DNA of 48,434 nucleotides from Massiliimicrobium timonense (GTDB lineage Bacteria; Bacillota_I; Bacilli_A; Erysipelotrichales; Coprobacillaceae), in contig NZ_NFLJ01000023.1 in assembly GCF_002160865.1 (NCBI RefSeq), forward strand, positions 1-48,434, written 5' to 3'. Below the pieces are notes generated by a model, which was given only the letters and a program-made list of their open reading frames with translations, searched no databases and was not told the DNA's origin. Position numbers and translations under genes: made by a program. Of the stretch, positions 1 to 48,434 are shown one piece after another; positions within the stretch are counted from its first letter, which is position 1; each line of letters begins with the position of its first letter.

Positions 1-2
1 AT

Positions 3-392
3 CTGATTACAGGACTGAAGGTTCTTTATGCAAAGAAGAAGGTACCAGAAAAGTTTATAGTCAGCCATGAAGTAGCATGTCTATTAGGGACATTGATTCA
101 TGATGAACGTATTTATCAGTTGATTGAAAAAAAGAAAGGGGCAACGAATATGAGTGACTATGTATTAGGAATTAGAAAAAAAGGACGAAATGAAGGAAAA
201 AGAATTGGACGTAATGAAGGAATCATGACGACACTTATTAAACAATTGAATCAGAAGTTTGGAAATTTATCAAAAGATACTATTAAAGAAATCAAACGAA
301 GCAACAAGAAACAACTTAATTCTTTAACATTACATATCTTTGATATAGAAAAAGAGGAAGATATTAAAGAAATTTTACATCAATCGTTTTAA
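3..392 (+). CDS. Rpn-family nuclease-like protein, C-terminal part (cut by window edge)
   Basis: The reading frame is open from the left edge, so the N-terminal nuclease core lies outside the window. What remains is about 129 residues: a helical stretch (LYAKKKVPEKF...), a charged Gly/Asn/Lys/Glu repeat (KKGRNEGKRIGRNEG) and a tail starting LIKQLNQKFGNLS. The charged linker followed by this tail resembles the C-terminus of Rpn/PD-(D/E)XK 'recombination-promoting nuclease' proteins that end in a DUF4351-like domain. Such proteins are common and often multi-copy in Bacillota. The TTG at 93 with no ribosome binding site is not a credible start because the frame continues upstream. The family call rests on overall pattern only; the catalytic residues cannot be seen. 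Confidence 0.6.
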   Translation: MITGLKVLYAKKKVPEKFIVSHEVACLLGTLIHDERIYQLIEKKKGATNMSDYVLGIRKKGRNEGKRIGRNEGIMTTLIKQLNQKFGNLSKDTIKEIKRSNKKQLNSLTLHIFDIEKEEDIKEILHQSF

Positions 393-393
393 A

Positions 394-425
394 AGAAAAT
401 AGATATTGTGTCTATTTTCTTTTTT
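394..425. terminator. Bidirectional intrinsic terminator
   Basis: The arms AGAAAATAGA (394-403) and TCTATTTTCT (411-420) pair perfectly around a 7-nt loop and are followed by a T-run on the plus strand. On the minus strand an A-rich arm gives a matching U-run. It separates two convergent genes, and the stop codon of the RpiR gene lies inside the right arm. Confidence 0.85.
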
Positions 426-1212
426 GATGTCTTTTATACAACAAAGAATAAAGTATACTCAAAACATATTGAAAAGATATTTGGGAGTAGAATGTCGCTA
501 TTTTTTCATTATTTTCTTTATGTGGTATCAATATATGATAACGGCTATATTGAAACAAGATATCATCAGCGTTAGATGTAATCGTAATGATGGGAACATG
601 ATTATATAATAATGTTCTTAATGAATCACGATAAACATCCTGTTTAGAATAAGTAATAAACAATGCCACATCTTGAGGAGTTGCTGCCATTGAAAAAGAA
701 ATTTCTTCTCTATTTTCAGTTGCAATATAAAAGAACTTCCCAATTTTAATCAGTTTATTTGTAAAACTCATAGCAGTAATTTTTGAATCACCAATCGCAT
801 AAATAAAAACTCTTTGCGCTTTGTCTAATAAATCAACAATCTGTTCTAACTCATCAATATGAAGCTCACTATTAATAAGATCAATACTTTCTTTATAGAC
901 ATTAGCAATATTATTAATAATCTGCCATGTCGGTTCATCATTTTGAAATGGGAATGAAAAATCAATATCTTGTTTAACATACTTTAATGATTCTATATGT
1001 TTCATAAAATCTATCTTGAAATCTCTAAAACCATGATAACCTAACTTTCTACATGTTCTTATAATAGTAGCATTAGATGAGTATGTAGCCTGTGCCAGTT
1101 CACCAATTGTCATATGAATAATAGATTGTGGATTATTTTTAATATAGAGAATAATTTCTAATTCTGTTTTTGTATATAATGTTTCATTTTCTAATTGATC
1201 ACTCAGTCCCAT
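412..1212 (-). CDS. RpiR/MurR-family transcriptional regulator
   Basis: A 266-residue protein with the two-domain layout of RpiR regulators. The N-terminal helix-turn-helix covers about residues 1-77 and contains IGELAQATYSSNATIIRTC followed by RKLGYHGFRDFK. A C-terminal SIS sugar-phosphate-binding domain covers about 100-250 (VFIYAIGDSKITAMSF). Members sense phosphosugars and control sugar or amino-sugar catabolism. No sugar operon is adjacent, so the target and ligand are unknown. The ATG at 1212 has a strong AGGAGGG ribosome binding site. The gene is divergent from rlmA and appears monocistronic, ending at a shared bidirectional terminator. Confidence 0.88.
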   Translation of the reverse strand: MGLSDQLENETLYTKTELEIILYIKNNPQSIIHMTIGELAQATYSSNATIIRTCRKLGYHGFRDFKIDFMKHIESLKYVKQDIDFSFPFQNDEPTWQIINNIANVYKESIDLINSELHIDELEQIVDLLDKAQRVFIYAIGDSKITAMSFTNKLIKIGKFFYIATENREEISFSMAATPQDVALFITYSKQDVYRDSLRTLLYNHVPIITITSNADDILFQYSRYHILIPHKENNEKIATFYSQISFQYVLSILYSLLYKRHQKRK

Positions 1213-1304
1213 AGTATCCCTCCTATTCTATTATTATATCATCTCTTTTTCATTCATACATCCTCATATTCTCTTGTTGAAAGCTTTTTATTTCATCAAA
1301 AACA

Positions 1305-1313
1305 TGTTATAAT
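1305..1313 (+). promoter_or_regulatory. Extended -10 promoter for rlmA/rluA-like pair
   Basis: TGTTATAAT is an extended -10 element (TG-n-TATAAT) 23 bp before the rlmA start. There is no good -35 at the usual distance, as is typical for extended -10 promoters. This leaves a very short leader containing the AGGAGG site. Confidence 0.6.
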
Positions 1314-1335
1314 GCACAAAAAAAGGAGGAAGTCT

Positions 1336-2145
1336 ATGCATTATCTTGCTTGTCCAAAATGTCATGAACCACTTACACTTGATGGGAAAAGTTATCGTTG
1401 TCACAATGGCCATTGTTATGACATAGCCAAACAAAAGTATATCAATCTTTTATTAAATCCAGATAAAGCAACGAATAATCCCGGTGATAATAAAGAAAGT
1501 CTACTTTGTCGTCAACAACATCTTAATAAGGGATATTATGATGGTATTTTAAACGAGGTGATTCGCTGCATTCAAAAATATACTCATTCCCCTCGTCAGC
1601 TTTTAGATTTAGGATGCGGTGAAGGATATTACACATATCGTATGAAAGAAATGCTTCATGATCATTCTACAATCTATGGTCTAGATATATCTAAAGTAGG
1701 AATACAAATGGCCACAAAATATACCAAAGATATCTATTGGATTGTTGGAAACTCAAAAAATATTCCTATCTTTGATCATTCATTAGATGTCATTACTGCA
1801 TTATTTACGGTTGTCAACATTCAAGAATTAAAACGTTGTTTAAAAGAAAAGGGATATATTATTCATGTAACTGCCAATCCTTATCATTTAGTTGAATTTA
1901 AAAAACTTATTTATGATGAAATCAAAATCAAATCTGATCAATATATTCGATTACCCTTTTCAATTGTAGAAAGCTATGACTATCAACAAACAATTCATTT
2001 AAAAAATAGAGAAGATACTTTAAACCTTCTCCAAATGACCCCACATTACTATCATATCAAAAAAGAACGTCGTCATGTTTTAGAAACTTTAGGTGAATTT
2101 GATGCAACAATAGATATTCGTATTACAGTTTATCAAGTTTTATGA
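1336..2145 (+). CDS. rlmA: 23S rRNA (guanine-N1-)-methyltransferase RlmA
   Basis: A 269-residue SAM-dependent methyltransferase. The N-terminal zinc site is visible as C6, C9, C22 and H26, matching the RlmA zinc-binding arrangement. The SAM-binding motif I is LLDLGCGEG at residues 89-97. The family methylates N1 of a guanine in 23S rRNA helix 35 (G745 in RlmA-I; G748 in the Gram-positive RlmA-II/TlrB type, linked to tylosin resistance). I chose the ATG at 1336 because it follows AAAGGAGGAAGTCT; the frame is open for 47 codons upstream, but those codons lack a ribosome binding site and run into the promoter. The stop overlaps the start of the next gene (ATGA), so the two are translationally coupled. 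Confidence 0.88.
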   Translation: MHYLACPKCHEPLTLDGKSYRCHNGHCYDIAKQKYINLLLNPDKATNNPGDNKESLLCRQQHLNKGYYDGILNEVIRCIQKYTHSPRQLLDLGCGEGYYTYRMKEMLHDHSTIYGLDISKVGIQMATKYTKDIYWIVGNSKNIPIFDHSLDVITALFTVVNIQELKRCLKEKGYIIHVTANPYHLVEFKKLIYDEIKIKSDQYIRLPFSIVESYDYQQTIHLKNREDTLNLLQMTPHYYHIKKERRHVLETLGEFDATIDIRITVYQVL

Positions 2146-3050
2146 AATATCAAATTCGCCACTCTGATTTAACTCTGTTTATTGATTCACCTATATCTAT
2201 TCTAGAATTATTTCAACAGTTCCATTTATCCAAAAAAACAATCCATCTAATGAAACAAAATAAATTATATCTTGTCAATAATCGCTATGTTGCCCCATCT
2301 ACAGTTCTCATTAAAGGTGATCAGATAACTTTCTTAGAAGCTTTTTCAAAAGATGACGGCATGTATGCTCCCGTTTATCAAGATTTAGATATTATTTTTG
2401 AAGACGAATTTTTGTTGATTGTCAATAAACCTCCCTTTTTACAGGTTTTTCCTGCTCATCAAGAAGATATAAATTCTTTAGCACATCGTGTCAGTGGTTA
2501 CTATCATCAACAAGGTTACAATCTTCCTGTCCGTTTCATTCATCGTCTTGATTATGAAACAAGTGGACTGATGATTTTTGTGAAATGTCATTTTATTCAG
2601 CCTTTATTAGATTATCAACTTTCAGTCAAGAAAATTAAACGTCATTATCTGGCAATCGTAGAAGGTCAATTTAAAGATTATCAATGGCATACGATTCATC
2701 AGGCCATTGGACGTGATCGTCATCATCAACAACGTATGATTGTTCATCCTCATGGTAAAGATGCTATAACTCATTATCGTGCTATAAGCTGTCAAAATCA
2801 CCTTTCACTCGTTGAATGTGTTTTGGAAAGTGGAAGAAAGCATCAAATTAGAGTCCACATGGCTTCTATTGGGCATCCTATTTTAGGCGATCGACTCTAT
2901 GGTCATCCTTCATCACTTATCAATCATCAGGCATTACATGCTTATCAAATAGAAATGATTCATCCTATAACACAAAAAAAACTTTTATTCACATGTCCTC
3001 CATGTTTGGATATCAAACAAATCATTCAAAAAATAGATCCTCAATTTTGA
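2142..3050 (+). CDS. RluA-family rRNA/tRNA pseudouridine synthase
   Basis: A 302-residue protein. Residues 1-67 are S4-like RNA-binding sequence. The catalytic domain carries HRLDYETSGLMIF with the catalytic Asp at D137, and the RluA motifs VNKPPFLQV and GRKHQIRVHM. It isomerises uridine to pseudouridine in structured RNA; which RNA cannot be read from sequence. It starts within the stop of rlmA (4-bp overlap), suggesting coordinated production of two RNA-modifying enzymes. Its last codons form one arm of the downstream terminator. Confidence 0.9.
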   Translation: MKYQIRHSDLTLFIDSPISILELFQQFHLSKKTIHLMKQNKLYLVNNRYVAPSTVLIKGDQITFLEAFSKDDGMYAPVYQDLDIIFEDEFLLIVNKPPFLQVFPAHQEDINSLAHRVSGYYHQQGYNLPVRFIHRLDYETSGLMIFVKCHFIQPLLDYQLSVKKIKRHYLAIVEGQFKDYQWHTIHQAIGRDRHHQQRMIVHPHGKDAITHYRAISCQNHLSLVECVLESGRKHQIRVHMASIGHPILGDRLYGHPSSLINHQALHAYQIEMIHPITQKKLLFTCPPCLDIKQIIQKIDPQF

Positions 3051-3060
3051 GGATCCTTTT
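3036..3060. terminator. Terminator shared by two convergent, overlapping genes
   Basis: GATCCTCAA (3036-3044) pairs perfectly with TTGAGGATC (3047-3055), followed by CTTTTT on the plus strand. The stop codons of both convergent genes lie inside the stem. Confidence 0.85.
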
Positions 3061-3634
3061 TCATTGTAACCATTTTCAATACATTCACATCATTAATATC
3101 AAATAAAATATGAGCATCAATTTCACGTCTTTGACCACAATCAGAAAAAATAATCATTTCTTGATCATCATCTTCTTTATAACCTGTAATACAGACCCAA
3201 TGCCAATTATCATCTTCTAATTCAGGAGCCTGATGAAATAAAATTAATAAACATACTGGATGATGATCATCAATACTCTTTTTTACAAAATTCATTGCCT
3301 GTTGATAGGATTGAGGTTTTTTTAAATATACAGGTTTTAAATCAATATGTTGCTTTTGCATCACTTGACAAAAAGTTCTCGCAAATTTATATAAAAATGG
3401 ATATCCATGTCTTCCCGGTGTAAAATACAAATACATAGTATTCATGATTTTTAAAAATTCCTTTTTAGAAAGCCTATGCAAAGATAAGTAATAAGTATAA
3501 AGATGACTTGCTAAAACACTGGCACATCCTGCTTTTTGTGCCCATGAATCTTCAAACCATTCCTGATTGCCACCATATCCAATAAGCTGATTGTTTTCAT
3601 AAATGTGAATCATTGAAAGTTCTTTTTCCATCAT
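3041..3634 (-). CDS. Putative C39-like/papain-fold cysteine peptidase
   Basis: A 197-residue protein without signal peptide or membrane helix. A Cys in a helix-start context (AQKAGCASVLASHL, C37), a His before a strand (NWHWVCITGY, H145) and an Asp soon after (IIFSDCGQ, D165) occur in the order and spacing expected for papain-fold peptidases such as Peptidase_C39-like proteins. The assignment rests on these residues only. It could also be an inactive or non-peptidase member of the fold. Its 3' end overlaps the rluA-like gene by 10 bp in convergent orientation. The start is either of two adjacent ATGs (3634, 3631) after GGGGAGGAG. Confidence 0.55.
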   Translation of the reverse strand: MMEKELSMIHIYENNQLIGYGGNQEWFEDSWAQKAGCASVLASHLYTYYLSLHRLSKKEFLKIMNTMYLYFTPGRHGYPFLYKFARTFCQVMQKQHIDLKPVYLKKPQSYQQAMNFVKKSIDDHHPVCLLILFHQAPELEDDNWHWVCITGYKEDDDQEMIIFSDCGQRREIDAHILFDINDVNVLKMVTMKKDPQN

Positions 3635-3650
3635 TTCTCCTCCCCATTCA

Positions 3651-3680
3651 TTGTAACATAGCGATGAAATATTGTATAAT
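3651..3680 (+). promoter_or_regulatory. Sigma-A type promoter of the MATE gene
   Basis: TTGTAA (3651-3656) and TATAAT (3675-3680) are separated by 18 bp. The element lies 33 bp before the MATE start codon and its GGGAGG ribosome binding site. Confidence 0.6.
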
Positions 3681-3712
3681 AAAAATAGTTTTCAAAAGAT
3701 GGGAGGAATTAT

Positions 3713-5068
3713 ATGTCAAAAAATTTTACTGAAGTCATAAAAAATCAAACAATTCTGACAAAGAAAGAAAAAATAAATATCATCATTCAATTAAGTATTC
3801 CTACCATTCTCTCACAAATATCATCTATTCTTATGCAATATATCGATGCTGCAATGGTCGGTCATCTGGGACCTAATGCTTCAGCTTCGATTGGCATTGT
3901 TTCCACAAGTAGCTGGTTGTTAAGTGGATTATGTTCTGCTATGGCAACAAGCTTTGCAGTGCAGGTTGCTCAACTCATTGGAGCTAATCAAAATCAAAAA
4001 GCACGCAGGACTTTTCGATTAGCAATTATAACGTCATTGATTTTTTCTTCTATTCTTTTAGGATTAGGAGTTCTAGTCAATCATAGCTTATTAAAATGGT
4101 TAGGATGTGATCCTATCATCTTTAATGATGCTTCAGCTTACTTTCTTGTTTTTACTTTAAGTCTGCCTATTCTCCAAATGAACAGTTTATGCTCATCCAT
4201 GTTACAATGTAGTGGGAATATGAAAATACCAAGTTTTCTCAATGCTGCGATGTGTGGTTTAGATGTTATCTATAATTTGATTTTTATTCATTACTTCGGC
4301 GTCGTTGGAGCCGCTTTAGGAACAGCTTTTGCCCAACTCACCATTGCGATTATCAATTTCTGGTATACGACATCTCGCTCTCCTCTATTACAATTCAAGA
4401 AAAATGAACCTTTCTTTTTAGAAAAACACACCCTTCAAAATGCTTTTTCAATCGGCACACCTTTGGCTTTTGAACATATTGCTATTTGTGGAGCTATGAT
4501 TATGTCTACAAAAATTATTGCCCCATTAGGAACAATTGCAATAGCTGCCCATTCATTCGCTGTCACTGCCGAAAGTCTTTGTTATATGCCCGGCTATGGT
4601 CTTGAGGCAGCCGCCACAACATTAGTTGGTCAATGCATGGGTGCGAAAAGAAAAGAACTCGCTAAATCCTTTTCTAATTTCACAATCGCATTTGGTGCCA
4701 TCATTATGGGTATAATTGCGATTATTATGTTCTTTATTGCTCCTTTTGTTTTTCAAATCTTAACTCCTGATTTGCAGACCCAAACTTTAGCGACCAATGT
4801 CTTAAGAATTGAATTATTAGCTGAACCCCTTTATGGTGTATCCATTGTCGCTTCTGGAGCTTTACGTGGAGCTGGTGATACACTGATTCCAAGTTTACTC
4901 AATCTATTGAGTATCTGGGGCGTACGTTTAACCTTATCCGTTATTCTTGTGCAAACAATGGGGTTATATGGTGTCTGGTTAGCAATGTGTATTGAACTTT
5001 GTGTGAGAGGACTCTTATTACTTTATCGTCAACAACGTGGAAAATGGCTACATAAAGATTTATCGTAG
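3713..5068 (+). CDS. MATE-family multidrug efflux transporter
   Basis: A 451-residue integral membrane protein with about twelve hydrophobic segments, the usual MATE length. Family features include the early PTILSQISSILMQYIDAAMVGHLG segment (helix 1-2 region) and its second-half counterpart PGYGLEAAATTLVGQCMGAKR. MATE proteins export cationic drugs or metabolites using Na+ or H+ gradients; the substrate cannot be deduced. It is a single-gene unit with its own promoter and terminator. The ATG at 3713 follows GGGAGGAATTAT. Confidence 0.9.
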   Translation: MSKNFTEVIKNQTILTKKEKINIIIQLSIPTILSQISSILMQYIDAAMVGHLGPNASASIGIVSTSSWLLSGLCSAMATSFAVQVAQLIGANQNQKARRTFRLAIITSLIFSSILLGLGVLVNHSLLKWLGCDPIIFNDASAYFLVFTLSLPILQMNSLCSSMLQCSGNMKIPSFLNAAMCGLDVIYNLIFIHYFGVVGAALGTAFAQLTIAIINFWYTTSRSPLLQFKKNEPFFLEKHTLQNAFSIGTPLAFEHIAICGAMIMSTKIIAPLGTIAIAAHSFAVTAESLCYMPGYGLEAAATTLVGQCMGAKRKELAKSFSNFTIAFGAIIMGIIAIIMFFIAPFVFQILTPDLQTQTLATNVLRIELLAEPLYGVSIVASGALRGAGDTLIPSLLNLLSIWGVRLTLSVILVQTMGLYGVWLAMCIELCVRGLLLLYRQQRGKWLHKDLS

Positions 5069-5072
5069 AAAA

Positions 5073-5102
5073 AAAGTTGTCACAATGACAACTTTTCTTT
5101 TC
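5073..5102 (+). terminator. Intrinsic terminator after the MATE gene
   Basis: AAAGTTGTCA pairs with TGACAACTTT around a short loop and is followed by TCTTTTCT. Confidence 0.8.
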
Positions 5103-5199
5103 TATTTGTATTCTTACGGGAAAACGAATACGATTATAGATATTTGGGACATGCTTATCATACCATAAATAAATGAAAAATGTTTTCATATTATGAAAA

Positions 5200-5931
5200 T
5201 TATCTATCATAAAAATAAATTTCTATCGTAAAATAAACATCATCCTGTTCATTTCTACCTTCAATCAAATAACGATGATCATCTTCCCCCATAAAAAGTT
5301 TAACCATTTCACGAGGTCTAATTTCTTTACGATATTGGATATTGATATCACGGATATAACATTGGTGATGTTTATCAAAATCAATCAAATCCAATGCCCA
5401 TTGAATATAACGTGTATTGTTCATATGTTGATTGATATCAACATCACTATATAAAACTTCACGATCTTTGATATATGTCATTTCCAGATTTTTTTGAATC
5501 ATTGGTGGTAAATCTAATAATGGTTCTTTAGAAACTTCGGGAAAAATAATACCAATCTTTTGTGGTGATACCATTCTTCTTTTTTGAATGTCTAATAATG
5601 TCCAGACAGAAGAACATGTTCCTATCACTTTTTGATTCTTTTTTATATAATAATATCTTGGAAAAGATACAAATGATCCTTTTGAAATTGTTGTTGATAA
5701 TTCAATTTCATCCTGATAGCGAATAGGTTCATCTAAATGTAAATATTGTTTGGCGACCACCCATCCATATTGGGACATCATCGCTTGATTCCAGACACCA
5801 ATTTTCATTGCATTCACAGTCGCAATCTGAGAAAAAAGATTCAAAAGATGATGAAAAAAGTATTCTCCTATATCATCTACTTCATTGATTTCTATTGTTT
5901 TCTTTTCAGTACTTATTAAATTTTGATCCAT
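5200..5931 (-). CDS. Acyl-ACP thioesterase (FatA/FatB-like)
   Basis: A 243-residue double-hotdog protein. The C-terminal hotdog carries the hallmark YSDVDINQHMNNTRY (residues about 161-175), the acyl-ACP thioesterase active-site region. The N-terminal hotdog runs from about residue 10 to 135. The family releases free fatty acids from acyl-carrier protein in the cytoplasm and is widespread in gut Bacillota. A TTTTCAT-AAT-ATGAAAA hairpin at 5183-5199 lies just past the stop and may terminate transcription. The ATG at 5931 has an AGGAAG site. No fatty acid synthesis genes adjoin it. Confidence 0.88.
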   Translation of the reverse strand: MDQNLISTEKKTIEINEVDDIGEYFFHHLLNLFSQIATVNAMKIGVWNQAMMSQYGWVVAKQYLHLDEPIRYQDEIELSTTISKGSFVSFPRYYYIKKNQKVIGTCSSVWTLLDIQKRRMVSPQKIGIIFPEVSKEPLLDLPPMIQKNLEMTYIKDREVLYSDVDINQHMNNTRYIQWALDLIDFDKHHQCYIRDINIQYRKEIRPREMVKLFMGEDDHRYLIEGRNEQDDVYFTIEIYFYDR

Positions 5932-6021
5932 AATTTCACTTCCTTAGTGTCTATTATAATAAAAATTCATAAAGATTTCACATATTTTCATTTTTTCCTA
6001 GTCGAAAAGCAAAATTATATG

Positions 6022-6027
6022 TATAAT
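6022..6027 (+). promoter_or_regulatory. Candidate -10 box (TATAAT) for the 162-residue membrane protein
   Basis: TATAAT preceded by TG, 28 bp before the start codon at 6056. No convincing -35 is visible. Confidence 0.45.
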
Positions 6028-6055
6028 AGAGAGGTATGAAAGGAAGTTTGAATTT

Positions 6056-6544
6056 ATGCTTGATGTTGTTTCATTAATCTTATCATTTATCTTAGGACTT
6101 GTTTTTTTATGGTTTACATATTCTATTGTTAATATTCTTGTTACATTTTTCCGTTGTCGTAAACAAGATCATTCTTTAGAACTTTGTTTAAATACGGGAG
6201 GATATATTTTTTATACTATTCTCACACTTGTTTATCTTATTGCAACTGTTGGTGGAATCATTTTAATCATTTATGGTTTAATAACTTCTAATATGAGTTT
6301 TTTCCATAATGGTATAAATATTATTGCATTCATCTCTGTTGTTTATGCTTACTTTGCTTCAACGATTGTCCTCGTTGGACGTAAAAACTTGATGGTTGGA
6401 AGAATGTTAATAGATTATCGTAAACTAAAAAAAGTCAATTATACCTACAACAACAAAGTAACTTTTGTCTATGCTCAAAAAGATTATAGTTTTCCTACAA
6501 GATTTGTAAATAAAACCAAATTAAGAAAAATGATTTCTCGATAA
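6056..6544 (+). CDS. Small polytopic membrane protein of unknown function
   Basis: A 162-residue protein with three or four hydrophobic segments: about residues 5-32, 48-75 and 84-107. A basic C-terminal tail follows (DYRKLKKVNYTYNNKV...). I do not recognise a family. It is a real gene by its own promoter-like TATAAT, an AGGAAG ribosome binding site and a bidirectional terminator directly after the stop. It lies convergent to the ABC exporter genes and shows no functional link to them. Confidence 0.7.
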   Translation: MLDVVSLILSFILGLVFLWFTYSIVNILVTFFRCRKQDHSLELCLNTGGYIFYTILTLVYLIATVGGIILIIYGLITSNMSFFHNGINIIAFISVVYAYFASTIVLVGRKNLMVGRMLIDYRKLKKVNYTYNNKVTFVYAQKDYSFPTRFVNKTKLRKMISR

Positions 6545-6545
6545 T

Positions 6546-6575
6546 AAAAACACGATTTTTCGTGTTTTTATTTTT
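6546..6575. terminator. Bidirectional intrinsic terminator
   Basis: AAAAACACGA pairs with TCGTGTTTTT around a TTTT loop. It serves the membrane protein gene on the plus strand and the ABC exporter operon on the minus strand. Confidence 0.85.
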
Positions 6576-8301
6576 GTATATCAAATTGACTATAATATAA
6601 ATGATGATAAAAACCATGTTGTTCTAATAATTCTTCATGTTTTCCTTGTTCAATAATTTGACCATGATTCATTACTAAAATCTGATCTGCTTTTTGAATC
6701 GTTGACAAACGATGAGCCACAATAAAAGTTGTTCTTCCTTTCATCATCAAATCAAATGCTTCTTGAATCTGTCTTTCTGTACGGGTATCAATAGAACTTG
6801 TGGCTTCATCTAAAATCAGCATAGGTGGTTTAACAAGCATAATACGGGCAATACAAAGAAGTTGTCTTTGACCCTGAGAAAGATTTCCTCCATCCTCACT
6901 AATGAGTGTATCATAACCATCTTTTAATTGAATGATGAATTTATGAGCATGTGCTTTTTTAGCAGCTGCAATAATTTCTTCATCACTGGCTTTTTGACCA
7001 TAGGCAATATTCTCTTTAATCGTTCCTTGAAACAGCCATGAATCTTGTAAAACCATCCCATAAAGACTGCGTACATATTCACGACTCATATTTTGAATAT
7101 TGATTCCATCAATCAGAATTTGACCTTGTTGGGGTTCATAAAAACGCATCAACAAATTAATCAATGTTGTTTTCCCACAACCTGTTGGCCCAACAATCGC
7201 AATCGTTTGACCAGGTTTAGCTTCAACATTTAAATTTTCAATCAATGGTTTGTTAGGATCATAGGAAAAAGCAAGATTTTGAATTTGGACATGACCTTCT
7301 CGATGAGCAAGAGTCTGTGTTTTTGACTGCTGAGGCTCTGATGGTGTATCAAGCAAATGAAAAACACGCGTGGCACAGGCAAGAGCTGTCTGAAGTTCAG
7401 TAAACACGTTAGAAATTTCATTAAATGGTTTGGTATACTGATTGGCATAACTTAAAAAACTTGATAAAGCTCCTACTGTCATATATCCTGCAATCACGTA
7501 TAAAGAACCCGCTATACAAACACTAGCATAGACAATATTATTCACAACTCTAGTACTTGGATTGGCTAAGGCCCCTAAAAACTGTGATTTGACACCACTC
7601 ACATAAACACGTTGATTGATTTCTTCAAAACGTTCCTGATTTTTTTGTTCATAACCAAAAGCTTTAATCACCTTGACTCCACCTATCATTTCCTCTACAT
7701 AAGCACCCAGTTCTCCTCTTAAAGCTAGTTGTTCCTGAAAAAACTTATATGTTTTATTGGCAATAATTGTAGCAACAACAAGCGATAAAGGTGTTAATAC
7801 AATAACAATCAAAGCAACTGTTGTTTGAATATATAACATAAAACAGATTGTCCCAATAATTGTCGCAATACCATTAAACAAATGAGTAAAGCCTTGTAAT
7901 AAACCATCGCCAATTAAATCAATATCATTAATCATACGACTTAATAAATCTCCATGTGCATGTTGATCAATATATCGTAAAGGTAATGTTGAATACTTTT
8001 GAAATAACTGATCACGTAAATCTTTGGTGATAGAATAGGTCATACGATTTGATAATCTGACAACCATCCAGTCGAATATTTCAGCAATGATTACACTCAT
8101 CAAAATCCATAACATCTTTTGAAAAAGCAAATCAAACTCAACAAGCCCCTTTCCAATAATATGATCAACAGCCTGACCAATAAATACAGGAATCAACAAT
8201 GTAAAAATAATCTGTCCTGAAGAACAAATCAACGCAAAATATAAATATTTCATATAAGGTCGGCAAAACGATAGTAAACGACCTATGGTTTGACGATTCA
8301 T
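6568..8301 (-). CDS. ABC exporter half-transporter, catalytic Walker B subunit
   Basis: A 577-residue type IV ABC exporter half. A six-helix transmembrane domain covers about residues 1-315 and a nucleotide-binding domain about 335-575. Walker A is GPTGCGKTT, Walker B is MLILDEATSSID with the catalytic Glu present, and the signature is LSQGQRQ instead of LSGGQ. The gene overlaps the upstream half-transporter by 4 bp, so the two are coupled and very likely form a heterodimer of the BmrCD/LmrCD/TM287-288 type. Its altered signature would face the degenerate nucleotide site of the partner. The exported substrate is unknown. Confidence 0.92.
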   Translation of the reverse strand: MNRQTIGRLLSFCRPYMKYLYFALICSSGQIIFTLLIPVFIGQAVDHIIGKGLVEFDLLFQKMLWILMSVIIAEIFDWMVVRLSNRMTYSITKDLRDQLFQKYSTLPLRYIDQHAHGDLLSRMINDIDLIGDGLLQGFTHLFNGIATIIGTICFMLYIQTTVALIVIVLTPLSLVVATIIANKTYKFFQEQLALRGELGAYVEEMIGGVKVIKAFGYEQKNQERFEEINQRVYVSGVKSQFLGALANPSTRVVNNIVYASVCIAGSLYVIAGYMTVGALSSFLSYANQYTKPFNEISNVFTELQTALACATRVFHLLDTPSEPQQSKTQTLAHREGHVQIQNLAFSYDPNKPLIENLNVEAKPGQTIAIVGPTGCGKTTLINLLMRFYEPQQGQILIDGINIQNMSREYVRSLYGMVLQDSWLFQGTIKENIAYGQKASDEEIIAAAKKAHAHKFIIQLKDGYDTLISEDGGNLSQGQRQLLCIARIMLVKPPMLILDEATSSIDTRTERQIQEAFDLMMKGRTTFIVAHRLSTIQKADQILVMNHGQIIEQGKHEELLEQHGFYHHLYYSQFDIQK

Positions 8302-10001
8302 GATGCCACCTCCTTTGATAACTGAGAATGAACGATTTGTTGATAAATTTCACAGTTTTCCAATAATTCATCATGTTTTCCTATTCCTACCAATTCTCCA
8401 TGACTTAACACAAGAATCTTATCTGCATACATAATGGCACTGACACGCTGTGATACAATAATTGTTGTTTGTGGTAACGATGCAATGGCTTTTCTTAAAG
8501 CAGCATCTGTCGCAAAATCCAACGCACTGGCACTGTCATCAAGAATCAAGAGTTCAGGATTTCTCACTAATGCTCTCGCAATTGTTAAACGTTGCTTTTG
8601 CCCGCCAGATAAATTATGACCACCTTGTGTGATATGACTATAAATACCATCTTTCCACTCTTTTACAAATGATGCCTGTGCCAAGTTTAAGGCTTCAATG
8701 ATTTCATCATCACTGGCATCTTCTTTTCCAAAGCATATATTATCTTTAATTGTTCCCGTAAAAAGCAATGCCTGTTGTGGTACAAAACCTATCATTTGTC
8801 GTAAAGATTGTAAAGAATAATTTTGAATAGGCCTATCCTTAATATAAATCTGCCCCTGTGAAGCTTCATAAAAACGGGGAATTAAATTCACCAATGTTGA
8901 CTTTCCAGACCCTGTTCCCCCAATAATTCCAACAGTTTCCCCTTTTTCAATAGAAAATGATAAATCACTTAAAGCATGGCTTCCCTGATAAGAAAAACTG
9001 ACATGATCAAAAGTCACCAATGCTCCTTCATGATGATCCATTTTCTGCAAACCATCTTGAATAACGGGTTGAATAGACAATACTTCTTTCACACGTTTAT
9101 AACAAGCTGTCGCTTTGTTATAAATGACAATAACATTCGCAAAGGCAAACATAGATAATAAAATCTGATTCATATAATTGATTAATGCAATGACTTCTCC
9201 CTGTAAAAGTGTTCCACTATTGACCTTTAAACTTCCTACATACAAAATCATTAAAATCGCACAATTCACAATCACACTCGTACTAGGATTGAGTAGTGCT
9301 GATAATTTTCCTACACGCATCTGCATATCTTTTTGTTTTTGTGTAGCTTGATGAAAACGTTCTTTTTCTTGATTTTGTTTAGAAAATGCACGAATCACAC
9401 GTATTCCTGCTAAATTTTCACGACAAATCAATGAAACATGATCTAATTGTTTTTGAATCTTTAAATACAAAGGTAAAGAACGTGACATCACAAGATAAAT
9501 AGATAAAGCTAACAAAGGCGCTGCACAAATAAAAATCAATGACATTGATACATTAATACGAAAAGCCATGATTAATGAACCTATAATTAAAAATGGTGAA
9601 CGTGAAGCTAGACGAATCGTCATCGCAACAGCTAATTGTAATTGATTCGTATCATTTGTAATACGTGTCATCAATGATGGAATTCCAATTTTATCTATAT
9701 TTTCATAATCATAAGCATTAATTGCTTTAAACATATCATTTCTTAAATATGTCCCAAATCCTTGAGAAGTCTTTGAAGCAAAATATTGACATACCAAAGC
9801 ACAACTATATCCTGAAATAGCCAAAATAAATAATAGAATCCCTTTATGTAAAATATATTGTTGATCTTTAGCCGCAATCCCATAATCAATAATATCGGCA
9901 ACGACAATAGGAACAATCAATTCAAAAAAAGCCTCAATTAATTTAAATAAAAAACCAATAATTGCCTGTTTACGATAAGGTTTTAGATATTTCATCCACA
10001 T
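8298..10001 (-). CDS. ABC exporter half-transporter, degenerate-site subunit
   Basis: A 567-residue half-transporter with a transmembrane domain at about 1-310 and a nucleotide-binding domain at about 330-560. Walker A is GGTGSGKST and the signature is a normal LSGGQKQ. Walker B reads LLILDDSASALD, with Asp where the catalytic Glu belongs, the mark of the non-hydrolysing site in heterodimeric exporters. I start it at the ATG at 10001 (MWMKYLKPYRK) because AAAGGA lies 8 nt upstream; the open frame back to 10100 lacks a ribosome binding site and overlaps the divergent LysR gene. It is the first gene of the operon. Confidence 0.92.
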   Translation of the reverse strand: MWMKYLKPYRKQAIIGFLFKLIEAFFELIVPIVVADIIDYGIAAKDQQYILHKGILLFILAISGYSCALVCQYFASKTSQGFGTYLRNDMFKAINAYDYENIDKIGIPSLMTRITNDTNQLQLAVAMTIRLASRSPFLIIGSLIMAFRINVSMSLIFICAAPLLALSIYLVMSRSLPLYLKIQKQLDHVSLICRENLAGIRVIRAFSKQNQEKERFHQATQKQKDMQMRVGKLSALLNPSTSVIVNCAILMILYVGSLKVNSGTLLQGEVIALINYMNQILLSMFAFANVIVIYNKATACYKRVKEVLSIQPVIQDGLQKMDHHEGALVTFDHVSFSYQGSHALSDLSFSIEKGETVGIIGGTGSGKSTLVNLIPRFYEASQGQIYIKDRPIQNYSLQSLRQMIGFVPQQALLFTGTIKDNICFGKEDASDDEIIEALNLAQASFVKEWKDGIYSHITQGGHNLSGGQKQRLTIARALVRNPELLILDDSASALDFATDAALRKAIASLPQTTIIVSQRVSAIMYADKILVLSHGELVGIGKHDELLENCEIYQQIVHSQLSKEVAS

Positions 10002-10098
10002 CTTGATCATCCTTTCTTGATTTATTATAGCGAAAAATGTATTATATGTATAATATATATAAAATATAATTTTTATACTTTTAAAATATGGTGATAAC
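10002..10098. promoter_or_regulatory. Divergent promoter region between ABC exporter and LysR gene
   Basis: A 97-bp extremely AT-rich spacer with overlapping TATAAT-like boxes on both strands (for example TATAATATATATAAAATAT). LysR proteins commonly bind such a divergent region to control the neighbouring operon and themselves; no defined operator half-sites could be singled out. Confidence 0.5.
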
Positions 10099-10974
10099 AT
10101 GGATATTAAACAAATGATTTATTTTAAAACAATTGTTGAGGAAGGTACCATTTCCAAAGCTGCCCAAACTTTACATATGGCACAACCACCTTTATCTATG
10201 CAGCTTAAACAATTAGAAGATGAATTAGGTGTGACCTTATTAAAAAGAGGACATCGTAAGGTTGAATTAACACAGGCAGGTAAGATTTTTTATAAAAGAA
10301 GCTTACAAATGATTTCTTTAAATGAAATGACCTTTCATGAAATTCAAGATATGCAAAATGAAGTCTTAAGAGTCGGTATTACTTCTTCCAACTCCAGCAT
10401 TCTTCCTATATATCTTTCCCAGAATCCTTATCTTTTTCAACTTTCTTTTCGCATTTATGAAGGGAGTACCTATGAAATTATTGATTTATTATTATCACAT
10501 CATATTGATTTAGGGATTGTACGTACGCCTTTTGACCAAAGTCAACTTGACTGTCAACCCTTTTTAAGAGAACCCATGATAGCCGTAGGGAAATCAACCT
10601 TGTTAAATCCAGAAATGACACATATGTCTGACTATCAAAATAAACCACTCATTATTCATCAGCGTTATCTTTCACTCATTACTGATTATTGTTTAAATTT
10701 GCATTTTCATCCTCATATTCAAGTCACCTGCGATGACTCCAGAACCTCCTTGCAATGGGCCAAAGCAGGTCTAGGCATTGCGATTGTTCCCCAAAGCATT
10801 TTATCATTTTTATATGATCCTCAACTCATCAATGTTATTATTGAAGATGACAATTTAAAAACAGATTTAACAATGATTACAAGACAGAATGAAATTCTAA
10901 ACCCTTCTATTCAATCATTAATACAACTCATTCATCAAAAAGGAGAAAATATATGCATATCGCACAATTTATAA
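10099..10974 (+). CDS. LysR-family transcriptional regulator
   Basis: A 291-residue protein. The winged helix-turn-helix at residues 1-60 contains the typical GTISKAAQTLHMAQPPLSMQ and LEDELGVTLLKRGHRKVELT. A periplasmic-binding-like effector domain follows (about 90-285). It is divergent from the heterodimeric ABC exporter and the likely regulator of that operon; the inducer may be an exporter substrate (inference). The start ATG at 10099 is preceded by GGTGAT. The 3' end overlaps the next gene by 22 bp. Confidence 0.9.
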   Translation: MDIKQMIYFKTIVEEGTISKAAQTLHMAQPPLSMQLKQLEDELGVTLLKRGHRKVELTQAGKIFYKRSLQMISLNEMTFHEIQDMQNEVLRVGITSSNSSILPIYLSQNPYLFQLSFRIYEGSTYEIIDLLLSHHIDLGIVRTPFDQSQLDCQPFLREPMIAVGKSTLLNPEMTHMSDYQNKPLIIHQRYLSLITDYCLNLHFHPHIQVTCDDSRTSLQWAKAGLGIAIVPQSILSFLYDPQLINVIIEDDNLKTDLTMITRQNEILNPSIQSLIQLIHQKGENICISHNL

Positions 10975-11258
10975 AATTAGAGATTATTATTTTACATCTT
11001 TTAAAACAGCAAGATTTATCTAGTGATCAGATCTATGATATTCTTAAAAAGCATTTTACAGTTATTGAAGGAGAACTTTTAACTTCATTGTACTTTCTCA
11101 GTCAAACACAGATGATTTCTATTCATAGCTATCATCAGCAGCTCATCTATCATATCGAAGAAGCGGGTTGTTCGCGTTATACAACATTAAAAAGAGAGTA
11201 TCAGCATATTCATCAAGAAATGGAGGTTTTATTTCAAAATGAAAAAACAGAAATTTAA
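10953..11258 (+). CDS. PadR-like small winged-helix regulator
   Basis: A 101-residue protein. The helical pattern ILHLLKQQDLSSDQIYDILK followed by ITSLYFLSQTQMIS-type sequence (the copy here reads LLTSLYFLSQTQMIS), a short beta wing and a C-terminal helix matches the PadR winged-helix fold. PadR regulators are frequently encoded just before a DUF1700/DUF6120-type membrane protein, which is the arrangement here (20-bp overlap with the next gene). That context is the main support. The start has AAAAAGGAG upstream. Confidence 0.6.
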   Translation: MHIAQFIKLEIIILHLLKQQDLSSDQIYDILKKHFTVIEGELLTSLYFLSQTQMISIHSYHQQLIYHIEEAGCSRYTTLKREYQHIHQEMEVLFQNEKTEI

Positions 11259-11667
11259 AAATCCTATCACCCAAAAATATTATCACCAACTTTATAAATC
11301 TTTCCCACTACATAATCTTCATGAAAAAGAATTTCTCAAATTAATAAAGATCAGACTTCACGAATATGAAAACTCTCATTTAGAAGCTACGTATCAAGAT
11401 TATATTGAACGTTTTGGTCTTCCTGAAGATATTATTATTTTCTTTTATCAGCATTATGATGACCACTATGTGATTACACATATGAAATCAAGAAAGATTA
11501 TTAAATACAGTTCTTTTATCATCGTTCCTCTTATCATTATAAGCCTTGTTTATGTATTATGGACAACATATCACTACTATCAAGATTATAAAAATATGAT
11601 GGAAAGTTTTCCTGCTTATGAGGAAGAAATTATTTATGATTATGGAACAATCTCAATGGATGAATAA
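11239..11667 (+). CDS. DUF6120/DUF1700-like membrane protein
   Basis: A 142-residue protein. The N-terminal half is a cytosolic helical domain (residues about 15-70, with LEATYQDYIERFGLPEDIIIFF resembling the 'FG-P-ED' segment of the family). One transmembrane helix covers about 91-109 and a short acidic C-terminal tail follows. The partner PadR-like regulator overlaps its start. The family is usually linked to envelope stress circuits; no experimental function can be assigned. Its last codons form the left arm of the terminator. Confidence 0.6.
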   Translation: MKKQKFKNPITQKYYHQLYKSFPLHNLHEKEFLKLIKIRLHEYENSHLEATYQDYIERFGLPEDIIIFFYQHYDDHYVITHMKSRKIIKYSSFIIVPLIIISLVYVLWTTYHYYQDYKNMMESFPAYEEEIIYDYGTISMDE

Positions 11668-11684
11668 ACATTGAGATTGTTTTT
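11648..11684 (+). terminator. Intrinsic terminator overlapping the end of the DUF6120-like gene
   Basis: CAATCTCAATG (11648-11658) and CATTGAGATTG (11669-11679) pair perfectly over 11 bp, then TTTTTAT. Confidence 0.88.
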
Positions 11685-11705
11685 ATATGAAGAATAAGAA
11701 TTTTG

Positions 11706-12266
11706 TTATTTTCCTTGCTTTAATGCTTTCCACTCATCTTCTAAAATAGACATTATAATATCATCGGCATAACTATCACCATCCATAATAGCATCTCTTA
11801 AAACACCTTCTTGCTTAAATCCTGCCTTTAAGTATACTTTCTCTGCTCTAGAGTTAAATGAATACACATCTAATTCTAAACGATGTAATTTCAATTTTTC
11901 AAAAGCAAAATCTCGAGTGATTTCTGTTGCCCATGTACCAATGCCTTTTCCTCTTTCTGTCTGTTGATAAAGAGCAATTCGAAAATTAGCACACCTCAAA
12001 TTCCAATCAATTTCATTGATTACACTTTCACCTATGATTGCTCCATTGGGTGCTATAATTAAAAAGAAATATCTATCATCTGCTTTGATTGATTTTAGAA
12101 AAAAAGATATGACTTCTTCTTTTGTAAATTCTTCTTTACACCCTGTCAATCGTGCTACTTCCTTATCTAATGGACAATAATTTTGTTCATAATAATTGAT
12201 TGCATCATCCTCTTTAGCTAAACGTATAACAAAACCATCCTTTTTATCAATAATATCTGTATTCAT
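11706..12266 (-). CDS. GNAT-family N-acetyltransferase (RimJ/RimL type)
   Basis: A 186-residue acetyltransferase. The acetyl-CoA loop is QQTERGKGIGTWAT and the C-terminal strand-helix carries FNSRAEKVYLKAGFKQEG, typical of RimJ/RimL/SpeG-like GNATs that acetylate protein N-termini or polyamines. The substrate cannot be decided. I start it at MNTDIIDK (12266) after AAAGGAG; an ATG at 12275 is nearly as likely, and the open frame extends to 12341 without a ribosome binding site. It is monocistronic. Confidence 0.8.
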   Translation of the reverse strand: MNTDIIDKKDGFVIRLAKEDDAINYYEQNYCPLDKEVARLTGCKEEFTKEEVISFFLKSIKADDRYFFLIIAPNGAIIGESVINEIDWNLRCANFRIALYQQTERGKGIGTWATEITRDFAFEKLKLHRLELDVYSFNSRAEKVYLKAGFKQEGVLRDAIMDGDSYADDIIMSILEDEWKALKQGK

Positions 12267-12417
12267 ATAAACCATTTCTCCTTTACAATGCTCACTATTA
12301 ACTTCGTTTGAAATTATATTATCAAAATCATTCGCATTCATTTATTAAAAAATATTCATCAAAACTGATATAAGTCGTTATCTTATTTGTTATAGACCTA
12401 TTAACTTTTACTTGATT

Positions 12418-12447
12418 TAAAAACAGCAATAAAAATATTGCTGTTTT
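12418..12447 (-). terminator. Intrinsic terminator of the yitT/prfB/secA direction
   Basis: AAACAGCAATA pairs with TATTGCTGTTT around a 4-nt loop, and the minus transcript continues into a U-run. The right arm contains the stop of the YitT gene. Confidence 0.8.
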
Positions 12448-13333
12448 ATAAAATATGATCTCTTTTTTGTTTATCCAAATCAATATTAGGTAAAGTAAAT
12501 CCTCTACCTTTGACACTATGAATTTCACTACCAATAATAAATGCTGTTGGATCAATAGTCATGACCAAATCATTAATCACAGGATATTCACGATTATTGA
12601 CAACACAAAGAACAGCTTTTTGTTGGTCATGGAAATATCCTGTTGTCACATTGACAAAGGTGCATCCCCTATCAATTTCCTTAAAAATAGCTTCTGCAAT
12701 TTCTTCATGATGTGCTGAAATCACCAATACCTGTAAATTCTTTTCACCAAAGATAGTGACCTTATCTAAGACAATAGCTGTAATAAAGACGGTAATAATT
12801 CCATATAAGATACCTTCAAAGCTTGTAAAGAAAGCTTGTCCTAATAATACAACAACATCAAACAAGTAAACACAGACACCTAACGAAATATGAAATTTCT
12901 TATTAATAATAATGGGTGGTATATCTGTTCCCCCAGTACTATAACCAATTCTAAAAACGATACCACATCCCAGTCCGGTAAATAATCCAGCATAAATTGT
13001 CGATAATAACATATCTGATGTCAAGTGCTGTAATTGTGGCATAGATTCAAACATCGCCAGAAAAAACGGAAATATAATCGAACTTAAAATCGTTCCTGCA
13101 GCAAATTTTTTACCTAAAACAATAAATCCAAGTAACAACATCGCCATATTGATGACAAAGACAACTGTAGCATAATTGACCGAAATAAATTCACAGACAA
13201 TCAAAGCAATCCCAGTTGCTCCAGCAACAATTAAATCTGAAGGGACTGCAAAAACTGCAACACCAAAGGCAAGTATCAAATTTCCAATAATGACAATGAT
13301 TGTATCACGTAAAAGATGCTTTGCCTGATGCAT
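12446..13333 (-). CDS. YitT-family membrane protein (DUF161 + DUF2179)
   Basis: A 295-residue protein. Five or six transmembrane segments occupy residues 10-190 (DUF161/YitT membrane region with STGGTDIPPII). A cytosolic C-terminal DUF2179 domain follows (residues about 225-285, ending in GRGFTLPNIDL). The family is common in Bacillota, with unclear transport function. It starts one base after the prfB stop region (adjacent, 1-nt overlap) and is likely co-transcribed with secA-prfB. Confidence 0.85.
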   Translation of the reverse strand: MHQAKHLLRDTIIVIIGNLILAFGVAVFAVPSDLIVAGATGIALIVCEFISVNYATVVFVINMAMLLLGFIVLGKKFAAGTILSSIIFPFFLAMFESMPQLQHLTSDMLLSTIYAGLFTGLGCGIVFRIGYSTGGTDIPPIIINKKFHISLGVCVYLFDVVVLLGQAFFTSFEGILYGIITVFITAIVLDKVTIFGEKNLQVLVISAHHEEIAEAIFKEIDRGCTFVNVTTGYFHDQQKAVLCVVNNREYPVINDLVMTIDPTAFIIGSEIHSVKGRGFTLPNIDLDKQKRDHIL

Positions 13334-14442
13334 TAGTCATCCTCCTTTACTTGTGATTTTAAATAAGCATATATACAGTCATCTAAATCTCCATCTAAAA
13401 TGGCTTTAGGATTATTTGACTCATATTGACTACGATTATCTTTTACCATCGAATAAGGATGTAAAACATAAGAACGAATTTGACTACCCCACTCAATCGC
13501 TTTTTGTTCTCCTTTAATCTCACTTAGCTCCTGTGCCTGTTTTTCTAACATTAACTGATATAATTTAGATTTCAACATAATCATCGCCTGTTCACGGTTT
13601 TGAATCTGTGAACGCTGTGATTGACATGTCACAACAATATGTGTAGGAAGATGAGTAATACGAATCGCTGAATCTGTTTTATTAATATGCTGTCCTCCAG
13701 CCCCAGAAGCACGATAAGTATCAATACGAATATCATGTGGATCAATTTCAATTTCGATATCGTTATCAAATTCTGGCATCACATCAACCGAAGCAAATGA
13801 TGTATGACGGCGTTTGGATGCATCAAATGGTGAAATACGTACCAGACGATGAACACCTTTTTCAGCTTTAAGATGCCCATAAGCATTATAACCTATCATA
13901 CGTAAACTTACTGATTTTAATCCTGCTTCTTCACCATCCAAATAATCTAAGACTTCTATTTTCCAACCTTTTTTATCTGCATATCTTTGATACATACGCA
14001 TTAACATGGCAGCCCAATCCTGTGACTCTGTTCCCCCAGCACCAGGATGAATTTCTAACAAGGCGTTATGATGATCATATTGACCAGAAAATAACAATGT
14101 TTTTTCAAAATCATTCATTTCTTTTTCAAAAACACCATAATCTTCATCTAAAACAGCCTTAAAATCAGCATCATCATTTTCTTTGACATACTGGTAGGTT
14201 TCTTCTAACTCATCTAAAGTTTTTACCAAATACTCATATGTATCAACTTTCTTTTTCATTTCATTTAATTGATCATATATCTTTCTGGCATGATCTTGAT
14301 CATTCCAGAAATTCTCATCCATTGTTTGTACTGTCAAACCTTCAATTTCTCTTTTCAAACCTTCAATATCAATAGAAACAAAAAGTTCCTTGAGTAAAGA
14401 ACGGGCTTTTTCAAGCCCATCCTTCATTTCATATAATTCCAT
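13333..14442 (-). CDS. prfB: Peptide chain release factor 2
   Basis: A 369-residue class I release factor. The stop-codon recognition tripeptide SPF is at residues 204-206 and the catalytic GGQ is at 249-251 (GAGGQHINK). It terminates translation at UGA and UAA, so UGA is read as stop in this organism. The whole protein lies in one frame from the ATG at 14442. The usual in-frame UGA programmed frameshift near codon 25 is absent, so RF2 autoregulation by frameshifting is missing. The start overlaps the secA stop (TAATG). Confidence 0.95.
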   Translation of the reverse strand: MELYEMKDGLEKARSLLKELFVSIDIEGLKREIEGLTVQTMDENFWNDQDHARKIYDQLNEMKKKVDTYEYLVKTLDELEETYQYVKENDDADFKAVLDEDYGVFEKEMNDFEKTLLFSGQYDHHNALLEIHPGAGGTESQDWAAMLMRMYQRYADKKGWKIEVLDYLDGEEAGLKSVSLRMIGYNAYGHLKAEKGVHRLVRISPFDASKRRHTSFASVDVMPEFDNDIEIEIDPHDIRIDTYRASGAGGQHINKTDSAIRITHLPTHIVVTCQSQRSQIQNREQAMIMLKSKLYQLMLEKQAQELSEIKGEQKAIEWGSQIRSYVLHPYSMVKDNRSQYESNNPKAILDGDLDDCIYAYLKSQVKEDD

Positions 14443-17090
14443 TAATCTGCTTTAAACTCCAATTCAATTTGCACTGATGGAATCTGTTTTTCCTGTTCAC
14501 TACCAGGAGCAATACCCATATGAACAATGTTTCTTGTAATATCTTGAGAAATTGATTTTGTCATTTCTTCAAACATATAAAAGGCTTCTTCAGTATATTC
14601 TTGAAGTGGATCTCTTTGTGCATAAGCACGTAAGTAAATTCCATTTCTTAATTTTTGCATAGCATCAATATGATTGATCCATGTATGATCAATGACACCT
14701 AATAAAATTCTTCTTTCATAATCTAATTTAATTTCAGCTGGTAAATCTTTATTAAATCTATTTTGATACTGCAAATAAACAATTTCAGATAAACTATTTG
14801 TTAATTTTTTAGCATCTTGTTCTACAACATCTTTATTTTTAGCAACTAAAGTAGCTAATAACATATAGTTTTTAGAAATATAATTTAATGCACCATCAAC
14901 ATCAACATGTTCTTTTTTACCATCATGTTTTGTAAACTGACGAACAGTATTTTCCACCGCCTGTTCAAACATTCCTTTCACAATTGGACCTAAATCAGTC
15001 TGTGACATAATATCATCACGTTCTTTATACATGATTTCACGTTGTTGTCGCATCACATCATCATATTGTAATAATTGCTTACGAATATCAAAGTTCTGTC
15101 CTTCAACACGTTTTTGAGCATTTTCAATTGATTTTGTTACCATCTTACTTTCAATAGCTTCATCTTCTAAGAAAGAACCCATTCTTTCCTTCATCTTTTC
15201 ATTCGCAAATCTTTGCATTAATTCATCTTCAAATGAAACAAAGAACAATGAACACCCAGGATCTCCTTGACGACCAGAACGACCTCTTAACTGATTATCA
15301 ATACGTCTTGATTCATGTCTTTCACTACCAATAACCATCAATCCACCTAATTCCGGTACACCTTCACCTAATTTGATGTCCGTACCACGACCAGCCATGT
15401 TTGTCGCAATAGTGACTGCACCCATCACACCTGCTTTTTCAATAATCAAAGCTTCTTTCGCATGATTTTTTGCATTCAAGACATTATGCTTAATTCCTCG
15501 TTTATTTAACATCTTACTTAATAATTCAGAAGTTTCTACTGAAACAGTTCCTAATAACACAGGTTGACCATAGCTATGTCTTCTTTCTACCTCATCACAA
15601 ATTGCTTTATATTTAGCAGATTGTTTTGCGAAAACCAAATCTGGTTTATCATCACGAATCACAGGTTTATTCGTTGGAATTTCTACAACACGCATATTAT
15701 AGATTGTTCTAAATTCTTCTTCTTCTGTTTTGGCAGTTCCTGTCATCCCTGCTAATTTATTGAATAAACGGAAGAAGTTTTGATAAGTGATAGTTGCTAG
15801 AGTGACAGTTTCCTCTTTAATAGGAACACCTTCTTTAGCTTCAAGTGCCTGATGCAACCCATCACTATAAGCACGACCTGGCATCACACGACCTGTAAAC
15901 TGATCAATAATCATAATACTGGCATTACGAATATCATGACTTCCATCTTCTGTCGCAATCATATATTCAACATTTAAACTCATTGTATAGTTAGCTTTCA
16001 ATGCTTGATTGATATGATGAACTAAAGCTGTATGTTCAGGATCATATAAATTTTGAATTTTAAATGCCTTTTCTGCCTTATTAATTCCTTCGGCTGTTAA
16101 AGCGACTGTTTTACTTTCAATATCAACTTCATAATCTTTTTCTTCACGTAAAGATTTTACAAATTTATCAGCTTGAACATATAAAGCAGCTGTATTTTTC
16201 TTACCACCAGAAATAATCAATGGAGTTCTTGATTCATCAATCAAAATAGAGTCAACCTCATCGACCAACGCAAAATTCAATGGTCTTAAAACCTTATCTT
16301 CCAAACGTGTGACCATATTATCTCTTAAATAATCAAATCCAAGTTCAGCATTTGTTGTATACGTAATATCACACGCATGTTGAGCTCTTTTTTCATCTTT
16401 TGTCAGTTCACGTTTGTTAAGTCCTACTGTTAAACCTAAAAACTCATAAACTTTTCCATTATCTGTTTTATCACGTTCTGCCAGATAATCATTGACAGTC
16501 ACCACGTGAACTCCTTCTCCAGTTAAAGCATTTAAATAAACCGGAAAAATAGATGTTAAAGTTTTACCTTCACCTGTTTTCATTTCCGCAATATCACCAT
16601 TGTGTAAAGAAATGGCACCCATCAGCTGCACTTTAAAAGCTTTTAAACCTAAACGTCTATATGCTGCTTCACGTACTGTTGCAAAGGCTTCAACCAAGAT
16701 ATCATCCAATGTTTCTCCGTTTTTTAGGCGTTCTTTAAAAAGTTCTGTTTGATGAGCCAATTCTTCGTCACTCATCGCCTGATATTGAGGTTCCAGATCC
16801 ATAATCTGTAAAGCCTGTTTTTCAAGTTTCTTTAATATTTTATTATCCTGTGAAAAAGCCTTTTTGATAGAACCAAATAATCCTTTTTTCTCTTTTTGTG
16901 GTGTTGTTTTAAATTCAATAGGCTGTTGTGGTTTTTTCACAACATCATCAAATGTTTCAACAACAACATCTTCACCTAAATCATCATTTAAATCCACAAT
17001 TTCAGCATTCGGATTTAATCCAAGTTCTTCCAATTCTTTGGCTTCTTTCTTTTTTATTTGTTTTCTAATTTCTTGTTTTTTACTTGCCAT
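14442..17090 (-). CDS. secA: Protein translocase ATPase SecA
   Basis: An 882-residue preprotein translocase motor. Walker A is MKTGEGKT, the DEAD-type box is DEVDSILID, and helicase motif VI is QLRGRSGRQGDPG. It drives Sec-dependent export through SecYEG at the membrane. Two oddities stand out. There are about 69 charged, low-complexity residues before the canonical start region (GLFGSIKKAFS). The C-terminal zinc-binding (SecB/phospholipid) motif with three Cys is missing; the protein ends QIELEFKAD. The start at 17090 follows AAAGGAG, and an upstream ATG at 17108 lacks a site. Confidence 0.95.
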   Translation of the reverse strand: MASKKQEIRKQIKKKEAKELEELGLNPNAEIVDLNDDLGEDVVVETFDDVVKKPQQPIEFKTTPQKEKKGLFGSIKKAFSQDNKILKKLEKQALQIMDLEPQYQAMSDEELAHQTELFKERLKNGETLDDILVEAFATVREAAYRRLGLKAFKVQLMGAISLHNGDIAEMKTGEGKTLTSIFPVYLNALTGEGVHVVTVNDYLAERDKTDNGKVYEFLGLTVGLNKRELTKDEKRAQHACDITYTTNAELGFDYLRDNMVTRLEDKVLRPLNFALVDEVDSILIDESRTPLIISGGKKNTAALYVQADKFVKSLREEKDYEVDIESKTVALTAEGINKAEKAFKIQNLYDPEHTALVHHINQALKANYTMSLNVEYMIATEDGSHDIRNASIMIIDQFTGRVMPGRAYSDGLHQALEAKEGVPIKEETVTLATITYQNFFRLFNKLAGMTGTAKTEEEEFRTIYNMRVVEIPTNKPVIRDDKPDLVFAKQSAKYKAICDEVERRHSYGQPVLLGTVSVETSELLSKMLNKRGIKHNVLNAKNHAKEALIIEKAGVMGAVTIATNMAGRGTDIKLGEGVPELGGLMVIGSERHESRRIDNQLRGRSGRQGDPGCSLFFVSFEDELMQRFANEKMKERMGSFLEDEAIESKMVTKSIENAQKRVEGQNFDIRKQLLQYDDVMRQQREIMYKERDDIMSQTDLGPIVKGMFEQAVENTVRQFTKHDGKKEHVDVDGALNYISKNYMLLATLVAKNKDVVEQDAKKLTNSLSEIVYLQYQNRFNKDLPAEIKLDYERRILLGVIDHTWINHIDAMQKLRNGIYLRAYAQRDPLQEYTEEAFYMFEEMTKSISQDITRNIVHMGIAPGSEQEKQIPSVQIELEFKAD

Positions 17091-17189
17091 GAATAAATCT
17101 CCTTTCATGCATACTGAAACATTTCACATTATAGCATATAATCTACAGAAAACAAAGTAAATATCACGTAAAATTATTCTAACGAAAAA

Positions 17190-17217
17190 AAGGATATGCC
17201 AATGCATATCACCCTTT
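17190..17217 (-). terminator. Terminator of the cold shock gene
   Basis: GGATATGC pairs with GCATATC(C) around a short loop. The minus transcript ends in CTTTTTTT. Confidence 0.8.
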
Positions 17218-17219
17218 CA

Positions 17220-17417
17220 TCAAATCTTTACGACATGTCTAGCTTGTAAGCCACGCTCTGTCGAATAGAGTTCAAACTCTACGAGTTCACCTTCATTTAA
17301 AGATTTATATCCATCTTGTATAATTTGACTATAATGAACGAAAACATCTTTTCCTTCACCACGATCAATGAATCCAAATCCTTTTTCAGCATTAAACCAT
17401 TTGACTTTACCCTGCAT
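17220..17417 (-). CDS. Cold shock protein (CspA family)
   Basis: A 65-residue single OB-fold cold shock domain. RNP1 is KGFGFIDR and RNP2 is VFVHYSQI. It acts as an RNA chaperone in the cytoplasm. Length and motifs match CspA/CspB. The start ATG at 17417 is 8 nt after AAAGGAG; a GTG two codons upstream is too close to the site. A TATAAT box lies at 17450-17455, giving a short leader unlike the long thermosensor leaders of some csp genes. Confidence 0.92.
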
Positions 17418-17449
17418 AATCACAACTCCTTTACTTCATGGTTGTATCC

Positions 17450-17455
17450 ATTATA
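17450..17455 (-). promoter_or_regulatory. -10 box of the cold shock gene
   Basis: The minus strand reads TATAAT 33 bp upstream of the start codon. The -35 is weak (TTCTTT, 16-bp spacer). Confidence 0.5.
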
Positions 17456-17552
17456 GATGATGCTAATTAAGAAAGAACGCATTTTCTGTCGAGCCAATTT
17501 CTTTTTTTGTTTTATTTCCTAGGAAATATATCTTTTTTTGACGAATCAATAT

Positions 17553-17590
17553 AAAAAAATGCACACTTCATAAGCGAAATGTACATTTAT
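17553..17590 (-). terminator. Terminator of the comFA-comFC unit
   Basis: The minus strand has AATGTACA pairing with TGTGCATT (one G-U) with further inner pairing, followed by TTTTTTT. Confidence 0.7.
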
Positions 17591-18228
17591 AATGTCATAA
17601 AACTCTTAGTTGATAAAACAAGCAGTTCTATCTTTTGGGGATGACACTTTTCAATAAGTGATAAACAAGTGGTTAAGGTTGATGATGAAGTTATCACATC
17701 ATCAAAAATCAATACCTTTTTTCCTTTAAGAACTGTTTCATTTTGAATACCAATTTTGTCTTTAACCCTTTTTCTTTCAGCAAATGACAAGTCACTTTGT
17801 TTATACATTTCTTTCTTATAAAGTCCTGTAAAAACATGTGATGAAAATGAATAAGCAATACTTTCCATAGGTGCAAAGCCACGTTTTTCATTTTCTTGGA
17901 ACGAACTGGGAGCTACTGCAATGATATAATCTTGATATTGTATATGAAAACAGGACTGATAAGAACATAAAAATGCATCTTTTAAAGCATAGTCATAAAG
18001 TCCCTTATATTGATAAAGAAGTGATTTAAAGAAATCATCATATTCATATAAAATTCTTAAAGGATGGTGATGAAAAGTTGTTTGAATATCTATAATATGA
18101 AACTGAGATAAACATTTCTGACATAGTGGCAGAGTATAGAGAAGATGGGCTAAGGATATTTGTTGCAGAAGCGGTGTGTGACAAATTAAGCATTCATTTT
18201 GTTGAGGTCTTTGATGGTATGAATACAT
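17587..18228 (-). CDS. comFC: ComFC-like phosphoribosyltransferase-domain competence protein
   Basis: A 213-residue ComF protein. An N-terminal zinc ribbon (CLICHTP ... LCQKCL) and a phosphoribosyltransferase-like domain with the PRPP loop VLIFDDVITSSSTL near residues 171-184. ComFC supports natural DNA uptake and internal handling of single-stranded DNA together with ComFA. It overlaps the 3' end of comFA by 43 bp. Its own ribosome binding site is weak, so translational coupling to comFA is likely. Confidence 0.88.
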   Translation of the reverse strand: MYSYHQRPQQNECLICHTPLLQQISLAHLLYTLPLCQKCLSQFHIIDIQTTFHHHPLRILYEYDDFFKSLLYQYKGLYDYALKDAFLCSYQSCFHIQYQDYIIAVAPSSFQENEKRGFAPMESIAYSFSSHVFTGLYKKEMYKQSDLSFAERKRVKDKIGIQNETVLKGKKVLIFDDVITSSSTLTTCLSLIEKCHPQKIELLVLSTKSFMTL

Positions 18229-19313
18229 TGCTTGATAGATGCGGTATGTTCATTGGATAAAATATAAACATGCCCTTGAGGATGAGAGATTTTACGTCCT
18301 ACACGCCCTGCTATTTGAATTAATGTTCTACGATCAAACAAATCATTTTCACCATGATAGATAATCACCTGAACATCTTCTACAGTAATTCCACGTTCCA
18401 GTAAAGTTGTGGAAACAATCACATCAATGTCGCCTTTTTTCAATGCCTCCAGTTTTTCTTGATTATGTTCATGTATAGAAGAAACACCTTGAACTTTAAG
18501 ACCATGTAATTTTTGGACAAGTTTATCAACATCTTTTACATAGGGAACAAAAATAATCACTTTCTTCTTCCATTTCCAAAGGAGTAAACGAATGAGCCAT
18601 ATCTGTAACCAATGAGGACAAATGATTAATTGAGGTACTGGAAGATCATAGCCATGGTATCTGCGATTCATAATTAGTAATTCTTCTCCATGTATATCCT
18701 CTTTGACGAATGTTGCGCTCAACTTGACGTAATGACCTCTACAACAATTCATAAAAATTTCCTGTAAAACTTTGTTCCCATAAAATGGAAAGGCATCTAC
18801 TTCATCCCCGATAATTAAATCAAAACCACTTTGTTCAAAGCGATATAATTGATGCATCGTACAAATAACCATCTGTGCATCCATATTTTCGTTATGTCCA
18901 CCATAAACCAAACCAATATCCAGATGATCAAATGCTTCTTGAATCCTTTGATATAATTCTTTCACTAATTCTTTTCGAGGAATGCAAAAACAAACACGAT
19001 GACCAATCTGTAAAGCATACTGAATTAACTCAAATACGATTTCTGTTTTTCCAGAACCGCAGACTGCCAAGACGGCGGAATGTTTATGACTTTGATAATT
19101 TTTAACAAGCTGTCTGGATATTTCCTTTTGAGTTGGAGATAGTTCAAAATCAAGATGATATTGAACTTGACATACAGGATATTGATGATTTTCCTGTTGA
19201 CATGTTTCATCAATCCAGACACGATGGAATTGGATGCACTCACGACAATAATATCTTCCATTTAACTCATATAAGCGCTCTACATTTCGATTATGACATC
19301 TTGAACATTCCAC
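18186..19313 (-). CDS. comFA: ComFA-like DNA translocase/helicase
   Basis: A 375-residue superfamily 2 ATPase. A zinc finger is formed by C3, C6, C23 and C26, Walker A is GSGKT (residues 86-90), the DEAD-type box is DEVD (170-173), and motif VI is QIAGRVGRK. ComFA helps pull transforming DNA across the membrane. It precedes comFC in the normal order. Together the pair suggests natural competence or its remnant; no other late competence genes are in the window. Confidence 0.9.
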   Translation of the reverse strand: MECSRCHNRNVERLYELNGRYYCRECIQFHRVWIDETCQQENHQYPVCQVQYHLDFELSPTQKEISRQLVKNYQSHKHSAVLAVCGSGKTEIVFELIQYALQIGHRVCFCIPRKELVKELYQRIQEAFDHLDIGLVYGGHNENMDAQMVICTMHQLYRFEQSGFDLIIGDEVDAFPFYGNKVLQEIFMNCCRGHYVKLSATFVKEDIHGEELLIMNRRYHGYDLPVPQLIICPHWLQIWLIRLLLWKWKKKVIIFVPYVKDVDKLVQKLHGLKVQGVSSIHEHNQEKLEALKKGDIDVIVSTTLLERGITVEDVQVIIYHGENDLFDRRTLIQIAGRVGRKISHPQGHVYILSNEHTASIKQCIHTIKDLNKMNA

Positions 19314-19427
19314 TTTTCATCACCCATAGCTATCATACCACAAATCAACACCTCTAAAATCTCAACTTTGTCTTATCTTTTTCTCATATTTCAAAAAACA
19401 TTTCATACATTGTATGGGGTGAAATCT

Positions 19428-21224
19428 ATGTGTGGAATTATCACAATTTGTAATTATTCAAAACATTTACTTGATTATGATGAAAAAATCATGACAATGA
19501 CAAAGCTCTTACAAAAGCGTGGGCCTGATCATATGGGTTATTTTATGACACCACATTGTCTTATGGGACATACACGTTTAGCTATTATTGATTTAAAGAA
19601 TGGGCAACAACCTCTTTTATATACGCATCATGAGCGTACTTATCGCATGACATATAACGGTGAGATTTATAATATGACTGAAATCAAAAATCATTTGATT
19701 GAGTTAGGTTACACATTTCAAACAATGAGTGATAGCGAAGTTGTTTTGGCTGCTTATATAGAATATCAGGAACATTGTCTTGATTTATTTGAAGGTATTT
19801 TTGCATTTGTAATTGATGATGGTGAAAAATTATTCGCTGCAAGAGATCCTCTTGGTGTCAAACCATTATATTATACATTACATGAAGGAACATTGGTTAT
19901 TGCCAGTGAAATCAAAAGTCTTTTAAGCTATCTTGGTCAGGCTATTGTCGATGAAAAAGGTGTCAAAGAACTCTTAGGACTGGGTCCAAGTTTAACACCC
20001 GGTCAAACAGTCTATAAAAACATTTATTCCTTAAGACCAGGCTATTATTTATACTTTCAAAAAGAGTTACACATTCAATGTTATTGGAAGCTACATGATC
20101 AATCTCATGACGAAAATCTGCCAGAAACGATTCAGCATGTGCGTCATCTTGTTATAGAGAGTGTTCAACATCAATTGTTAAGCGATGTTCCTTTATCAAC
20201 AATGTTGTCAGGTGGTTTAGATTCCAGCATTATTACAGCCATTACTTCACAATATGTCCGTCCACTTTCTACCTATAGCGTCACTTATGAAGATCAAGAG
20301 CAATACTTTCATGCCTATGATTACCAGACAACAATGGATGATGACTATATTCATCAGATGGTCACACGTTACACACCACATCATCACAATATTATTTTAA
20401 AGCAAACAGATTTAATAGATGCTTTAAAAGAAGCCTTAATTGCCAGAGATATGCCAGGTATGGCAGATATTGATGCAAGTTTTCTTTTATTTTCTAAAGA
20501 AATCGCTAAAGAGCATAAAGTCACATTATCAGGTGAATGTGCTGATGAAATCTTTGGTGGTTATCCTTGGTTTTATAAAGAAGAACTCTATAACCAGCCT
20601 TATTTCCCTTGGATACGTGATTTAGATCAGAGATTAAGTATGTTTAATGAAAAAGTTCAAAAATTAAACCTTAAAGACTATATTATTCAACGCTATCAAG
20701 AAAGCTTACAAGAAATTCATACTGACAATCGTAAAAAACAGCTTATCTATCTCAATACACAATGGTTTATGCAAACACTTTTAACACGTGCTGACAGTCA
20801 AACCATGCGTGCTTCATTAGAAGTCCGTGTCCCTTTTGCTTCTACAAAAATACTTCAATATCTTTATAATATGCCCGAGGACTATATGTTTTTTCAAGGT
20901 GAAGAAAAAGGTATTCTTCGTCAGGCTTTTCACGATTTTTTACCAGAAGATATTTTACATCGTAAAAAGAATCCTTATCCTAAGACCTATTCTCCACTTT
21001 ATGCTCAACTTATCGAAAACAAATTAAAAGAATCCTTAAAGGATCCTTCTAATCTTTTATTTCAATTTTTTGATTATCAAAAGCTTAATGGTTTTATACA
21101 ATCTCATGGTCAAAGTCTAACTGCTCCATGGTTTGGACAACTTATGATGGGACCCCAACTCATGGCTTATTTCTATCAAATTTATTTATGGGGAAAAATT
21201 TATCACATTCAACTTGAATTTTAA
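19428..21224 (+). CDS. asnB: Asparagine synthase (glutamine-hydrolysing)
   Basis: A 598-residue enzyme. The glutaminase domain begins with the required Cys2 nucleophile directly after the start (MCGIITI), which fixes the start at 19428 with GGGGTGA upstream; the open frame before it is not used. The synthetase domain carries the ATP pyrophosphatase loop LSGGLDSS at residues 260-267. It converts aspartate, glutamine and ATP to asparagine. It is a single-gene unit, divergent from comFA, with its own terminator. No T-box leader is visible in the 114-bp upstream gap. Confidence 0.92.
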   Translation: MCGIITICNYSKHLLDYDEKIMTMTKLLQKRGPDHMGYFMTPHCLMGHTRLAIIDLKNGQQPLLYTHHERTYRMTYNGEIYNMTEIKNHLIELGYTFQTMSDSEVVLAAYIEYQEHCLDLFEGIFAFVIDDGEKLFAARDPLGVKPLYYTLHEGTLVIASEIKSLLSYLGQAIVDEKGVKELLGLGPSLTPGQTVYKNIYSLRPGYYLYFQKELHIQCYWKLHDQSHDENLPETIQHVRHLVIESVQHQLLSDVPLSTMLSGGLDSSIITAITSQYVRPLSTYSVTYEDQEQYFHAYDYQTTMDDDYIHQMVTRYTPHHHNIILKQTDLIDALKEALIARDMPGMADIDASFLLFSKEIAKEHKVTLSGECADEIFGGYPWFYKEELYNQPYFPWIRDLDQRLSMFNEKVQKLNLKDYIIQRYQESLQEIHTDNRKKQLIYLNTQWFMQTLLTRADSQTMRASLEVRVPFASTKILQYLYNMPEDYMFFQGEEKGILRQAFHDFLPEDILHRKKNPYPKTYSPLYAQLIENKLKESLKDPSNLLFQFFDYQKLNGFIQSHGQSLTAPWFGQLMMGPQLMAYFYQIYLWGKIYHIQLEF

Positions 21225-21246
21225 GCAGGTCACCCTGCTTTTTTAT
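21223..21246. terminator. Terminator between asnB and the convergent GDPD gene
   Basis: AAGCAGG pairs with CCTGCTT around TCAC, then TTTTAT on the plus strand. The upstream AT-rich flank gives only weak function on the minus strand. Confidence 0.8.
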
Positions 21247-23081
21247 ATTTGATCTTCATAATATGAATGAGGATGTTTTTGTAGATAAGCATCAATAGCC
21301 TGTCTTCCTAAATCAGGATCATTAGTAATAATTCCACTTACTCCCATATCTAAATACTGTTTCATTTTCTTTTCATTATCTACTGTCCATATGTAAATAG
21401 GAATCATTTGTGAAATAGCTTTTTGAATTAAAGAAGTACTTGCTCGATTTTCTTCAATAGCTAAAAAGTCAATATCCATATTCCATATACTTGCATCAAT
21501 ATCTCCAATACTTCCATAAATACAGTATCCAATCCACCATTCAGGATAAAGATGATGTAAATAAGATACAGTCGGATAATGCAGGGACATAAACATTGTT
21601 TGTGAACCCATATGATATTGATTGACAATTTTCACCACCTGATTGACCATTTCACGGTAATTTTCAGGATCAGCTTTGAATTCTATTAATAATTTGATAT
21701 TGAAATGATGATCTTGCATCTTTTGAATCAAATGTTCTAATGTCGTAGGTTGAGCTGTATAATTTTCATATTGTAATGTTGTATCTTCAAATTGTTGGGC
21801 AGTCATTTGTGAAACGGATGTAGATACATGGGATAGACGTGACATTGTTGTATCATGATATACAATTGGAATACCATCTTTAGATAACTGAATATCAATT
21901 TCTGCAAAATCACTACCATAATCATTAGCTTTTTCTACAGCTTCAAAAGTATTTTCAATAGCGTACCCTGAACCACGATGCCCTATTACATAAGGCTTAT
22001 GCAATCTTAAATCTTGATGAAAATAAACAATCCCTACAATAAAAATACAAATGATACAAATAATACGTAAATATTTTTGATAAGTACGTATCCATTGTAT
22101 TTGTGAAAAATATTGTTTTAATTGACATAAGGCGTATCCTGTTGTTTTTTGGCAATGACTGATCAATCGTTGCAAACGAATGGTATCTAAATTCTGTTGT
22201 TGAATGGTCATGATTTCTTTTTCATACTGACAAAATAATGACACAAGATAATTCAAAAAGAGAGTCATTGCGATAATCTGTAAAAGATAAATGATGATAT
22301 ATTGAATAACACTATAACGAAAAGATGCAAAATGCATGAGATATTTTACAAAATAAATATTAAAATCTCGATTATGTAAAAGAGGGTATGGTAAGATATG
22401 TATGATACTATTTTCTACGATCACCCACGCTATGATACTCATCAACAATCTTATTTTTTGTGAAAAAGTGATTGTTTTTAGTAAATGGCATCCTTTTTTT
22501 ATAGCTTGTATCAAAGACATTTGTTTTAAAAATAAATAAAGTGGAACAAAAATCATCATAATATATAAACCATAATAAAATAAATAAATAAGACCAATCA
22601 AAATTTGGCCTTGAAGGGTTAATTGAAGTTCATTTAAAATGAAAGATGGAATATCCCATCTAGGGACATAATTATTAATATACCCTACATGAACTAAAGG
22701 TAACAATAACAACATATAAAGACCACTTAATACAAAAGTTGGTTTATGAATTGTTTTTAAATTGATGATACTTTTTAAAACAATCTCTTTCAATTGATAA
22801 GATTGTTTTTGATGTTCTAAGGTGATGATTTGTATAATCACATACAGATTGTAATAAATCAAAAGCATCATCGTCAGTACTAAAATCAAAAATATAATGA
22901 TTCCCGGTAATGATAAAAAAACTTCTATCATATTTTGATTAAAAGCAATACTGACTGATGCCTTCTTTAAATATTCCTTTAAGATAAGTCTGAGTATCGG
23001 ACTTAAACAAAAAAGAATGATCAGCTTATAAATAATTGTAAACTGTAAAACATTCTTAATGAAAGAACCATATTTTTTCAT
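21243..23081 (-). CDS. Membrane-anchored glycerophosphodiester phosphodiesterase
   Basis: About 612 residues. The N-terminal 370 residues form a multi-pass membrane domain (about eight hydrophobic segments). The C-terminal GDPD TIM-barrel starts at VIGHRGSGYAIENTFEA and has the metal/catalytic EIDIQLSKDGIPIVYHD segment. It hydrolyses glycerophosphodiesters, probably from lipid or lipoteichoic-acid turnover at the outer face. This membrane-fused arrangement is common in Bacillota. The exact start is uncertain: ATGs at 23093 and 23081 both lie close to AAAGGGG. Confidence 0.88.
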   Translation of the reverse strand: MKKYGSFIKNVLQFTIIYKLIILFCLSPILRLILKEYLKKASVSIAFNQNMIEVFLSLPGIIIFLILVLTMMLLIYYNLYVIIQIITLEHQKQSYQLKEIVLKSIINLKTIHKPTFVLSGLYMLLLLPLVHVGYINNYVPRWDIPSFILNELQLTLQGQILIGLIYLFYYGLYIMMIFVPLYLFLKQMSLIQAIKKGCHLLKTITFSQKIRLLMSIIAWVIVENSIIHILPYPLLHNRDFNIYFVKYLMHFASFRYSVIQYIIIYLLQIIAMTLFLNYLVSLFCQYEKEIMTIQQQNLDTIRLQRLISHCQKTTGYALCQLKQYFSQIQWIRTYQKYLRIICIICIFIVGIVYFHQDLRLHKPYVIGHRGSGYAIENTFEAVEKANDYGSDFAEIDIQLSKDGIPIVYHDTTMSRLSHVSTSVSQMTAQQFEDTTLQYENYTAQPTTLEHLIQKMQDHHFNIKLLIEFKADPENYREMVNQVVKIVNQYHMGSQTMFMSLHYPTVSYLHHLYPEWWIGYCIYGSIGDIDASIWNMDIDFLAIEENRASTSLIQKAISQMIPIYIWTVDNEKKMKQYLDMGVSGIITNDPDLGRQAIDAYLQKHPHSYYEDQI

Positions 23082-23105
23082 CACACTGACCATCCCCTTT
23101 AGCTA

Positions 23106-23519
23106 CTATGATACATAATCCTGCCACTTTGTCAAATCTCTTTTCCAAAAATAATATTTGTAAATGAGAAAAGTTGCGATAGTACTCATAAGGGCAATAT
23201 AAAATTGAGGATAACAAAGTTCTAAACTTAAACGTAAACTGAATACCCCAGAAAATGGGAAAATATGCCATGTCAAAAACTCATAAATCTCCATTGCAAT
23301 AATCCCTATTAGTCCAATACAGCATAGTATATAACTTGTATATCCCCAATGCATCCAAATGCTAAATATCGTAATCATCATGCATGTAACAGCAATGGGA
23401 TTATTCATTAAAATAAACCCTGATACATCCTGCACTCCCTTATATCCACCAAACCAGGTCATAAACATCGTTGATAAACTGAATATAAAAATGATTGTCA
23501 TAAAGATTTTTCTTTTCAT
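23106..23519 (-). CDS. Small membrane protein of unknown function
   Basis: A 137-residue protein with four predicted transmembrane segments (about 5-25, 38-58, 64-82 and 106-124) and short loops. No recognised family. It sits 24 bp upstream of the GDPD gene on the same strand, so it is probably co-transcribed. The ATG at 23519 follows GTGGGTGAT; an alternative GTG lies three codons upstream. Confidence 0.6.
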   Translation of the reverse strand: MKRKIFMTIIFIFSLSTMFMTWFGGYKGVQDVSGFILMNNPIAVTCMMITIFSIWMHWGYTSYILCCIGLIGIIAMEIYEFLTWHIFPFSGVFSLRLSLELCYPQFYIALMSTIATFLIYKYYFWKRDLTKWQDYVS

Positions 23520-23589
23520 ATTGATCACCCACTTACAGTATAGTGGATTATACGCAAAACTTTCTTAATAAATTCTTAATATTCTATAA

Positions 23590-23620
23590 AAGAAAAACAA
23601 GATCATTCAAGACCTTGTTC
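23590..23620 (-). terminator. Terminator of the V/A-ATPase operon
   Basis: The minus strand has AACAAGGTC pairing with GATCTTGTT (one G-U), then TTTCTTTT. The stop of the subunit D gene lies in the stem. Confidence 0.75.
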
Positions 23621-24247
23621 TTTCTTTAATCTTTCTTGTTTATTTTTTTGCGTTTTGATGACTTTTTGACGAGAGAATTCTTCTCTATCTTTTTCATCTA
23701 AAGATTCACTAATGAATTTCACTGTTCTTTCAAATTCAGGAATAGAAATGTTTTGCAAAGCATTAGCACGTTTTTGTGTTTTACGAATAGCATTGGCTAA
23801 ACGATAAACAGCATTTTCTATTTCTGCTAATTTCACAGTTAATTCTTTAACATGATAGAAACATCTATAAGCATAATCAACTTTAGAATTTGCTCTTTCA
23901 AAACCATATCCTAGACGAAGAGGTGTTTTTTCATAGCTTACTTTTGGAATTTCGACTCCCATAACGCTTCGATAAGTCACACTCAATCCTTCATCAATAG
24001 GAACAGCTTCAACAATATCACTGATAATACCAAGTGACATGTTCGCTTCCTGAAGAGCATAATAAGCTTTTTGATAAGAATCTGTAATATCATCTCTGAT
24101 CAATTTGACATCATCTAATAAATTCATCATTTCCTTGATGAGAACATTTCTTTTTTTATCCATCAAGTCATAACCCAAATATGCGAGTTCTAATGACTTT
24201 TTGGTAGCAATCAAATTCCCTTTTGTTGGAAAGACCTGATTAGCCAT
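23603..24247 (-). CDS. atpD: V/A-type ATPase subunit D (central stalk)
   Basis: A 214-residue coiled-coil central rotor shaft subunit. It begins with the family hallmark [17 protein letters not shown] and has a long C-terminal helix ([22 protein letters not shown]), the conserved end of subunit D. It connects the A3B3 head to the membrane ring. It overlaps subunit B by 8 bp and is the last gene of the operon. Confidence 0.93.
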
Positions 24248-25688
24248 TATCTACAGCCTGCTGTAGCTCTTTAATCATTGTATCTTCTTGAAGATTAAAT
24301 TGAGCTACTGCCTTTTCATGATCATAGAATTGTTCTAATACGGCATTATCAATACGATCTAATTCATTCTTAGGAAGAACAGATAATAAAGTCCATCCTA
24401 AATCTAATGTTTCTTCAATAGATCTGTTTGTATTGAAACCTTGGTTAAGGAAATGTTGTTCAAATAAACGTCCAAATTCCATATATTTTCTATCAACAGG
24501 TGTTAATTCATCTTCACCAATAACTGATGTTAATGATTTAACATCCTGCACATGTGCATAGGCAGCAAATAGCTGGTTAGATACATCTGAATGATCTTTT
24601 CTTGTATATCCTTCACCAATACCGTCTTTCATCAAACGTGAAAGTGATGGAAGCACACTTACTGGTGGATAAATACCCATTGAATTCAATTCAGAATCAA
24701 GTGTAATCTGTCCTTCAGTAATATATCCAGTTAAGTCAGGTACTGGGTGAGTAATATCATTGTTAGGCATTGTTAAAATTGGAATTTGTGTCACTGATCC
24801 TTTTGCTGATTTAGAAATACCAGCTCTTTCATATAATGAAGCTAAGTCAGAATATAAGTATCCTGGATATCCTTTACGTCCAGGAATTTCTCCCTTACTT
24901 GAAGAGAATTCACGTAAAGCTTCACAATAAGAAGTGACATCAGTATAAATAACCAAAACATGCATATCATGTTCATAAGCTAAATATTCAGCTGCTGTTA
25001 AAGCACAACGTGGTGTTAATGTACGTTCAATGATTGGGTCATTAGACAAGTTCAAGAACATAACAACTCTTTGCATAACCCCAGCTTCTTCAAAAGAACG
25101 TCTGAAGTATTCAGCAACGTCATTTGTAACACCCATTGCCGCAAAGACAACTGCAAATCCACTACCATCATCATCTTTAACTTTGGCCTGTTTAACGATT
25201 TGTACAGCTAATTGATTGTGTGGCAAACCTGAACCTGAGAAGATTGGTAATTTCTGTCCACGAATCAAAGTTGTTAAACAGTCAATAGATGAAATACCAG
25301 TGTTAATATAGTTTCTTGGATAAACACGAGCAACTGGATTTAATGGTTGACCGTTAATATCCATAGATTTTTCAGCATAGATTTCTCCAAGACCATCAAT
25401 TGGTTTTCCTGCTCCAGAGAACACACGTCCTAAGATTTCCTTAGATACAGGAAGTTCCATTGGATGACCTAATAATCTTGTTTTTGTATTGGCAAGAGAT
25501 AAAGAGTTTGTTCCTTCAAAAACCTGTACAACAACTCTTTCTCCTTCAATTTGAACGATACGTCCTAAACGAGTTGAACCATCTTTTAATTGTAATTCGA
25601 CCATTTCGTCATATGAAGCATCTTTAACATGATCTAATACGACTAATGAACCATTAATTTCGTTCAACCCTACATATTGTAGACTCAT
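24240..25688 (-). CDS. atpB: V/A-type ATPase subunit B (non-catalytic head subunit)
   Basis: A 482-residue head subunit. The Walker A loop is replaced by [12 protein letters not shown], as expected for non-catalytic B. PALTR-like [14 protein letters not shown] and [13 protein letters not shown] are family landmarks. It alternates with subunit A in the A3B3 hexamer. It lies 14 bp after subunit A. Confidence 0.95.
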
Positions 25689-25702
25689 AACATTTTCCTC
25701 CT

Positions 25703-27460
25703 TTAGTCAATAGATGCAACTGCTTCATCAATTTCTTTATAATAATCATCAAATAAAGCTAAATTATTGTTAGGGACATCATATTTCATTTTGACAACTC
25801 TATCAAAAATACCTGTTTCCAAAATCAAACGAATTGGTTTTCCAGCACTGACAACTTCTTTACCACGTTTATATAAGTATAAGATGACTTCCATCATCTT
25901 TAACTGTTTTTCAAGTGGTACATAAGTATCATCTGGATGGAATGCATTTTGTTGTAAGTAACCAACACGTACTAATTTAGCAACTTCAATCACTAATTTC
26001 TGATCATCTGGTAAAACATCAGAACCCATTAATTTGACAATTTCCATTAATTTTGTTTCTTCAGCTAAAATACTTGATAATTCCTGACGATCTCTTAAGA
26101 ATTTTGGATCAACATTTTTATTGAACCATCTTTCAAGATCAGGAATATATTCACTATAACTTTGATTCCAGTTAATCGCAAAATAGTGACGTGCATAAGC
26201 TAAAGCTTTATCCAATGCCCAGAAAGTACGTACGAAACGTTTTGTATTTTGAGTGACTGGTTCAGAGAAGTCAGAACCTTGTGGTGATACGGCACCAATG
26301 ATTGTGACTGAACCTTTTGTTCCATTTAAGTTATTCATATATCCAGCACGTTCATAGAATTGTGATAAACGTGATGGCAAGTATGCTGGGAATCCTTCTT
26401 CAGCTGGCATTTCTTCCAAACGTCCAGAAATTTCACGTAACGCTTCTGCCCAACGAGAAGTTGAATCTGCCATGATGGCAACATGATATCCCATATCACG
26501 ATAATATTCAGCAAGTGTTACCCCTGTATAAATAGAAGCTTCACGAGCCGCAACTGGCATGTTAGAAGTATTAGCAATCAATACTGTTCTGTCTGTTAAA
26601 GGTTTGTTAGATTTAGGGTCAATCAATTCTCTAAATTCTTCAAGAACCTGAGTCATTTCGTTACCACGTTCTCCACAACCTACATAAACGATAATATCGG
26701 CATCACACCATTTTGCTAATTGGTGCTGAGTCATTGTTTTTCCAGTACCGAATCCTCCTGGAATAGCAGCTGTTCCACCTTTAGCAATTGGGAACAATGT
26801 ATCAATAACACGTTGTCCTGTCACTAATGGCATTGAAATTGGTAAACGTTTTGTAACTGGTCTTGCCTGTTTGATAGGCCATTTTTGTGTTAATGTACAT
26901 TCCACAATTTCACCATCTGCCGTTTCAATTTTCATGACAACATCATCAATTTTGTATTGTCCAGATGGAGCCACTTCAATAACTTTTCCTTTTGTATATG
27001 GTGATACCATACATTTATGCGTGATTAAGTCAGTTTCAGGAATTGTAGCATAAATATCTCCACCTTTGACTTCATCACCGACTTTTGCAACCATTGTGAC
27101 ATCCCATAATTTATTTTTATCCAATGGATCAACATGGCTACCAGTTGGAATGAAAGCACCAGATTCTTTTGCAATTTCTTCTAGTGGTCTTTCAATCCCA
27201 TCAAAAATATTTCTTAAGATACCAGGACCTAAAGTAACAGAAATAGGTTGTCCAGTTCCATACACAGGTTCTCCTGGTTTTAATCCTGTTGTTGTTTCAT
27301 AAACCTGAATTGTTGTTAATTCTTTTTTGATAGAGATAACTTCTCCAATCAATCTCGCATTACCAACATAAACCATTTCTAACATAGAAAAGGCATCTGT
27401 ATCTTTGACTGTAACAACGGGACCATTGATTGAATAAATTACATTTTCATTCACACTCAT
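25703..27460 (-). CDS. atpA: V/A-type ATPase subunit A (catalytic)
   Basis: A 585-residue catalytic subunit. The P-loop is [11 protein letters not shown], the catalytic region is [11 protein letters not shown], and [19 protein letters not shown] is a family signature. The non-homologous insertion typical of V/A-type A subunits gives the extra length compared with F1-beta. It hydrolyses or synthesises ATP. Confidence 0.96.
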
Positions 27461-27471
27461 ACCTCCCGTTT

Positions 27472-28068
27472 CTATCTAATAATTAATCCAGAATTTTTAT
27501 TAAACCAATCTTTTTGATTATTTAAAGCAAAATCTAAAGTTTCATCAACAACTAAAGAAGATGCTTTATTTTCAAGAATAAATCCACCAATTTGAATATC
27601 ATCACTTGCTTGAACTTCAATATCAGTTCCAAAAGCTTTCACAAACGCATCTTTGTTTTTGAAATCATCATGAGATACATACATGATAGACTTAGAATCT
27701 TTAAAATCAGCAGCAACTTTCTTTATTTTTGCTTCTACAAAAGGTAAATATTCATCACTTTTGACAAAAGCTTTTAATTCATCACGTGCCTGATCAAAGA
27801 TGTTTTTCACATATTCATCTCTTTTTTCAATTAATTTTTTTGTTCTTTCAATATGACTTTCAGAAATTTCTGCAGAAGCGTTAGAACTCATTTCTTCTTC
27901 TTCCTGTTTCAATTTTAAATCAGCATCTCTTTTCGCTTCTGCTTTCATAGATTCATAAGCTTCATCTTCAAGAGCTTTCACTTCATTTAAAATTGCCTGT
28001 TCTTCGCTTTTTGCCTGTCTTTCAATTTCATCTTTCATATAGAGAAATACTTGATCAATATTTTGCAT
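27472..28068 (-). CDS. atpE: V/A-type ATPase subunit E (peripheral stalk)
   Basis: A 198-residue subunit. The N-terminal half is a long charged coiled coil (residues about 10-105). The C-terminal half is a globular domain that caps the head (DDIQIGGFILENKASSLVVDETLDFAL). It pairs with the short G/H-type coiled-coil subunit encoded first in the operon to form the stator stalks. Confidence 0.88.
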   Translation of the reverse strand: MQNIDQVFLYMKDEIERQAKSEEQAILNEVKALEDEAYESMKAEAKRDADLKLKQEEEEMSSNASAEISESHIERTKKLIEKRDEYVKNIFDQARDELKAFVKSDEYLPFVEAKIKKVAADFKDSKSIMYVSHDDFKNKDAFVKAFGTDIEVQASDDIQIGGFILENKASSLVVDETLDFALNNQKDWFNKNSGLIIR

Positions 28069-28080
28069 AATCTATCTCTC

Positions 28081-28389
28081 CTATAATTTCACTCCAATAG
28101 CTTCAGATACATAACCGTCGATTGTTTCACCAATCTTAGAATTTCCATGACGGTCAGGTATTTCTGTAATGAGTGGTTTTTGTTGTTTTAATTTAATCTC
28201 TGATATAATATCTGGACACATATCAACTAATTTTGTAGTCACTAAGATAATCGCAATAGATGAATCTTTCATCTTTGACTGTAAAACTTCAAGAAAATCT
28301 TTTCTTGTATGCACAACCACACCTTCAATACCTACAAGTCTTAGTCCCATTAATGTATCAATATTATCGCTGATTAAGAAAAATTTCAT
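28081..28389 (-). CDS. atpF: V/A-type ATPase subunit F
   Basis: A 102-residue small alpha/beta regulatory subunit of the central stalk. FFLISDNIDTLMGLRLVGIEG and ITEIPDRHG are the conserved family segments. The C-terminal helix can insert in the head to regulate activity. Position between K and E fits the operon. Confidence 0.9.
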   Translation of the reverse strand: MKFFLISDNIDTLMGLRLVGIEGVVVHTRKDFLEVLQSKMKDSSIAIILVTTKLVDMCPDIISEIKLKQQKPLITEIPDRHGNSKIGETIDGYVSEAIGVKL

Positions 28390-28413
28390 ATAATCAGACC
28401 TTTCTTGTAAAAA

Positions 28414-28839
28414 TTATAAAGCGTTGATAATTAAGATTGAAATTAATAACCCGTAAATGGCAACCCCTTCACCTAAGGCAACGAAAATTAATGCTTTACC
28501 GAAGTTGTTATCATTTTCAGAGAAAGCTCCAATAGCAGCAGGAGCAGCAGCAGCAACGGCAATACCTGCACCTAATGCAGAACATCCAGTTGCTAATGCA
28601 GCAGCTAAGAATCCCATACCTTGAGCAACTGTACCAACAATAGAAGCACCTTCAGCGGCAAATGCTGAACCCATTGATAAACATAAAGTTAAAGCAACAG
28701 CTCCAAAGAATCCTCCAACATGAGTTAATAAACGCCATTTTGCACTTTCTTTGCTTACTTTAGAAGTAAACATTTTTACTAATGGTAAAGATAATAAAAC
28801 AACAGCAATAGCAGGTAAAATAAACATCATTAAATTCAT
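28414..28839 (-). CDS. atpK: V/A-type ATPase subunit K (rotor ring proteolipid)
   Basis: A 141-residue membrane protein with four hydrophobic helices, i.e. a duplicated hairpin. The ion-binding carboxylate is the Glu in LIFVALGEGVAIYGLLI (fourth helix); the second helix has no matching Glu, as in NtpK of Enterococcus. The Gly/Ala-rich third helix (ALGAGIAVAAAAPAAIGAF) packs against neighbours. Whether Na+ or H+ is carried cannot be stated with confidence; the Gln/Thr ligands of known Na+ rings are not obvious. Confidence 0.92.
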   Translation of the reverse strand: MNLMMFILPAIAVVLLSLPLVKMFTSKVSKESAKWRLLTHVGGFFGAVALTLCLSMGSAFAAEGASIVGTVAQGMGFLAAALATGCSALGAGIAVAAAAPAAIGAFSENDNNFGKALIFVALGEGVAIYGLLISILIINAL

Positions 28840-28865
28840 AATTTTTTTCCTCCAAATATTTCTTT

Positions 28866-30791
28866 TTATTTTTCTTGAATTGAATGGAAAGGTTTTCCTT
28901 TTCCTTCATAATAACGTGAGAACATTTCATAGAACTCTAAACGTAAAACCTGAATACCAACAATCATACCTTCCAAACACATAACGAAGATATTACCAAT
29001 AATAGCTACTAAAATATATCCAAAGTTAATGATACCTGGACCTCCAGCAACCATTTCAGCTAATGTGTAAACAACCATCATCATTCCGGCATGTGATAAA
29101 ACGAATCCACCTACACGTAAGAATGACATCGTATTAGCAATGAATGTCAGCATAACTTCAAATAATTCAAAGAACGCTTCTGTAAAGAAAGCCCCAAAAC
29201 CATGTGGGAACATCTTTTCCCCTTCAAGTTTATGACATAACGGTTCTTTTAAGAAAATCATCACGACTGGCATTGCAATCAATAAAACAATATAGACTGG
29301 TCCACCAAGAGGTAAATTCATTCCCACAAGCATATTGGCAACTAATAATAGAACTGATACATAGAATACAAGTCCAGCGACACCATTTTGTGAGAATAAC
29401 ATTTCTCCCCAGTGTTTCTTCTTAATATTTAAGAAGATATTAAATGCGATAGAAATGATAATCAAGATAACACCCGTTGCAATGGCTGCCATCAATAATG
29501 TCATGGTATTTTCAGATTTCATTGGCAAGAACATTGGCTCCATAAAGTGTTCAAATAATGCTTCACTACCAAAGATAGAACCAAAGACAAATCCAAAGAT
29601 TGTACTTGAAATACCTAAACGCATTCCAACTGCACCTAATTGCATACCTTTCCATTTATAGAAAAAGTATCCAACCAGCGATAAAACAATCCCTTGTCCA
29701 ACATCACCAAACATCATACCAAATAAGAAAGTATATGTAATGGCTACTAAATTGGTTGGATCAAAGTCAGTGTATGATGGAACACCATACATTTCTACGA
29801 ACATTCTAAATGGTCTTGAAAACCAGTTGTTTTTAAGTTTTGTTGGTGGTGTCAAACGTGAATCACTCATTGGTGAACTGATTTCTACTTTGACATCATC
29901 TAACTTTTCAAATTCTTCTTTAATATTCTTTGCATCCTTATCTTCCGCAAAACCATATACAGCGGCATTTTTGCCAAAGACAACGACATATTTTTGAGCA
30001 TCATATGTTTCATTCAATTTTTTAGAAACTGAATAAATATGATTCATTTCTTCCATATTTTCACTAAACAGTTTTTCAATTCTTTGATCAAGCACTTGAA
30101 TATATTGTTTAGCTGTGTCGTCTTCTTCTTTTAAAACTTCTAATGCTTCGCTAGGTTTACCATGTACGAATTCAGGAATATGAATACGTTCAAAATACAA
30201 TGAAGAAAAGATGTTATCAATTTCAGGAGCATTATCTGCAGTTGCAATATAACTACAATATGTTTCCTTTGTTCCTTTATGTAAAACTTTAAATAAGAAT
30301 TTCTGTTCTCCATAATATTTTAATTTATCTAAATTCATTGTTGGTAAACGCCCAAAACGAATCTGTAAATATTTACAAGAGAATAATCTATCAAAATCAA
30401 TATTTGCATCAATCATATGCTCTAATTGAGCAATCGTTGCTTCATTCTCTTGAATCATCGTTAATAAATCTTCTTTGACTTTTTCAATCTGTGCAGCTTT
30501 TTCTAATACATTACAGAAGAATGTATCAGCTTGAATAATATTCATACGAACATTATCAACATCTGTGCTTTTTAATTGAAGACGATATTTATCCCTCGCT
30601 TCTTCCATTCTTGCGATTAAATCAGCATAAGGATTTTCACGATTTAATACTGATAATCCCTGTACTGAATCAGCAAATTTAGAAGCAGGTTCAGGATGAA
30701 AATTGTCAAGATTAATCAGCTTCAATAATACAGCATCATATTGCTGTGCTGGAAATTCAATTTCCAGAAGCTTTAATTTTGCTATTGCCAT
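28866..30791 (-). CDS. atpI: V/A-type ATPase subunit I (stator a-type subunit)
   Basis: A 641-residue stator subunit. The N-terminal cytosolic coiled-coil arm covers about residues 1-345 and the membrane domain the rest. The segment FIANTMSFLRVGGFVLSHAG carries the essential Arg that faces the rotor Glu. It forms the ion half-channels. A shortened paralogue lies directly upstream; this copy is the functional one by length and by the presence of the Arg. Confidence 0.94.
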   Translation of the reverse strand: MAIAKLKLLEIEFPAQQYDAVLLKLINLDNFHPEPASKFADSVQGLSVLNRENPYADLIARMEEARDKYRLQLKSTDVDNVRMNIIQADTFFCNVLEKAAQIEKVKEDLLTMIQENEATIAQLEHMIDANIDFDRLFSCKYLQIRFGRLPTMNLDKLKYYGEQKFLFKVLHKGTKETYCSYIATADNAPEIDNIFSSLYFERIHIPEFVHGKPSEALEVLKEEDDTAKQYIQVLDQRIEKLFSENMEEMNHIYSVSKKLNETYDAQKYVVVFGKNAAVYGFAEDKDAKNIKEEFEKLDDVKVEISSPMSDSRLTPPTKLKNNWFSRPFRMFVEMYGVPSYTDFDPTNLVAITYTFLFGMMFGDVGQGIVLSLVGYFFYKWKGMQLGAVGMRLGISSTIFGFVFGSIFGSEALFEHFMEPMFLPMKSENTMTLLMAAIATGVILIIISIAFNIFLNIKKKHWGEMLFSQNGVAGLVFYVSVLLLVANMLVGMNLPLGGPVYIVLLIAMPVVMIFLKEPLCHKLEGEKMFPHGFGAFFTEAFFELFEVMLTFIANTMSFLRVGGFVLSHAGMMMVVYTLAEMVAGGPGIINFGYILVAIIGNIFVMCLEGMIVGIQVLRLEFYEMFSRYYEGKGKPFHSIQEK

Positions 30792-30806
30792 ATATTTCTC
30801 CCTTCC

Positions 30807-32333
30807 TTATACTGCTTTCTTCTTTAAAATTGATTTTGCTAAAACAAACACAAGGCAAGCAACAATCACAATAGCAAATGGCATAATTGGTAAATTGATA
30901 TGTGCTTCATATACACAACCAAAATACACTAAAATTGCATAAACAATAATCAAACCACAAACTCCCTTCATGGAAAGGACTTTTTCCATTGTTGAATTTT
31001 CCAAATACATTTTCTTAAATGCACCAATTGTATAAGTTCCAACAATGAGAAGAAGTATTCCATCAACAAGTTTATAAACTGTTGATAATGGTAATGCTAT
31101 TGCTGGATAGAGGCTAATTGTATAGAAAACATCTCCATAAATAAGTCCTCCAAGCAGTGTCGCTACACCAAGTGATAGAAGTAAACTTCCCATTTTTTTC
31201 TTTCTCATAAGAAGTCCAAGCAGTGCTAATACAGCTCCAACTCCTAAGTCCCCCAAGAAGATAATGAAAATAATATAATAAAGTGCTGCCACAGCAATCG
31301 TTGTATCAATGATATCTGTTTGTTTCACCTTACTTAGTATTTCAAACGGTCTGACAATTTTCGCATTATGCACAACTGTTGGTGCAATGATTTCCTGATG
31401 ATCTAAAATATCTGCAGGTAATTCTTGGTATTCCATACCGTTGATATGTTTTAACATATCTTTGAATTCCTCAATCATACGTTTTGGAATAAATCCATAA
31501 ATCGCACATTTGCTTTGGAAATCCACTACAAAAGTCTTAAATGATTCAATTCTTTGTAAGAACAAAGCAGTTGAATATAACTTCAACAAATCAACTTTGT
31601 GTGTTTCTCTTAAAATTGTCATCTTTTGATCCATACGTAAGATATATTCTTCCATCGCATGAACTTCTTCTTCTAATTCCTTTTTTGCATCATCAACTTT
31701 ACCATGTACAAATGAAGGAATAACAATTTCTTCAAACCCTAACGCTTTAAATATATTGTCAACTTCCAGTAATAAACTGTTTGTCACAATATAACAACAA
31801 TATACATACTGACGATCTTCCCCTAACTTATTAAAAATAAATGGGCGACCTTCATAATATTTAATTTTATCAAGATGTTGTCTGTGAAAACGTCCAAATC
31901 TGGCTTTCACATATTGACAATCTAATAAATGATCGAGATTGACTTCACTTAAAGTCATTCTCTTTAAGATTTCCAATGTTTTTTCATTTTCATCTTTTTC
32001 CGTTATTAATTGATCTTGAACATCTTTAATCTTTTTTATTTCAGCTTCCAGTTCACTTAAATATTGATTTGTTTTATCAAAATTTAATGCTTTATCAGGA
32101 GCTAAATCTTTATTCAAATCCAACTTCATATCAGATGCAACCTGAATCAAACGATCCAATAATTTTGTATAAGCACTATCTTCAAATAATGCGTGAACAC
32201 CTTTCACATTATTGACAATCTTTGAAGCAGGTTGAGGATAAAAGTACTTGGAATCTTTGAGTGTAAATAAGACCTGATCTAAATCACGACGATCAAAAGT
32301 CATATTTAACAATATCATTTCTTCTATAGCCAT
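30807..32333 (-). CDS. Truncated V/A-ATPase subunit I paralogue
   Basis: A 508-residue protein aligned by eye to the neighbouring subunit I over the whole N-terminal arm: both start MAI, share FYPQPASK or FHPEPASK, CKYLQIRFGR or CQYVKARFGR, and IPEFVHGK or IPSFVHGK. The membrane half is reduced to about six helices. The C-terminal helices with SFLRVGG and its conserved Arg are absent, so it cannot form the ion path by itself. The reading frame is intact, has a ribosome binding site and normal operon spacing (15 bp). It may be an assembly, stator or regulatory paralogue rather than a pseudogene. Confidence 0.85.
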   Translation of the reverse strand: MAIEEMILLNMTFDRRDLDQVLFTLKDSKYFYPQPASKIVNNVKGVHALFEDSAYTKLLDRLIQVASDMKLDLNKDLAPDKALNFDKTNQYLSELEAEIKKIKDVQDQLITEKDENEKTLEILKRMTLSEVNLDHLLDCQYVKARFGRFHRQHLDKIKYYEGRPFIFNKLGEDRQYVYCCYIVTNSLLLEVDNIFKALGFEEIVIPSFVHGKVDDAKKELEEEVHAMEEYILRMDQKMTILRETHKVDLLKLYSTALFLQRIESFKTFVVDFQSKCAIYGFIPKRMIEEFKDMLKHINGMEYQELPADILDHQEIIAPTVVHNAKIVRPFEILSKVKQTDIIDTTIAVAALYYIIFIIFLGDLGVGAVLALLGLLMRKKKMGSLLLSLGVATLLGGLIYGDVFYTISLYPAIALPLSTVYKLVDGILLLIVGTYTIGAFKKMYLENSTMEKVLSMKGVCGLIIVYAILVYFGCVYEAHINLPIMPFAIVIVACLVFVLAKSILKKKAV

Positions 32334-32344
32334 ATCTTGTCCCC

Positions 32345-33382
32345 CTAATAGATGAGCATCGCTTCAATTTGACTCGGTGCCTCTCCATATCTTAAACCTT
32401 CAATAATATGTTTAAGATTATCAATTTCAACTTGATATACAATTTTATATGTCATATAAACCAATGCACTATCTGTTGAAAATCTCATGAAACGTCTTGC
32501 TAAATTATATCTGATCTTTTCTGTATAATATTCAATATATACAAATTCCTGATCATCAACATATAATTTATAAGGTGATTCAGATAATTTCTTTAAAAAT
32601 TCACTGGCATCCTTTGTTTCAATGAGTTCAAACATAACACTCTTTGGAATACGGCTATATTCCATAAACAGTGTTTCTCTAATTTGATCTGGTGTCGCAT
32701 TGAAATATTTCTTTAGACGATATATCTTTGTAATATTCTGTAACTCTATAGATGTATTGATCATTGTTAATAAATCTTTACGTTTCTTTCCTTTATACAG
32801 CTTATTAACGACATCAACATACTCGGCATAATAAATATGCTTTAATTCTAATTCCAATAAGTTTGAATCAAATCTTTCATCTTCTTCTGGTTTATATTTA
32901 AGTAATGCATCATAATACTTTGTACCTTTCAACAAAAACAACAAACTATCATAATCATTAATTGCCAATAAACCATAAAGATCAAAACTCGCATATTTAT
33001 TCAAATAATCAGGAATTTCAATTTCATAACCCGTATAGTAATCTGAAACAATTAATCTTGCTTTTGTTAAAATTAATTGAATTTCCAGTTCCATTACACC
33101 TAAGCGATAAAATTCTAATTCCTTTTTAGAAGCAAAACGCATCAAACGATCAAGTCTTAAGAAGATTTCTTTATTTAATAAAGCTTCCAATTGACCACGA
33201 TGAACATTCACTTCTTTTAAATCAGCTAATATATCACTATAAGCTGTTTCACTTTTCAAATAAGCAACTAAATCATTAATGCTTCTTCTTTTCAAAAGCT
33301 CCTCATAATTTTGTTCAGTTAATCTATGTGAATACATAGAACGTGCTTTTGCTAGAATTGCATTGGATGAAAAAGAACTCAT
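32345..33382 (-). CDS. atpC: V/A-type ATPase subunit C (rotor socket)
   Basis: A 345-residue member of the V-ATPase C/AC39 (d subunit) family. It opens with NAILAKARSMYSHRLTEQNY, a typical start, and consists of three helical repeats. It forms the socket linking the central stalk to the K ring. It is separated by 11-14 bp from its neighbours in the operon. Confidence 0.9.
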   Translation of the reverse strand: MSSFSSNAILAKARSMYSHRLTEQNYEELLKRRSINDLVAYLKSETAYSDILADLKEVNVHRGQLEALLNKEIFLRLDRLMRFASKKELEFYRLGVMELEIQLILTKARLIVSDYYTGYEIEIPDYLNKYASFDLYGLLAINDYDSLLFLLKGTKYYDALLKYKPEEDERFDSNLLELELKHIYYAEYVDVVNKLYKGKKRKDLLTMINTSIELQNITKIYRLKKYFNATPDQIRETLFMEYSRIPKSVMFELIETKDASEFLKKLSESPYKLYVDDQEFVYIEYYTEKIRYNLARRFMRFSTDSALVYMTYKIVYQVEIDNLKHIIEGLRYGEAPSQIEAMLIY

Positions 33383-33396
33383 ACGCTCACCTCTCT

Positions 33397-33708
33397 CTAT
33401 ATTTCTTTACAACGATTAACAATGGTAGAAACCCATTCATCTTTATTCTTTTCGTAAAGACTAGAGAGCTGATTTAGTGATTCTTTGTACTCTTGTTCAT
33501 TTTTGACTCTAGTTTCTTGAATCTTTGCTTCTAATTCTTTTTTATGAGCATCAATTTTGACTTGATATTCTTTCACAAAAGAATCATAGATTTCTTTCTT
33601 TTTTGCATTCATATTGGCTTGAACATCTTGCTTTTTCTTTTTTGCTTCTTCAACCCTTTTTGAACACTCCAAATCTATTGAAACAATATCATCAATAATT
33701 TTGTCCAA
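33397..33708 (-). CDS. V/A-type ATPase subunit G/H-like coiled-coil stalk protein
   Basis: A 103-residue protein that is almost entirely charged coiled coil (VEEAKKKKQDVQANMNAKKK...). It is first in the operon, with the position, size and composition of the G/H peripheral-stalk subunit that dimerises with subunit E. Primary sequence is too simple for a firm family match, so position is the main evidence. Confidence 0.78.
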   Translation of the reverse strand: MDKIIDDIVSIDLECSKRVEEAKKKKQDVQANMNAKKKEIYDSFVKEYQVKIDAHKKELEAKIQETRVKNEQEYKESLNQLSSLYEKNKDEWVSTIVNRCKEI

Positions 33709-33745
33709 AATAATCCCTCCTCACTTTAATCATTTATTCTCACAT

Positions 33746-33774
33746 AGTTTACTCCTATTTTTTTAACATTTCAA
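33746..33774 (-). promoter_or_regulatory. Sigma-A promoter of the V/A-ATPase operon
   Basis: On the minus strand TTGAAA (33769-33774) and TAAACT (33746-33751) are separated by exactly 17 bp and lie 38 bp before the first operon gene. Confidence 0.65.
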
Positions 33775-33869
33775 GAAAAATAGCACTTTATGAAAAAGAA
33801 CCAAAAATACTTTGATTAAAAAAAGAAAAAATAGAAAATATCTCTATTTCTATCTTTTCATTTTTATAA

Positions 33870-34266
33870 TCAAAAAGATTGATAAATACATATCTTTTCT
33901 AATTTACGTACTGCTGTTCCTCCAAAAAACAATTGCCATCCTAAAGTCATAGGAAAATTAACAAACATTGCCTGTAACCATAAAGCAATCACTTGATTTC
34001 CAGCATTTTGAAATAAAAGAGTTGCAATAAAACTCATAATGGGACACATCAAACAGACAATCATTGTACAAATCGTCATTTGAAAGATTTGTGGTGATGT
34101 TTCTTGTGGATTGAATCTTTTCATTGTTAAAGCGACAGCCCATTTTTCTACAAAACATAATTCAATAATCACTGCAATAGGCCACATAATCCATAATTCA
34201 TGAAACGCCATGACAAAAGCCATAGCTATAGTAAATAAAAAGTGATGTCATTTTGATTTCATTCAT
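33870..34266 (-). pseudogene. Broken DUF2798-family membrane protein gene
   Basis: The intact frame from 34223 encodes 117 residues (ELWIMWPIAVIIEL..., TMIVCLMCPIMSFIATLLF..., FVNFPMTLGWQLF) resembling DUF2798-type small membrane proteins, which normally have a full first helix and linker before the WPIA helix. A perfect ribosome binding site (AAGGAGGACAAA) precedes an ATG at 34266 that reads MNEIK and then leaves frame. The lost frame continues as HHFLFTIAMAFVM directly joined to AFHELWIMWPI. A frameshift near 34245-34255 plus an internal deletion, possibly between two copies of the Met-Ala-Phe codons, explain this. Family call is from pattern. Confidence 0.6.
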
Positions 34267-34435
34267 TTTGTCCTCCTTCTTTTCGCACAAAAAAACATAT
34301 GTGTTGTTCATAATCATGATCATTGCACATGTACCATTTCCAATACCACCACTGTTTCTATATGCAATTTTTAACGGGACTTAATTTAACATATTAAAAA
34401 AAAGATGTAAGTCTTTTTTTAAAATTTATATTTTA

Positions 34436-34444
34436 TGTTAGAAT
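34436..34444 (+). promoter_or_regulatory. Extended -10 promoter of the GNAT gene
   Basis: TGTTAGAAT (TG-n-TAGAAT), 20 bp before the start codon at 34465, partly followed by the AGGAGG site. Confidence 0.5.
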
Positions 34445-34464
34445 AACATCAGGAGGTACTCATC

Positions 34465-34974
34465 ATGTCATATCAATTACAAAAAGCCCATCCACAAGAT
34501 GTTCCTGTTATCTTTGAAATGATATTAGAAAGAGATCAGTGGATGAAAGAAAAAGGCATTACTCAATGGCAAGATACACATTATCTTGATATCTTCCCAC
34601 TTTCCTACTATCAACAGGAACAAGAAAAGGGAAACTTATTTGTTCTTACCGATAACAAACACAACATTATTGCCAGTGCGGTTGTCCATGACTATGACAG
34701 TAATTGGCATGATCATCAACCTGCTCTTTATATTCATCGTTTAGTCAGTCGTCCTCATTTACAGGGTGGTTCTTATTTTTTGAAACGTATTGAAGATTAT
34801 GCCAGACAACTTGGTAAACATTATATAAGGTTAGATTCTATGACAAGTAATCAACCATTAACACAATACTATCAAAAACATGGGTTTATTGCTGTGGGGG
34901 AATGTGAAGAAGGATTATATCAAGGAACATTAAGACAAAAAGCAATATCACCACAAAAGAGAGTGTCAGCTTAG
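34465..34974 (+). CDS. GNAT-family N-acetyltransferase
   Basis: A 169-residue acetyltransferase. The acetyl-CoA-binding stretch is IHRLVSRPHLQGGSYFLKRIE and the C-terminal motif is LTQYYQKHGFIAVGE, both typical of GNAT folds. The substrate is unknown. It is the only plus-strand gene near the left boundary of the accessory island. AGGAGGTACTCATC precedes the start. Its stop overlaps the convergent gene by 4 bp. Confidence 0.85.
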   Translation: MSYQLQKAHPQDVPVIFEMILERDQWMKEKGITQWQDTHYLDIFPLSYYQQEQEKGNLFVLTDNKHNIIASAVVHDYDSNWHDHQPALYIHRLVSRPHLQGGSYFLKRIEDYARQLGKHYIRLDSMTSNQPLTQYYQKHGFIAVGECEEGLYQGTLRQKAISPQKRVSA

Positions 34975-34985
34975 GCACTCTCTTT
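34956..34985. terminator. Bidirectional terminator at the left boundary of the accessory island
   Basis: AAAGAGAGTGTC pairs with GCACTCTCTTT around the overlapping stop codons of two convergent genes. Confidence 0.8.
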
Positions 34986-35501
34986 AATAATAATTTCAAA
35001 TTCATCATCTTCATCAATATGATCAAATATAATATATCCCTCTCCACCTTCTTCAATGATTTCATCAGGTAAAATTTCCTGTCCGTCTTTCATAAGTATA
35101 AAAGAATAATTTTTCAATAATTCTGGATGAACATATAAATCTAATTCATGATCTTGATAGCCTATACCAATCTGATTCATATCCACATCTTCTCCTCTTG
35201 CAAATGACATTCTATAAGTAGAAACAGAGAATGTTTTTTCTATTTGACCCTGCACTTTTACTTTTAGCTCCTGCAAAGTATTTTCTATAATTTCTTGAAT
35301 AGAAATAGTCTGCTTTTGCAAAAAAGTAGTTGGTATATTGGCGATAGCTAATTTTCTTTGAATCAAAACTTGATATTGAGGATTTTTTTCAATTGCAGAC
35401 TGATATTCCTGAATCATTTTTCTTTGTGTGGGTGTTGGTAAAAAAGCTGTCAAAGCCTGAACATAATCATCGATGTCTTCAAGTGTAAGTGTCTGTTTCA
35501 T
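34971..35501 (-). CDS. Unknown protein, 176 residues, partner of the 714-residue protein
   Basis: No family recognised. Residues 1-90 look helical (LEDIDDYVQALTAFLPTPTQ...). The C-terminal half is strand-rich and acidic, ending DEDDEFEIIIKESA. No signal peptide or membrane helix. Its start codon overlaps the stop of the 714-residue gene (4-bp ATGA-type overlap) with GGGAGGTGG inside the upstream gene, so the two are translationally coupled and likely work together. Confidence 0.7.
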   Translation of the reverse strand: MKQTLTLEDIDDYVQALTAFLPTPTQRKMIQEYQSAIEKNPQYQVLIQRKLAIANIPTTFLQKQTISIQEIIENTLQELKVKVQGQIEKTFSVSTYRMSFARGEDVDMNQIGIGYQDHELDLYVHPELLKNYSFILMKDGQEILPDEIIEEGGEGYIIFDHIDEDDEFEIIIKESA

Positions 35502-37642
35502 TCTGCCACCTCCCTCTCTATATTTTGAATGAGTTCAATCCATTGATTGCTCATCAGCATATCTTTATAAACATTTTCTGGATGATATGTATGATATAAG
35601 AAATATTTGATATTATTAGGAGCATTAGAATGTCCAAATGCGACTTTATAAATTGCTTTATGTTTTGAAAATTCAGCCCAATAATATTCTAATAAGTTGA
35701 CATAATCTTTAATTTGTGATTTTTGTTGTTCATCAAAAACATAATCTAAATAAGGACTTTCAAGTGCCGGTATATAATAATATTTCAATAAATGAAAAGT
35801 ATCTGTAAGAATTTTTCTAATCATCTCATCTTTATTTAATTTTTTGTTTTGACATATATAATTTTCAAAACCTTTTTTAAATATTTGTCCTTCACTTTCA
35901 TTTTGATTCATTTTCTGACTTGTTTCACCAATCATGACAATATCAATACGATAGAAAAGATAACCCATATGCCATAACTGACCTTTTAAAATACGAATAA
36001 TTTCTTTTTCCTTTTGTTTTTGATCTTGAACATGAAGATATTCATGATGAAAATCATTGAGTTCTTCATAAAAATCTCGCATTAATGTAAAAACATAGAA
36101 ATCTAAAAATGATATCAAAGCCTGTGCATATTTAACGTTTTGTATTTTTAAAATTGACATATTCATATAACTGAATGTTCTTAAATAATGATTTTCAAAG
36201 TTCTGCATCATTTTTTCTGTCAACTCCATTTGATCCAAATGACGATAATCTTCCAATGAAGAATGTTTTTTTCTAAAAGATGTCCACTCACGTGTCAAAA
36301 CAATTGCATAATCCGAACAAATCCCCTTAAGATTACAAAATTCTTCTACATCATCATGTATTCCTTGTGATAAAGTATAATTGGTATCATTATTATATGT
36401 CTTTTCATTATGGAACTGAATATCTGTATCTATCTGAGTCATTGATAATTCCTCTTGCGTATGTTCATGAGGTTTTTTATTGGCTGATCTATAAATACCA
36501 TCTTCATCCTTTTGAAAACCATCGTTCTCTTGACAATCATGACTCTCTTTTGTTGATGAAAAATTGACTCTATTAACAATAGATGCATAAATATATCCAC
36601 TTAAAGAATGATTGAACTTTTCTACAATCTTTTTGCTTTCATTCTTCCAATGTCTTGAAGCATAGATTAAATATAAATCATATCCAAAACCAGTTGCCAT
36701 CTCCTCCACCATATTTTCAGGTAAATCAATGCTTTGAAATGCTTGTTTATATCGCAACTGTAAATCTATTTTCACATAGAGAAGCATAAAAATCCAACGA
36801 TAAATCTGATAAAAATATTGGTAAACTTGTTTCGCACTTAAATGACCATAGGGTTGAAAGACAAGATATTTTGCTGAGCGATCTGTTGCACGTTTAGAAG
36901 TATAATCAGGACAATTGGTAATATAAGGCTTTACTGCATCAAAAAATTCTAAATCTTTTTTAAAGATATGGTTGCCTGATGATCCACCAGCATCTTTGAC
37001 TTTTGTTAGAGAATAATACTTCATTTCCAGATGAGGTTTATATGTAACCATTTCATCAAACATTTCCTGTAAATGAGCAATAGATTTTAATCCTATCTTG
37101 TCTAAATAGTCTTGAAAGGTCATCTTTCCTTCCATTTTCATATCATGTGGAAAATGAGCAAAAACGATTGCTTTTAAAAGATGGAATAATTGTTTCTCAT
37201 CTTCTTTTAGAATTCTATTAAGTTCCACTTGTTTTTTGATAAAAATATCATGTTCATCATCTAAATCATGATTAAAATGATGATCTTCTAAAAACTTCTT
37301 AAAAGCTTCTGAAGTTGTACAAAAACATTGTCCTTGTTTAAATAGTTCTTTATATTCCTTATCGTTAAGACATACAAGATAAGGTGAAAGTTCATTTCTT
37401 AAATAAAATAAACGTATGATATTTTCAAAAAATTCCTTCATATGAGATGGATCATCATAATAATTGATATTTTGATTTTCTAAAGCCTCATTCATATAAT
37501 TGATTGTTTTTTGAATATCTTCTTCAATATGTTGAGGATGAACAACGATTTCATCGACATCAATATTCAATTTCAATAAAGGTTCTATATCAAATAAATC
37601 AATAGCTTGTCGTAAAGATGTTTGATTATCTACATTTTCCAT
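35498..37642 (-). CDS. Large unknown protein, 714 residues
   Basis: No family recognised. It is soluble by composition, mostly helical, and rich in Tyr, His, Asp and Lys. Residues about 225-260 contain AGGSSGNHIFKK. A His/Glu/Asn-rich low-complexity stretch lies around 370-420, dividing an N-terminal and a C-terminal helical part (the latter with YYIPALESPYLDYVFDE). The ATG at 37642 is the only start in frame. The nearest good ribosome binding site (AAGGAGGTGAC) lies 36 nt upstream with an 8-bp hairpin between, so initiation looks regulated or unusual. The 176-residue gene follows. Confidence 0.75.
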   Translation of the reverse strand: MENVDNQTSLRQAIDLFDIEPLLKLNIDVDEIVVHPQHIEEDIQKTINYMNEALENQNINYYDDPSHMKEFFENIIRLFYLRNELSPYLVCLNDKEYKELFKQGQCFCTTSEAFKKFLEDHHFNHDLDDEHDIFIKKQVELNRILKEDEKQLFHLLKAIVFAHFPHDMKMEGKMTFQDYLDKIGLKSIAHLQEMFDEMVTYKPHLEMKYYSLTKVKDAGGSSGNHIFKKDLEFFDAVKPYITNCPDYTSKRATDRSAKYLVFQPYGHLSAKQVYQYFYQIYRWIFMLLYVKIDLQLRYKQAFQSIDLPENMVEEMATGFGYDLYLIYASRHWKNESKKIVEKFNHSLSGYIYASIVNRVNFSSTKESHDCQENDGFQKDEDGIYRSANKKPHEHTQEELSMTQIDTDIQFHNEKTYNNDTNYTLSQGIHDDVEEFCNLKGICSDYAIVLTREWTSFRKKHSSLEDYRHLDQMELTEKMMQNFENHYLRTFSYMNMSILKIQNVKYAQALISFLDFYVFTLMRDFYEELNDFHHEYLHVQDQKQKEKEIIRILKGQLWHMGYLFYRIDIVMIGETSQKMNQNESEGQIFKKGFENYICQNKKLNKDEMIRKILTDTFHLLKYYYIPALESPYLDYVFDEQQKSQIKDYVNLLEYYWAEFSKHKAIYKVAFGHSNAPNNIKYFLYHTYHPENVYKDMLMSNQWIELIQNIEREVAE

Positions 37643-37651
37643 AATTCATGA

Positions 37652-37683
37652 CATTTATACATATATAAATGCCTGTCACCTCC
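37652..37683 (-). promoter_or_regulatory. Hairpin between ribosome binding site and start of the 714-residue gene
   Basis: CATTTATA (37652-37659) pairs with TATAAATG (37664-37671) around a 4-nt loop. GGAGG is at 37679-37683 and the start codon at 37640-37642. The hairpin could shorten the effective spacing or block initiation. An 11-codon open frame (MYKCHELWKM) begins inside it and overlaps the start. Confidence 0.45.
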
Positions 37684-37700
37684 TTATATACTATATAAAT

Positions 37701-37709
37701 ATTCTAGCA
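37701..37709 (-). promoter_or_regulatory. Extended -10 promoter of the 714/176-residue operon
   Basis: The minus strand reads TGCTAGAAT, an extended -10, between the upstream terminator and the strong ribosome binding site. Confidence 0.5.
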
Positions 37710-37716
37710 TATAAGC

Positions 37717-37765
37717 TAAAAAGTGACATCATTTTCCTACCTATTGTGTAAAAATAATGTCACTC
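37717..37765 (-). terminator. Intrinsic terminator after the small membrane protein pair
   Basis: AGTGACAT pairs with ATGTCACT and ATTTT with AAAAT inside. The minus transcript continues TTTTTAGC. Confidence 0.75.
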
Positions 37766-37779
37766 TATAATATCAAAAT

Positions 37780-37971
37780 CTATGACAATAATTTCCAAAT
37801 AACAATAAGTAAGAATCCTATCATTTCAATCAATATCAATATGACTTGTATTAACTGTTTTCCTATGAAATCATCAATATTTTCTAATAAATATTGAATA
37901 AAGATATTTTGTTCTAATGTCTCATTTTTTATAACCATACGTTTGATGTCTTCATATCTTTCTTCATTCAT
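37780..37971 (-). CDS. Tail-anchored microprotein (63 residues)
   Basis: Starts MNEERYEDIKRMVIKNETLE after AAAGGAGATTTTAACG; the open frame upstream to 38010 has no site. Residues 1-40 are a charged, helical cytosolic part. Residues 41-62 are one hydrophobic helix (VILILIEMIGFLLIVIW) at the very C-terminus. This layout recurs in six short proteins of the island. No family recognised. It lies 14 bp after the next microprotein gene, in one operon with the small TPR protein. Confidence 0.7.
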   Translation of the reverse strand: MNEERYEDIKRMVIKNETLEQNIFIQYLLENIDDFIGKQLIQVILILIEMIGFLLIVIWKLLS

Positions 37972-37985
37972 CGTTAAAATCTCCT

Positions 37986-38129
37986 TTAATAAAAAATGGC
38001 ATATACGCAAATGAGCATTAAGAAGACTGCATTAAAAACAACATATCTTAAATAAATAGATTGTTCTTTTGCTAATTCATCAACTAATTCTTGAATAAGT
38101 TCTTGTTCATTTATGATCACTTGTTCCAT
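37986..38129 (-). CDS. Tail-anchored microprotein (47 residues)
   Basis: Starts MEQVIINEQELIQELVDELA after GAGGAGGATTAACTCT. An acidic amphipathic helix of about 28 residues is followed by a hydrophobic segment (VVFNAVFLMLICVYAIFY) reaching the last residue. It has the same architecture as its neighbour but no visible sequence identity. It begins 4 bp after the small TPR gene, so the three are co-transcribed. Short proteins like this are easily missed; the strong ribosome binding site and operon spacing support it. Confidence 0.7.
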   Translation of the reverse strand: MEQVIINEQELIQELVDELAKEQSIYLRYVVFNAVFLMLICVYAIFY

Positions 38130-38133
38130 AGAG

Positions 38134-38541
38134 TTAATCCTCCTCGTCTTTGCGTTTAAGCAAGAATTTGAATTCTTGTTCAGATTTTTCTTGTTGTTTT
38201 ATTGTTTTTTCGAAATATGTATTGTAACGATTCTCTAAAAATCTCAAATCACATCCATCAAGGCTGTAATAAAAACACAAATGTCGTCTTATGTCATTAA
38301 AACAACTTAATATCATTTGACATAAAGAATAAGCCTCTCTATTGATTCTTAAAGCTTTTTCATAATCAAGTTTTTTATCATAAGGATCTCCATTTAAAAG
38401 AAAATCCAATCCTCTTTTATCTCCTTTTTCATATTCTTGTTTTGCAAAATCAAAACATTGTTGAAGTATTTCTAAAGCATTTTCATAATTTTTTTCAGCA
38501 TAATATTTTCTTGCTTGTTTCATTGCGTTGTATAAATCCAT
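38134..38541 (-). CDS. Small TPR-like protein (135 residues)
   Basis: Two TPR-type helix pairs can be seen: NYENALEILQQCFDFAKQEY and DYEKALRINREAYSLCQMIL, similar in style to repeats of the CHAT protein (for example DYQKALEMYKQCYDLSQTYY). The C-terminus is a charged helix (EKTIKQQEKSEQEFKFLLK). I start it at MDLYNAMKQ (38541), 8 nt after GGAGG; five more codons upstream are open but include that site. It probably acts as an adaptor. It leads an operon with two tail-anchored microproteins. Confidence 0.72.
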   Translation of the reverse strand: MDLYNAMKQARKYYAEKNYENALEILQQCFDFAKQEYEKGDKRGLDFLLNGDPYDKKLDYEKALRINREAYSLCQMILSCFNDIRRHLCFYYSLDGCDLRFLENRYNTYFEKTIKQQEKSEQEFKFLLKRKDEED

Positions 38542-38581
38542 TGCATTAACCTCCATTTGTTCAAAATTGTATTTTGTCAGG

Positions 38582-38615
38582 TATTCCTAAGTCTTTATAA
38601 AAAGACTTAGGAATA
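38582..38615. terminator. Perfect 15-bp hairpin between the Cys-rich array and the small TPR operon
   Basis: TATTCCTAAGTCTTT (38582-38596) and AAAGACTTAGGAATA (38601-38615) pair without mismatch around ATAA. There is no clean U-run on the minus side, so termination is likely but not certain. Confidence 0.6.
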
Positions 38616-38661
38616 AAATGCTTTTTGCCATTCATGAAATAATCATGCATGACTTTTCATG

Positions 38662-38823
38662 TTAATCAATTGGTATAAAACGATAACAATAATCATTTGG
38701 GGGCTTAATTTTATCATCAATATCACAACGATGAGCATCTCTAAAATATGCATAATGTCGACAATATTGACAAACTTTATCACTATCTCATAATGAACAG
38801 TCTTGACATTTTACTTTACACAT
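38662..38823 (-). pseudogene. Seven-Cys peptide, copy 1, with TGA at the conserved Trp codon
   Basis: Reads MCKVKCQDCSL, then TGA at 38788-38790 (codon 12), then continues in frame for 41 more codons with all remaining cysteines (C18, C21, C33, C46) to a TAA. Intact copies have TGG at that codon, so one G-to-A change explains it. RF2 is encoded in this genome, and no start codon follows the TGA, so the gene should make an 11-residue peptide unless the stop is read through. Its C-terminus (IKPPNDYCYRF...) differs from the other copies, so it had diverged before or after the change. Confidence 0.75.
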
Positions 38824-38880
38824 AACTTTTTCCCTCCTTTCACTTATTAAGATAAATACATGTAAGAATTCCCATTTTTA
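38824..38880 (-). promoter_or_regulatory. Shared island leader, instance upstream of Cys peptide copy 1
   Basis: The minus strand contains AAAAATGGGA, then TATCTTAATAAGTGAAAGG and the GGAGGG ribosome binding site. The same block precedes six other genes or relics: 39068-39123, 39312-39366, 43470-43524, 44981-45026, 45171-45216 and 47891-47936. In two cases (39356-39366 and 45201-45216) the ATGGGA part doubles as a hairpin arm. The constant part extends well beyond a ribosome binding site, so it could be a promoter, a translational control element or a recombination block. Confidence 0.65.
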
Positions 38881-38911
38881 CTATAAGTTTACATGTTTTA
38901 TGTTCATTCTT

Positions 38912-39067
38912 TTAACCTTTAAAGTATTTACAATAATGATTTGGACTCACTCTTTTATCATCAATATCACAACGATGAGCATCTCCAAAGTATGCATAAT
39001 GTTGACAATATTGACAAACTTTATCACTATCCCATAATGAACAGTCTTGACATTTTACTTTACACAT
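38912..39067 (-). CDS. Seven-Cys peptide, copy 2 (51 residues)
   Basis: An intact 51-residue peptide beginning MCKVKCQDCSLWDSDKVCQY. Cysteines are at 2, 6, 9, 18, 21, 33 and 46 (CxxxCxxC, CxxC, then single Cys, then YCKYFKG). No signal peptide or membrane helix, so it is cytoplasmic by sequence. The C-terminal CxxC-x11-C-x12-C spacing is like small zinc or iron-sulfur binding proteins; a metal or redox role is inference. I know no named family. It has the shared leader with GGAGGGAAAAAGCT before the start. Confidence 0.75.
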   Translation of the reverse strand: MCKVKCQDCSLWDSDKVCQYCQHYAYFGDAHRCDIDDKRVSPNHYCKYFKG

Positions 39068-39155
39068 AGCTTTTTCCCTCCTTTCACTTATTAAGATAAA
39101 TACATGTAGGAATTCCCATTTTTACTATAAGTTTACATGTTTTATGCTCGTTCTT

Positions 39156-39311
39156 TTAACCTTTAAAGTATTTACAATAACCATACGGACTCACTCTTTT
39201 GTCATCAATGCGACAACGATAAGCATCTCCAAAATATGCATAACGTTGACAATATTGACAAACTTTATCACTTGCCCATAATGAACAGTCTTGACATTTT
39301 ACTTTACACAT
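39156..39311 (-). CDS. Seven-Cys peptide, copy 3 (51 residues)
   Basis: Intact, with the same seven Cys positions as copy 2. It differs by a few residues (WASDKV instead of WDSDKV; CRIDDK instead of CDIDDK; YGYCKYFKG). It is the first gene of the tandem array on the minus strand and follows the SpoVG-like gene after a terminator hairpin. Substitutions are few and scattered, as in a recent duplicate. Its function is likely shared with copy 2. Confidence 0.75.
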   Translation of the reverse strand: MCKVKCQDCSLWASDKVCQYCQRYAYFGDAYRCRIDDKRVSPYGYCKYFKG

Positions 39312-39346
39312 AACTTTTTCCCTCCTTTCACTTATTAAGGTAATAA

Positions 39347-39377
39347 CAAATAAAAAATCCCATTTTTATTTGGGATT
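39347..39377 (-). terminator. Terminator after the CHAT/SpoVG operon
   Basis: AATCCCA (39356-39362) pairs with TGGGATT (39371-39377). The minus transcript continues TTTTTTATTTG. The right part merges into the leader of Cys peptide copy 3. Confidence 0.75.
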
Positions 39378-39379
39378 CT

Positions 39380-39730
39380 TTATTTCACTTCATTTACAAT
39401 TTCAAAATCATCTGGTAACTGTTCCAGTAAAGGAACATTTTCATATTTTGATACAAAATCAGCAATATCAAGATGAGATTCATCTGTCATCTTTGCACAT
39501 GACAAAATGATATTTTCTAATACTGCTCGACATTCTTGACAAATAGGATGACAAATATCAGCCCATTGATCATCTTTTATTTTTTTAGAAGGCATAGCTA
39601 TAAATGCTTTTTCTTCATCTTCTATCACCTTGATATCATGTACTGCAAAAACATGATCAAAGACAATACTCGCAATAAATTTTAATCTTGTTTCATTATT
39701 CAATTTTTTAATACGTACGTTTGTAATCAT
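39380..39730 (-). CDS. spoVG: SpoVG-like nucleic-acid-binding regulator (116 residues)
   Basis: The SpoVG fold is clear in ITNVRIKKLNNETRLKFIAS, FDHVFAVHDIKVIEDEEKAF and IAMPSKKIKDD, then DICHPI. It is longer than typical SpoVG (about 90-100 residues) by a C-terminal helical tail (LIADFVSKYEN-type; here LDIADFVSKYENVPL). SpoVG proteins bind DNA and RNA and control gene expression. The start is the ATG at 39730: AAGGAG overlaps the stop of the CHAT gene, so its translation is coupled to it. This places a regulator in the same operon as the protease. Confidence 0.85.
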   Translation of the reverse strand: MITNVRIKKLNNETRLKFIASIVFDHVFAVHDIKVIEDEEKAFIAMPSKKIKDDQWADICHPICQECRAVLENIILSCAKMTDESHLDIADFVSKYENVPLLEQLPDDFEIVNEVK

Positions 39731-39742
39731 TTTTTCCACTCC

Positions 39743-42700
39743 TTATCTTATTTTTCCTTGAATAATAAATCCATTCCAGTCTTCTTTATCATTTTCATTT
39801 CTTAAAAGATAACCTTGACTTTGACATAAATGTAAATAATTTTCTAAATGTCGTTTGATAAAACGATATGACTTTGGATAAACTTTTGATACATATTCTG
39901 GAAATTCATTGGCATAAATCTGTAATTCTTTTAAAGCCTGTCGATCATCTCTTAAATATTTTTTTGTTTCTAAAAAGGATTGATAAACATTTTTATTTTC
40001 ACAATATTTTCGATAAAATGTTTTCATAAAAATAGCAGCATTATGATCCTGAATAGCTTCAACTGTTAAGATCATAGTTTTCACCCCTGCTAATTCAAAT
40101 GCTCTCCTTAATCCATAAATACCTTCTCCAGGCAATACATCTCCTTTTGCGGTTAGACATGCTGATAAAACTAAAAGATTTGTATTTTTTAAATCCATTT
40201 CTTTTTGAATATCATTAGCAGAAACATAACCTTTTTGATATTCTTCCTTATGATTTGTCTGATTATATCCAGCTAAACATAATCTTCCTCTCTCCATTAT
40301 GTTTTGTTCATCTTGCAAATATTCTCCATGCGTTGATACATGTAATATGGAAGGACTATGAACAGCTAAAAATTCTGTTACATTGGCCTTCTTTCCACTG
40401 TAAATCTTAGCTTCAGGAAAAACACTTTGAATATAATGCCCTTCGACAAGACTTCCCGGAAGTGATGATTTCTTCCCTGCACCTCTTGTTTCGTCAAAAT
40501 CATCGTCAGCTAATGTATCATCAAAATCTGGTGATACAAATGATACAATATCATCATGATTATGAATATTCCCTTCATAAAACAATCCTTTGGGTAAAGA
40601 AAGATAACTGATATCTTTATCAATGAATCGTTCAAAAGATACATGATACAAATCACCATCTGGACATATATAAATATGTTGAATATGGCTTAGATGCTTT
40701 TGAATCTTATCTATTCCATAATCATCAACAATATAACTTTCAAATAAATCTTTGCCTATGACAACCAAACCATATTGATGCTGATTTAACTGATAATAAT
40801 CCAATAACAAATCATTGTCCTGTAAATGACTGACTATCATGGAATCATTCATATTCAACATCAGTTGATCTTGATATTGCTTCATCATTTGTTTTAATTC
40901 TTCATGTATCTTTTCTTTTTGTTGTTGAAGCTGAAGAATAGTGTGTGTATCTTCAGTTTGATGTATCTGTTTTTCAATATGATTCATATGATTGATTTTT
41001 TGAGCATATTGAGGATTTTGTTTTAAACGACTGCGTAAGATCTCAATATCTTGAATGATATTTTTATAAGATACAAGATATTGATAATCTGTTAAATGTC
41101 TATAGTGATGAAAGTAATATGATTGATATATCTGTATAACACCAATCAGGCACAGTAGAAAATTTTTATGTGAAGCTTCGCTTAATAAATAATATTGATA
41201 AATCTGCTGTTTCATATCTTCTAAAAAACGTTTCGCATACATTTCAAAAAGATTATCGATATGAAGTTTATGATAAGATAAAACCAATTCACCTAAACAA
41301 AGTAGTGTATTCATATGTTTTGGTCCTAAAACTTTATGATATAATTCATAGGCATCTCGATATAATTGATTGGCTTTTATTAAATCTAAAGAATTATAAG
41401 CTTGAGCTATAATATGTAAAACAGTTATTGTTTCAGGATGTGATGATCCTTTGATCTGTTTTAATTGTTGATAATACTGTTCCAACAAACCAATGATTTG
41501 AGGTAATTGTTTATGATTTTGTAATATTGAAGATATAATTGGCAATATCATCTGTGAAACTTGTGTAAACTGGCTTGTATTCATATTCTTTAAATGTTCT
41601 TCAATCTTGGCATAAAGTATGGAAGATTGATGATTGTTTTCCTGTGTTGTTATGAGGTGGTCTATTAAACTATCAACAACATACATATTGATTAAAGACT
41701 CTAGAACCTCGATACTATTTTCACCAAAGACTTCTTTTTGTAAATTGTAACATCTTTCATATTTTTTAAATGCCTCTTTATAGTTAGCTAATCGAAAATA
41801 TATCAGTGCTAATTGACTTAAAGTATTGATAAAAGTTTTATCTTTTTCACCAAATAACTTTTCTTCTATTTCATAAACTTTTAAACAATAGGATAATGCC
41901 TGTTCATATTGATCCAAATCAACATAAATGTCTATAAGTTGATTTAAACTATTTAATGTATCTCTATGCGTTTCACCTAAGACTTCTTTTTGTAAAGCAT
42001 AACACTTTTCTTCTAATTCAATAGCTTTTAAATTTTTTCCCATAGCATAATATAAATAACTTAAATCATGAAGTGATTGTAGTGTTTTCGGATCATTATA
42101 TCCGTACTTCTCTTTTTTGAGAAGATACAACTTATCTTGAAACTCTATGGCTTTTTCTATGTCATTATTTTTTTGAAGACAGCGAATATAATTTTGTAAC
42201 ATATCTAAACAATGATTATATTTTTCTCCATAAGTTTCCTTCATTGTTATATAAGCCTTTTGGGCTAATTCTAAGCTTTTTTGATATTCACCAATCTGAT
42301 AATAAACAGTACTTAAATCACTCAAAGTGATGAGAGTATAAACATGTGTTTGCCCTAATCGTTCTTTACGTATTTGATAAACATTTGATAACACTTCTTG
42401 AGCTTTTGCATATTCTTTCAAATTCAAATAAAGTTTACCTAAACAAGAATAAACTGATATTGTTTCGTTATGATCTTTTCCATAATATTTTTTGAACATA
42501 TCATAACAATTTTCTAAAATCTTGACAGCTTCTTGATGATATCCTAATTGATTAACTATTACCCCTAATTCTTTCATACTTTTAAGTGTATCAATATCTG
42601 TTTCACCTAAAATACTTTTTTGCATATGATAAGCTTCATGAATCATATCATAAGCTTTTTGATAATCTCCAACATCATTATAAGCCATACCAAGACTATA

Positions 42701-43156
42701 TAAATACAATAATGTATCTCTATTTTTTAAACCATAATATGTTTGTGATAAATCATAACACTGCTTATACATTTCCAATGCTTTTTGATAATCAGAAACA
42801 TCATGATAGGACAAAGCAAGATTATAACAAATCACAATAAATTCTTGACTTCTATGACTCAAAATATCTTGTATATGATGATAAACTTCTAAAGCTGCAT
42901 CTAATGCATGAAAATAATCACCTGTATCTGCATAAGTTCTTCCTAAATTATTCAAACAAATAAGAGTTTCTATAGCATATCTCCCATATAAATCACATGC
43001 CATTTCATAACACTTTTTGTGCAGCTTCAATGCTTCAAAATATTTCATTTCCTGTTTATAAAGATTTGCCTGTCGATCATAATCAACAATTTGATCTTCA
43101 TAAAACTGTTTTCTTAACTTCATTTGACTTTTTTTCAAAAAATTCATTCCTATCAC
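39743..43156 (-). CDS. TPR-CHAT caspase/separase-like protease (1137 residues)
   Basis: Residues 39 to about 500 are eleven consecutive 42-residue TPR units, each with a ...AL/AI...CY... helix and a YG/LG...T pattern (TPR_12/kinesin-light-chain type). Two more divergent units lie near 550-640. A coiled coil (about 700-770) leads to a CHAT domain at about 790-1120. The catalytic pair is H943 in HVSTHGEYL and C1000 in LVLSACLTAKGDVLPGEG. CHAT proteases with TPRs (for example Csx29 of Craspase) cleave specific protein targets on activation. The start may be GTG 43156 or ATG 43147. The next gene is SpoVG-like. The target is unknown. Confidence 0.9.
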   Translation of the reverse strand: MIGMNFLKKSQMKLRKQFYEDQIVDYDRQANLYKQEMKYFEALKLHKKCYEMACDLYGRYAIETLICLNNLGRTYADTGDYFHALDAALEVYHHIQDILSHRSQEFIVICYNLALSYHDVSDYQKALEMYKQCYDLSQTYYGLKNRDTLLYLYSLGMAYNDVGDYQKAYDMIHEAYHMQKSILGETDIDTLKSMKELGVIVNQLGYHQEAVKILENCYDMFKKYYGKDHNETISVYSCLGKLYLNLKEYAKAQEVLSNVYQIRKERLGQTHVYTLITLSDLSTVYYQIGEYQKSLELAQKAYITMKETYGEKYNHCLDMLQNYIRCLQKNNDIEKAIEFQDKLYLLKKEKYGYNDPKTLQSLHDLSYLYYAMGKNLKAIELEEKCYALQKEVLGETHRDTLNSLNQLIDIYVDLDQYEQALSYCLKVYEIEEKLFGEKDKTFINTLSQLALIYFRLANYKEAFKKYERCYNLQKEVFGENSIEVLESLINMYVVDSLIDHLITTQENNHQSSILYAKIEEHLKNMNTSQFTQVSQMILPIISSILQNHKQLPQIIGLLEQYYQQLKQIKGSSHPETITVLHIIAQAYNSLDLIKANQLYRDAYELYHKVLGPKHMNTLLCLGELVLSYHKLHIDNLFEMYAKRFLEDMKQQIYQYYLLSEASHKNFLLCLIGVIQIYQSYYFHHYRHLTDYQYLVSYKNIIQDIEILRSRLKQNPQYAQKINHMNHIEKQIHQTEDTHTILQLQQQKEKIHEELKQMMKQYQDQLMLNMNDSMIVSHLQDNDLLLDYYQLNQHQYGLVVIGKDLFESYIVDDYGIDKIQKHLSHIQHIYICPDGDLYHVSFERFIDKDISYLSLPKGLFYEGNIHNHDDIVSFVSPDFDDTLADDDFDETRGAGKKSSLPGSLVEGHYIQSVFPEAKIYSGKKANVTEFLAVHSPSILHVSTHGEYLQDEQNIMERGRLCLAGYNQTNHKEEYQKGYVSANDIQKEMDLKNTNLLVLSACLTAKGDVLPGEGIYGLRRAFELAGVKTMILTVEAIQDHNAAIFMKTFYRKYCENKNVYQSFLETKKYLRDDRQALKELQIYANEFPEYVSKVYPKSYRFIKRHLENYLHLCQSQGYLLRNENDKEDWNGFIIQGKIR

Positions 43157-43203
43157 ATCCCAGCTTTCCTATTCAAATACAAGACACTATCTGACTTATC
43201 TTT

Positions 43204-43244
43204 ATTATAAATATTTATAAATCAGTATGAAATAAAAATTTCAA
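43204..43244 (-). promoter_or_regulatory. Candidate promoter of the CHAT gene
   Basis: The 115-bp gap has a minus-strand TATAAT (43204-43209) and a TTGAAA (43239-43244) with TTTATA 17 bp downstream. More than one start is possible. Confidence 0.45.
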
Positions 43245-43271
43245 CTATACAATAAAATAATTCATGAAAAT

Positions 43272-43306
43272 CGAAAGATTATTGAAAAAACTTCAATAAC
43301 CTTTCG
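43272..43306 (-). terminator. Strong terminator between Cys peptide copy 4 and the CHAT gene
   Basis: CGAAAGGTTATTGAA and TTCAATAATCTTTCG on the minus strand form a 15-bp stem with one G-U pair, then ATTTTC. Confidence 0.8.
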
Positions 43307-43313
43307 TTCAATT

Positions 43314-43469
43314 TTAACCTTTAAAACGATAACAATAATTATATGGACTGACTCTTTTATCATCAATATCACAACGATAAGCATCTCTAAAATAAGCATA
43401 ATGATCGCAATATTGACAAACTTTATCACTTGCCCATAATGCACAGTCTTGACATTTAACTTTACACAT
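43314..43469 (-). CDS. Seven-Cys peptide, copy 4 (51 residues)
   Basis: Intact and dispersed 4.2 kb from the tandem array. Begins MCKVKCQDCALWASDKVCQY and ends YNYCYRFKG, with Cys at 2, 6, 9, 18, 21, 33 and 46. Its C-terminus resembles copy 1 (CYRF) more than copies 2 and 3. The shared leader is the only sequence between the metallopeptidase stop and its start, so leader plus gene behaves like a cassette inserted there. A strong terminator follows. Confidence 0.75.
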   Translation of the reverse strand: MCKVKCQDCALWASDKVCQYCDHYAYFRDAYRCDIDDKRVSPYNYCYRFKG

Positions 43470-43522
43470 AACTCTTACCTCCTTTCACTTTATAAGATAA
43501 TAACAAGTCATAAATCCCATTT

Positions 43523-44248
43523 TTAATTAAGTTGTTGATGATGACGAAAAGCAATATAACATTTTCCTTCAAAATAACTGAGATGATTATTGAAAACATC
43601 TTCAAAAAAGGATATATCATTTTCAAAATAAGCTTGAATAACATCTTCTTGATTGAAATATTTTTTTTCAAGTTGTCTATTGATATAATCATCAAAAGAT
43701 AGTTCAAAAAAACATCTTTGATCTGATGATATTTGTTTACCTGTTATTTGAAGATTCAAAATATTCGCAATATAATCTGTTAATAATTCATTGGTTATAT
43801 TGTAAATGACATGATATTTTTTATATTGATCTTGATCATTGACATAAATATACGAATTGATTCCTACTTTTCTTATTAATAAATCACCATATATATGATA
43901 GTGACAACTTGACAACAAATGAACAAGTTCATGAATAATCACATGAGATATCTGTGGAGAATCCATATTTGATAAAAAGATAATAGATTTCAGTTCTTCA
44001 TATTTGTCATTTATCTTTTCTGGTGGAAAATGACAATAATGTGTTCTCAATATTGGATTGACCTCTCTTATTTGATGCGTTGTGACACTCTCAGTTATAT
44101 AGGATTGATGTAAATTGTTATGAATTTGATAAAACAAAACATTTTCTTTTAAATATTGGAATCTTTTGATGGTATCTTCATGGCATATAGAAGCTAATAG
44201 GCAAATAAGCATATCTAATAACCCTCTTGCATAACTGATTTCATTCAT
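43523..44248 (-). CDS. Putative zinc metallopeptidase (HELVH)
   Basis: A 241-residue protein with an HExxH motif at residues 106-110 (SHVIIHELVHLLSSCH) inside a hydrophobic helix, and a likely third ligand E154 in NELLTDYIANIL 44 residues later, the gluzincin-like arrangement. No signal peptide, so it is probably cytoplasmic. It is not assigned to a named family. ATG 44248 follows GAAAGAAGA; a TTG at 44272 is possible but weaker. It is the last gene of a cluster of four microproteins and may process them or the Cys peptides (inference). Confidence 0.65.
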   Translation of the reverse strand: MNEISYARGLLDMLICLLASICHEDTIKRFQYLKENVLFYQIHNNLHQSYITESVTTHQIREVNPILRTHYCHFPPEKINDKYEELKSIIFLSNMDSPQISHVIIHELVHLLSSCHYHIYGDLLIRKVGINSYIYVNDQDQYKKYHVIYNITNELLTDYIANILNLQITGKQISSDQRCFFELSFDDYINRQLEKKYFNQEDVIQAYFENDISFFEDVFNNHLSYFEGKCYIAFRHHQQLN

Positions 44249-44261
44249 ATCTATTCTTCTT

Positions 44262-44438
44262 TCAAAGAACAAGTACGCTGATAAAAGATATAATCAAAAT
44301 AACATCGATGATGAAATCTTCTATGAATCTCAATCTATCAATATAAAGAATATCTATGACTTTTTCTAAAATTTCTGGGTCATATAGAAACTCTTGATTT
44401 GCACATATTAATTTTAAAATATTATAACTAGAAATCAT
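44262..44438 (-). CDS. Tail-anchored microprotein (58 residues)
   Basis: Starts MISSYNILKLICANQEFLYD at ATG 44438, 9 nt after AAGGAAAGG; a GTG three codons upstream sits on the site itself. A charged part (about 40 residues) is followed by a very hydrophobic C-terminus (DFIIDVILIISFISVLVL). Longer than its neighbours but the same topology. The next gene, the metallopeptidase, begins 13 bp later. Confidence 0.65.
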   Translation of the reverse strand: MISSYNILKLICANQEFLYDPEILEKVIDILYIDRLRFIEDFIIDVILIISFISVLVL

Positions 44439-44458
44439 TGTTTTCACCCTTTCCTTGA

Positions 44459-44605
44459 CTATAAAAATTTTTCAATAATCATCATAATAATCATCGAACT
44501 ATTCACTATAAAAACCAAATGACGTAAAGCTCGTGCATGATGATAAGATTCTCTTACATGTACATCATAGCTGACTATAAATTTCTTCAACGTTTTTTCA
44601 TCCAT
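44459..44605 (-). CDS. Tail-anchored microprotein (48 residues)
   Basis: Starts MDEKTLKKFIVSYDVHVRES after GAGAGGAGAATTTAT. A basic/His-rich stretch (YHHARALRH) precedes a hydrophobic segment (LVFIVNSSMIIMMII) and a short EKFL end. It overlaps nothing and lies 13 bp from the upstream gene. No family recognised. Confidence 0.65.
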   Translation of the reverse strand: MDEKTLKKFIVSYDVHVRESYHHARALRHLVFIVNSSMIIMMIIEKFL

Positions 44606-44618
44606 ATAAATTCTCCTC

Positions 44619-44771
44619 TCAAAGGATATTAATTACTATCACAAGTAAACTGAGTCCTATAATTGTTATTAATTTTTGAACTATCATTTTTATATATAGT
44701 TTTTTCATATCCATAAGTAATTGTTGAATTTCTTCATCTTTATCAATAACCGTTATTTCAATAATATCCAT
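44619..44771 (-). CDS. Tail-anchored microprotein (50 residues)
   Basis: Starts MDIIEITVIDKDEEIQQLLM after AAAAAGGAGATTGTATT. An acidic helix precedes a basic neck (KKLYIKMIVQK) and a hydrophobic tail (LITIIGLSLLVIVINIL) that ends the protein. A positive neck before the helix fits an N-inside, C-outside topology. Second in the four-gene microprotein run. Confidence 0.68.
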   Translation of the reverse strand: MDIIEITVIDKDEEIQQLLMDMKKLYIKMIVQKLITIIGLSLLVIVINIL

Positions 44772-44789
44772 AATACAATCTCCTTTTTG

Positions 44790-44933
44790 TTAATGAAATT
44801 TTAAATAATATACAGTACATAATATAATCAATAAAACAATGTTTAGAAATTGAATCACTCTGTACCATTTCAAGCTTTCAGATTGTTGATCTTTTAAAAT
44901 ATCAATCATTGCTTGTTTGTATTCATCCATCAT
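44790..44933 (-). CDS. Tail-anchored microprotein (47 residues)
   Basis: Starts MMDEYKQAMIDILKDQQSES with GGAAAGGAG 6 nt upstream (adjacent ATGs at 44939 and 44930 are possible). Its C-terminal hydrophobic stretch is FLNIVLLIILCTVYYL, followed by KFH. First gene of the run downstream of the shared leader at 44981-45026. Confidence 0.66.
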   Translation of the reverse strand: MMDEYKQAMIDILKDQQSESLKWYRVIQFLNIVLLIILCTVYYLKFH

Positions 44934-44980
44934 CTTCATCTCCTTTCCTACTTTCATCAAAACTTTTTAATTTTAAATAT

Positions 44981-45026
44981 TCCCCCTTTCACCCATTAAG
45001 ATAAATACATTAAAAAGTCCCCATTT
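44981..45026 (-). promoter_or_regulatory. Shared island leader, instance before the four-microprotein operon
   Basis: The minus strand carries AAAATGGGGA, TATCTTAATGGGTGAAAGG and a GGGGG variant of the ribosome binding site, but the first gene starts about 48 bp later with its own site. An imperfect copy whose original gene was probably lost. Confidence 0.6.
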
Positions 45027-45028
45027 TC

Positions 45029-45045
45029 TTAGACTGAAAGTCTAA
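45029..45045 (-). terminator. Small hairpin after the 29-residue gene
   Basis: TTAGACT pairs with AGTCTAA around three bases. No clear U-run, so a weak terminator or a leader hairpin. Confidence 0.4.
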
Positions 45046-45071
45046 AATCCATCAATCTTCACTTGTTTCCA

Positions 45072-45161
45072 TCAATAACAATAATATTCTTTTCTTTTTT
45101 CTTTAAAATCTGTTTCAGAAATACTCAATAAACAATCTTCATCTATGAGAATTCTTTTCAT
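45072..45161 (-). CDS. Possible 29-residue peptide
   Basis: Starts MKRILIDEDCLLSISETDFK with GGGAGGAATTGAAC before the ATG and the shared leader upstream; ends with YYCY. No family recognised, and two Cys only. Such a short frame could be chance, but the leader and site are as strong as those of the seven-Cys genes, so it may be an expressed peptide or the stub of a lost gene. Confidence 0.4.
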   Translation of the reverse strand: MKRILIDEDCLLSISETDFKEKRKEYYCY

Positions 45162-45170
45162 GTTCAATTC

Positions 45171-45216
45171 CTCCCTTCACCTATTAAGACAAATACATTG
45201 AATAATTCCCATTTTC
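45171..45216 (-). promoter_or_regulatory. Shared island leader, instance before the 29-residue peptide
   Basis: The minus strand reads AAAATGGGAATT, then TGTCTTAATAGGTGAAGG and GGAGG. Same layout as at 38824-38880. Confidence 0.6.
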
Positions 45217-45246
45217 TATCATTAAAAACTTTCCTTACATAAAAAT

Positions 45247-45273
45247 GGGATATAACTTTTAAAGCTATATCCC
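45247..45273 (-). terminator. Terminator after the broken ATPase gene
   Basis: GGGATATA pairs with TATATCCC with further pairing inside. The minus transcript continues ATTTTTATG. Confidence 0.65.
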
Positions 45274-45349
45274 TTATAACAACTTTTTAAATTTTGATAA
45301 AAAATAAAGAACAGGAAAAAGTTACTTACACCTTGTCTATTATAAATGA

Positions 45350-46582
45350 TTATAAAAATGGAGCTAAATACATAGGCATAAATTGTATACCCTTTTCCTG
45401 TTTATAGTCTTTTTGCGAAAAAACATAACAATTTTTTATATGTTTAGAATATTTTTTTGCAAATTCACATAGAGAATCATGTTTACCTAATCCTGAGGAT
45501 TTAACCTCAATAGCTGAAATTTTACTTCCTTCAGAAATTAAAAAATCTATCTCATAATAATGAGTGCTATTTTCTCTTTCCCATGTATGATAATATAATT
45601 CTCTATCCTTTGAAGCTAATAACTGTGCCATTAAGTTTTCATACAAATAACCTAAATGAGCTGGTAATTTATCAGAAAGTAATTTAGCTTATATTTCATT
45701 TTCTATAATAGGTCGATCTATAAACATAAGTGTTACGAATAATCCTGTATCAGATAAATAGAGTTTATAACTATTGATATCTTTTGATGAAGATAAACTC
45801 ACTTTAGAATCAGTTGAATTATAGCATGGTAATACAGTCTTAGAATCAAATAAATCAAATAATAATAATTCTTCTTTCTCTCTTTTTAAGTACAGAGGAC
45901 ATACGATATTTTTTTGACCTTTTGCTAACTGAGCGGGAATTGAATGATAAAGTGCAGATATTTTTCCAGAAGGATCTATTTTTTTGAAATCTTCTTCATA
46001 AAGATAAATAATCTGACGTTTTACATTATCTATAGTAGAAAAATTATTTCCATTTACATACGCTTCAACGGCTTGAGGCATACCCCCGACTGCCATATAA
46101 ATTCTCATATCTCTCATAAGTTTTCTATTCACTTCTTGACCAACAGCTTTTTTCATATCAAACAATTGCTTGATTAAATGATAATTATTTCCTGTTGCAT
46201 TGCAGAATTCTTCATAATCCATAGAATAAACTGTTATTTTCATTTCTTCAGAAGGAATGAGGATATCTTTCACGTTCTTTTTAATAGATATTAAAGAACC
46301 GGTTTCAATGTAATGATATCGTCCGTCTTTTACCAAATGTTTAATGGCCTGTCTAGCCCTAGGGAATAACTGTACTTCATCAAAACAAGATAATATATCA
46401 GTTGAAGCAATTGAAAAATCTATTAAAATATATGATTTGTATTCATTTTCAGCAAATAATTTAGCAATTGTTGATTTCCCTACACGCCTCGCACCTTCTA
46501 ACAAAACAGCATAACTATCAGCATAATTTAATTTCCACTCTATTAATTTATCATAAGCTTTTCTTTTAAAATACATGATCAT
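45350..46582 (-). pseudogene. AAA ATPase of the DUF4143 type, broken by one nonsense codon
   Basis: The first part (46582-45692, 297 residues) has the P-loop GARRVGKST at residues 30-38 and the family stretch GSLISIKKNVKDILIPSEEM, then MAVGGMPQAVEAYV. TAA at 45689-45691 interrupts. The same frame continues AKLLSDKLPAHLGYLYENLM and ends in the DUF4143-type nuclease-like tail (YYEIDFLISEGSKISAIEVKSS). A Tyr-to-stop change fits. Such ATPases are multi-copy, of poorly known function, and often in accessory regions. No good ribosome binding site is seen at the start. Confidence 0.82.
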
Positions 46583-46951
46583 AACTTTTTACATTTCTTC
46601 AATATTATTTTTCTATAAATCATACATTTCTTCAAAATTATAAAATTTGATATATAAAATCTATATTTTATATTATGATTGACGTGATGATGATTATTCA
46701 TTGATATTTTATTTTTTGATTTATCATCATATAGCTGCTTTAGTCAGCAACATTTTTATGATTCAAAAATTCATACAACAACAATATCAATGATTATGAT
46801 AGTATGACAAAAAAAGAGAAGCAGATTGAGTAATCTACATTCTCCTTTTTATGACATCAATCATTGTTCATATTTTGAATATATAACTGATATTAAACAA
46901 AATTCATTTTACAATAGAGGAGCTGATATATATTTTTAATGTTTAATATTA
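46583..46951. other. 369-bp gap without a gene
   Basis: It holds an intrinsic terminator (46809-46850: AGAGAA..AGATT paired with AATCT..TTCTC, with T-runs on both sides) and, close to the ATPase start, a 13-bp direct repeat TACATTTCTTCAA at 46590-46602 and 46623-46635, 33 bp apart. The rest is AT-rich with no credible coding frame. Confidence 0.6.
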
Positions 46952-47110
46952 TTATAATGCTTTAAATGATGAACAATATCCATTAAGATTAATTTTTTTA
47001 CTGTCTTTTATACAAATATGATTGTAATCTTTATATCTGTAATTTTGACAGTATTGGCAGACTTTATCACTATCAGATAATAAACACTCTTGACACTTTG
47101 CTTGACACAT
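46952..47110 (-). CDS. Seven-Cys peptide, copy 5, divergent (52 residues)
   Basis: Begins MCQAKCQECLLSDSDKVCQY and ends NGYCSSFKAL. All seven Cys are at the same positions as in the other copies (2, 6, 9, 18, 21, 33, 46), while most residues in the second half have changed. The codon-12 Trp is Ser here. It lacks the shared leader but has GGAAAGGTGGTG before the ATG. Conserved Cys with diverged remainder suggests selection on metal/disulfide ligands. Confidence 0.72.
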   Translation of the reverse strand: MCQAKCQECLLSDSDKVCQYCQNYRYKDYNHICIKDSKKINLNGYCSSFKAL

Positions 47111-47171
47111 TATTTTCACCACCTTTCCTTTTAAAATTTTATTGTTGATTTGACGAAAATAATCAAACCTG

Positions 47172-47191
47172 CGGTAATCTATAGATTACCG
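47172..47191. repeat. Perfect 20-bp palindrome
   Basis: The left arm CGGTAATCTA is the exact reverse complement of the right arm TAGATTACCG. With almost no loop it is more like a protein-binding or recombination site than a hairpin terminator. Confidence 0.7.
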
Positions 47192-47232
47192 GTTTTCATT
47201 ATTTTTCATAAACGTTGCCTCCTTCCTTCATG

Positions 47233-47281
47233 GATGTTGATAAAAACATTGTCCTCCTTTCTTAAAAAAACTATCAACATC
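47233..47281 (-). promoter_or_regulatory. 10-bp inverted repeat enclosing a ribosome binding site and start codon
   Basis: GATGTTGATA (47233-47242) and TATCAACATC (47272-47281) pair perfectly. On the minus strand the 29-nt loop holds AAAGGAGGACA and an ATG that opens a 16-codon frame (MFLSTSMKEGGNVYEK). It may be a translational switch or the end of a lost gene. Confidence 0.5.
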
Positions 47282-47292
47282 ACTTTTTTTGT

Positions 47293-47451
47293 TTATTTCA
47301 TCAAATGTTTATAAACTTCTCTAGCTGTAAAAATAATCAAACTGATAATTATTACATTCTTTATAACATTCATTGACATTTCCTCACTTTTCATCAATTT
47401 ATTAATTCTTCCATTGAAGATACACCCTATAATAAACCATGCAATATTCAT
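47293..47451 (-). CDS. Possible two-helix membrane microprotein (52 residues)
   Basis: Starts MNIAWFIIGCIFNGRINKLM 8 nt after AGGAAG, with a second hydrophobic segment (VIKNVIIISLIIFTA) and ends EVYKHLMK. Internal ATGs could give a 26-residue form. Unlike the tail-anchored set, it has an N-terminal helix. An overlapping frame (ending YRVYLQWKN) runs through the first half, so the region may instead be gene debris. Confidence 0.42.
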   Translation of the reverse strand: MNIAWFIIGCIFNGRINKLMKSEEMSMNVIKNVIIISLIIFTAREVYKHLMK

Positions 47452-47582
47452 GAGAGTTTCTTCCTAAGGCTTTTAAATCAAAGATTATTACTTTTAAATC
47501 ATCTAAAATTTCTATGTTTGTTGATTAAGCTGTAAACATTTAAAATTGAATTTTCATGCTTTTTCACATAATCTGGTTTTTT

Positions 47583-47759
47583 TTAACAACGAATTGTATG
47601 AAGATGAAGCAAACCATAAGCTTCAAGACTTATGCGATAAGATTGCAGATTAAACTTTAATGCCTGATGAAAATCTGATATTTGAGTATAAGTGATAACC
47701 AGCAAATTATCGAACTTGCTTATTTCTTTATGCTGACCATAAATTTGATACAATGATTG
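47583..47759 (-). pseudogene. Relic of a second TPR-repeat protein
   Basis: A 58-codon open stretch without start reads SLYQIYGQHKEIS, then TYTQISDFHQALKFNLQSYR, ISLEAYGLLHLHTI. The YG-to-YG spacing and ...A-L-K... helix match the 42-residue repeats of the CHAT protein. It is closed by TGA upstream (47763-47765) and TAA downstream. A related frame IKAAVETYLSCNKLSK lies just upstream, shifted. This is debris of a TPR or TPR-CHAT gene. Confidence 0.6.
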
Positions 47760-47890
47760 ATATCATTCTTAACTTTTGATAACTTGTTACACGACAAATA
47801 TGTTTCTACTGCTGCTTTAATTTCATTATTTAAATCTATTTTTCATCACCTCATATCATTTTCAATATCAAAAATTGTTTCATTTTCGTT

Positions 47891-47936
47891 AACCTCCCTT
47901 CGCCTATTAAGACATTAACATTAAAAAAATCCCATA
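47891..47936 (-). promoter_or_regulatory. Shared island leader, instance before gene debris
   Basis: The minus strand carries TTTATGGGA, TGTCTTAATAGGCGAAGG and GGAGG, then an ATG at 47883 that opens only ten codons (MKQFLILKMI). The original gene is lost or the leader is a solo copy. Confidence 0.55.
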
Positions 47937-47972
47937 AAAAAACCACAAACAATTTTTCCATTGTTTATGGTT
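47934..47972 (-). terminator. Strong terminator after the frameshifted membrane-anchored gene
   Basis: AACCATAAACAAT pairs with ATTGTTTGTGGTT (one G-U) on the minus strand, followed by TTTTTTT. Confidence 0.85.
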
Positions 47973-48330
47973 AATTGAATATATTATTTTTACGAATCGT
48001 TTCTACATTTTGATAAATGATATTGGGTGTTTCATTAGTTGATTGATCAATAACTGTAATCTTAAAATCATGTATTTCATGATTAATATCTAAAGATAAT
48101 CGAATGACATTTTTCTCTAATATCAATCCATCTTCTTTTCTATATATTCCCTGTTTTCCACTTGCTAATGTCACTTGTCCGATACCATGTTCATCAACAA
48201 TAAACAAAGTGGATGAACTCCCATCATTTTCAGCAATATCCACATAAAATAGATGCATTTTCCACAGTTGCTTTTTGAATATCCTGCAATTCCATAGCAA
48301 AAAAAGCTATAACAACTGATATGATAACCT
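47971..48330 (-). pseudogene. Membrane-anchored beta-rich protein, N-terminally truncated and frameshifted
   Basis: One frame from the IS boundary reads VIISVVIAFFAMELQDIQKA (a membrane anchor) and continues TVENAS. The frame then shifts near 48245-48252 to FYVDIAENDGSSSTLFIVDE and about 85 further residues of beta-rich sequence ending NNIFN. No family recognised. The insertion element removed the start. A reading as one intact 109-residue protein from 48300 gives an implausible N-terminus. Confidence 0.6.
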
Positions 48331-48434
48331 CCTAGTAGACAGTGTAAATAATTAAACACTGATACGGGAGGTTTTTATATTGGGAAGAAAAAGCAAATAT
48401 TCTAAAGAACTAAAAATAGAAATATGTAAACGTT
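48331..48434 (+). mobile_element. Left end of an IS3-family insertion sequence (cut by window edge)
   Basis: The terminal region holds CAGTGT (48340-48345) and ACACTG (48356-48361) as an inverted pair, then a GGGAGG site and the first codons of an orfA-like transposase. The exact end is near 48333; the right end and target duplication are outside the window. Confidence 0.65.
48380..48434 (+). CDS. IS3-family transposase OrfA, N-terminal fragment
   Basis: TTG start 8 nt after GGGAGG, reading GRKSKYSKELKIEICKR before the window ends. This is the helix-turn-helix opening typical of IS3/IS150-group OrfA proteins, which bind the terminal repeats and normally join OrfB by a frameshift. Too short for subgroup assignment. 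Confidence 0.7.
   Translation, partial: MGRKSKYSKELKIEICKR

Follow-up and report, generated by a model that had tools for sequence, protein, structure and literature searches.

The window (the whole stretch of 48,434 nucleotides analysed here) carries on its minus strand a block of four small genes, m1–m4, next to the gene of a predicted metallopeptidase in an island that encodes a TPR-CHAT protease-like protein. There is good support for describing them as membrane microproteins that can be exchanged at a CHAT locus. The original prediction saw in the run a set of variant effectors or membrane docking peptides. The microproteins of the locus do vary and exchange, by a species-specific insertion and by an allele swap of m5, a member of a second tail-anchored pair, while their role as effectors or docking peptides is what we infer from the surrounding genes and from known systems.

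Four microprotein genes and their coding signals

44790–44933, minus strand: m1, predicted tail-anchored microprotein of 47 aa; SD AAAGGAG; C-terminal hydropathy 2.3; probable m5 paralogue
44619–44771, minus strand: m2, predicted tail-anchored microprotein of 50 aa; SD AAAGGAG; hydropathy 2.5; annotated frame with the top codon score
44459–44605, minus strand: m3, predicted tail-anchored microprotein of 48 aa; SD AGGAG; hydropathy 1.9
44262–44438, minus strand: m4, predicted tail-anchored microprotein of 58 aa; SD AAGGA; hydropathy 2.7; weak codon score

The 5'-to-3' order on the minus strand is a 29-codon gene, m1, m2, m3, m4, and the HEXXH peptidase gene, with spacers of 18, 13, 20, and 13 nt from m1 through to the peptidase. 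As predicted, four consecutive microprotein genes (47, 50, 48, and 58 codons) with short gaps precede the metallopeptidase gene, each starting with ATG behind an SD-like site. The predicted common topology is also seen in all four, with the best hydrophobic segment (hydropathy 1.9–2.7, mean over the best 18 residues) at the extreme C terminus, and with four to five Lys or Arg residues in each N-terminal part. The soluble helix proposed for the N-terminal part is no more amphipathic than shuffled sequences. The remark that the longest frame would pass a 60-codon cut-off applies only to m4 read from an upstream GTG (61 codons), and not to its 58 codons from ATG; microproteins below that cut-off would be skipped by gene callers that apply it.

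When the 823-nt gap was dinucleotide-shuffled 2000 times, no ORF passing all criteria (at least 45 aa, ATG, SD, and a C-terminal hydrophobic helix) arose, compared with four observed, and with SD alone the maximum was one ORF. Among 66 spurious ORFs of 40–70 aa located within long genes, ATG together with SD occurred in one, and a C-terminal hydrophobic segment in two. In each of m1–m4 the annotated frame has a higher codon score than the other five frames, narrowly so in m4, where the score is weakly positive (0.011 per codon). That these are functionless chance ORFs in AT-rich DNA might be argued from the barely positive score of m4 and from the frames of m1–m4, whose conservation has no comparison to draw on because both relatives lack the block; against the shuffles, the four SD sites, and the top rank of the correct frame in every case, this explanation is highly improbable. 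Judged by these signals, all four are very probably real genes. No terminator-like site was found from 45247 to 43306, so that m1–m4 and the peptidase gene could share a transcript. A promoter scan was uninformative (21 found, 25 expected).

Relatives of the microproteins

No credible homologues of m1–m4 were found in the family (43 genomes) or in the order (309 genomes). Weak order-level matches cross an artificial linker into ORFs of ~450 aa, and were taken as chance similarity of hydrophobic sequence. Viral contigs contain no credible homologue of m2, m3, or m4, and blastn against phages and plasmids returned just short, scattered AT-rich matches. PHROGs gave no credible match for m1–m4, and no significant match was obtained in Pfam, NCBIfam, or PHROGs.

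The four had been described as unrelated sequences, which needs some qualification. In hhalign comparisons m2–m4 resemble neither m5 nor m6, but m1 resembles the 47-aa protein m5, encoded elsewhere in the island (87%, E 4e-6 against the m5 family). Its score of 28.8 exceeds all 300 composition-preserving shuffles (maximum 26.4), with eight comparisons made; thus, by sequence similarity, m1 is probably an m5 paralogue.

The block as an insertion

44249–45079, minus strand: insertion block carrying m1–m4, 831 bp relative to G001 and G002 (blastn and alignment)
44979–45029, minus strand: leader repeat of 51 nt (repeat family D4), orphaned copy
45072–45161, minus strand: 29-codon gene with leader, the upstream neighbour of the block, kept in three species
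43314–43469, minus strand: Cys-rich mini-protein of 51 aa, with leader

The window is collinear by blastn with the sister species (G001) over 39510–44248 (94%) and 45080–46385 (98%), and only 30 bp separate these segments in G001. A third species (G002) also lacks the block while keeping both neighbours, with a different short junction of ~70 bp. The block is therefore dispensable in these relatives. The peptidase of the window is 91% identical to that of G001 and 72% identical to that of G002, and since the window is nearer to G001 at nearly every gene, a single gain in its lineage is simpler than two losses. This polarity, with the block gained in the lineage of the window, is what we infer. 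At the head of the block lies the orphan leader copy, which lacks the ORF expected behind it; the block may plausibly have been acquired when leader copies recombined. In our tentative reading, m1–m4 are an accessory cassette that a TPR-CHAT island on the chromosome has gained recently and can exchange. The locus shows cassette-wise variation of microproteins.

The gain of the block as a unit, as well as the small size and the single hydrophobic helix of its products, would also suit independent hydrophobic toxins or addiction-type genes that simply landed in the island. However, the topologically alike and partly homologous m5/m6 pair is already a member of the island in three species, and no antitoxin gene was recognised, which makes such an origin quite improbable.

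The remaining leader copies are located at 38830–38880, 39074–39124, 39318–39368, 43475–43525, 45167–45217, and 47890–47940, with the consensus ATGTATTTATCTTAATAAGTGAAAGGAGG. The leader stands in front of the 29-codon gene and of every Cys-rich gene. The pattern (up to three mismatches) is confined to the locus within its own genome, and Rfam gave no RNA match in the locus, leader included. The 51-aa Cys-rich gene at 43314–43469 differs from its G001 counterpart by six synonymous and no nonsynonymous changes. The Cys-rich (CxxC) mini-proteins, of 51–56 aa, are present in five copies (39311–39156, 39067–38912, 38823–38677, 43469–43314, and 47110–46952), three of them in tandem at 244 bp; a TGA interrupts the one at 38823.

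Conservation and exchange of the sister pair

37986–38129, minus strand: m5, tail-anchored microprotein of 47 aa, kept in three species, with two allelic forms
37780–37971, minus strand: m6, tail-anchored microprotein of 63 aa, kept in three species
38134–38541, minus strand: TPR-like protein of 135 aa with a weak TPR match, inside the recombined patch, 90% identical to G002

The pair m5/m6 (38129–37780) has the same topology as m1–m4, and its reading frames are conserved in relatives. Between the window and G002, m5 differs by five synonymous changes and one nonsynonymous change, and dN/dS of m6 is 0.63 (few changes) and 0.27. By these substitution patterns both genes are under purifying selection, constrained and not fast-diverging.

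The affinities of m5 differ from those of the CHAT gene: for m5, identity reaches 95.8% against G002 but only 69.4% against G001, whereas the corresponding values for CHAT are 77.4% and 94.4%. The patch of high identity to G002 extends over ~38660–37900, with its end falling inside m6. Such incongruence (binomial 7e-21 and 8e-10) is very unlikely under clonal descent, so that at least one tail-anchored microprotein, existing in two forms, has moved between species.

A strict tail-anchor scan yielded 11 SD-bearing small ORFs in 283 kb of loci picked around CHAT and related genes, which are not a random genome sample. Ten lie in the CHAT island of the three species, and the eleventh between two CHAT genes of another genome (G019). 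Runs similar to m1–m4, which the original prediction proposed to look for next to CHAT genes, were not present beside the other CHAT genes examined.

The CHAT island

39743–43147, minus strand: TPR-CHAT protease-like protein of 1134 aa (Pfam CHAT E 8.8e-35, TPR_12 E 2e-67)
43523–44248, minus strand: predicted HEXXH peptidase of 241 aa (HVIIHELVH)
39380–39730, minus strand: SpoVG homologue (PF04026, E 3.7e-27)
35498–37642, minus strand: core protein of 714 aa, of no known family; relatives adjoin CHAT genes in G002:C4, G026, and G038
34971–35501, minus strand: core protein of 176 aa, of no known family

Read 5' to 3', the island starts with a broken AAA_14/DUF4143 ATPase gene, followed by the 29-codon gene, m1–m4, the peptidase, the 51-aa Cys-rich protein, and TPR-CHAT, and continues with SpoVG, further Cys-rich copies, the TPR-like protein, m5, m6, and the 714-aa and 176-aa proteins. 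The CHAT match reaches 121 bits against a curated cut-off of 24. Its His/Cys dyad is found as STHG ... LSAC in the window and in homologues with a complete CHAT region, and as SSHG ... LSAC in one of the relatives (G041). In the 241-aa protein, HELVH and NELLTD are invariant in three species; no Pfam family scores above its cut-off, the mean pLDDT of the model is 42, and the nearest named relatives are from uncultured Massilimicrobiota MAGs. Its assignment as a metallopeptidase is a prediction from these motifs. The model of the 714-aa protein is likewise of low confidence (mean pLDDT 40). Since the trio of the 714-aa, 176-aa, and CHAT proteins recurs in the distant loci G002:C4, G026, and G038, it represents the core of the island.

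Two congeners (G003 and G004) lack the island at the same chromosomal site, between the V-ATPase and a formate/nitrite-type transporter gene. CHAT domains are rare in the bacterial class, with 4 of 395 genomes carrying one, and CHAT relatives were absent from viral contigs. A PADLOC scan of eight locus proteins gave no significant match. The island resembles a biological-conflict locus, by analogy with known systems probably one directed against phages.

Comparison with known systems

In the type III-E CRISPR Craspase, the TPR-CHAT protein Csx29 cuts Csx30, which is encoded next to it (PMC10028731). The island resembles this system (Csx29 with Csx30, Csx31, and CASP-sigma) in combining a TPR-CHAT protein carrying a His/Cys dyad with small accessory genes, but no Cas7-11-type gene was recognised among its neighbours, and its accessories are membrane proteins of 47–63 aa. 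Bacterial caspase-like proteases cleave adjacent membrane-active gasdermins, and in these loci too the gene of a caspase-like or CHAT protease adjoins that of a membrane-active partner (review PMC9612521); however, the island includes no gasdermin, and m1–m4, with a single helix and 47–58 aa, are too small. Conflict systems also pair zincins with small, rapidly diverging proteins (PMC7159879). In the VMAP/FtsH ternary peptide-processing systems (zincin with FxSxx-COOH), small variable proteins adjoin a zincin-like peptidase, as they adjoin the predicted peptidase of the island, and TPR proteins are common to both (PMC7159879), whereas no FxSxx motif and no radical SAM, vWA, or MoxR gene was seen in the island. 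Like the island, the two-gene system of EACC1 and a caspase joins a small single-helix membrane protein to a protease of the caspase superfamily (PMC7159879). EACC1 differs in that its helix is central, flanked by alpha+beta elements, and bears a small-residue patch, and in being present once per locus, unlike the tail-anchored run of the island; m1–m4, read by sequence rather than with an EACC1 profile, have no clear small-residue patch. As Cas7-11, gasdermin, and the FxSxx motif are all absent, the island is not a member of those precedent families. The published precedents (Csx29 with Csx30, caspase-like proteases with gasdermins, and the zincin pairs) make cleavage of the microproteins plausible.

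Possible functions of the microproteins

In the proposed mechanism, the most likely of those considered, m1–m4 would be held in the membrane by their C-terminal helices. Their N-terminal 25–40 residues would lie in the cytosol, where the adjoining HEXXH peptidase and TPR-CHAT, both predicted proteases, could recognise them. Triggering of the TPR-CHAT sensor would lead to cleavage that frees or activates the membrane helices, which might then harm the membrane or signal, and the presence of several different microproteins might provide redundancy or help to evade counter-measures. For the microproteins all of this is supposition: membrane insertion and orientation, cleavage and its effect, and an anti-phage role. 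In favour of the mechanism are the non-random run with its codon scores, its shared direction with the peptidase gene, the concentration of tail-anchored ORFs in the island, the purifying selection on m5/m6, the swap of m5, the clean insertion, the absence of the island from G003 and G004, the intact CHAT dyad, and the published precedents. Counting against it are the dispensability of the block in both relatives, the absence of such runs at the other CHAT loci examined, the lack of a PADLOC match, and the constraint on m5/m6. We can speculate that TPR-CHAT and the metallopeptidase act within a conflict island on a changing set of tail-anchored effectors, with cassettes gained or swapped between species, although this combined scheme is rather doubtful. 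CHAT protease substrates are known in few cases, and the locus offers a defined set of candidates.

TPR domains bind peptides, and the closest solved relatives are kinesin light chains, which are cargo adaptors. The microproteins might be docking or adaptor peptides and not effectors, tethering the soluble peptidase, TPR-CHAT, or the Cys-rich proteins to the membrane via their cytosolic helices. No clear membrane segment is visible in either protease, and m5/m6 are constrained like core genes, both of which suit docking, but a single anchor would suffice for this purpose, and the relatives retain the peptidase without m1–m4. While the variation of the microproteins fits an arms race, the constraint on m5/m6 also fits docking; for this reason their role as effectors or substrates of the island proteases is put forward as a guarded possibility, and docking is considered somewhat unlikely.

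The microproteins could also be precursors, in peptide processing or in a signalling pair, that the adjoining predicted zincin trims to release peptides. A zincin beside small diverging proteins recalls the pairs described in PMC7159879, and FxSxx_TPR matches the TPR part below threshold. Such processing is nonetheless improbable, given C termini without FxSxx in m1–m4, an island in which no radical SAM gene was seen, and two species that keep the peptidase yet lack m1–m4.

Additional features of the CHAT loci

The AAA_14/DUF4143 ATPase gene (46582–45350) is interrupted by a stop at 45689; in G001 it likewise carries a frameshift, and G002 lacks it. A TPR fragment at 47753–47583 is a probable remnant of a 226-aa TPR gene, which G002 retains in intact form at the corresponding position. 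The SpoVG homologue, directly behind TPR-CHAT, is kept in G002. In the latter species, a DnaK-like gene of 547 aa (locus L014, 5156–6799) lies immediately upstream of the second TPR-CHAT gene. In another locus (L015, 9379–15434), two tandem TPR-CHAT genes are separated by an ORF for a 63-aa membrane protein, which runs on the opposite strand. Relatives of the 176-aa protein (L036, 9623–10180; L037, 764–1321) are found in clusters with WXG100-like small proteins and a large EssC/FtsK-like ATPase, and in the L036 cluster inspection by eye additionally points to a probable radical SAM gene.
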